From: Acidobacteriota bacterium
GTDB taxonomy: Bacteria; Acidobacteriota; JAAYUB01
Assembly (NCBI GenBank): GCA_012517875.1
Contig: JAAYUB010000030.1
Location: 1-38,709, forward strand
Direction: 5' to 3'
DNA length: 38,709 nt
Shown here: in pieces, positions 1 to 38,709 of the stretch
Layout: every line of letters begins with the position of its first letter
How positions within the stretch are numbered: the first letter of the stretch is position 1
Made by a program: the position numbers and the translations under genes
Notes under the pieces: generated by a model
The model's input: the letters and a program-made list of their open reading frames with translations, nothing else
What the model was told of the DNA's origin: nothing
Database searches by the model: none

Positions 1-1
1 G

Positions 2-670
2 ACCTGGTTCCAGGTGCTGATGGCGGCGCTGGCCCTGGCCGTCATCGTAGGGGTGTATCGCTGGCGGACCTACCTCCTGCGGCGTCGCACCCGGGAGCTG
101 ACTGTCGAAGTAGACAAGCGGACCGCCGAGTTGCAGGACGCCAACCGACGCCTGACCCACCTGGCCACCTATGACCCGCTCACCGGCCTACTGAACCGCC
201 GGGCCATCATGGAGCGGCTCGAGGAGGCCGCCGGTCCTGCCGGACGCGGCAACCGCCAGTTCGCCGCCATCCTGGTGGACCTGAACAAGTTCAAGGCGGT
301 GAACGACACGTTGGGGCACACCGCCGGCGACGACGTGCTCCGCGAGATGGCCGGCAAGATCCAGGGGTGCCTGCGCCAGGGGGATGTCCTGGGCCGCTAC
401 GGAGGAGACGAATTCCTCATCTTTCTGCCGGGCGCCGATGCGGGGGCGGTGGATGCGGTCGCCAGCCGCATCGCCGCGCTGAGCTACACCGCCAGCGGCG
501 ACGGCACCGTCATCACCGTCACGGCGGCATGCGGCGGGGTGGCCGTTCCCGGCATGTGCGCGCCCATCCTCTCCGCCCTCCTGGCCCAGGCTGACGCGCT
601 GATGTACACGGCTAAGAAGGCCGGTCCGCCGGGCATCGCCACCGCCGCCTATCAGCCGCCGGATTCCTGA
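2..670 (+). CDS. Diguanylate cyclase, C-terminal part (cut by the left edge)
   Basis: The reading frame is open to the first base, so this is the 3' end of a longer gene. A single transmembrane helix (about residues 3-20 of the visible part) is followed by a short coiled linker containing TAELQDANRRL and a full GGDEF domain. The active-site motif is intact (RYGGDEF), and RQGD lies five residues before it, matching the RxxD inhibitory site of c-di-GMP cyclases. The product should make c-di-GMP from two GTP at the inner face of the membrane. The helix, linker and domain start resemble the end of the propeller protein at 1784-4927, so the missing N-terminus is probably also a periplasmic sensor; that part is inferred. 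A GTG at 14 could be read as a start but is unlikely, since the frame continues upstream. Confidence 0.85.
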   Translation, partial: TWFQVLMAALALAVIVGVYRWRTYLLRRRTRELTVEVDKRTAELQDANRRLTHLATYDPLTGLLNRRAIMERLEEAAGPAGRGNRQFAAILVDLNKFKAVNDTLGHTAGDDVLREMAGKIQGCLRQGDVLGRYGGDEFLIFLPGADAGAVDAVASRIAALSYTASGDGTVITVTAACGGVAVPGMCAPILSALLAQADALMYTAKKAGPPGIATAAYQPPDS

Positions 671-771
671 AGGCACCTGGTCTGCTGAAACCCGGGCGAC
701 GGCGGTGGTCGGCGTCACTGCGCGATCTCTCGATGCACAAAATCTCTGCAGTGGAACCGGGTATCAACGGC

Positions 772-777
772 TATAAT
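772..777 (+). promoter_or_regulatory. -10 box upstream of the discoidin-like gene
   Basis: An exact TATAAT lies 30 bases before the ATG at 807. No good -35 box sits 16-18 bases upstream, so only the -10 element is supported. Confidence 0.4.
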
Positions 778-806
778 TGAATCAAATGTATTGAAAGGAG
801 GAGGCA

Positions 807-1757
807 ATGTATTGGCGATGTGTCCCGTTCAACCTGCTGATCATGGTGTTGTTCGCCGCTGCGTCGGCGGCTTCCCCGACTCTCAAGCCCGTCTCCATCA
901 AAGGATCCGGCGATTTCATGCACGACGCCAAGCTGATGGCGGACGGCGTGTTCGTCGACAAGGGAGCCGCCTGGGACAGCCTGCGCTGCGTGCACTGGAC
1001 CGAACCGGATGTGTGTTTCGAGCTGGACCTGGGCGAAATGTGCCAATTGTCTGAAATCACGCTGCAAGTGGACAACAACGACGTCTACCGCCTGGATTAC
1101 TCGGCGGACGGCCGGAAATACACCCCGCTGGTCACCATCTCCGCGGACTTCGGCGAGATCGATGACGGCATGGATGTCTTCAGTTCCGACGCCGGCCACT
1201 CCGATTTCGTCGCCGCCCTTGACTTCAAACCGGTCACCGCCCGTTACCTGCGCCTGCAGGCCCTCGAGGGTGACGGCGCCTTCAGTGTGGCGGAAATCCA
1301 GATCGTCGGGACGCCTGTGGAGACCGCCTCCGGCTGGCCCTCGGTCAATGGGCATGGCACCTTCAACAACAAGCCCTCGCTGCTGGTGGACGACAAGATC
1401 GTCGAGGAGGGCACCGCCTGGACGGATGACCAGACGGTGCACTGGTCCGACCCGGGAGTGTACTTCATCATCGACTTCGGCAAGATCCGCCCCGTCTTCG
1501 ACATCATGATCCAAGTGGACAATAACGACGACTACATTGTGGACTATTCCGTCGACGGAACGGCATACACTCGGCTGTTCGCCATCGGCGCGGACGATGG
1601 CAACGTCACATACGGCATGGACACGATGATCTCCCTCGACGCCCACCCGGCATACGAGCCTAAAATCGACTTCAAGCCGGTCCGGGCCCGCTTCCTGAAG
1701 GTCTATGCTCTGGGCGGCGACGGGCTGTACGCCGTCACCGAGGTCGATGCCCGCTGA
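807..1757 (+). CDS. Secreted protein with two discoidin-like (F5/8 type C-like) repeats
   Basis: The 316-residue product begins with a signal peptide (hydrophobic stretch about 8-22, AASAAS cleavage region) and has no other membrane segment. The mature part is two copies of one module, about residues 30-170 and 178-316. Each copy has a VHW(T/S)(E/D)P motif, an acidic aromatic strand (FELDLG / FIIDFG), a QVDNND motif, a DYS(A/V)DG turn, and a late FKPV(T/R)AR(Y/F)L strand. This layout fits the galactose-binding-like jelly roll of discoidin/F5-F8 type C domains, which usually bind sugars or surfaces. The start is set by AAGGAGG six to eight bases before the ATG. It lies between two propeller/GGDEF genes and converges with the second, 26 bases away. 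No catalytic motif is visible; ligand unknown. Confidence 0.75.
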   Translation: MYWRCVPFNLLIMVLFAAASAASPTLKPVSIKGSGDFMHDAKLMADGVFVDKGAAWDSLRCVHWTEPDVCFELDLGEMCQLSEITLQVDNNDVYRLDYSADGRKYTPLVTISADFGEIDDGMDVFSSDAGHSDFVAALDFKPVTARYLRLQALEGDGAFSVAEIQIVGTPVETASGWPSVNGHGTFNNKPSLLVDDKIVEEGTAWTDDQTVHWSDPGVYFIIDFGKIRPVFDIMIQVDNNDDYIVDYSVDGTAYTRLFAIGADDGNVTYGMDTMISLDAHPAYEPKIDFKPVRARFLKVYALGGDGLYAVTEVDAR

Positions 1758-1783
1758 CGGCAGGTGACTGTCGACGGGGGTTA

Positions 1784-4700
1784 TCAGACCGCCGTTTCCA
1801 TGGGTTTCAGAGACATGGTCCGGTTGCGGCCGGCTTGCTTGGCCTGGTACAGGGCGTAATCCGACAAGCGGATGAAATCAGAAAGTGAAACGGCCTGACT
1901 GGGCGTCAGACTGGTGACCCCACAGCTCACGGTGACGTACGGGCTGGCCTTGGAGGCGGAATTGGCGATACTCAGCGCCTCCACCCGCCGCCGCAGATGA
2001 TCGGCCACCTTGACCGCTCCATCCAGGTCGGTCAGGGGCAGGATGACGGCGAATTCCTCGCCGCCGTAGCGGGCGATCGAGTCTCCGGCGCGGGACAGAC
2101 CGTCGGCCATGGCGGTTGCCACCGATTTCAGGCAGGCGTCACCGGCCTGATGCCCGTAGGTGTCGTTGAAATCCTTGAACCAGTCGATGTCCACCATGAT
2201 CATCGCCAGTGGCGTTCCGGCGCGGACGGCCCGCTTCCACTCCTGGTCAATGCGCTCGTCGAACTGTCGCCGGTTGGCGATCCCGGTCAACGGATCCAGA
2301 TAGGAGAGTTCCAGCAAGGTCCGGTTGGCGTCCTGGAGCTGCCGCGTCCGGGCGTCCACCAACTCCATCAGCTCGTCCTCGCGACGCTGGTGCGCTTGCA
2401 GGCGAAGTTTAAAGCCGGCGTACAGCAAACCGACGCCCAGGGCGGCCAGCAGCGCGTACGCCCACCAGGTTGCCCAGGGCGCCGGCCGGATGGTGAACGC
2501 GACCTCCACCGGCCCCTTCACGTTGCCTGCGTAGTCGCGGCCCCACACGCGGAACACGTAGTTGCCGTCGGTCAGTCGCCGGTATTCCTTCTTGAAATCG
2601 GCGGACCACTCGGACGGCTGGGCGTCGAAGCCCACCAACTGGGCGCGGTACCGTGTGTCCTCCTGGCGGAAGAAGCTCAGCAAGGCGTATTCGAAGTCAA
2701 TGTTATTTTCATTGAAGGCGAGCGACGCGCCACCCTGAAGCCGCTGGGGGACGGCCTTCCCCTGGACGATCGTTCCCTGGACCAGAAGCGGCTTGGGAGT
2801 GTAGTCGCGGGCCTCCAGCCCGGGATCGAAGACGGCCGCGCCGCACACCGTTCCCACCCAGATCCGGCCCAAGTGGTCCACCATGCCGGCGTTCCGGTTG
2901 CACTGGTTCAGGGGCAGGCCGTCTTCCACGGTGAATGTGAACACGTCGAATGCCGGCCGCCCCGCCCCGCCACTCCGTTCGGTTGGCGTCAGTCGGACCA
3001 CACCCTTGTTGGTGAGCATGTAGAGCCGATCTTCCGCATCGCTCAGGATCTTGTACACCGTGTTGTTGGGCAGGCGCGGTTCGGTGGCGTCGGTAAGGGT
3101 GAGCGCGATGCGCTCGGGATCGTCCAGATCGATACAGAAGGCGCCGCCGCCGTCGGTACCGGCCCACACCACCGTGCGTCCGTCGGGCAGCGTGGCGGAA
3201 TGCAGACACTGAATCGACTCGTTCAGCAGGCCTTCACGGCTCGAATACGTCTGCCAGGACGCGCCGTCGAAGCGGGCCAAACCGCGAGCGGTGCCCACCC
3301 AGAGGACGGGCGGACTGTCCCCCCGTCGGGTTTGAATCAAGCTGAGCACGGAGTTGTGGGGCAAACCGGACTGCGTGTCGAACACAGTCCAGCGCCCGCC
3401 CCCGAAGCGAGCCAGGCCGCCCCGGGTACCGACCCAGAGGAACCGGTCGGCGGCGGAATCGCCGGTTTCCAGCAGGACCTGGATCATGTCATTCGGGAGT
3501 AGTCCCGGGCCCGTGCCGATGGTCCGCCAGCCGCCCTGGGCGAAGCGGGCCAGTCCGCCGGTGCGGGTGCCCGCCCAGACCGTCGTCCCGCCACCGGGTT
3601 CGGCGGTCGCGGCGAGGCACTGCACGATGTCGTTCGGCAGCGCCCCGGTCGACTGGCTGAATGTGTCCCACCGGGCGCCGGTGAGCCGCACCAGGCCGCC
3701 GCCATCGGTGCCGAACCAAACGCTGGACGTGCCGTCGGGCGCCACCGTCTCGAGCAACGAGAGCACCGGCAGCGGGAACGGCCGCTGCACCGGCTGGATC
3801 ACGCGCCACTGCCCTCCCCGCAGCTCGGCCAGACCGCCGTTGCGCGTGCCGGCCCAGAGGACGGGCACGCCCGTGGTCTGCCGAGTCTCGTGGAGGCTGT
3901 ACACCGCGTTGGACGGCAGGCCGTCATTGAGTCCCAGATTATGGATGCGCCCCTCACTCAGCCAGGCCAGGCCGCCGCCGTCGGTGCCGATCCAGATGCC
4001 CTGGGGATTATCCGACCCGCCGGCGGCCTCGAGGCTGGTGAGATGTACCGAGGGGAGCCCGTCCGAGCTGCCGTACCGCCGCCAGGCGTTCCGGTGGAAG
4101 CGGTACAGGCCGCCGCCATACGTGCCCACCCACAGGGCGCGGCTGCCGTCCGGCTCCATCGTCTCCAGAAAACTGTTCACCGACTCGCGCGGAAACCCCG
4201 GTCCGATTTCGAACCGCTCGGCGTCCGGACGGAACCGAGCCAATCCGCCTTCCGTCCCCGCCCAGACGGTGACCCGGCCATTGCCGTCGCGCTGGACGTA
4301 CAATCCCCAGACACGGTTGTGCGGCAGTCCACGCCGGGTGTCGAACAGGGTGCTTCGCCCGACTTCGATCCGCGCCACACCGCGATGGTGAGTCCCCGCC
4401 CAGATCACCGGCTCGCGATCCGGGGCCGCGCTGTCGGCCAGCGCGTTGATTCGATCATTCTGGAACGCGTCGGCGCTGCCCGGCAGCGGGGTCCAGCGGC
4501 CGTCCTGATAGCGGTGGAGCCCGCCGGCCTGGGTGGCGAACCAGAGGCTGCCGTCGCCCGCCGCCAGGATGGCGCGCACGAAATTGGACCGGGTCCGGTT
4601 GGGCATGTCCACACCGTGCCAGCGGCGGCCGTCGTAATATGCCGCGCCGTCCTGGGTGCCGATCCAGAGGAAACCGTGCCGGTCGCTGACGATGGCGTGG

Positions 4701-4927
4701 ACCGTGTTTTGCGGCAGGCCGTCCGAGTCGCGAAACACGCGGATGGAGTAGGTCCCGATGTCCAACAGGCTGGCGGCGTGAGCAGTCGGCGAAACAATGC
4801 CGGCGAGTCCGGCCAGACAGAGGGCGAGCGCCGCGAGCAGCCCCGCCCTACGACAGACGGACCGTCGGGCGGATGTCCCCGACATCGCCTGACAGACGCT
4901 GTTGCGGATCCCGGATGGCTGCATCAT
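1784..4927 (-). CDS. Two-component-propeller sensor with GGDEF output (diguanylate cyclase)
   Basis: This 1047-residue protein has a signal peptide (hydrophobic stretch about 28-45, AHAAS), then about fourteen repeats ending in (V/L)W(A/V/I)GT..GGLARF, matching Reg_prop blades; fourteen would make two seven-bladed propellers. A Y_Y_Y-like immunoglobulin domain follows (about 720-830, ending in a FRVWGRDYAGN motif), then one transmembrane helix (WWAYALLAALGVGLL), a short coiled linker, and a GGDEF domain. The active site is RYGGEEF and RAGD five residues before it is the inhibitory-site motif. Family knowledge: this periplasmic sensor is usually joined to a histidine kinase; here it is joined to a cyclase, so a periplasmic ligand, perhaps glycan-derived, would directly control c-di-GMP. 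The ATG at 4927 follows AGGA; ATGs at 4924 and 4885 are alternatives. Confidence 0.9.
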   Translation of the reverse strand: MMQPSGIRNSVCQAMSGTSARRSVCRRAGLLAALALCLAGLAGIVSPTAHAASLLDIGTYSIRVFRDSDGLPQNTVHAIVSDRHGFLWIGTQDGAAYYDGRRWHGVDMPNRTRSNFVRAILAAGDGSLWFATQAGGLHRYQDGRWTPLPGSADAFQNDRINALADSAAPDREPVIWAGTHHRGVARIEVGRSTLFDTRRGLPHNRVWGLYVQRDGNGRVTVWAGTEGGLARFRPDAERFEIGPGFPRESVNSFLETMEPDGSRALWVGTYGGGLYRFHRNAWRRYGSSDGLPSVHLTSLEAAGGSDNPQGIWIGTDGGGLAWLSEGRIHNLGLNDGLPSNAVYSLHETRQTTGVPVLWAGTRNGGLAELRGGQWRVIQPVQRPFPLPVLSLLETVAPDGTSSVWFGTDGGGLVRLTGARWDTFSQSTGALPNDIVQCLAATAEPGGGTTVWAGTRTGGLARFAQGGWRTIGTGPGLLPNDMIQVLLETGDSAADRFLWVGTRGGLARFGGGRWTVFDTQSGLPHNSVLSLIQTRRGDSPPVLWVGTARGLARFDGASWQTYSSREGLLNESIQCLHSATLPDGRTVVWAGTDGGGAFCIDLDDPERIALTLTDATEPRLPNNTVYKILSDAEDRLYMLTNKGVVRLTPTERSGGAGRPAFDVFTFTVEDGLPLNQCNRNAGMVDHLGRIWVGTVCGAAVFDPGLEARDYTPKPLLVQGTIVQGKAVPQRLQGGASLAFNENNIDFEYALLSFFRQEDTRYRAQLVGFDAQPSEWSADFKKEYRRLTDGNYVFRVWGRDYAGNVKGPVEVAFTIRPAPWATWWAYALLAALGVGLLYAGFKLRLQAHQRREDELMELVDARTRQLQDANRTLLELSYLDPLTGIANRRQFDERIDQEWKRAVRAGTPLAMIMVDIDWFKDFNDTYGHQAGDACLKSVATAMADGLSRAGDSIARYGGEEFAVILPLTDLDGAVKVADHLRRRVEALSIANSASKASPYVTVSCGVTSLTPSQAVSLSDFIRLSDYALYQAKQAGRNRTMSLKPMETAV

Positions 4928-4999
4928 GTTCCTGTGGTTTGTCCTCGAGCCGTCCCTGAATAACCGATCCCGCCGACTTGAAGGAGCTGGTTTGCCTTA

Positions 5000-5028
5000 A
5001 TTGTATTCGGACCGCGCCGGGAAAGCAA
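5000..5028 (-). promoter_or_regulatory. Sigma70-type promoter of the propeller/GGDEF gene
   Basis: On the minus strand TTGCTT (5028-5023) and TACAAT (5005-5000) are separated by exactly 17 bases. The predicted start lies about 65 bases before the ATG at 4927. It sits just past the DUF72 stop, so the propeller gene can be transcribed independently. Confidence 0.65.
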
Positions 5029-5037
5029 CCGACTTCC

Positions 5038-5919
5038 CTATTCCGGGCCGCCGCCGAGGTGCACCGCCAGCCTGTGGATCGTCAACGGCGCCGATCCTTC
5101 GTAATGGTTGTTCACGTTCAGATAGACATCCACACCGCGGGCCAGGAGATCCTTCACCACTCCGGCCATCCGCCCGATCTCCTCGTCGCGCGGCCTCACG
5201 ATCCGGTCCCAGCGGTCGCCCGATCGCCGTTCCATCTCCTGACGTTCCGGCCCGTGAAGCCGGACCACCGCCAGACCCCGAACCAGATCCCGGACACGCG
5301 CATAGACATCGGCGAGATCGGGCATGTAATACCCCTGGAGGAATACAGGCGTCAGGTCCCGGTCCCGCAGCCATGTGAACGTGTCCCGGTTCAACAGATT
5401 CGGGTTGCGCAGCTCGACGCCGAGCGGGATCTGGCGGTCCACCGCGGCGAGGAACGCGTCCAGTCGGTCACGCAGGTCCGTAGGCCGGGGCATGTGTTGG
5501 CGATTCAGGTATCCGAACTGAAGCATGAGGACGCCGGTCCGGCTCCGGATCGGCTCCAGACGCTCCAGCACCTGCGCGAAGAGTTCGGGGGAGAGAAAGT
5601 GCGGGTTGGGTCGAAGCGGCCCCGTCCGGGAGCGCTCCGGATAGTGGGTCAGCGTCAGGCTGTTGGGCAGTTTGATGGAGAACCGGAAATCCGGCGGGAC
5701 GGCCGCCGCGTACCGGGCGGCGACCTCCCGGCTGGGCAGAACCAGGCGGTCGGGGGGAAAGAGCGACCAGAACCACTGGTCGATTTCCACCGTCGGGTAC
5801 TTGGTGGCATACTCGGCCAGATATCGCTCCTTATCACGACCGGTATAGATCAATCCTTGCCAAGAGACGAATTTCCAGCTGCATGTCCCGACGCGCAGAC
5901 GGCTCATAATCTTGAGCAT
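5038..5919 (-). CDS. DUF72 (YecE-like) family protein
   Basis: The 293-residue product starts with RVGTCSWKF.SWQGLIY, the typical opening of DUF72 proteins, and continues through YPTVEIDQWFW, FSIKLP, LMLQFGY, VELRNPN and VRLHGPE motifs, consistent with the TIM-barrel fold of this family. Biochemical role unknown; no signal peptide, so cytoplasmic. The start at 5919 is chosen because GGGAGGA precedes it by nine bases; the frame stays open upstream but loses similarity. An in-frame ATG at 5907 is an alternative. The gene ends in TAG. It is divergent from the acyl-ACP thioesterase at 6043 and is followed 110 bases later by the propeller gene. Confidence 0.85.
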   Translation of the reverse strand: MLKIMSRLRVGTCSWKFVSWQGLIYTGRDKERYLAEYATKYPTVEIDQWFWSLFPPDRLVLPSREVAARYAAAVPPDFRFSIKLPNSLTLTHYPERSRTGPLRPNPHFLSPELFAQVLERLEPIRSRTGVLMLQFGYLNRQHMPRPTDLRDRLDAFLAAVDRQIPLGVELRNPNLLNRDTFTWLRDRDLTPVFLQGYYMPDLADVYARVRDLVRGLAVVRLHGPERQEMERRSGDRWDRIVRPRDEEIGRMAGVVKDLLARGVDVYLNVNNHYEGSAPLTIHRLAVHLGGGPE

Positions 5920-5978
5920 AACGAAGTTCCTCCCGGCGGGCAAGGGCGAACCGCCCGGCGGCGGTGCGGGCAGAGCCC

Positions 5979-6007
5979 TTGCGACCCGACGGCCAATCCC
6001 GTACAAT
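5979..6007 (+). promoter_or_regulatory. Sigma70-type promoter of the acyl-ACP thioesterase gene
   Basis: TTGCGA (5979-5984) and TACAAT (6002-6007) are 17 bases apart, about 36 bases before the ATG at 6043. The transcript would have a short leader of about 30 bases. Confidence 0.65.
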
Positions 6008-6042
6008 CGCCGGTCACAGCATCTTTCCGGAGAACGCCAGGC

Positions 6043-6807
6043 ATGGACATCCACTGGAACGGAACCTTCGAAGTCAAGACGTACGAGCTGGACCATAGCG
6101 GCCGCCTACCGCTGCCGGCGCTCCTCCACCGTATGCAGGAGGCGGCGGAACACAATGCCGTGGCCCTGGGATTCGGCGTCGAAGAGCTCTTGCGCCGGAA
6201 TCTCACCTGGATGCTCACCAAATTCCACCTGCAGGTGGACCGTTTTCTCGCCGGTCGACAGCCCCTAACCACCGAAACATGGCCGTCGGGTTTCGAGGGC
6301 CGCTACGCCTGTCGCGAATTCCGTTTCTATGCCGGTGAATTCCGCGAGCTGTTCGCCGTCGCCGCCAGCCGGTGGCTGATGGTGGATATCCGGCGCGGCC
6401 GCCCCGTCAAGGCGCAAGACGCCTTCCCCGAGTTGTTCCCCTTCGATGAAACCCGGGTGATCGAGGATCCCTTTCCCGAACTCGACCCCGCCGGTCCCGA
6501 GGTGCACCGGGCCGAGTTTCCAGTCCGCCTGGCAGACCTGGACATCAACCAGCATGTCAACAGCCTGCGCTACATCGACTGGATCATCGAGGCCGTCCCC
6601 GACCGCCTCTGGACCACCCATGGCGTCGGCGCGCTGCAGGTGGAATACCGCCGCCAGTCCGCATATGGCGATACGGTCGTCGCGGCCACCTATCGCGCCC
6701 CGGCCGCTGATAGCAAGTCAGCGCCGGTGTTTCACCACGAATTGCGCAATGCGGCCGACGACGCCGTGCTGGTGCGGGCCCGCACGGTCCGCGTTCCATT
6801 CAGGTAG
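6043..6807 (+). CDS. Acyl-ACP thioesterase
   Basis: The 254-residue cytoplasmic protein matches the bacterial/plant acyl-ACP thioesterase family (FatA/FatB type, EC 3.1.2.14), with two hot-dog folds: an N-terminal half beginning F.VKTYELDHSG and containing LTWMLTKFHLQV, and a C-terminal half with DLDINQHVNSLRYIDW. N169 and H171 are the family's catalytic-region Asn and His, and VEYRRQS (E201) matches the plant LEYRRE segment. It releases free fatty acids from acyl-ACP. The ATG at 6043 is supported by GGAG ten bases upstream and by the promoter at 5979; the frame stays open far upstream without similarity. It ends in TAG and converges with the MscS-type gene 94 bases on. The nearby FabF and acyl-adenylating genes make acyl-chain recycling plausible. 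Confidence 0.88.
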   Translation: MDIHWNGTFEVKTYELDHSGRLPLPALLHRMQEAAEHNAVALGFGVEELLRRNLTWMLTKFHLQVDRFLAGRQPLTTETWPSGFEGRYACREFRFYAGEFRELFAVAASRWLMVDIRRGRPVKAQDAFPELFPFDETRVIEDPFPELDPAGPEVHRAEFPVRLADLDINQHVNSLRYIDWIIEAVPDRLWTTHGVGALQVEYRRQSAYGDTVVAATYRAPAADSKSAPVFHHELRNAADDAVLVRARTVRVPFR

Positions 6808-6901
6808 TTGTCAGAAAAGCCCAGTCGGGCGCGATCCGTCCGCGACGAACGCGCACCGGGTTCCGGGGCGGCGGCCTTCCGCAACCGCTGCATTGCCCCG
6901 A

Positions 6902-9112
6902 TCAATCCTCCGGTGCAAGATCGTGCGGGTCGCGGGGACGCAACCGTTGTCGCAGCGAGTCCGACGGCTCGGGCAGCGTCCAATCCCCCTGCTGACGCCG
7001 ACGCGATGCCTCCGCCTCCGCGGCCGCCGCCACGGCGGGATCCGGCGCGTCGGCCGGCGCGTGGAAGACCGTCTGGGTGGGAAACGCGAATCCGGTGCCC
7101 GCACGCTGCACGATGTCGAGAATTTGGAAGTTCAGCTCCTCAGCCACGCCGGTGTAGGTGTGCCAGTCGGTGGTCAGCACCCAGGCGACCACCGCCACGT
7201 CTTTCGACGACGGACCGAAGCCGCGGAAGCGGACACGGATCGTATCGGGGAAGATCCGCGGATCGGCGATGAGCAGCCGCTTGATCTCGTCGATCACCAG
7301 CGCCAGTTGGCTGGTCGAGGTGGTGGCGGCCAACCCCAGAACCGGATTGTACAGCATCCGGTCGCGGACGGAAAAGTTGGTGATCTTGGCGCCGGCCGCC
7401 AGCGCATTGGGAATGGTCACGAGCGTGCGCTTCATCGTCCGGATGCGGACTGATCGCAGACCCATGTCCTCCACGGTGCCCTCAACGCCGTCCACGTCCA
7501 CGTAATCGCCCAGTTGGAACGGGCGATCCGCGGCGATGCTCACCGCGCCGAACAAGTTCTCGATGGTCTTCTGGGCCGCAAACGCAACGGCCAGACCGCC
7601 GATGCCCAGTCCGGCGAGGAAGCCGGTGACCTCGACGCCCATGGCGCTTAATCCGCCCAGCAGCACGATCACCACCACCAGCGCCTTGAGGAACCGGCCC
7701 ATGATCGTCGTAAAGCTGGCACCCACCGGAGAGCCGCTCATGCCGGGCCGGACCATGTGGCTGCCCACGATATCCACGATCCGGAACAGCAGCCAGCCGA
7801 TGCCGACGAGCGAAAAGATCTGGGCGCCGCGCAGGATGATGATTTCGGCGGTGGGCGTCAGGCTCAACCAGAAGGATACCGGTCGGAGCAGCAGCCCCCA
7901 CATCACGAGGCCGAGCGGCCCGTCGAAGACACGGACCAGCTCATCGTCCCATTTCGTGCGGGTTCGCCGGGCGATCACCCGGCCGATGGCGATCATCACC
8001 CGCTCCAGCACTTTGGCCAGCGCCCAGCCGGCCCCCAAGCCCAGCAGAATGGCCAGCCACTGCCACAGCTGCAGGCCCGCAAACGTCACGGACAACAACG
8101 TACCGGGCAGATAGTCGCCGATCCAGCCATACCCGTAAACGCCGTATAAAAAATCGATGTATCCCACCGTCTCCGGGGCGAATGTCCAGACGTTGCCGAG
8201 TTGCGGATCCTGTCGCAGTCTCATGGTCAGCGGGACCATTCGGCCGTCGGCTTTGATCTCGGCGAGCACCTCCCGGTCCTCGGGCACGCCTTCCTCGGGA
8301 ACACCGAACGCTTCGCCGGAAAGGGCGTCGGGCACCACCACCTTGGTGCGCAGCAGCACCATCATCAGCCGCCGGGCCAGCAGGACTCCGCGGGTGGGCT
8401 GCGCGGACGGCTCGGTGTCTTCCAAATCCAGATAGTGAGCGGCCTCGCCGAACTCGCCCCGGAGGGCGGCGTCCATGAAGCCGTTGTACGACGCCCGCGG
8501 GCTGTTCCGATGGACCAGCGGCGGCGCCGGTCCCAGTCCCGAGTTCAGGGTATCGGCACCGGCCAGCTGTTCGCCCTGGACCAGCAGGCGGTACCAAACC
8601 GCGGCATTGGAGACGTTCTGGCGGGGAAACAGCCAGGCCGTTTCCCCGGTCTTCTGGTCCAGCGTCCGGCGAAACCAGAGCTCGCCGGACGTGCCGGCGG
8701 AGTCGAAGCGAAAGACGGACACGGCCTCCGTTCCGGAGCCAACCCCCGACTCCGCCTCGGACAACTGCCGGCCCACCAGGGCATCGTTCACCTTCAAACG
8801 CCGCAGCAGGGTGTAGAGCTTCTCGGACACTTCGGCACCCACGCGCCGCTGTTCCGCGTCCTCCACCTCGGCCAGATCCAGCAGGTGGGCAGCCAAGACG
8901 AACTGTCCAGCCGCGCAGGCGTCCCAGAAGGTGCGCCAGCTCTCCGACGGCGTGTGGCGGAGCACCGCCGGCGGTTTCGGGCCCAGGCCGGGATTGATCG
9001 CCGGCCGCTCCATCGGGACGGGCGCCTGCGCCGCGACTCCGACCCACACAACGACCGCCATCACCGCCAGCCACACGCAGCGGCCGCCGAAGATGCGTGA
9101 CCTCTCGACCAT
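6902..9112 (-). CDS. MscS-type mechanosensitive channel with a large duplicated N-terminal domain
   Basis: The 736-residue protein opens with a signal-like helix (12-28), followed by about 300 periplasmic residues with no membrane segment. This region is a tandem duplication: about 40-170 and 190-317 both start N(P/S)GLGP.PP.V.R, both contain AAH.LDL, and both run through a leucine-rich ((L/M).LLR) segment. Four to five helices follow (about 340-510), then the MscS pore and beta domain (about 490-610), with GLGIGGLAVAFAAQKT as the pore helix and DRPFQLGDYVDVDGVEGTV as the family signature. It should be an inner-membrane channel opened by tension. The start has a GAGGAGGGA site just upstream. 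Only 66 bases separate it from the tricorn-like gene upstream, so the two are probably co-transcribed. The function of the duplicated module is unknown. Confidence 0.88.
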   Translation of the reverse strand: MVERSRIFGGRCVWLAVMAVVVWVGVAAQAPVPMERPAINPGLGPKPPAVLRHTPSESWRTFWDACAAGQFVLAAHLLDLAEVEDAEQRRVGAEVSEKLYTLLRRLKVNDALVGRQLSEAESGVGSGTEAVSVFRFDSAGTSGELWFRRTLDQKTGETAWLFPRQNVSNAAVWYRLLVQGEQLAGADTLNSGLGPAPPLVHRNSPRASYNGFMDAALRGEFGEAAHYLDLEDTEPSAQPTRGVLLARRLMMVLLRTKVVVPDALSGEAFGVPEEGVPEDREVLAEIKADGRMVPLTMRLRQDPQLGNVWTFAPETVGYIDFLYGVYGYGWIGDYLPGTLLSVTFAGLQLWQWLAILLGLGAGWALAKVLERVMIAIGRVIARRTRTKWDDELVRVFDGPLGLVMWGLLLRPVSFWLSLTPTAEIIILRGAQIFSLVGIGWLLFRIVDIVGSHMVRPGMSGSPVGASFTTIMGRFLKALVVVIVLLGGLSAMGVEVTGFLAGLGIGGLAVAFAAQKTIENLFGAVSIAADRPFQLGDYVDVDGVEGTVEDMGLRSVRIRTMKRTLVTIPNALAAGAKITNFSVRDRMLYNPVLGLAATTSTSQLALVIDEIKRLLIADPRIFPDTIRVRFRGFGPSSKDVAVVAWVLTTDWHTYTGVAEELNFQILDIVQRAGTGFAFPTQTVFHAPADAPDPAVAAAAEAEASRRRQQGDWTLPEPSDSLRQRLRPRDPHDLAPED

Positions 9113-9178
9113 GGTCTCCCTCCTCGACCCGATGCGGGAGGCGGAACCGTCGTGCAGCCGGTTCCGCCCCCGGCGGAC

Positions 9179-12100
9179 TTACCGCTTGTAGTAGTCCGGA
9201 TACGCCGGCTGCCGATGCGTGGGCAGCGGATTCCGGTCCATCTCCTGAAGGAGGATCTCCACCGCCTTTTCCAGCTGCGCGTCGCGACCCTGGCGCCAGA
9301 GGAACGGGTCGAGTTCCACATCGACGTCCGGCGCCGTGCCGTAGTTTTCAACATCCCACTGGCCCTCGGGATTCCAGAACGCCACGCGGGGCGCCGTCAC
9401 GAAGCCCCCGTCTACCAGAGCGGGATAGTCGTAGATGCCCACCAGTCCGCCCCAGGTGCGTTTGCCCACCAGCGGCCCCACCTTGGCCCGGCGGAAATAC
9501 CACGGCATGGCGTCGCCGCCGGAACCGGCGTATTCGTTGATCACCATGACTTTGGGACCGAAAATCGCGCCGGTGGGTGTGGTGAAGCACTCGCCCTCGC
9601 GGGTGGCCCAGAAGTTCATCAGCGGACGACCCAGCAGATCCACGATATAGTCCGCTGCATAGCCGCCGCCGTTGTACCGCTCGTCCACCACCAGGGCCTG
9701 CTTGCCCACTTGGGCAAAGAAATAGCGGTTGAAGTACGTGTAGCCGCCCGCCGCCGTGTCGGGCAGATAGACATAACCGATACGACCGCCGCTCAATGAT
9801 TCCACCCGGCGCCGGTTGCCATCGATCCAGGCCCGCTGACGCAGAGCGGTCTCGCTCGCCAGCGGCTCCACCACGACGTCCCGGGAGCCGGTGCCGTCGG
9901 CATGGGGTCCGACCGTGATGCGGACGGCCTTGCCGGCGGAGTTCTCGAAGAACTGGTACACGTTATCGGTGGCCCGCACATCCCGACCGTCCACCGCCAG
10001 CAGGTACTCCCCTTCCCGGACATTCACACCGGGCTGGGTGAGCGGCGCGCGCAAGCCGGGATTCCAGTTTTCACCATGGTAAATGCGGGCGAAGCGGTGA
10101 CGTCCGTCGGCCACTTCGAAATCCGCACCCAGCAGGCCGCCGGGCACCCGGTTCACCGTCGGCAGGTCGCCGCCGCCCACGTACGTGTGGCCCAGCACCA
10201 GGTTGCCGAGCATCTCGCTGAACAGGTAATTCAGGTCGCCCCGGCTGGCCACGGCGACCAGATACGGCTCGTACCGTTTCTCCGCCGCGCGCAGGTCCAG
10301 GCCGTGGGCGTTGGGATCATAGAGGAAATCGCGCTCGATGCGCCAGACTTCGCGAAACATCTGCCGCCACTCGGCGGGCGGGTCCACCCGGACCTCCATG
10401 GCGGCGGTGGCCAGCCAGGTCTCGCCCGGCTTGAACGGCTGCCCCGCCGGCGCGATGGCCCAGCGGGCGCCCTGTTGCAACAGCATCTTCTCGCCGTTGT
10501 GCGACAGGGCGAATGCGCTCACGCCGTCGGCGATCAATTCGGTCTTCCGCTTCTTCAGATCATACAGCTGGATTTTCTCCCGGATCGGTCCGAACTGCGG
10601 CAACAGCTCGCCCTCGCGCAGATAGACTTGGCCGGCCTTGCCGGTCCACAGGCCGGAGTAGTTGCGCGCCGGCAACGGCAGGGCCAGGATCCGCTGGTCG
10701 AGGGCGTCGAAATCGATCCGGACTTCCGCCGGCTGGTCCTTCGCCTTCTCTCCGGCGTCACCGGCGGGTTTGTCTGCTTTTGCCGAATCCTCGGCCGCCG
10801 GCTTCTCGCCCGGTTTTTCCCCTGCCTTGCCCGCCTCATCTGTGACGGATTCCTCGTCGCTTTCCGGAGCGAGCGGAGAGGGCGCGTCCTTCTGCAGCAC
10901 GATCACATATACGCTCCGGCTCACCGGCCGGTTGTAGCTCGACAGGTCGAGCCAGGCGGTCGTGGGGCCGATGTCCGTGCTGGCGGTGAAAAAGAGGTGC
11001 TTGCCATCCCGGTCGAACGCGGCGAAGCGGGCGTCGCTGAGTCCGTCGGTGAGCTGACGCTTCTCGCCGGTCTCCAGCGAGTACACGCACACCGCCCGCA
11101 TGTGGTTGGCCAACTGTCGGGTGTAGGCGAGCCAGCGGCTGTCGGGGGACCAGGCCGGGTCGAGGGTCCGCTCGGGTTTGTCGTATGTGTCGGTATCCAC
11201 CTTGACATTCTTGCCGCTGGCCACGTCGACGTACCAGAGGTTCAGCCGCTTGTCGGTGTACGCGATTTTCTTGCCGTCCGGCGACCAGGCCGGATTGTAG
11301 TAGAACGACGGCGCGTCTCCCAGGGCGATGCGCCGCGTCTCGCCGGCGCCGCTCTGCTCGATCAGGTGGATGGCGTATTCCCCGTCCGCGTCCGACAGAC
11401 AGGCGATCCACTTGCCGTCCGGCGACCAGGCCGGGTCGCGGTCGGCCGCGCCGGAGCTCCGGGTGAGGTTGCGCACGTCACCCTTTTCGGCGGGCACCGT
11501 GAGCACCTCGCCGCGGGCGCCGAAGACGGCGCGCTTCCCCGTGGGGGACAGCCCCGCCGCATCAATCCGCTCGCCCACCTTGACATAGCGCGGCCGGACA
11601 CCGGGCATATCCCCGGCGAGTTGGATGGGCACGGGCCGGGATTTGCCGGAACCGATGTCCAGCAGGTGCAACGAACCGAACTGCTCGTAGACGATGGCGC
11701 CGGGGCAGGCGGCGGCCGACTTGATATCGAAGCCGCTGGCGCTCACCACCTCCCGAACCTGCCGGTTGCGGGTGTCATACGCATAGAGGTTGACCGGCCC
11801 CGTCCGGTCGGACAGGAAGTAGATGGTGTCGCCCACCCACATGGGGTTGAAGTCGTTCCAATCCTTGCGCGGCAGCGCCTCCACCCGCGAATCGGCCAGG
11901 TCGGCAATCCATACCGGCGAGGCCATGCCCCCGCGGTAGCGTTTCCAGGTTTGGAAGGCGCCCGGGAGCGGCACGTAGGCGATCCGCCGGCCGTCGGGCG
12001 AGTAGGAGCCCTGGTAGCCCATGGGCAGGGGAAGCGCCGTCGGCATGCCGCCCTCGGTCGAAACGGTGAACAGCTGCGATGCCCGGCCCGCACTGCTTTC

Positions 12101-12484
12101 CCGATTGGAGACGAACAGAATCCGCTTTCCGTCCGGCGCCCAGCCGGCGACGGTGTCGGCGGCCGGATGCCACGTGAGGCGCCGCGGATGGCCGCCGGTC
12201 GCCGGCATCAGGTAGACGTCCGGATTGCCTTCGTACTGGCCGGTGAACGCCAGCCACTTGCCGTCCGGCGAGAACGCGGGGCTGGTTTCACTGCCCGGTC
12301 CGTCCGTGAGGCGACGGGCGCTGCCGCCCTGCCGCGGCACGGTCCACAGGTCGTCGGCGTAGGTGAAGACGACATCGGTCGCGTTGACCGTGGGATGCTG
12401 TGGCAGCAGGACCGTTTGCGCCAGCGGGCACACCCCGAAAATCACCGCCAGGCACACGGCCCCGATCGCAATCCGAACCTTCAT
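9179..12484 (-). CDS. Tricorn-like protease (S41 family)
   Basis: The 1101-residue product has a signal peptide (MKVRIAIGAVCLAVIFGVCP), WD40-like beta-propeller repeats through about residue 560 (many (P/A)WSPDGK.IAY motifs), a charged Lys/Glu/Ala-rich linker near 570-600, a helical core with LGHTYVGGGDL, a PDZ domain (about 800-870), and an S41 peptidase domain. The nucleophile is Ser988 in EYAGSGGD, and the LGHTY His fits the catalytic His; both match the archaeal Tricorn protease layout. It likely degrades peptides to short oligopeptides, here in the periplasm because of the signal peptide. The start at 12484 is fixed by GGAGGTG seven bases upstream. It precedes the MscS-type gene by 66 bases. 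Confidence 0.9.
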   Translation of the reverse strand: MKVRIAIGAVCLAVIFGVCPLAQTVLLPQHPTVNATDVVFTYADDLWTVPRQGGSARRLTDGPGSETSPAFSPDGKWLAFTGQYEGNPDVYLMPATGGHPRRLTWHPAADTVAGWAPDGKRILFVSNRESSAGRASQLFTVSTEGGMPTALPLPMGYQGSYSPDGRRIAYVPLPGAFQTWKRYRGGMASPVWIADLADSRVEALPRKDWNDFNPMWVGDTIYFLSDRTGPVNLYAYDTRNRQVREVVSASGFDIKSAAACPGAIVYEQFGSLHLLDIGSGKSRPVPIQLAGDMPGVRPRYVKVGERIDAAGLSPTGKRAVFGARGEVLTVPAEKGDVRNLTRSSGAADRDPAWSPDGKWIACLSDADGEYAIHLIEQSGAGETRRIALGDAPSFYYNPAWSPDGKKIAYTDKRLNLWYVDVASGKNVKVDTDTYDKPERTLDPAWSPDSRWLAYTRQLANHMRAVCVYSLETGEKRQLTDGLSDARFAAFDRDGKHLFFTASTDIGPTTAWLDLSSYNRPVSRSVYVIVLQKDAPSPLAPESDEESVTDEAGKAGEKPGEKPAAEDSAKADKPAGDAGEKAKDQPAEVRIDFDALDQRILALPLPARNYSGLWTGKAGQVYLREGELLPQFGPIREKIQLYDLKKRKTELIADGVSAFALSHNGEKMLLQQGARWAIAPAGQPFKPGETWLATAAMEVRVDPPAEWRQMFREVWRIERDFLYDPNAHGLDLRAAEKRYEPYLVAVASRGDLNYLFSEMLGNLVLGHTYVGGGDLPTVNRVPGGLLGADFEVADGRHRFARIYHGENWNPGLRAPLTQPGVNVREGEYLLAVDGRDVRATDNVYQFFENSAGKAVRITVGPHADGTGSRDVVVEPLASETALRQRAWIDGNRRRVESLSGGRIGYVYLPDTAAGGYTYFNRYFFAQVGKQALVVDERYNGGGYAADYIVDLLGRPLMNFWATREGECFTTPTGAIFGPKVMVINEYAGSGGDAMPWYFRRAKVGPLVGKRTWGGLVGIYDYPALVDGGFVTAPRVAFWNPEGQWDVENYGTAPDVDVELDPFLWRQGRDAQLEKAVEILLQEMDRNPLPTHRQPAYPDYYKR

Positions 12485-12516
12485 GGACGCACCTCCGTGT
12501 GGGGATTGGCAGAGCA

Positions 12517-12536
12517 GCCGTGGCTGCCGCCACGGC
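12517..12536 (-). other. Perfect hairpin in the tricorn leader
   Basis: GCCGTGGC and GCCACGGC form an 8-base-pair stem around a 4-base loop, about 32 bases before the tricorn start codon. A TACAAT box (12552-12547) lies just upstream, so the hairpin would be at the very 5' end of the transcript. It may stabilise the mRNA; it has no T-run and is not a terminator. Confidence 0.4.
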
Positions 12537-12607
12537 AAACACAGCCATTGTAGACCAGGAGTCGAGTCAAGGGAACCCGCAAACAGGCGTCGGCTGCCGA
12601 AACGGAT

Positions 12608-13093
12608 TCAATCCCCCAGGATGTCTCCGGGCGCCAGGTGCCAGTGCAGCGTCATGCCCCCGGGGGCGAATGTGCCGGACAGCCGCGCGATGCCCGCCTT
12701 TTTCATGGCAAAATCCCGCCCGAGCCGGCCCGTCAATTCGGCCACCAGCAGGCCGCAATCCGGCTCGTGCCCCACCAGCAGCAGCGGATCGGGCAATGGC
12801 CGCAGGGCGGCGAACACCCGTTCCAACTCCTCCAGCGAGGCGCCGCAGGCCAGCGCATCCAGACAGCGGACCGGAAGGCCCAGCGCCTTTCCCGCGATGG
12901 CGGCGGTCTGGGCGGCCCGCGCCAGCGGGCTGGACCACACGGCCGCCGCCCGAAGCCGGCCGTCCCGGACGAGCTGCTGGACCACCCGTCTGGTCCGCCG
13001 CTTTCCCTCGGCGGTCAGCGGCCGGTCAGCCTCGGGTCCGGCCCACTCGCCGCGCTCGGCCGCGATGCCGTGCCGCATGATGTACAGCTCCAT
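12608..13093 (-). CDS. sixA: SixA-like phosphohistidine phosphatase
   Basis: The 161-residue protein is a compact histidine phosphatase. It starts MELYIMRHG, where the RHG motif carries the phospho-accepting His, and has the second conserved His in VGHEPD and an ADRPLTAEGKRR segment, both typical of SixA. SixA removes phosphate from phosphohistidine in signalling or PTS proteins; the substrate here is not shown. The start is chosen because GGGAGG lies six bases upstream and the conserved domain begins at once. The gene follows fabF (128 bases) and precedes the tricorn gene (123 bases), all on the minus strand; no partner kinase is adjacent. Confidence 0.87.
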   Translation of the reverse strand: MELYIMRHGIAAERGEWAGPEADRPLTAEGKRRTRRVVQQLVRDGRLRAAAVWSSPLARAAQTAAIAGKALGLPVRCLDALACGASLEELERVFAALRPLPDPLLLVGHEPDCGLLVAELTGRLGRDFAMKKAGIARLSGTFAPGGMTLHWHLAPGDILGD

Positions 13094-13221
13094 GGCACGC
13101 CTCCCACAGGTTTGGCCAATCATCGCCGGCCCCGCCCCCCGTTCCTGAATGGCGATGCACCACTGCGTTGACAGAATGCGGGGCGGAGGTGATCGAGCCG
13201 CAGGCGGTCACGGTCGCCGGA

Positions 13222-14472
13222 TCACTGCTCGAAACGGCTCAGCACCAAGCAGGCGTTCTGGCCGCCGAAACCGAATGAGTTTTTCAGCGCCAGCCGCACC
13301 GTCGCCTGACGGGCCTGACCGGGCACGTAGTCGAGATCGCACTGCGGGTCGGGATTCTCGAGATTGATGGTGGGATGGATGATCCCGTCCAGGATGGTGC
13401 GGACGGTGGCCACCGTCTCCATGGCTCCGGCGGCGCCAAGGGCGTGGCCGAACATCGATTTGGACGAGCTGATGGGCACCTGATACGCGCGTTCACCGAA
13501 CACGTGCCGAATGGCGCGGCTTTCGATGGCGTCGTTGAGCAGTGTGGATGTTCCGTGGGCGTTGATGTAGTCCACGTCCGCCGGGCTCACGCCGGCGTCT
13601 TCCAGCGCCCACCGCATGGTCCGCTGGGCACCCATTCCCTCGGGGTCAGGCTGGGTGATGTGATAGGCGTCGGAGCTGCAGGCGAAGCCGCACACCTCGG
13701 CCAGGATGCGCGCGCCCCGGCCCACGGCGTGCTCCAGCTTCTCCAGGATCACCACCGCCGCCCCCTCGGCCATGACGAAGCCGTCGCGGGCGGCGTCGAA
13801 AGGCCGGCTGGCGCGCTGCGGCTCGTCGTTGCGTTTGGACAGGGCGCCCATCGCGGAGAAACCGGCGATGGGGATCTCGCTGACCATGGCCTCGGCGCCT
13901 CCGGCGATCATCACGTCCGCCTTGCCCCGACGGATGTATTCCGCCGCCTCGCCGATGCCGAACACACCCGACGCGCAGGCCGCCACGGGTGTGGTGATGG
14001 GCCCCATGGCCCGGGCGGTGTAGCTGACATGATACGACGGCATGTTGGGCAGGGTCGAGGTGATGGCGAACGGGCTGACGCCGCGCATACCCACCTCCCA
14101 GAAGCGGCGGGCGTTGTCCATCGCCCAGTCGAGGCCGCCCATGCCGACGCCGATGGCCGTGCCGGTCCGCTCCTCGTCCGGCACCGGCACCGGCAGCCCC
14201 GCATCGGCCAGGGCTTCGCGCGCGGCGGCGATGGCCAGTTGGGCCACCCGGGCCATCCGGCGCGCTTCCTTGAAATTCATGTACCGGGCGGGATCGAACC
14301 CCTTGACCTCGCCAGCGATGTGCACAGGCACCGTGGATGAATCAAACAGGGTGATGGCGCTCACCCCGGACCGGCCGGCGACCAGGCCGGCCCACGTGCT
14401 GGCGACGTCGAGACCCAGCGGGGACACCATCCCCATGCCGGTGATGACTACACGGGTTCGATCGTTCCTCAC
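13222..14472 (-). CDS. fabF: Beta-ketoacyl-ACP synthase II (FabF)
   Basis: The 416-residue length and sequence match KAS II. The nucleophile C166 lies in TPVAACASGV, and H306 (INAHGTST), K338 and H343 (SKSMFGHALGAAGA) complete the Cys-His-His active site. The C-terminus has the usual NSFGFGGQNA motif. It elongates acyl-ACP with malonyl-ACP in the cytoplasm. The start is a GTG preceded by AAGGGAG. It has its own promoter at 14583-14611 and lies 169 bases downstream of the three-part acyl-adenylating protein. No other fab or acpP gene is next to it, so it may be a second, dedicated synthase instead of the housekeeping copy; that is inference. Confidence 0.95.
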   Translation of the reverse strand: MRNDRTRVVITGMGMVSPLGLDVASTWAGLVAGRSGVSAITLFDSSTVPVHIAGEVKGFDPARYMNFKEARRMARVAQLAIAAAREALADAGLPVPVPDEERTGTAIGVGMGGLDWAMDNARRFWEVGMRGVSPFAITSTLPNMPSYHVSYTARAMGPITTPVAACASGVFGIGEAAEYIRRGKADVMIAGGAEAMVSEIPIAGFSAMGALSKRNDEPQRASRPFDAARDGFVMAEGAAVVILEKLEHAVGRGARILAEVCGFACSSDAYHITQPDPEGMGAQRTMRWALEDAGVSPADVDYINAHGTSTLLNDAIESRAIRHVFGERAYQVPISSSKSMFGHALGAAGAMETVATVRTILDGIIHPTINLENPDPQCDLDYVPGQARQATVRLALKNSFGFGGQNACLVLSRFEQ

Positions 14473-14582
14473 AAGTTGCTCCCTTGTCGTGTTCCTGCGA
14501 AAATCCGGGATTCATGCCGTGCGAATCGGCCGGCTGCGGGCGGCCACCTCGGGGGACAGCGGCGGAATCCAATCAGCTCCGC

Positions 14583-14611
14583 ATTGTATAACGCGGCTGC
14601 TGCCGAATCAA
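14583..14611 (-). promoter_or_regulatory. Sigma70-type promoter of fabF
   Basis: On the minus strand TTGATT (14611-14606) and TACAAT (14588-14583) are 17 bases apart. The leader to the GTG at 14472 would be about 100 bases. It sits in the 169-base gap after the upstream gene. Confidence 0.7.
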
Positions 14612-14641
14612 CTTCATTCTCCCGCCGGGGCCGAGCGCCGA

Positions 14642-17338
14642 TCAGGTGGCGCACTGCTGCTCCATCGTCTCCATGGCGCGGCGGAGGTTGTCCATGAACG
14701 TCTGGTACGCAGACCCCTCGGCGCCAGGCGCCGCCGGTGCGATGGGCGCGCCGTAGAACACCTCGACGCGGAAGCGGCGCAACCGGCTCAGGCGGAACAG
14801 CCGGGGCAGCTTGTGGCCGCGGGGGTAGACATCGTAGGTTCCCTTGATGTAGACCGGCACGACCGGCACGCCCAGCTCGCAGGCCAGGATGGCCACGCCG
14901 TTTTTGAGTGTCTGGATCCGGCCGTTGGCCGAACGCGTACCTTCCGGATGCAGGTACAGGATATTCCCGTTGCGGAGCACCTGGGCGCCCGCCTGGAGCG
15001 CCTGCAGGACGTCACCGGCTCGATCCACCGGGATCACCCGATGGATGGCGCTGAGCAGACGACCCACGATATTGTTGTACACTTCCGTCTTGCCGATGAC
15101 GAACGCCTTGCGCCGGATTGCTGCGGGGAGTGTCCCCACCACGGCCGGATAGTCAAAGTAGCTCACGTGGTTGGGGGCCAGGATGAACGGCCCGCTGTCC
15201 GGCAGGGCGTTGAGGTTGTGACCCCGCAGGCGGTAGAACACCTTGCCGATGAAGGTAATGAAGCCGTAGTCCAACGGCTCGAGCCACCCGGCCAGCCACC
15301 GGACGATGGGACGGACCGGTAAACCGCTCCATGCGGCGGTGACATTGTGGATCGCAGCCCGCCAGCCGGTGAAATCGCCGTCCGCCACGGTCTCCGCCGA
15401 CTTCACCGCCTCCAGCACGTCGCCCAGGTTCTGCATCCAGCCCAGGTTGTCGGCCTGCAGCCGGATATGCAGCCGGTTCTCCAACTGGGCGGTCATCTCC
15501 AGCACCGCCAGCGAATCCATGCCCAAGTCCAGGTAGAGGCTGGTGGCGGGCGACAACTCATCCGCGATGAGGGGCCGACCCAGGGCGCCGGAACAGGCGG
15601 CCAGGACCGCCTCCATCTCCGGCGTGCCCATGATCTCGCGCTCCGCCAGAGTCTGGGACGGACGGCTGACGCCGGCGACGAGCGGCCCGACGCCGTCGGT
15701 GTGCTCCAGCCAGGCTCGCAGTTCGCCCCGCTTGATCTTCCGGGTGCTGGTGCGCGGCAGCGGCTCCATCCGGATGGTCATTCCCTGAGGGCGTCGGTAA
15801 ACGGGGAGCAGCCGGGCCAGCCGCTCCATGTCACGGGTGATGGCCGCGGTCCACTCGTTCTCCGCCGTCTTCTTCACCAACTCGGGCGACGGCACCACCA
15901 CGAGGTGGATGCGCTCCGCCCCGGCCGGCCCCACGCCCACCGCGGCGGCCTCGGTCAGACGGGGCGAACGGCTGAAGAGCTGGTCTAGTTCATCCGGCGC
16001 GACCTTCTTGCCGGACGCCAGCACGATGACGTCCTTGGCCCGGCCGGTGATGCGCAGGTTGCCCCGGGGGTCGATCCGGCCCACGTCGCCGGTCCGGTAC
16101 CAGCCGTCGCCGGTTTTGGCGGAGGCGGTGTCCTCGGGATTCCGGTAATATTCGCGAAACACCGAACGGCCCCGGACGGCGATCTCGCCGCTCCCGTCGG
16201 ACGCGGGTTCCAAGATCCGCACCTCGGTGTCGCCGAACGGCCGCCCCACCGAACCGATGACCTTTTGCGGCGTCGGTGGATTGATGATGATGCCGCCGCT
16301 GGTCTCGGTGAGGCCATACCCCTCCTGGAACTCGTAGCCAAGGGCCAGGAAGCGCCGGATGGTCTCGGGCCGGGCCTTGGCTCCGCCGCAGATGAAGCGC
16401 TGGATGTCGGGCGCGAACTCGTGGTGCAGATGGCTGAAGAGTCGGCGCGACGCCTGCACGCCGCCCAACCGGTAGGCCAGCCAGCCGATGCGCAGCAGCA
16501 CGGCGAAGATGCCCCGCACCAGCAGGCCGCGGGCGTGCACCTTGAGCAGGATTCCCTTCAGGAACGCGTCGAACAGCAACGGAATGCCCGCCAGGTGGGT
16601 GATTCGCTCATCCTTCAGCGCCGCGACGATGCGGGCCGGCTTGAGCGAATCGAGGAACACCACCGTCGAGCCGGCGGCGTGGCAGCTCAGCACCCCGACG
16701 AAGACGAAGATGTGGTTCAGGGGCAGGATGGCCAGCAGGCGCGAGGCGGGCCCCACACCGATGGCCGGAACGTTCTGCAGCGTCTGGTTGAGAATGTTTC
16801 CGTGGGTGAGCACGACGCCCTTGGATCGACCGGACGTCCCGGAAGTGTAGATGATGGCCGCCGTGGAGTCGGCCGTGGCGGGGCTCACCGCCAGCGGCTC
16901 GTGCCGCCGGAAACGCCGCACCCAGTCGTCGTCCAGCACGAAGTACTCGCGGATGTCCCCCGCCGCGGTGAGCCGCTCGGCGAACCGAACGAATCCCGCC
17001 GAGACCAGCAGAACCGCCAGCGACGCTTCTCGCACGATGGCGACGATCTCCTCCTCGGTCTGGCGCACGTCCAGCGGCACCACCGTTGCTCCGGCCGCGG
17101 CGGCCGAATAGAAGGCGATGCTCCAGAGGGAGCTGTTCTCGGCCAGGATTCCTACGTGCGGCAGCGGTGCGCCGGCCAACCGCGCCGTCAGAAAGGCGGC
17201 GCCCCGGCCGGACAGGTCCAGCACCTCGTTGAAGCTGAAGGTTCGACGGATGTCGCTGAAGGCATCCACCAGGTGGGGGGCGGCGCCGTAGCGTTCTGCG
17301 CCGGCGGTGAGCAGGTCGTACAGGCACTCTGGATTCAC
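14642..17338 (-). CDS. Three-part protein: acyl-adenylating domain, acyl carrier domain, PlsC acyltransferase
   Basis: The 898-residue protein has three domains. About 1-510 is an AMP-forming acyl-CoA/acyl-ACP synthetase: the ATP loop is IIYTSGTSGRSKG, with EGYGLTET, RTGDVG and GRAKDVIVLASGKKV motifs. About 565-645 is an acyl carrier domain with LGMDSL, where S609 would take the phosphopantetheine arm. About 705-880 is a PlsC-type glycerophosphate acyltransferase with NHVSYFD (H724) and LHPEGTRS. It could activate a free fatty acid, load it on its own carrier domain and pass it to a lysophospholipid. E. coli Aas joins the same two enzymes, but with the acyltransferase first and no carrier domain. 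The GTG at 17338 is favoured because GGAGAGG lies upstream; ATG at 17353 is the alternative. Confidence 0.88.
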   Translation of the reverse strand: MNPECLYDLLTAGAERYGAAPHLVDAFSDIRRTFSFNEVLDLSGRGAAFLTARLAGAPLPHVGILAENSSLWSIAFYSAAAAGATVVPLDVRQTEEEIVAIVREASLAVLLVSAGFVRFAERLTAAGDIREYFVLDDDWVRRFRRHEPLAVSPATADSTAAIIYTSGTSGRSKGVVLTHGNILNQTLQNVPAIGVGPASRLLAILPLNHIFVFVGVLSCHAAGSTVVFLDSLKPARIVAALKDERITHLAGIPLLFDAFLKGILLKVHARGLLVRGIFAVLLRIGWLAYRLGGVQASRRLFSHLHHEFAPDIQRFICGGAKARPETIRRFLALGYEFQEGYGLTETSGGIIINPPTPQKVIGSVGRPFGDTEVRILEPASDGSGEIAVRGRSVFREYYRNPEDTASAKTGDGWYRTGDVGRIDPRGNLRITGRAKDVIVLASGKKVAPDELDQLFSRSPRLTEAAAVGVGPAGAERIHLVVVPSPELVKKTAENEWTAAITRDMERLARLLPVYRRPQGMTIRMEPLPRTSTRKIKRGELRAWLEHTDGVGPLVAGVSRPSQTLAEREIMGTPEMEAVLAACSGALGRPLIADELSPATSLYLDLGMDSLAVLEMTAQLENRLHIRLQADNLGWMQNLGDVLEAVKSAETVADGDFTGWRAAIHNVTAAWSGLPVRPIVRWLAGWLEPLDYGFITFIGKVFYRLRGHNLNALPDSGPFILAPNHVSYFDYPAVVGTLPAAIRRKAFVIGKTEVYNNIVGRLLSAIHRVIPVDRAGDVLQALQAGAQVLRNGNILYLHPEGTRSANGRIQTLKNGVAILACELGVPVVPVYIKGTYDVYPRGHKLPRLFRLSRLRRFRVEVFYGAPIAPAAPGAEGSAYQTFMDNLRRAMETMEQQCAT

Positions 17339-17459
17339 GGTGCGCCTCTCCATGTTTGGTTTGTCCATCATACGCCATTCGGCTGCGGGAGCCAAACGGG
17401 ATTCTGCATGGGGAGACCGTTTGGAGCCGCCGGCTCAACCGGAACAACCGGGGGCAGGA

Positions 17460-17465
17460 TATAAT
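17460..17465 (+). promoter_or_regulatory. -10 box upstream of the porin gene
   Basis: An exact TATAAT lies 82 bases before the porin start at 17548, with no convincing -35 box at 16-18 bases. Only the -10 element is supported. Confidence 0.35.
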
Positions 17466-17547
17466 GGATATGTACCCATCCAGCACACCGATGGTGCCGC
17501 GTATCCCGTTTTCCGGCCGGGGCTCGGCGCGTCACCGAGGAGGTTCC

Positions 17548-18912
17548 ATGGCTCGCGTATGCGTCGTCTGCATTCTGATCGTCTGGTGCTGCCAGGCGGC
17601 TTGCCCGGCGGCTTGCCCGGCCGCTGAAACCGGTCAACTGGAGCGACTTCGCCAGGACAACGATGCGCTCCGCCAGCGGGTGGAGACACTGGAGCGGTCT
17701 CTCGCGGAGACGCGTGCCATTGTGGTTCGCCTGACCGAAGCCGTCGCGTTGACCGTTGCGGAGCAAGCGGCGCCGGCGGCCGCCCCGGCCGCGTCCGCAC
17801 CGCCTGCCGCGCCTCTTACGGTCGAGAGCCTGGCGCCCCCGCCCCCGCCACGCCTCCAGATCTACGGCAACGTCGAACTGGATTTCGCCTGGGACTTGGA
17901 CCGGAATCAACTGGGCGAACCGGAACCCGACCCGCTGGAGAACACCACCTTCGATCTCTCCCCGCGGCCCAGCCGTCTGGGCGCCCGGTTCCACCTGCCG
18001 GGGCCGGCCGGCAGCGCCGTTACAGGCCGGGTGGAGACCGATTTCGTGACCGCCTCCGGCACCGAGAACTCGCCCAACCTGCGCCTGCGCCACGCCTACA
18101 CGGAAATCGCCTGGGCGGACAGCGGCTTCAGCCTGCTCGGCGGGCAGACCGACGACATCATCGCGCCGCTCCAGACCGACACCATCGATTACCCCGCCGA
18201 GCTATGGCCCGGCGACGTCGGCTACCGTCGGCCCATCCTGCGCGTCTGCCAGACGTTCGGATCGGACTCCACCCGCCGGTTCACGCTGGAAGGGGCCGTG
18301 GCCAAGGTCACCGGCCTGATCGAAGACAACCCAGCCGCCCCGGTGGCATCCACAGTCCGAATGCCCGCCGTCCAGGCCCGCGCGGCCGGCACGTGGCCGC
18401 TGTTCGGCGGCCACGGTTCCACGTTCGGCGTGTGGGGACACTTTGGAAGCAAGAATTACCATCTCAATCCCGCCGGCGACCAGGTGCAGCTGACCTCCTG
18501 GTCTGTGGGCATGGACGCGGATATCTGGCTGACGCCGCAGCTCGAGATCATGAGCGAGTTCTGGCGCGGCGTCACCATGGACACCTACTACTGGGCGGAC
18601 CAGATCGAAGTGCTTCCTGGCGGCTCGGCCTACCGGAGCGTGGACAGCATGGGCGGTTGGGCCACCCTGACCTGGCGGCAGTCGCCGGCGCTGCGATTCA
18701 ACCTGGGCGCCGGTTTCCACGACCCCGCCGACCACAAGCTGGACGGCGCGGAAGAATTCACGCATATCGTGAGTTACTTCGGCAATTTCTTCTACGACTT
18801 CGACGATCACTGGGAAGTGGGGCTGGAATTCTCCTGGTGGCATGCCGCCCAGCTCGACGGCTCCGATCACAGCAAACGCCGGTTCGGCGGCACCTTCCTG
18901 TACCGATTCTGA
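17548..18912 (+). CDS. Outer-membrane porin with N-terminal coiled coil (DcaP-like)
   Basis: The 454-residue product has a signal peptide (MARVCVVCILIVWCCQA), a heptad-type coiled coil (about 30-75, LERLRQDNDALRQRVETLE), a Pro/Ala-rich linker, and then a beta-barrel domain beginning RLQIYGNVELDF with alternating aromatic/polar strands. The last residue is Phe in GGTFLYRF, the usual outer-membrane insertion signal. The coiled coil, linker and barrel order resembles DcaP-type trimeric porins, which take up organic anions; the substrate is unknown. The start is fixed by GAGGAGG just before ATG; the frame is open upstream but without a good start. The gene converges with the TlpA-like gene over a shared hairpin. 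Confidence 0.8.
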   Translation: MARVCVVCILIVWCCQAACPAACPAAETGQLERLRQDNDALRQRVETLERSLAETRAIVVRLTEAVALTVAEQAAPAAAPAASAPPAAPLTVESLAPPPPPRLQIYGNVELDFAWDLDRNQLGEPEPDPLENTTFDLSPRPSRLGARFHLPGPAGSAVTGRVETDFVTASGTENSPNLRLRHAYTEIAWADSGFSLLGGQTDDIIAPLQTDTIDYPAELWPGDVGYRRPILRVCQTFGSDSTRRFTLEGAVAKVTGLIEDNPAAPVASTVRMPAVQARAAGTWPLFGGHGSTFGVWGHFGSKNYHLNPAGDQVQLTSWSVGMDADIWLTPQLEIMSEFWRGVTMDTYYWADQIEVLPGGSAYRSVDSMGGWATLTWRQSPALRFNLGAGFHDPADHKLDGAEEFTHIVSYFGNFFYDFDDHWEVGLEFSWWHAAQLDGSDHSKRRFGGTFLYRF

Positions 18913-18920
18913 GTCCGGTT

Positions 18921-18964
18921 CAAAACAGAAAGCTCCGGTGGAGCGCTGGAGCGCCCCACCGGAG
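18921..18964 (-). terminator. Intrinsic terminator of the TlpA-like gene, possibly bidirectional
   Basis: CTCCGGTGG (18933-18941) pairs with CCACCGGAG (18956-18964), extended by an inner GCGC/GCGC stem. On the minus strand the hairpin is followed by CTTTCTGTTTTG, a T-rich tail, 26 bases after the stop at 18991. The plus-strand side lacks a T-run, so termination of the porin transcript is uncertain. Confidence 0.65.
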
Positions 18965-18990
18965 AACAACAGGCGATGGCAACGAGTGCC

Positions 18991-20043
18991 TCAGTCAGCG
19001 GCCAGGAGTTTCTTGATCTGAGCGACCAGGGCCTCCTCGGAGCCGGAGCCCACCTTGATATCGGCGATGCGGCCCTGCTTGTCGATGACGACGAGCGTGG
19101 GGATCCCGCTGATGCCGTACTTCTTGAATTCATCCCCTTTGTCGGAGACGGCGATGGGATAGGTGATCTGGAACCGGCCCAGGAACTCCTGAATCAGGGC
19201 GCGCTCCTGTTCCGGCGGCACCGGCCCCTTGTTCTCCCGCTCGTCGCGGTAGTTGCCGTACAGCTTGGTGAAGCCGATGATCACCAGCCCCTGATCTTTG
19301 AGTTCATTGTAGGCCTTGACCAGGTTCGGGATGACGGCGCGGCAGGGGGGGCACCACGTGGCCCAGAAGTCGACGAGCACCACCTTACCCTTGAGCGCCT
19401 CGAGGGTGAGCGACTCGCCATTGAACCATTTCTCGGCGGCGATCGCCGGCGCGGGCTGCCCCAGCATGTCGAGCTGTTGCAGCGCCGATGTCACGCGGTC
19501 CTTGCCGGGGGCGTCGGGCAGGGCCAGGTACTTTTGCCCATAGGCTTTCCGATCCGCCGGGTTGTCCGCGGACATGGCGAAGAGCATCCACAATTCATAC
19601 AGCTCGCTGTTCTTCGGCAGGCGCTCCTCGACGGACTTGAAAAGGGTCAGCGCCTCGGCGGTCTTGTCCGTCATGAGCAGCAGCCCCACCTTGAGCAGGG
19701 CGGCGGCATCATGTAGCGGGGATCTGGCGGCGATCAGCGCGTACACCTTCGCCATGGCGTCGGGGATCCGGTCCAGATCGGCCAGAATCTTGCCGCGCGT
19801 CAGCTCCAACTCGTCGCTGGACGGATCCGCGGCATGCTTCTGGAGCAAGGCTTCCAAGTCGGCGGTGCGGGCCTTCATCATTTCCTGGAACGCTTCCCGG
19901 CTCTTGATGGTGGGCAGCTTTTCCTCGTACTGTTTCTGCAACGCGTCGTATTCCTGGTTCAGGGTCGCGGCCGTCTCCGCAGGTGCGGCGCCAAGCGCCG
20001 CCGTTCCGAGCAGCAGGGTCACAATGATCAACAAGTGTTTCAT
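18991..20043 (-). CDS. TlpA-family thioredoxin-like protein with helical N-terminal domain
   Basis: The 350-residue secreted protein has a signal peptide (MKHLLIIVTLLLGTAALGAA), a helical region of about 170 residues (coiled coil near 25-70, then repeated short helices), and a C-terminal thioredoxin fold of the TlpA/AhpC type. FWATWCPPC (C231, C234) is the redox site, and GIPTLVVIDKQG supplies the cis-proline loop. It likely reduces or exchanges disulfides in the periplasm, or acts as a peroxide-linked thiol enzyme; no partner such as CcdA is adjacent. The start at 20043 has GAGG eight bases upstream and begins the signal peptide directly. It ends before the shared hairpin at 18921-18964. Confidence 0.88.
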   Translation of the reverse strand: MKHLLIIVTLLLGTAALGAAPAETAATLNQEYDALQKQYEEKLPTIKSREAFQEMMKARTADLEALLQKHAADPSSDELELTRGKILADLDRIPDAMAKVYALIAARSPLHDAAALLKVGLLLMTDKTAEALTLFKSVEERLPKNSELYELWMLFAMSADNPADRKAYGQKYLALPDAPGKDRVTSALQQLDMLGQPAPAIAAEKWFNGESLTLEALKGKVVLVDFWATWCPPCRAVIPNLVKAYNELKDQGLVIIGFTKLYGNYRDERENKGPVPPEQERALIQEFLGRFQITYPIAVSDKGDEFKKYGISGIPTLVVIDKQGRIADIKVGSGSEEALVAQIKKLLAAD

Positions 20044-20100
20044 GCGCTCAACCTCATCGTGGAATGTGCCGAATCGCCCCGGACGACGGGCGCGAAAGAT

Positions 20101-20130
20101 CATTTACGTGATTTCGGACCCGAAGTTCAA
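20101..20130 (-). promoter_or_regulatory. Possible promoter of the TlpA-like gene
   Basis: TTGAAC (20130-20125) and TAAATG (20106-20101) on the minus strand are 18 bases apart, 58 bases before the start codon. The -10 match is poor, so confidence is low. Confidence 0.3.
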
Positions 20131-20173
20131 GTTATTTATGATTCCGCCAACGGTGTCGGGTTTCGGTTCCGGG

Positions 20174-21571
20174 TTAATGGCTGGTTTGTCCCATCGATGT
20201 GCCGGCGGTGCCGCCATCGGGAGACCGCCGGCGGAACCAGAAGTACACGGGCACCCCGGCCGCCAGCGTGAGCAGCCCGATGCCCGATTCCAGAGGCCGT
20301 TCACCGAAGGCGAGGGCCAGTGTCGCCAGCGCAGCGAGGATGTAAGCCGCCGGCACCACCGGATGGCCAGGCACGCGGGCCTCCGCCACCCCCTGCCGGC
20401 GCAGTTTGAACACGCCGGCCACCGCCAGGATGGGAAAAATACCCAGACAGAAGCCCATGTAGGTGAGGATCTGGTCGAAGGTGCCCAGCAGCGCCATCGC
20501 CGCCGCCACGAGACTCTGGAGGAGGATGGCGCGGTCGGGCACGCCGCGACGCGGATGGACCGCCGCGGCGAAGCGGAAGAAACAGCCGTCGCGAGCCATG
20601 GCATAGTACACGCGCGGGCCGAGGATGATGTAGGCGCTGAGCGATGAGAACAGGGCGAACGCCACCATCACGGATAGGGCCGCTTCGAATTCCGCGCCGA
20701 ACAGACGGCCGGCCGCGAGCCCGGCCACGGCGATCTTGCCGGATATGTCGCCCGGCGGCAGCGCGTAGAGATAGAACAGGTTCAGCGCCAGGTACGTGAG
20801 GATCACCGCCAGGGTGCCGCTCACAAGGGCCCGGGGCATGGTCCGCCTCGGATCGCGGATCTCGGATCCGATGTACGCGGCCGCGTTCCAGCCGCTGTAG
20901 GCGAAGCCAATCCACATCAGGGCCAGTCCCATGGTCATCCAGCTTCCGAGTCCCGATCGGAGCGGCGCCCCCTGCCCCAGGTGCGCCCAGTCGCCGCGCC
21001 CGACGGCCAATCCGGCCACCACCAGGCCCATGATGAGTAGCACCTTCAACACGGTGAGGCCGTTCTGAATCCGCGCGCCCAGTTCCAGTCCCCGCATGTG
21101 AATGATGGTGAACAGCAGGATCACCCCGATGGCGTAAAGCCGGGGCAGCGCCGCGACCTCCGTCGCCGCCGGCAACAGCCCCCAGTGGAGCAGGTTCGGA
21201 AAGGCCTGGGTCAGGTAGGCGGTGAAGCCGATGGCCGAGGCGGCGATGGGTGCCGAAAAGCCGGCGAAGAATGAAATCCAGCCGCTCAGGAAGCCGAGGA
21301 CCGGATGGAACAGGCGCGAGAGAAATACGTACTCGCCCCCCGCCCGCGGGATGGCCGCACCGAGCGCCCCGTAGCAGAGGGCGCCGCAGAGGGCGATCGC
21401 GCCGCCCACCGCCCAGAGAATCAGCATCAGCCGGGGATCACCCAGATCCTTGAGCAGCAGGCCGGAGGTGGTGAATATCCCCGCCCCGATCATGTTGGCG
21501 ATGACGATGCTGGTGACGGAAAAGAGTCCCAGCTGGCGGCGCAATCCGTTCTCCGACGGCAGCGATCCCAT
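20174..21571 (-). CDS. APC-family amino-acid permease
   Basis: The 465-residue protein has about twelve hydrophobic helices. It opens with the family-typical SVTSIVIANMIGAGIF, whose GAGIF loop binds the amino-acid backbone in APC transporters, and continues with PRAGGEYVFLSR and FAYSGWNAAAYIGSEIRDP. These match inner-membrane amino-acid/polyamine permeases; the substrate cannot be told. The start ATG has a distant GGGAG site. The 255-base gap to the divergent gene at 21827 carries at least one likely promoter. A serine dehydratase and a cyclodeaminase-family gene lie beyond it, so the imported amino acid may feed them; that is inference. Confidence 0.9.
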   Translation of the reverse strand: MGSLPSENGLRRQLGLFSVTSIVIANMIGAGIFTTSGLLLKDLGDPRLMLILWAVGGAIALCGALCYGALGAAIPRAGGEYVFLSRLFHPVLGFLSGWISFFAGFSAPIAASAIGFTAYLTQAFPNLLHWGLLPAATEVAALPRLYAIGVILLFTIIHMRGLELGARIQNGLTVLKVLLIMGLVVAGLAVGRGDWAHLGQGAPLRSGLGSWMTMGLALMWIGFAYSGWNAAAYIGSEIRDPRRTMPRALVSGTLAVILTYLALNLFYLYALPPGDISGKIAVAGLAAGRLFGAEFEAALSVMVAFALFSSLSAYIILGPRVYYAMARDGCFFRFAAAVHPRRGVPDRAILLQSLVAAAMALLGTFDQILTYMGFCLGIFPILAVAGVFKLRRQGVAEARVPGHPVVPAAYILAALATLALAFGERPLESGIGLLTLAAGVPVYFWFRRRSPDGGTAGTSMGQTSH

Positions 21572-21758
21572 GACAGGGGGTCTCCCGGGCCGGCGAGTCT
21601 TCCGTACTGCGAGACTATACGGGCGTTTGAGTCGGAATGTTCCACAAGGATCCGCACGTTGGGTCCGACCGGATCGGCGGCTGCCTGGACACTGATGCGA
21701 ATTTCAGCCGGACGCATCCGGGGGATCGGCGTCGCTCCGTCACGCGCGCAGGCAAAGC

Positions 21759-21787
21759 TTGCCCGACAGCCGCGAATCATCTAACAT
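21759..21787 (+). promoter_or_regulatory. Likely promoter of the BamE-tail gene and the genes after it
   Basis: TTGCCC (21759-21764) and TAACAT (21782-21787) are 17 bases apart and 40 bases before the ATG at 21827. Each box matches four of six consensus bases. Confidence 0.45.
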
Positions 21788-21826
21788 GGATTTGCTGAGT
21801 TGTGAATTTCAACGGAGGTGGGTCAC

Positions 21827-22747
21827 ATGAACCGATGGCTGACCGTTGCCGCAATCGCCGCGGCCTTGACTGCCGGCGTGGCCGCGCAGAGCGAAGCCAC
21901 GCTCAAGCAGTATTTCGAAGGCCGGAAGGTGGTGGTGAAAATCAACCTGCCGGCGACGAAGGACGGCGCCGACGTGGACGTGTTTCCCACCGGCCGGGTG
22001 CAGATGGATTACAAGAGCTACGGCAACCGGTTGAAGACGTTCGGAGTGGCCCTCCGTGACGGCGATTCGGTCTTGGTCACGCTGATCAAGGTGAAGAAGA
22101 ACCAGATCGAATTTCAGCTCGGCGGCGGCGGTTACGGCACCGCCGGCGACGAGACCGACACCAGCGTCCATTTCACGCCCGCGACCAAGTCCACCCGCGA
22201 GCAGGATCTGGAGAAGCAGTTGGACGCCGAGAAGGATCCGCGGCGCGCCCGGGTGATCAAGGACGAGTTGGACACCCTGCGCTGGCAGCGCGAGCGCGAT
22301 GACGACCGCCGCCGTCACCAGGCCGAAGCGGAAGCGGCGGTCCGCGTCGAGCGGATCCAGGAGAAGCGGCTGGCGGGCGGCTCCCGTTTCAACCTGTACT
22401 ACGGCGACCGGCTCTCGTCCGACGACATGAAGCCGGAGCGTGTCGTTGCCGCCCTGTCCCAGTTCCTGAGCTTCCCGTGGCTGGAAGAGCCGGCGGCGCC
22501 GGAAGCAGCGCCCGCCGCGCCGTCTGTGGGATCCGCCCGCACACCGCCGGCCGACCCGGTCCAGTCTTTGCGCAAGGGCCTCACCCGGACCGACGTGGAG
22601 GCGCTGCTCGGCAGCCCCCGTTCCATGAACGAAACCATGGAAGGCGGCCTGAAACTGCTTCACTGCGTCTATGAAAAGGGCGACAACCGTGTCGAGGCGG
22701 TGTTCACCGAGGATGTACTCATCCGGTACACCATCTCGTCGCGTTGA
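21827..22747 (+). CDS. Secreted protein with a BamE/SmpA-like C-terminal domain
   Basis: I do not recognise the whole protein. It is 306 residues with a signal peptide (MNRWLTVAAIAAALTAGVAAQ) and no lipobox cysteine. A beta-rich stretch (about 25-110) is followed by a charged helical region (about 125-180, rich in Arg, Glu and Lys) and a Pro/Ala linker. The last 60 residues (LRKGLTRTDVEALLGSP...VFTEDVLIRY) look like the small SmpA/BamE fold, where a GxT..(V/A)...LG.P motif is typical; this is a fold guess. GGAGGTG seven bases upstream sets the start at 21827. Only 31 bases separate it from the serine dehydratase, so they may share a transcript. Confidence 0.7.
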   Translation: MNRWLTVAAIAAALTAGVAAQSEATLKQYFEGRKVVVKINLPATKDGADVDVFPTGRVQMDYKSYGNRLKTFGVALRDGDSVLVTLIKVKKNQIEFQLGGGGYGTAGDETDTSVHFTPATKSTREQDLEKQLDAEKDPRRARVIKDELDTLRWQRERDDDRRRHQAEAEAAVRVERIQEKRLAGGSRFNLYYGDRLSSDDMKPERVVAALSQFLSFPWLEEPAAPEAAPAAPSVGSARTPPADPVQSLRKGLTRTDVEALLGSPRSMNETMEGGLKLLHCVYEKGDNRVEAVFTEDVLIRYTISSR

Positions 22748-22778
22748 CGGCTTCGCGACAGCAGGAGCGCACCGCTCA

Positions 22779-24329
22779 ATGCCCGCCGTCAGCATCCTCA
22801 ACGATGTGCTGGGTCCGGTCATGCGAGGGCCGTCCAGCTCCCACACCGCCGGCTCCCACCGGATCGGCCGACTGGCGGCGGCGCTGCTGGGCGAGCCGGT
22901 CCGACGGGTCCGTGTTGCCTTCGACCCGGCTGGCTCCTACAGCCAGGTGTACCGGGAGCAGGGTGTGGACCTGGCTTTGGCGGCGGCGCTCCTGGGCTGG
23001 GAGCTGACCGCAGAGCGCTTCGATGACGCGCTGGCTGCGGCGCAGGCGGAGGGGATCGACCTGGCATTCACCGTGGAACCTCTTGTCGAAGCGGATCACC
23101 CGAACACGATCGACATCGTGCTGGAGGGTGTCGCCGGCGGCTTGCTGTCGGCCCGGGCCCGTTCCACCGGGGGCGGCTCCATATCCCTGGATCGCCTGGG
23201 CGGCTGGCCGGTAGCCCTGGACGGCACCGCCGGCGAACTGCTCGTCGAGGCCGAGGCTGTAGGCATCGAGGGCCTGATCGACATTCTCTCCCGCCTGCCG
23301 GGCCGTCGGGAACCGTTGCACCGGCAACAAGCGGGCAGCCTGTGTTTGCTCCACGTGCGCCTCGACGATCCGCCCTCGGATGCAGCCACCGCTCGCCTGC
23401 AGATCGTCCAGGGCGTCCGGCGGATCTGGTCGACTCCTCCGCTATACCCGGTGATCCGGGGTGAACCCATGTTCCGTTCGGCCGCGGACCTGTGCCGGCT
23501 GGCGGACGAGCATGGGCTGTCCGTGGGCCGACTGGCGCTGGCATCCGAGGCGCGGCTGCTCGGCTGGAGCGAAGCGAAAACTCAGGCCGAGATGTCGGCG
23601 CGCCTGGAAGTGATGCGCGCCGCCGTGCGTGACGGTCTGGCCCGGGACACTCACCCGATGCGGCTGCTGGAGTCGTCGGCGGGTGCAGTGTACCGGGCCG
23701 ATGCGGCCGGTCGGCTCTTCACCGGCGGGCTGCCCGCCCGGGCGGCCGCCCGGGCCCTGGCGGCGATGCATGTGACCAGCGGTGGCGGGGTGGTCTGCGC
23801 GGCACCCACCGGCGGATCGGCCGGAGTGCTGCCGGCGGTCGCGGTCACCCTGGCCGAAGAGCTCGGCCAGAGCGACGATGCGGTGGTCCAGGCGCTGTTC
23901 GCCGCCGGCGCCGTGGGCGCGATCCTGGCCGAACGGGCCACCTTCGCCGCCGAGGTGGCCGGCTGCCAGGTGGAGATCGGCGCCGCCGGCGCCATGGCCG
24001 CCGCGGCGGTGGTGGCGGCCGCCGGCGGATCCGCCCGTCAAGTCGCCGACGCTGCCGCCATCGCTTTCCAGAACACCATGGGCTCTGTCTGCGACCTGGT
24101 CCAGGGGATGGTGGAAATCCCCTGTCACACCCGCAATGCGGCAGCCGCCGCGTCGGCGTTCGTCATGGCCGACCTGGTCCTGGGCGGTTATGCCAATCCC
24201 GTGCCCCTCGACGAGACCATCGACGCCGTCTATGCCACGGGTCGGATGCTGCCGCCGGAGCTGCGCTGCACCGCCCGCGGCGGTCTGGCCGCGACACCGA
24301 GCGCCCGTTCTCTGCGCCGGCGGCGCTGA
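22779..24329 (+). CDS. sdaA: L-serine ammonia-lyase, iron-sulfur dependent, single chain
   Basis: The 516-residue protein joins both parts of iron-sulfur L-serine dehydratases (EC 4.3.1.17). The N-terminal beta part holds MRGPSSSHTAGSHR, and the C-terminal alpha part holds APTGGSAGVLPA. Three conserved cysteines that hold the [4Fe-4S] cluster are visible, in the contexts AGCQVE, IPCHTRN and LRCTARGG. It converts serine to pyruvate and ammonia in the cytoplasm. The ATG is preceded by AGGAG at about 12 bases, a longer than usual spacing. It follows the BamE-tail gene by 31 bases and precedes the cyclodeaminase-family gene by 36, so a small operon is likely. Confidence 0.92.
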   Translation: MPAVSILNDVLGPVMRGPSSSHTAGSHRIGRLAAALLGEPVRRVRVAFDPAGSYSQVYREQGVDLALAAALLGWELTAERFDDALAAAQAEGIDLAFTVEPLVEADHPNTIDIVLEGVAGGLLSARARSTGGGSISLDRLGGWPVALDGTAGELLVEAEAVGIEGLIDILSRLPGRREPLHRQQAGSLCLLHVRLDDPPSDAATARLQIVQGVRRIWSTPPLYPVIRGEPMFRSAADLCRLADEHGLSVGRLALASEARLLGWSEAKTQAEMSARLEVMRAAVRDGLARDTHPMRLLESSAGAVYRADAAGRLFTGGLPARAAARALAAMHVTSGGGVVCAAPTGGSAGVLPAVAVTLAEELGQSDDAVVQALFAAGAVGAILAERATFAAEVAGCQVEIGAAGAMAAAAVVAAAGGSARQVADAAAIAFQNTMGSVCDLVQGMVEIPCHTRNAAAAASAFVMADLVLGGYANPVPLDETIDAVYATGRMLPPELRCTARGGLAATPSARSLRRRR

Positions 24330-24365
24330 GCGCCCGCCGGCCATCCTTGACCGCGAGGCACCCGA

Positions 24366-25358
24366 ATGGCATCCCCAACGCTTCTCTTCCTCTCCGCCGC
24401 TGACGTCCGGCGGGCCTTGTCCATGCCGGCGGCCATCACCGCGGTGACCGACGCCTTCGTCCGGTCGTCGGCCGGCGGGGCGTTGGCGCCGCCGCGTCTC
24501 CACCTGGCGTTGCCGCCTCGCGACCGGACGGTGCTGGTGATGCCGGCCTGGCTGTCGGGCTCCGACACATTGTCGGTCAAGGTGATCGCGTTGTATGGAG
24601 ATAACCCGTCCCGGGGCATACCCTTGGTCCATGCGCTGGTCCTGGTGCTCGATGCGGAGACAGGCCGCCCCCGGGCCGTGATGGACGGCGGCGCGCTCAC
24701 CGCCCTGCGCACCGGCGCTGCGTCTGGCGCCGCCACCGCCCGGCTGGCCCGCGCCGAGGCGGACACAGCGGCGATCATCGGTGCCGGTCGCCAAGGCCGG
24801 GCGCAGCTGGAGGCGTTGTGCGCGGTCCGCTCCATCCGCTGCGCGACGGTGTACGACCCGAACGGGGATGCAGCCGCCGCGTTCGCTGCGGAGGCTTCGG
24901 CGACGTTTGGCATCCCGGTCGCCCCGGCGCGTTCAGCGGATGAGGCTGTTGCCGCCGCCGGTATCGTGTGCACCGCCACCCCGTCCGGCACTCCCGTGTT
25001 CAACGACGCCGCCGTCCGGCCCGGCACGCACATCAACGCGGTGGGCGCTTACACCCCTGACCGGCGTGAGATTCCCGGCGCCACCGTGGCCCGGGCCCGC
25101 CTGGCAGTGGACAGCCGTGCCGCATGTCTTGAGGAAGCAGGCGACCTGCTGCTCCCCTTGAACGAGGGGCTCATCGGCCCGCCCGACACCTGGGCGGAAC
25201 TGGGCGAGATCGCCGCCGGCAACCGCCCCGGCCGCCGGTCGGCGGATGAGATCACCTTGTTCAAGTCGGTGGGGCTGGCCGTCCAGGACGCGGCGGCGGC
25301 GGCCGCCGCCTTGCGCACGGCCGAATCCCTGGGGCTCGGCACTCGGATTGAGCTTTGA
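24366..25358 (+). CDS. Ornithine cyclodeaminase / mu-crystallin family enzyme
   Basis: The 330-residue cytoplasmic enzyme has the typical family layout. An N-terminal substrate half carries a KVI.LYGDNPSRGIP motif and the GGALTALRTGAASG segment; a Rossmann half carries the NAD-binding loop IGAGRQGRAQLEAL; then CTATPSGTPVF and GTHINAVGAYTPDRREI. Members convert ornithine to proline, or reduce or deaminate other amino acids (alanine dehydrogenase, ketimine reductase), so the substrate is unsure. GAGG lies eight bases upstream of the ATG. The serine dehydratase 36 bases upstream argues for amino-acid breakdown. Confidence 0.88.
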   Translation: MASPTLLFLSAADVRRALSMPAAITAVTDAFVRSSAGGALAPPRLHLALPPRDRTVLVMPAWLSGSDTLSVKVIALYGDNPSRGIPLVHALVLVLDAETGRPRAVMDGGALTALRTGAASGAATARLARAEADTAAIIGAGRQGRAQLEALCAVRSIRCATVYDPNGDAAAAFAAEASATFGIPVAPARSADEAVAAAGIVCTATPSGTPVFNDAAVRPGTHINAVGAYTPDRREIPGATVARARLAVDSRAACLEEAGDLLLPLNEGLIGPPDTWAELGEIAAGNRPGRRSADEITLFKSVGLAVQDAAAAAAALRTAESLGLGTRIEL

Positions 25359-25378
25359 GTGGGCGTGCGCCCCGACGG

Positions 25379-25408
25379 TTGGATGGAGGCCGGCGCGCAT
25401 GGTACACT
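25379..25408 (+). promoter_or_regulatory. Weak candidate promoter of the Ser/Thr kinase gene
   Basis: TTGGAT (25379-25384) and TACACT (25403-25408) are 18 bases apart, 32 bases before the kinase ATG. Both boxes are imperfect. Confidence 0.3.
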
Positions 25409-25440
25409 GATTCCAACACATTCTTGTCGCAGACGAGACA

Positions 25441-27933
25441 ATGCACAGCGAAACTCCGGCAGATCCCGAACGTCCCATGGACACGGCGCCAGACACGGTG
25501 GGGCCGACGAGTATTTCAGCGCCTGCCGATGCCGTGGGACTCCCGGCGGCGCTTGCCGGCCGGTACGCGGTGGTCCGCAAACTGGGCCGCGGGGCGTTCG
25601 GGGACGTCTTTCTCGCCCGCGACCATATACTCCAGCGCGACATCTGCATCAAGGTGCTCCGCGACAATCCAGACGCGGCGGCCTCGCCCGCGGAGTCGAG
25701 GGAACGGATGCTTCGAGAAGCCCGGGCGGCCGCCCGGCTCAAGCATCCGAACATCGTCACCATTCACGACATCATCGCCGACGACCGTCTGGCCGCCATC
25801 GTCATGGAACACGTCGAAGGCGAGAACCTGCGCGACATGATCTCGCGCCGGGGGGCCCTGCCATTCGATGAAGCCGCCGGCATCGCGCGCCAGGTCGCCG
25901 AGGCGTTGGCCTATGCTCACGCCAATGGGGTCATCCATCGCGACATCAAACCCGCCAACATCTTCCGGGCCGGCGACGGGACGGTGAAGCTGGGCGACTT
26001 CGGCACCGCCCGCCTGGAGGGCCAGTCGGCGATCACTCTGACCGAAGGGCTGGTGGGTACGCCGGCCTACATGTCCCCGGAGCAGATTCAAGGGCAAAAA
26101 GTGGACGGCCGCACGGACGTCTTCTCGCTGGGTGGCACCCTGTACGAGATGCTCACCGGCGTCCGCCCGTTCCACGATCCATCGGCCTACACCATGCTGT
26201 TCAAGATCCTGCACGAGGAGCCCGCAGCCCCGAGCCGGTTGGTGCCGACGATCCCGGCGGCGGTCGATTCGATCGTCGCCAGGTGCCTGGCCAAAGATCG
26301 CGAGCAGCGCTACCCGGACGCCGCCGCCCTGGCCGCCGAGTTGGGCGGTGTGTCCGCCGCCGTACCGACGCGCTTTCCGCCGGCGGCGCGCGGGCTGCGC
26401 CGCTGGCGAAGATTCGCTGCGGCTGCGGCGCTGGTGGCGATTCTGGCCGGAGCGGCCTTCCTCCTGTTACCGGGCAGGATGGGCGCCCGACCCTTTGTCA
26501 CGATCAGCCCGTTCGACAACCGGACCAACCGCCAGGAGTTCGCGTTCATCGCCGAGGGGCTGTCCGCGGAACTGGGCCGGCGGTTTGCCGAAGAGGTATC
26601 GGTGACACTGGTGCCGTTCGACGACGTCGCCGCCCAGCAACGCCGGGGCCGACGGATTGAAGACGCTGCCCGAAAGGCCGGGGCCGGCTTTCTCATCACC
26701 GGCGCGCTGCGCGCCAGCGGCGAGCAGCTGTCCGTCGAGTACCGTCTGCAGAACCTGCGCTGTGACGCCCAGTGGCAGGACACCCTGCCGCTCGCGCGCC
26801 GCAATCTGCAGGGCTCGCTCAACCAGATCAAGGGCCAGATCAGCGCCTGGCTGGATTTGAAGACGCCACCCCGGATCGACACCATGGACCCGCAGGCATA
26901 CGAATTCTATCTGCGCGGCGTGTCCAAGATCGTCGAGATGGAACAGGGGCGCGACACCGCGTTCACCGAGGGTCGGTCATTTCTGGAGCGGGCGGTCGCC
27001 ATCGAGCCATCCGTGGAAGTGTACACGGGACTGGCCCGGTTGTACTACCAGGCGGTCAATCTCGGTCTGGCGCTGGAGTCCGAAAACATGGACATGGCCC
27101 GTTATTACATGGGAAAGGCCCTGCAAATCCGGCCCGATTATGGTCCGCTCATCCAGCAGCAGCTGCGCTCGGCGCTTCAGGAAGGCCGCTATGAGGACAC
27201 GTTGAAAATCGCCGCCCGGGAGATCGCCGCCGACCGGCTGGAGCTCGACTACGCGGCCATGGCGGCGTATGCGCTGCGCCAGACCGGCCGATACCGTTGG
27301 AGTGGCTCGCTCTACCGGCAGACCATCCGCCTGTTTCCCGAGAATTACTACACCAAGCTCAACTACGCCATCTGCTTGTTTCAGCAGGGACGTCACGTCG
27401 AGGCGATGAAGCGGATTCGGGCTTGCGTCGCCGACGAGCCGGACAAGTACTGGGGCCAGTTCTACCTGGCCTACTACTCGCTGTTGCTGGGCGACACGGC
27501 CGCCGCAGCGCGCCAGGCCGCGACGCTGCCCGACAACGCGACCACGCAGAACATCCTTCGACAGATCGCCCTGATCCGGAACAATCCGGCGGCGCGTGAC
27601 GTCAAGCTGTCCGACCCGGAGCTTTCCACCACCGACGTGAACCATTCCCTGCGGCTGGTCGAGACCTACGCCCTGGCCGGCGACACCGCCGCCGCGCTCC
27701 GTCAGTTTCAGATCAACATCCGGATGGGACACGGCACGTGGGAGTTTTTCGACTGGGATCCGCTGCTGGCCCGGTTGCGGGAAACACCGGAATATGGCAA
27801 GTGGCGCGAGGAGGGGTTGCGTCGGCGGGCGGCGGCCTGGCGACGGCAGGACGCGATCGTGCGGCCGATTTTTCAGAAACTCGGCATCGATCCGGCCGTT
27901 GAGCCCCGGCAAACGGAACGCGATCTCCGGTGA
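25441..27933 (+). CDS. Membrane Ser/Thr protein kinase with TolB-like and TPR domains
   Basis: The 830-residue protein has a cytoplasmic kinase domain (about 42-300) with all key residues: glycine loop LGRGAFGDV, K71, E93, HRDIKPAN (D168), DFG (D186) and GTPAYMSPEQ. One transmembrane helix (about 325-344) follows, then a TolB/FlgO-like alpha-beta domain beginning FVTISPFDNRTNRQEFAFI (about 350-475), then TPR-like helical repeats to the C-terminus. This layout is common among Acidobacteriota kinases, but no target is encoded nearby. No clear ribosome binding site precedes the ATG at 25441; ATG at 25477 is an alternative. It converges with the small membrane gene 64 bases on. Confidence 0.9.
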   Translation: MHSETPADPERPMDTAPDTVGPTSISAPADAVGLPAALAGRYAVVRKLGRGAFGDVFLARDHILQRDICIKVLRDNPDAAASPAESRERMLREARAAARLKHPNIVTIHDIIADDRLAAIVMEHVEGENLRDMISRRGALPFDEAAGIARQVAEALAYAHANGVIHRDIKPANIFRAGDGTVKLGDFGTARLEGQSAITLTEGLVGTPAYMSPEQIQGQKVDGRTDVFSLGGTLYEMLTGVRPFHDPSAYTMLFKILHEEPAAPSRLVPTIPAAVDSIVARCLAKDREQRYPDAAALAAELGGVSAAVPTRFPPAARGLRRWRRFAAAAALVAILAGAAFLLLPGRMGARPFVTISPFDNRTNRQEFAFIAEGLSAELGRRFAEEVSVTLVPFDDVAAQQRRGRRIEDAARKAGAGFLITGALRASGEQLSVEYRLQNLRCDAQWQDTLPLARRNLQGSLNQIKGQISAWLDLKTPPRIDTMDPQAYEFYLRGVSKIVEMEQGRDTAFTEGRSFLERAVAIEPSVEVYTGLARLYYQAVNLGLALESENMDMARYYMGKALQIRPDYGPLIQQQLRSALQEGRYEDTLKIAAREIAADRLELDYAAMAAYALRQTGRYRWSGSLYRQTIRLFPENYYTKLNYAICLFQQGRHVEAMKRIRACVADEPDKYWGQFYLAYYSLLLGDTAAAARQAATLPDNATTQNILRQIALIRNNPAARDVKLSDPELSTTDVNHSLRLVETYALAGDTAAALRQFQINIRMGHGTWEFFDWDPLLARLRETPEYGKWREEGLRRRAAAWRRQDAIVRPIFQKLGIDPAVEPRQTERDLR

Positions 27934-27997
27934 TGGCGCCGTCGGCTCACATCCGGCAGGAGCGGCGGCGCCGACGGACAAACGCAGGGCGACTCCG

Positions 27998-28213
27998 TCA
28001 ATCGCGGTGCTTCACCGTCCGCAGCGCCGTAATGACCAGCATGGGCCCTACGAAACAGGCCTTGCCGATGAAATAGAGGCCGATGCCGGTGGAGACGGCG
28101 TTGTCCTTCGTCGCCTCGAAGCCAACGAAATACAGAATCCAGATTCCCGCGAACAGGCAGATCAGCGAAGCCAGCACGCCGCATGTGACCCCGACCCGGG
28201 TGAGGCGGTCCAT
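27998..28213 (-). CDS. Small membrane protein, unknown function
   Basis: The 71-residue product has two hydrophobic helices, about 6-28 (VGVTCGVLASLICLFAGIWI) and 43-62 (GIGLYFIGKACFVGPMLVI), joined by a short loop and ending in a basic tail. I do not recognise a family. The start at 28213 is strongly supported by AGGAGGTG; the frame extends to 28267 but without a better site. It lies 159 bases downstream of the prolyl oligopeptidase on the same strand. Confidence 0.65.
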   Translation of the reverse strand: MDRLTRVGVTCGVLASLICLFAGIWILYFVGFEATKDNAVSTGIGLYFIGKACFVGPMLVITALRTVKHRD

Positions 28214-28372
28214 GAGCACCTCCTGTTGAGATGGCAATGGGCTCATTGGACCACAAGTCACGGTCAAAATACCACATTTTCCGATCTGGCCGATCTCGCC
28301 AGCCGGCCGACAGGCGGTCGGTGCAGGCAGCCTGCCGCCGGCCGCCCCGTTGAAGGCACGTCCGCGGCCGGT

Positions 28373-30523
<2,151 letters not shown>

Positions 30524-30736
30524 GGTGTTCTCCCGTGTGAATTGAGGGTTCGGCGCCCTCGAGTCGCGGCGTTGTCGTCATACCGCTTCTCCCAGGCTGT
30601 CTGGACCATGACATTGTACGTCCGGTCCGGCCGAAAAGGTTCGTCGAAGGCCGATGACAGGTTGGTTGATGTGGGGATCGGGCCCCGGTGACGCTCGGCT
30701 TCGGGCGTATGAGCGGAACGCGCCGGGGGGCGCGGA

Positions 30737-31504
30737 CTATGGGTGCGCGGAACCGATGCCGATGAGCCGCATGACGCCGTCGATGAACGTGAGGGGGTGG
30801 ACGGGACAGCCGGGTACGTACAGATCCACGGCGTGCCCGTCGAAAAAGCTGCGCCGCAGAGCCGGCGACGACGCAAACACACCGCCCGAAATGGCGCAGC
30901 TTCCCACGGCGATGAGCAGGCGCGGCGCGGGCACGGCACGCCAGGTGTCTTCCAGCGCGGCAGCCATGTTCTCGGAGACCGGCCCCGTGACCACCACACC
31001 GTCGGCGTGGCGGGGCGAAGCGACGAATTCGACGCCGTAGCGGCCCATGTCGAAATTGACATTGCCGCAGGCGTTCAGCTCCATCTCGCAGCCGTTGCAG
31101 CCGCCCGCCGACACCTGGCGCAGCTTGAGTGAGCGGCTGAAGAGTCGGCGGATCTCCACCCGGACGGCGTCGGCCGCGGGCTCCGCCGCCGCGGTCACGC
31201 CCTCGCCCGTGATCAACGCCTCGCGTTTGAAGGCCGCCAGCCGGTGCTCCGTCGTGAATTCGATCGCCCTCGCGGGGCACGCCTCCTGGCAGTCGCCGCA
31301 CAGGATGCAGCGGCCCAGGTCGATGCGCAGGGGCTCGGCCGTGATGGCAGCCGCGGGGCAGATCCCCTCGCACCGCCGGCAGCGGGTACATGATGCAGAC
31401 CTCAACTCGGGCTTCCCGCGGAAAGGCGGGATCACGCTTGCCCGGAGAGGATCCGGCACGAAGGCCCAGCCGTGGCGCCGGCGGATTTTTAACAGGTCAA
31501 ACAT
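30737..31504 (-). CDS. Fused ferredoxin / NuoB-like small subunit of a hydrogenase-4-like complex
   Basis: The 255-residue cytoplasmic protein joins two subunits that are usually separate. About 30-85 holds two [4Fe-4S] motifs with all eight cysteines (C39, C42, C45, C49; C66, C69, C72, C76), as in HyfH/HycF/NuoI. About 115-255 is a HyfI/HycG/NuoB-like domain with GGCNGCE (C136, C139), GSCAISGG (C203) and PGCPVHP (C233), the four ligands of the cluster nearest the large subunit. It would pass electrons between a carrier protein and the large subunit. AAGGA eight bases before the ATG sets the start. It ends in TAG and is the last gene of the operon, 166 bases after the large subunit. Confidence 0.9.
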
Positions 31505-31586
31505 TGCCGGGTTCCTTGGAATGATGACGTCCTGCAGGTGAAGTGCCGAAGTGGCTGGGATGAGGGAGGACAAGGAGCACGATGGA

Positions 31587-31640
31587 ACGATCACGATCAC
31601 GATCATGATCATGACTACGATTACGATTACGAGCACGAAC
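31587..31640. repeat. Degenerate hexamer repeat between the large and small subunit genes
   Basis: The plus strand reads as imperfect six-base units of the type ACGATC, then GATCAT, then ACGATT, over about 50 bases, in a 166-base gap that is richer in A and T than the surroundings. It could be a slippage-prone microsatellite or an mRNA element. No hairpin plus T-run is present. Confidence 0.6.
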
Positions 31641-31670
31641 GGCAGTCAACACTTTCCTACTCCTCACTCC

Positions 31671-32459
31671 TCACAGGTCATGTCCGCAATACGACAGATT
31701 GAAGCTCTTGTTGCAGAGCGGGAAATCCGAGATGCCGTTGTGGCGCACCGCCAGCGCCAGGCCGAACCAGTTGTGCACCGACGGATCCTTCACCCGGTAG
31801 CGGATCACCCGCCCGTCGCCGCCGGTGACGACCGCGTGCAGGATCTCGCCCCGCCACCCCTCCACCAGCGAAACGGCCAGCCGATCGGGAGGCAGCGTGG
31901 CGTGCGCCGAAGTGGACCGGGCGGCGCCGTCGGGAAGGTCTTCCAGCCGCTGCCGGATCACCTCGAGCGACTGGCGGATTTCCAGATATCGAATGAAGGC
32001 CCGGGCCAGGACGTCTCCGCTTTCCTGGGTGACCGGTCGGAGCGGGACGTCGGCGTACCCGCCCCACGGGTGATCGGCGCGCACGTCGCGGGGGACGCCG
32101 CTGGCACGCGCGGCCATGCCCACCAGGCCGATGCTCTCGGCCGAAGCCCGACAGACGATGCCCGTCTTCTCAAGCCGCGACAGCACCGATGCCGACGAGA
32201 AGAACTTCTCGGCCATCCCTTCAGCCTCGCTCCAGACATCGCCCAGGTTTTTCAGGATCGTGGACCGCAGCACGTCATCCACGTCGCCGCGAACGCCGCC
32301 GGTCTGAATCCAGCCGCGCCCGTAGCGACTGCCGCACGCGGCCAGCGACGTGTTGATTACCCGGGTGCGCAGCGCGCCGAACACCGCGTTGCCCGTGAGG
32401 TAGGCCACGTCGTTGGCGATGGCCGCGAGGTCACCCATGTGCACGCTGATCCGCTCCAT
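31671..32459 (-). CDS. NuoD-like large subunit, C-terminal part (after an in-frame TAG)
   Basis: The frame continues directly from the preceding gene part: its first codon, ATG at 32459, touches the TAG at 32462-32460. The 262 residues match the C-terminal two-thirds of NuoD/HycE-type large subunits, with HMGDLAAIANDVAY and WIQTGGVRGDV at the start. NuoD or hydrogenase homologues end in a DPC..C or DPVMG motif; here the protein ends PLCNKSFNLSYCGHDL with no CxxC, so no NiFe ligand pair exists. No ribosome site precedes the ATG, so separate translation could only be by stop-start coupling. Read through, the protein would be 501 residues. Confidence 0.75.
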   Translation of the reverse strand: MERISVHMGDLAAIANDVAYLTGNAVFGALRTRVINTSLAACGSRYGRGWIQTGGVRGDVDDVLRSTILKNLGDVWSEAEGMAEKFFSSASVLSRLEKTGIVCRASAESIGLVGMAARASGVPRDVRADHPWGGYADVPLRPVTQESGDVLARAFIRYLEIRQSLEVIRQRLEDLPDGAARSTSAHATLPPDRLAVSLVEGWRGEILHAVVTGGDGRVIRYRVKDPSVHNWFGLALAVRHNGISDFPLCNKSFNLSYCGHDL

Positions 32460-33176
32460 CTACAGGGCGATATCGCGCACGTACCGGGCGCGCGGCGTCG
32501 GTTCCAGCGCCATCAGCGCCTCCATGGCGCCGCAGTAGGCCAGGTTGTGCCCCACTGCCGTGTCCCCGGCGATGGACTCGGCCAGCCGGTTCCGGAACGG
32601 GTGAGCCGGCGCGGCGTCGCGCTCCAGCAGTCGCTCGACGCCGCGGTGCTGGTAACCGAGCTGGATCTCCAGATTGTGGACATCCTCACCGGCGCACTGG
32701 AAGCGGAAATGCCCCGGTTCGATCACGCCGGCGTGCACCGGCCCCACCGCCACCTCATGCACTTCCTCGCCCGCCATAGCGAAGAACGGGTAACCGGCCA
32801 TTGTCTGGGTCCTGTCCGCCCGGTCGTGGGGGTAGCGCACCGGCTTGAGCCAGGGATGCCCCTCCGGTAGCAGTCCGTGCTCCTCCCACAGCTCCCGTTC
32901 GAACACGTGGGCGGCCGACACCTCGCGGGTGATGGCCGGATAGGCGGCGCCAGGCGCCGCGGCCGCGCCGGCGATCCAGAGCCGGGCGGCGGAGTCATCG
33001 GCCAGAACGGCGTACACGGTCAAGCGGTCATCCGCGGGAACCCCGAACAGGGCCGCCAGTCGCAGTCCTTCCTGGCAGCGCCGGATGATTTCGGCGGCCA
33101 GCTCTGGCAACTTCCAGGTCGGGATGTCGGCGCGCGCCTCGCTGCAGGTGTTCCGGGTGGCGAGCCAGCCGTGCAT
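32460..33176 (-). CDS. NuoC/NuoD-like large subunit, N-terminal part (ends at an in-frame TAG)
   Basis: The 238 residues hold a NuoC-like 30 kDa domain (about 1-125, with EVSAAHVFERELWEEHGL and GHPWLKPVRYP) followed by the start of a NuoD-like domain (GEEVHEVAVGPVHAGVIEPG, LGYQHRGVERLL). In HycE-type large subunits an RVCGIC motif should follow; here the segment is LAESIAGDTAVGHNLAYCG, without CxxC. Translation stops at TAG inside the next conserved helix, after RYVRDIAL, with MERIS following in the same frame. Relatives have a Glu exactly there, so this looks like a broken or recoded gene. GGAGG five bases before the ATG at 33176 sets the start; the upstream stop is two bases away. Confidence 0.8.
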   Translation of the reverse strand: MHGWLATRNTCSEARADIPTWKLPELAAEIIRRCQEGLRLAALFGVPADDRLTVYAVLADDSAARLWIAGAAAAPGAAYPAITREVSAAHVFERELWEEHGLLPEGHPWLKPVRYPHDRADRTQTMAGYPFFAMAGEEVHEVAVGPVHAGVIEPGHFRFQCAGEDVHNLEIQLGYQHRGVERLLERDAAPAHPFRNRLAESIAGDTAVGHNLAYCGAMEALMALEPTPRARYVRDIAL

Positions 33177-33178
33177 GC

Positions 33179-34600
33179 TCACCTCCCCCCGCCCAGGCTG
33201 ACGGCCGCCCGCTGCACCAGGTCGTAAACCGGCGCAGGCATGGCCAGCCCCACCGCCACCAGGACGGCGAGGAACAGCACCTGCGGAATGTAGTTGACCA
33301 GCGGCGTCCGCTGGCTGCGCACGGAGGGGTTGGGATCGCCGAACGCCATCTGCATCACCGAATGCCCCATGCCGAACAGGATGACGGTCAGCAGGAGAAA
33401 AAACGGCACCAGCAGCCAGGCGTTGCCGCCGTCCAGGATGGCGCCGGCCATGAGAAACTCGCTCAGGAACGCCGGGAACGGCGGGAATGCGGCCAGGGCC
33501 AGGAAACCGATGATCCAGAGCCAGCCCGTCGCCCGGTCCACGCGCAGGAGGCCGCGCACGCCGGCCACGTCCTTGGTGCCGTAGTGCCCCAGGATGTTGC
33601 CCGCGGTCAGGAACAGGGACGCCTTGCCCAGCGAATGGGCCACCATGTGCAGCATGGCGGCGAAGATCCCGACGCCGCCGAGGCCCGCGCCGACGGCGAT
33701 GAGCCCCATGTTCTCGATGGACGAGTACGCCAGCATCCGTTTGTAGTTGCGGTTTTTAAGCACGAACACGGCGCACACGAACAGCGACAGGAAACCCATG
33801 GCCACCAGCAGGATCCTGGCCTGCGCGGCCTGGCCCGCCAGGTCCATGACGCGATACACCCGCAGGATGCCCAGCAGTGCGGTGTTGAGCAGCGTGCCGG
33901 AGAGCACCGCCGAGATGGGCGCCGGCGACTCGGCGTGGGCGTCGGGCAGCCAGGCGTGCACTGGGGCCAGTCCCATCTTGGTCCCGAAACCCATCAGGAT
34001 GAACGGGAACGCCAGCCGTAGCCAGAACGGCGACAGTTTGCCGGCGTTGGCGCCCAGGTCGTCGAAGAACAGCGACACGGTGTCGCCCGCGCTCATGGAC
34101 AGCAGGATGATCCCGACGAATGCCAGCGCGATGCCCACCGAGCAGATGAACACGTACTTCCAGGTCGCTTCGAGGGCGGCCTTGTTCCCCTCATAGTAGA
34201 TGAACGGGGCGCTGGCCAGGGTGGTCCCCTCGACGAAGACCCACAGCAGGCCGAGATGCGTGGAGAGGATCACGCCGGTCATGCAGCAGTTGAAGAGCAG
34301 CAGGCAGATGGCGTACCAAGTGTGCCACCGCGGGCTCAGCCCGGACTGCTTCAGAAAGTCGCCGTGATAGAAGGCTACCCCCAGGTACAGCACCGACAGG
34401 ACCAGCAGAAACAGGATGTTCAGGTCGTCCACCCGGAAGAAGGGCAGCAGCGACGACGGCTGCCGCCACAGCCAGACGGAGATCACCAGGTGGAGCACCG
34501 CGTATAGGTAGATGGTCGCCACGTTGACGGTTTTCGACTTGAGCGCCAGCAGCAGGACGCCGGCGGCAAGGGGGAACAGGATGAGGATGGCGATCAGCAT
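33179..34600 (-). CDS. hyfF: HyfF-like antiporter-type membrane subunit
   Basis: The 473-residue protein has about fourteen hydrophobic helices and the core of the NuoL/M/N and Mrp antiporter family: STHLGLLWVFVEGTTLASAPF (split here across two helices) with the key Glu, PFILMGFGTKMGLAPVHAWLPDAHAESPAPISA with the key Lys, and AYSSIENMGLIAVG. Such subunits carry protons or sodium across the inner membrane in hydrogenase-4 and complex I. It starts four bases after the HyfE-like gene and its stop nearly touches the large subunit start, so translation is probably coupled. Confidence 0.92.
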   Translation of the reverse strand: MLIAILILFPLAAGVLLLALKSKTVNVATIYLYAVLHLVISVWLWRQPSSLLPFFRVDDLNILFLLVLSVLYLGVAFYHGDFLKQSGLSPRWHTWYAICLLLFNCCMTGVILSTHLGLLWVFVEGTTLASAPFIYYEGNKAALEATWKYVFICSVGIALAFVGIILLSMSAGDTVSLFFDDLGANAGKLSPFWLRLAFPFILMGFGTKMGLAPVHAWLPDAHAESPAPISAVLSGTLLNTALLGILRVYRVMDLAGQAAQARILLVAMGFLSLFVCAVFVLKNRNYKRMLAYSSIENMGLIAVGAGLGGVGIFAAMLHMVAHSLGKASLFLTAGNILGHYGTKDVAGVRGLLRVDRATGWLWIIGFLALAAFPPFPAFLSEFLMAGAILDGGNAWLLVPFFLLLTVILFGMGHSVMQMAFGDPNPSVRSQRTPLVNYIPQVLFLAVLVAVGLAMPAPVYDLVQRAAVSLGGGR

Positions 34601-34604
34601 GGCG

Positions 34605-35240
34605 TCAATCCCGGAGATGCGTCAAAGCATCGATCTTCGATTCGTCGAAGGTGGACTTGATTTTCGTCGCGAACAGGCCCAGCAGGAAAATGCCCAGGAA
34701 GATGTCCAGCAGCACACCCAGATTCACCAGGAGCGGCATCTCCCGCGCCATGGAGAGCGACAGCAGGAAGATGCCGTTCTCCAGCATCATGTAGCCGGCG
34801 ACATGGGTGACCAGCATCTTCCGGGTGGTGATCACCAGCAGCCCGGTGAGCATGGTGGAGACCGACACGCCGAAGTACAGCGGCTTGATGTCCTGGGCGA
34901 AATCCAGCGAGCCGTACGCCAGTACGAATCCGAAAGCGAAGATCAGACTGGCGATGACCACCGAGAAAAAATTGGGGATGTACGGTTCCAGTTCCCGAAA
35001 AACGCCGTTGCGGCGGACCACCCGGCGCAGGAACCACGGGATGATGATCGCCTTGAAGCCGAGGGTCTCCACCGCGAGGAACAGCAGGTTGAGCAGGTGG
35101 AAATTCTGCCAGTCGGCGACCACCAGCAGGAACAACACCAGGCCCTGCGCCACCAGCATGCGGACGTACGCCTCGATGCGGCTGGTGGCCGCCACGTAGA
35201 GCATGGTCACGCCGAACAGGACGATCAGGAAGTTGATCAC
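34605..35240 (-). CDS. hyfE: HyfE-like membrane subunit
   Basis: The 211-residue protein has about six to seven helices and the length of HyfE (216 residues in E. coli). It has the family layout of an NuoK-like half: FLAVETLGFKAIIIPWFLRR, then VTHVAGYMMLENGIFLL with the intramembrane Glu, and LLDIFLGIFLLGLFATKI. It belongs to the membrane arm. The GTG start at 35240 is chosen because it overlaps the HyfC-like stop as GTGA; a longer upstream frame antisense-like to the HyfC gene is ignored. It precedes the HyfF-like gene by four bases. Confidence 0.88.
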   Translation of the reverse strand: MINFLIVLFGVTMLYVAATSRIEAYVRMLVAQGLVLFLLVVADWQNFHLLNLLFLAVETLGFKAIIIPWFLRRVVRRNGVFRELEPYIPNFFSVVIASLIFAFGFVLAYGSLDFAQDIKPLYFGVSVSTMLTGLLVITTRKMLVTHVAGYMMLENGIFLLSLSMAREMPLLVNLGVLLDIFLGIFLLGLFATKIKSTFDESKIDALTHLRD

Positions 35241-36160
35241 CGCAGCCCCCCGAATTTGAACAGCAGCACCACCGCCAGAACGATCAGCCCGTTGGACGTC
35301 ATCAGGAACACGAACTGCGACACATGCGTCATGCGCAGTCGCGCCGTGACCGATTCCACCAAACCGGTGGCCACGGCCACCACGGCCAGCACCAGCAGCA
35401 CCGCCGCAGCCGACACGCCAAGCGGCACCGCCGCCGGCAGCACCAGCGCGGCGATCAGCGCCCCCACGATGACCAGCTTCAAGGCGGCGGCATACTGGAG
35501 GAACGCCAGATCGGGACCCGAATGGTCCAGCACCATGACCTCGTGGATCATGGTAAGTTCGAGGTGCGTATTGGGATCGTCTACGGGCACCCGGCACCCC
35601 TCCACCAACAGCATGATGAAAAACGAGATCACGCCAAGCACCAAGGCCACCTGGAGCAGCCCGCCGGAACGCTGCAACGCCGGCAGGGCGTCGGCGAGCG
35701 ACGTCTGGCCGGCGATCGTCATGCAGCCCGCCATCAGGAGAAAGAACGCCGGCTCCACCAGTCCGGAGAACAGCGCCTCGCGACTGGCGCCCATCCCCTC
35801 GAAGCTGCTGCCGGTGTCCATGGCCGCCAGCACGCGGGCGAACTTGCCCATGGCCAGCAGGTAGGCGAAGAGCACGAAATCGCCCTCAAAGCTGATGACG
35901 GCCCCGCCGCCGGCCAGCGGCACCAGCAGCCCCGCCAGGATCACCGCGGCCAGATTCACCGACGGGGCCAGCCGGAAGACCGGCGTGGTCGTGTCGCTGA
36001 TCACCGCCCCCTTGCGCAGCAGGCGGAGGAAATCGTGGAACGGCTGCATCAGCGGCGCCCCGCGCCGGCCGGCCCATATGGCCTTGGTCCGGTTGATCAC
36101 GCCCACCAGCAACAGGGGTGCGCCGAGCAGAATGAATAGGTTGACGGCCAGGTTCAGCAT
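35237..36160 (-). CDS. hyfC: HyfC/NuoH-like membrane subunit
   Basis: The 307-residue protein has about eight helices and belongs to the NuoH/HycD family that anchors the soluble arm. Typical segments are WAGRRGAPLMQPFHDFLRLL, a GARxG-like N-terminal loop, and the acidic loop VDDPNTHLELTMIHEVM facing the large subunit; these match the quinone-cavity loops of NuoH. GGAG eight bases before the ATG supports the start. Its stop overlaps the HyfE-like start, and the HyfB-like gene ends 46 bases upstream. Confidence 0.92.
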   Translation of the reverse strand: MLNLAVNLFILLGAPLLLVGVINRTKAIWAGRRGAPLMQPFHDFLRLLRKGAVISDTTTPVFRLAPSVNLAAVILAGLLVPLAGGGAVISFEGDFVLFAYLLAMGKFARVLAAMDTGSSFEGMGASREALFSGLVEPAFFLLMAGCMTIAGQTSLADALPALQRSGGLLQVALVLGVISFFIMLLVEGCRVPVDDPNTHLELTMIHEVMVLDHSGPDLAFLQYAAALKLVIVGALIAALVLPAAVPLGVSAAAVLLVLAVVAVATGLVESVTARLRMTHVSQFVFLMTSNGLIVLAVVLLFKFGGLR

Positions 36161-36206
36161 GACCGACTCCGCCCGGGTCCGGTGATGGTGCGCATCCGGA
36201 AGGTCA

Positions 36207-38198
36207 TCACACCACCGCCATCCAGATCAGGGTGACGGCCAGAAAGACCAGGCCGTAGAAAATGTAGCGCTGGGTGCTGCCGCTTTGGATCCACGTGAAG
36301 CGCGTTAAGAACCGGTTCAGACGGTTCACCAACGGCTGGATCAGCCAGGCCTCGAAGATGTTCCCCGGATGGGTTTCAAACGAGGCCGAGTCGGGGAAGA
36401 AGCCCGTCGGCTGCTCGAGCTTCGTCTCCAGCGCCAGCACCGGATTGGTCAGGGCCAGCACCGGCGCGGCGAACGACGAGGCCGTGTACTGCATCCGGGG
36501 CGTCCCCGCCCCGTAGCCGCAATCCCACGTCCGGAAGGTTTCCACCGGTCGGCCGCCGAGCAGCAGTCGGCGCAACGCCATCAGCCCCGCGGTCAGGACG
36601 ACCAATCCCGCTGCAATGAGCGAGATGCGCTGCAGCAATTCGAGCACCGGCAGGCGGGCCGGCAGCGCTGTCGCACCAGCCAGCAGGCGGGCCGCCGGCA
36701 GGACCAGCGTCACCGCCGCCTGCGGCAGCACGCCGATGAGCAGGGCCAGGGCGCCGAGCAGAAGCATGGGTCCGCGCATGCTCCAGCCGGGATCGCGCAT
36801 GTCCGGCGGCGGCGGCTGACGGGGAATTCCCAGGAAGGCCACACCGCAGACCTTGGCGAAGCAGATGAGCGCCAGCACGCCCACCAGCGCCAGCACCGCC
36901 ATCACCAGGGCGGACACCAGCACCAGCGCCACCCGCTGGCCCACCAAACCGCTGAACGCGGCGGCGTACACCAGAAACTCGCTGACGAACCCGTTGAAGG
37001 GCGGCAGGCCGCAGATGGCCGCGGAGCCCACGATGAACAGTCCGGCCGTGACCGGCATGCGGCGGGCGATGCCGCCCATCCGCTCGAGGTCGCGGGTGTG
37101 CAGCCGCCGGTAGACCGCGCCGGCGGCGTAAAACAGCAACGCCTTGAAGATGGAATGGTTCAGGACGTGCAACACGGCGCCGGCGAAGCCGAGGAAGGCG
37201 ATCATGGGGGCGCTGTACGCCAGTCCGAGCATGCCCATGCCGATGCCCAGACCGATGATGCCGATGTTCTCCACGCTGTGGTAGGCCAGCAGGCGTTTCA
37301 GGTCGTGCTGGGCGATGTCGTACACCACCCCGAGCACCGCCGAGGCGGCGGCAATGGCAAGGACGGCCAGCGCCAGTTCCACCGGCGGCTTGCCCAGCCA
37401 CGACACGACGCGCAGGATGCCATAGATGCCCGTCTTGATCATGATCCCCGACATGATGCCGGACACGTGCGACGGTGCCGCCGGGTGGGCCCGGGGCAGC
37501 CATGTCTGCAAGGGAACAAAGCCGGCCTTGATGCCGAATCCGGCAAAGAAGAGGAGGAAAATCCCCGGCGCAGGGAACTTCAGATCCTGGAAAACAGCGG
37601 CGAAGTGTCGGAAATCCATCCCTGCCCCGCGGCCGCCGACGAAGAGGAATCCGGTGATGAGACAGACCACGCCAACGTGCATGGATACGAGGTAGTTCAG
37701 ACCGGCGTCCACCACCTCGTCCTTCCAGTGCTCGGTGACCACCAAGAAGAAGGACGCCAGCGACATGATCTCCCACACAATGAGGAAAGCCAGGGCGTGC
37801 TGCACCACCGTCACCAGCAGCATGCTGGCGGTGAGCAGGCCGAGACAGAAGAAGTGACCGCCCAGCCGCTCCGGCCTGACCGACGCGGCATCGGATCCGG
37901 CGCGGAGATAGCCGGTGCCATAGATCCCGCCCAGCAGACAGGTCAGGGCGATAGCCAGGGCGAAGAACGCCGACAGCGGATCCAGCACCAACGGTACGTC
38001 ACCGAAGAGCGGTCCCGCGGCAAGCACCCGGGTCTCCGTCCCGCCACTCCAGATGGCGAGCCAGGCGCCGACCATGACCACCAGACAACCGGCGGCGGAC
38101 AGCAGGGTGCTGAGGCGGCTCTTCCAGTCGGCGGGGACGACCAGGGCAGCTAGGCTGCCGGTCAGGATGAGAGTGATCCCGATGACGAACAGATCCAT
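36207..38198 (-). CDS. hyfB: HyfB-like antiporter-type membrane subunit
   Basis: The 663-residue protein is the first gene of the operon. It has about sixteen helices, the antiporter core (WEIMSLASFFLVVTEHW with the key Glu, GFGIKAGFVPLQTWLPRAHP with the key Lys, and LLAYHSVENIGIIGLG) and the HyfB-type tail (TWDCGYGAGTPRMQYTASSFA). It would move protons or sodium ions, coupled to electron transfer in the soluble arm. The ATG has GGAG seven bases upstream. A good promoter lies about 150 bases upstream (38346-38374). The order B-C-E-F-large-small matches hydrogenase-4-type operons. Confidence 0.93.
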   Translation of the reverse strand: MDLFVIGITLILTGSLAALVVPADWKSRLSTLLSAAGCLVVMVGAWLAIWSGGTETRVLAAGPLFGDVPLVLDPLSAFFALAIALTCLLGGIYGTGYLRAGSDAASVRPERLGGHFFCLGLLTASMLLVTVVQHALAFLIVWEIMSLASFFLVVTEHWKDEVVDAGLNYLVSMHVGVVCLITGFLFVGGRGAGMDFRHFAAVFQDLKFPAPGIFLLFFAGFGIKAGFVPLQTWLPRAHPAAPSHVSGIMSGIMIKTGIYGILRVVSWLGKPPVELALAVLAIAAASAVLGVVYDIAQHDLKRLLAYHSVENIGIIGLGIGMGMLGLAYSAPMIAFLGFAGAVLHVLNHSIFKALLFYAAGAVYRRLHTRDLERMGGIARRMPVTAGLFIVGSAAICGLPPFNGFVSEFLVYAAAFSGLVGQRVALVLVSALVMAVLALVGVLALICFAKVCGVAFLGIPRQPPPPDMRDPGWSMRGPMLLLGALALLIGVLPQAAVTLVLPAARLLAGATALPARLPVLELLQRISLIAAGLVVLTAGLMALRRLLLGGRPVETFRTWDCGYGAGTPRMQYTASSFAAPVLALTNPVLALETKLEQPTGFFPDSASFETHPGNIFEAWLIQPLVNRLNRFLTRFTWIQSGSTQRYIFYGLVFLAVTLIWMAVV

Positions 38199-38552
38199 GA
38201 CGTACTCCGGGGATGCCGGACCCCTGAACCGGGCCAGGCAACCAGTCCGCTCAACGTGGGCTGGTCAGTGCGTCCGCCCGGTTGCGGGCCCCATCAGTCG
38301 GGCCGTCCGGGCCGGATGAATCGGCGGCACCCCGCGAAAGCGCCGATTGTAAAACCGGAGATATGGAAACTCAAGGGAAATTCTTCGCCGCCGAAGCAGC
38401 TCGGATTTCCGTTCAGCTGGGTCTATCACTCGATGAATATCCGCTTGGCTGTCCCCCGGGCTGCGGCCCGGACCCTGCCCATTGCACCGTGGGCGGATCC
38501 AGAGTGTCGGCATACCGTCATGCATCGATCCGACCGACCGCTGTCACGCCAT
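38199..38552. other. Gene-free region between tRNA-Asp terminator and the operon
   Basis: No credible protein gene is seen here; short frames on both strands lack a ribosome site and any recognisable similarity. It holds the operon promoter (38346-38374) and a leader of roughly 140 bases. Confidence 0.6.
38346..38374 (-). promoter_or_regulatory. Sigma70-type promoter of the hydrogenase-4-like operon
   Basis: On the minus strand TTGAGT (38374-38369) and TACAAT (38351-38346) are 17 bases apart. It points towards the HyfB-like gene, leaving a leader of about 140 bases. The strong match suggests housekeeping transcription instead of a special sigma factor. Confidence 0.65.
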
Positions 38553-38576
38553 AAAAAAGCCTCCCCGAAGGGAGGC
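38553..38576 (-). terminator. Intrinsic terminator of tRNA-Asp
   Basis: On the minus strand GCCTCCC, loop TTCG, GGGAGGC forms a perfect stem directly followed by six T residues (38558-38553). It starts seven bases after the tRNA end. Confidence 0.92.
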
Positions 38577-38582
38577 TGAATA

Positions 38583-38659
38583 TGGCGGGGTTGACGAGAC
38601 TCGAACTCGCGACCTTCGGCGTGACAGGCCGACGTTCTAACCAACTGAACTACAACCCC
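38583..38659 (-). tRNA. tRNA-Asp (GTC)
   Basis: The 77-base sequence folds as a full cloverleaf on the minus strand: acceptor stem GGGGTTG/CAACCCC, D arm with AGTTGGTTA, anticodon loop CTGTCAC giving anticodon GTC, and T loop TTCGAGT. G73 is present, as expected for Asp, and the CCA end is encoded. A T-run terminator follows seven bases later. Confidence 0.97.
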
Positions 38660-38709
38660 GCGTGCTTTAAAGACCCGTGATCCGTTTCCTGGTGGGCGGT
38701 ACAGGGCTC

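Follow-up and report, generated by a model that had tools for sequence, protein, structure and literature searches.

An in-frame TAG at an invariant glutamate codon in the large-subunit gene of an Ehr-type operon from an Acidobacteriota genome

An Ehr operon with a stop codon in its large-subunit gene

Energy-converting hydrogenase-related (Ehr) complexes are similar to group-4 [NiFe]-hydrogenases, without the NiFe ligands (PMC6349859). In common with these complexes, an operon within the window that we analyzed (38,709 nt, positions 1 to 38,709 of contig JAAYUB010000030.1) contains genes for HyfB-, HyfC-, HyfE- and HyfF-type membrane subunits, for a large subunit that joins NuoC and NuoD domains and for a NuoB-like small subunit, and lacks the NiFe CxxC motif; the sole difference is an in-frame TAG in the large-subunit gene, the sister species carrying the operon intact. 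Pfam and NCBIfam matches to all six genes show a NuoB/C/D-like hydrophilic module together with NuoH- and antiporter-like membrane subunits in a single operon (Table 1). The large subunit of the formate hydrogenlyase of Escherichia coli, HycE (7z0s chain E), is built from the same two domains and has the conserved Glu at the aligned position (RAILLEVERLHSH) but, unlike the protein described here, retains the NiFe ligands and has no stop. The window belongs to a metagenome-assembled genome (MAG), hereafter G000, whose 182 contigs total 4.02 Mb with 95.9% completeness; it was compared with two genomes of the same genus, G001 (an Acidobacteriota MAG, JAKQOW010000092.1) and G002 (JAGOHA010000086.1).

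Table 1. Features of the Ehr operon, with positions in the window
Feature	Position	Strand	Basis
Small subunit, N-terminal ferredoxin-type domain (HyfH-like) plus NuoB-like domain; ends in TAG	30737..31504	-	Domain matches; frame 5' of 31504 interrupted in sister G001
C-terminal half of the large subunit, NuoD-like, 262 codons, ATG right after the TAG, ends in TGA	31671..32459	-	PF00346; omega 0.22 and 0.33 vs the sisters
In-frame TAG, codon 241, on an invariant Glu codon	32460..32462	-	GAG in the sisters; homologue alignment
Ehr/Hyf-type large subunit, N-terminal half: NuoC-like domain plus start of NuoD-like domain, 240 codons from GTG	32463..33182	-	PF00329; omega 0.25 and 0.20 vs the two sisters
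HyfF-type antiporter-like membrane subunit, intact	33179..34600	-	Domain matches; sister comparison
HyfE-like membrane subunit, intact, start approximate	34605..35258	-	NF008556 match, frame residues 117-329; in sister G001 a stop lies further upstream in frame
HyfC/NuoH-like membrane subunit, intact	35237..36160	-	PF00146; sister comparison
HyfB-type antiporter-like membrane subunit, intact, first gene of the operon	36207..38198	-	NF005086, 539 bits; sister comparison

When the TAG is read through, the large-subunit gene forms one frame of 503 codons on the minus strand (33182..31671), starting with GTG at 33182 and ending with TGA at 31673–31671, and composed of 240 codons, the TAG and 262 codons; the 501 residues given for the joined translation in a preliminary description of this DNA, made from the sequence alone, should be corrected accordingly. 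As that description stated, there is no shift of frame around the stop, the consecutive minus-strand codons being CTG (32465–32463), TAG (32462–32460) and ATG (32459–32457). The sequence on either side is coding and conserved, beyond what chance would give. Complex1_30kDa (PF00329) is matched by the N-terminal half, and the match to Complex1_49kDa (PF00346) begins 17 residues past the TAG. The Cys ligands of the NiFe centre are missing from the translation, with no CxxC near residues 200–212, where ESIAGDTAVGH stands in place of the expected CGIC motif, and none at the C-terminus (CNKSFNLSYCGHDL); the large subunit therefore fits the Ehr group (PMC6349859). It is single-copy in G000, the other matches being distant paralogues with around 30% identity. 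The gene is an Ehr/Hyf-type large subunit (NuoC plus NuoD domains) in an intact operon, and comparison with the sisters bore out the earlier impression that the neighbouring operon genes are undamaged.

Several other traits of this region were noted. In the gap between the large- and small-subunit genes (31589–31636), degenerate hexamers (GATCAC/GATTAC/GATCAT/GAGCAC) follow one another in a run, and similar runs occur at four more places in 1.48 Mb of G000 as well as in the same gap of G001. Positions 31700–32000 show 99% identity to G001 vs only 91% to G002, a pattern from which the flanks differ, and this 300-base tract likely results from a recent recombination. The HyfF gene has an unusually low dS, 0.08 vs 0.2–0.3 in other genes. 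Additionally, two equal-scoring tRNA-Asp(GTC) genes lie at contig ends (window 38586–38659, contig C30, and G000:C22:18-91), and the assembly may break at this repeat at the ends of C30 and C22.

Conservation of the TAG position among relatives

The codon at the TAG position is GAG in both same-genus genomes, whose identity is 92% (G001) and 91% (G002) and whose copies of the gene contain no stop, so that, as first proposed, a single base change from GAG suffices to produce the stop. All 63 aligned homologues, among them paralogues with 25–33% identity, have Glu in the corresponding column (query residue 241), and the PDB chains of HycE, MbhL and Nqo4 likewise have a Glu there; the context of this Glu is E-x-E-R here and E-L-x-R in NuoD. 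The placement of the TAG within the conserved helix of the Ehr/HycE/NuoD large subunits, and of the break inside the NuoD fold, is upheld. TAG itself was found at this position in none of the 63 homologues and in neither sister, indicating that it is not a conserved recoding site.

The remainder of the gene appears to have evolved as in the sisters. All 67 of the other near-invariant residues of the large subunit are kept, and omega against the sisters ranges from 0.20 to 0.33 across both halves (0.22 and 0.25 vs G001), with similar values in the neighbouring genes. When codon changes in the large subunit were polarised on the three genomes, we obtained 29 synonymous and 21 non-synonymous changes for G000, 19 and 10 for G001, and 27 and 18 for G002, showing no relaxation of constraint on the G000 branch. 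Together, the branch counts, the omega values and the 67 retained residues indicate that normal selection acted on the frame over essentially the entire branch. The TAG is thus a lone substitution, private to one assembly, with unchanged constraint on either side, which implies that the change is either very recent or an error in a base.

Isolated in-frame stops in the rest of the genome

We searched 1.48 Mb of the 4.02 Mb of G000 for further stops, and the paired comparison with G001 covered 491 kb of aligned sequence (about 136,000 codons). An in-frame stop was accepted only if its frame was the best of the six by codon usage; antisense frames and regions 5' of the true starts were discarded. 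Within the 491 kb, G000 has six convincing stops in conserved genes, all of them TAG (a seventh, a TGA in a low-complexity frame, is doubtful), vs a single one, also TAG, in G001; this is not a significant excess because the G000 branch is longer, with 831 private changes vs 354 on that of the sister. In G001, an AcrB-type pump gene carries an in-frame TAG (G001:C182:7287) where G000 has CAG (C102:23761).

Over the 1.48 Mb, 12 otherwise intact genes of G000 contain one isolated stop (10 TAG, one TGA and one TAA). The TAG is found in the genes for the Ehr large subunit, PBP2 (mrdA), a NifU/ApbC fusion, a hexapeptide transferase, an AcrB-type pump, a TRAP T-component, ATP sulfurylase and HdrA, as well as in two C53 genes, of which one has aspartyl protease domains and the other no Pfam match. 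The remaining two are a TAA in a gene for a GAF-SpoIIE protein and a TGA in an [FeFe]-hydrogenase-type gene of 575 residues (G000:C58:12784, L244), where both sisters have GGG. The TAG of mrdA (G000:C17:33369, L132:13369) corresponds to GAG in G002, and the mreB-mreC-mreD-mrdA-rodA operon is otherwise intact. Genes with several stops also exist in G000, namely a kinase (C77:56587) and a phosphodiesterase (near C17:40100), and their inclusion brings the stops to 12 TAG, 3 TGA and 2 TAA; a TAG in the kinase gene (C77:56938) was rejected as an isolated stop because the gene also has two TGAs and is decayed. From codon usage and four-fold-site rates, new stops are expected to be TAG in 65%, TGA in 19% and TAA in 16% of cases, and 10 TAG among 12 gives P = 0.15; there is, then, no TAG-specific signal among the G000 stops.

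A first count of frameshifts was spoiled by indels 5' of starts and was replaced by a tblastn test, which revealed none, in either direction, in around 400 gene pairs of G000 and G001. Among the seven single-step cases with a known sister codon, four are G>T/C>A changes vs 16% expected (P = 0.016), although no excess of C>A is seen in the whole-branch substitution spectrum of G000; three of the 12 single-stop cases are two bases away from the sister codon. A random substitution creates a stop with a probability of 0.027, and the implied error rate if all the stops were errors is around 3.6e-4 per base, which we judge plausible for a thinly covered MAG.

A stop of another kind was seen in a gene for an MtrB/PioB-type outer-membrane protein (PF11854; G000:C22:42431, L238:2431), with an in-frame TGA (VQPVWNG-TGA-AAGITTGQFGS) that is common to sister G002 (locus L249), the frame being conserved on both sides. 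Since SelB and a strong tRNA-Sec (G000:C85:63292-63385) are present in the lineage, this TGA is a candidate selenocysteine codon; the RNA fold 3' of it was no better than those of shuffled sequences.

Consensus errors in short-read data are mostly substitutions, while the spectra of real inactivating mutations and gene loss should include frameshifts. With about a dozen isolated stops across the 1.48 Mb and not one frameshift where comparison was feasible, a base error and a real nonsense allele become about equally likely. The lack of frameshifts, the excess of G>T/C>A and the hit in mrdA, which is unlikely to be lost alone from its operon, tip the balance toward wrong consensus bases, and a base error thus appears about as likely as, or slightly likelier than, a real recent null allele. 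We rate a consensus base error of the MAG as the most probable origin of the Ehr TAG, at chances that are about evenly balanced. The TAG, a private single-base substitution (G>T on the coding strand) in one assembly, would then be without function and located in the assembled sequence and not in the cell, and the organism would keep GAG and make a normal large subunit of 503 residues. Counting against this explanation are the three two-base cases, poorly explained by single errors, the genes with several stops, which show that real decay occurs in G000, and the whole-branch spectrum.

The main alternative, to which we assign a somewhat smaller chance, is a real and very recent nonsense mutation, by which the strain would make a fragment of 240 residues and no functional Ehr complex, in an operon that has not yet decayed. 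The types of stops match those from random mutation, most of the affected genes look dispensable, a second close copy of the large subunit is absent from the genome, and the multi-stop genes also fit real mutation; besides, having around 1% of the genes interrupted is ordinary for a bacterium. The same observations that favour a base error speak against a nonsense mutation, since nonsense changes come without accompanying frameshifts in the around 400 gene pairs, affect a gene inside the intact rod-shape operon and show the G>T/C>A bias.

Decoding of TAG and comparison with known cases

It is unlikely that TAG is read as an amino acid, whether through a natural suppressor tRNA for amber codons or through partial reassignment, with true termination elsewhere. 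In favour of this reading, ten of the 12 isolated stops, and every single-step case, are TAG, genes of apparent importance, mrdA for example, are affected, frameshifts are absent from the gene pairs compared, and the tRNA list is incomplete, with the His, Asn and Ile tRNAs missing from the MAG. Against it, RF1 (prfA) shows no loss or alteration in G000, being full-length (532 bits) with its PAT (VPATE) and GGQ motifs; no tRNA with a CUA anticodon was found among the 40 tRNAs of G000, a set that lacks some isotypes, and the best match to PylS reached 23.5 bits, with a cut-off of 178. Likewise, terminal TAG is not depleted in G000 (99 of 524 gene ends vs 81 of 458 in the sister) and TAG and TAA are exchanged in balance, the share of TAG over all stops fits chance, and the sister codons are spread over E, Q, Y and S instead of encoding one amino acid. 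Suppression specific to TAG had been suggested by the six paired cases, and was discarded once the 1.48 Mb scan added the TGA of the [FeFe] hydrogenase and the TAA of the GAF-SpoIIE gene, returning the mix to expectation. The preliminary description, which judged genome-wide reassignment unlikely from the use of TAG to end the DUF72, thioesterase and small-subunit genes, is borne out as to DUF72 (5038) and the small-subunit gene (30737), and its conclusion agrees with the intact RF1 and the normal use of terminal TAG: reassignment is in practice excluded, and weak suppression is improbable. The narrower scenario, in which the gene for a natural amber suppressor tRNA lies on the part missing from the MAG and lets in-frame TAG drift into genes like mrdA, with RF1 still ending others, is more improbable still. 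Two tRNA-like fragments (G000:C58:344-401 and C7:433-480) were rejected as amber suppressors because their anticodons read by eye as TCT and TCG (Arg), not CTA, and ARAGORN calls neither; they seemingly lack a D-arm, keep the T-arm and a CCA-like end, and are perhaps integration-site remnants.

Least probable of all is stop-start coupling, in which ribosomes would reinitiate at TAGATG and the two resulting subunits would assemble into a functional split large subunit. An in-frame ATG does directly follow the TAG, and constraint persists on both halves. However, the gene is split in neither the sisters nor any of the 63 homologues, in the sisters this ATG serves as a plain Met codon, the sequence before it (GATATCGCCCTGTAG) contains nothing resembling a Shine-Dalgarno motif, and the break takes the invariant Glu out of a conserved stretch of the NuoD fold.

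The consequences differ between the two leading explanations. If the stop is real, translation would halt after residue 240, leaving out most of the NuoD fold, and, by what is expected for the family, the peripheral arm of Ehr could not form; if it is an error, the Ehr operon is normal and intact. For annotation, this case is a warning that a single base can give an intact energy-converting complex the appearance of being lost or split in a MAG; roughly a dozen further genes within the 1.48 Mb look truncated likewise. Were the stops real and read through, this would be a notable natural amber-suppressing bacterium with RF1 intact. We found no feature separating the Ehr TAG from ordinary amber nonsense mutations and MAG base errors, with which it shares a single substitution, private to one assembly, in an otherwise intact frame; it is therefore an ordinary nonsense mutation or base error, and involves no new mechanism or mode of reading genes.
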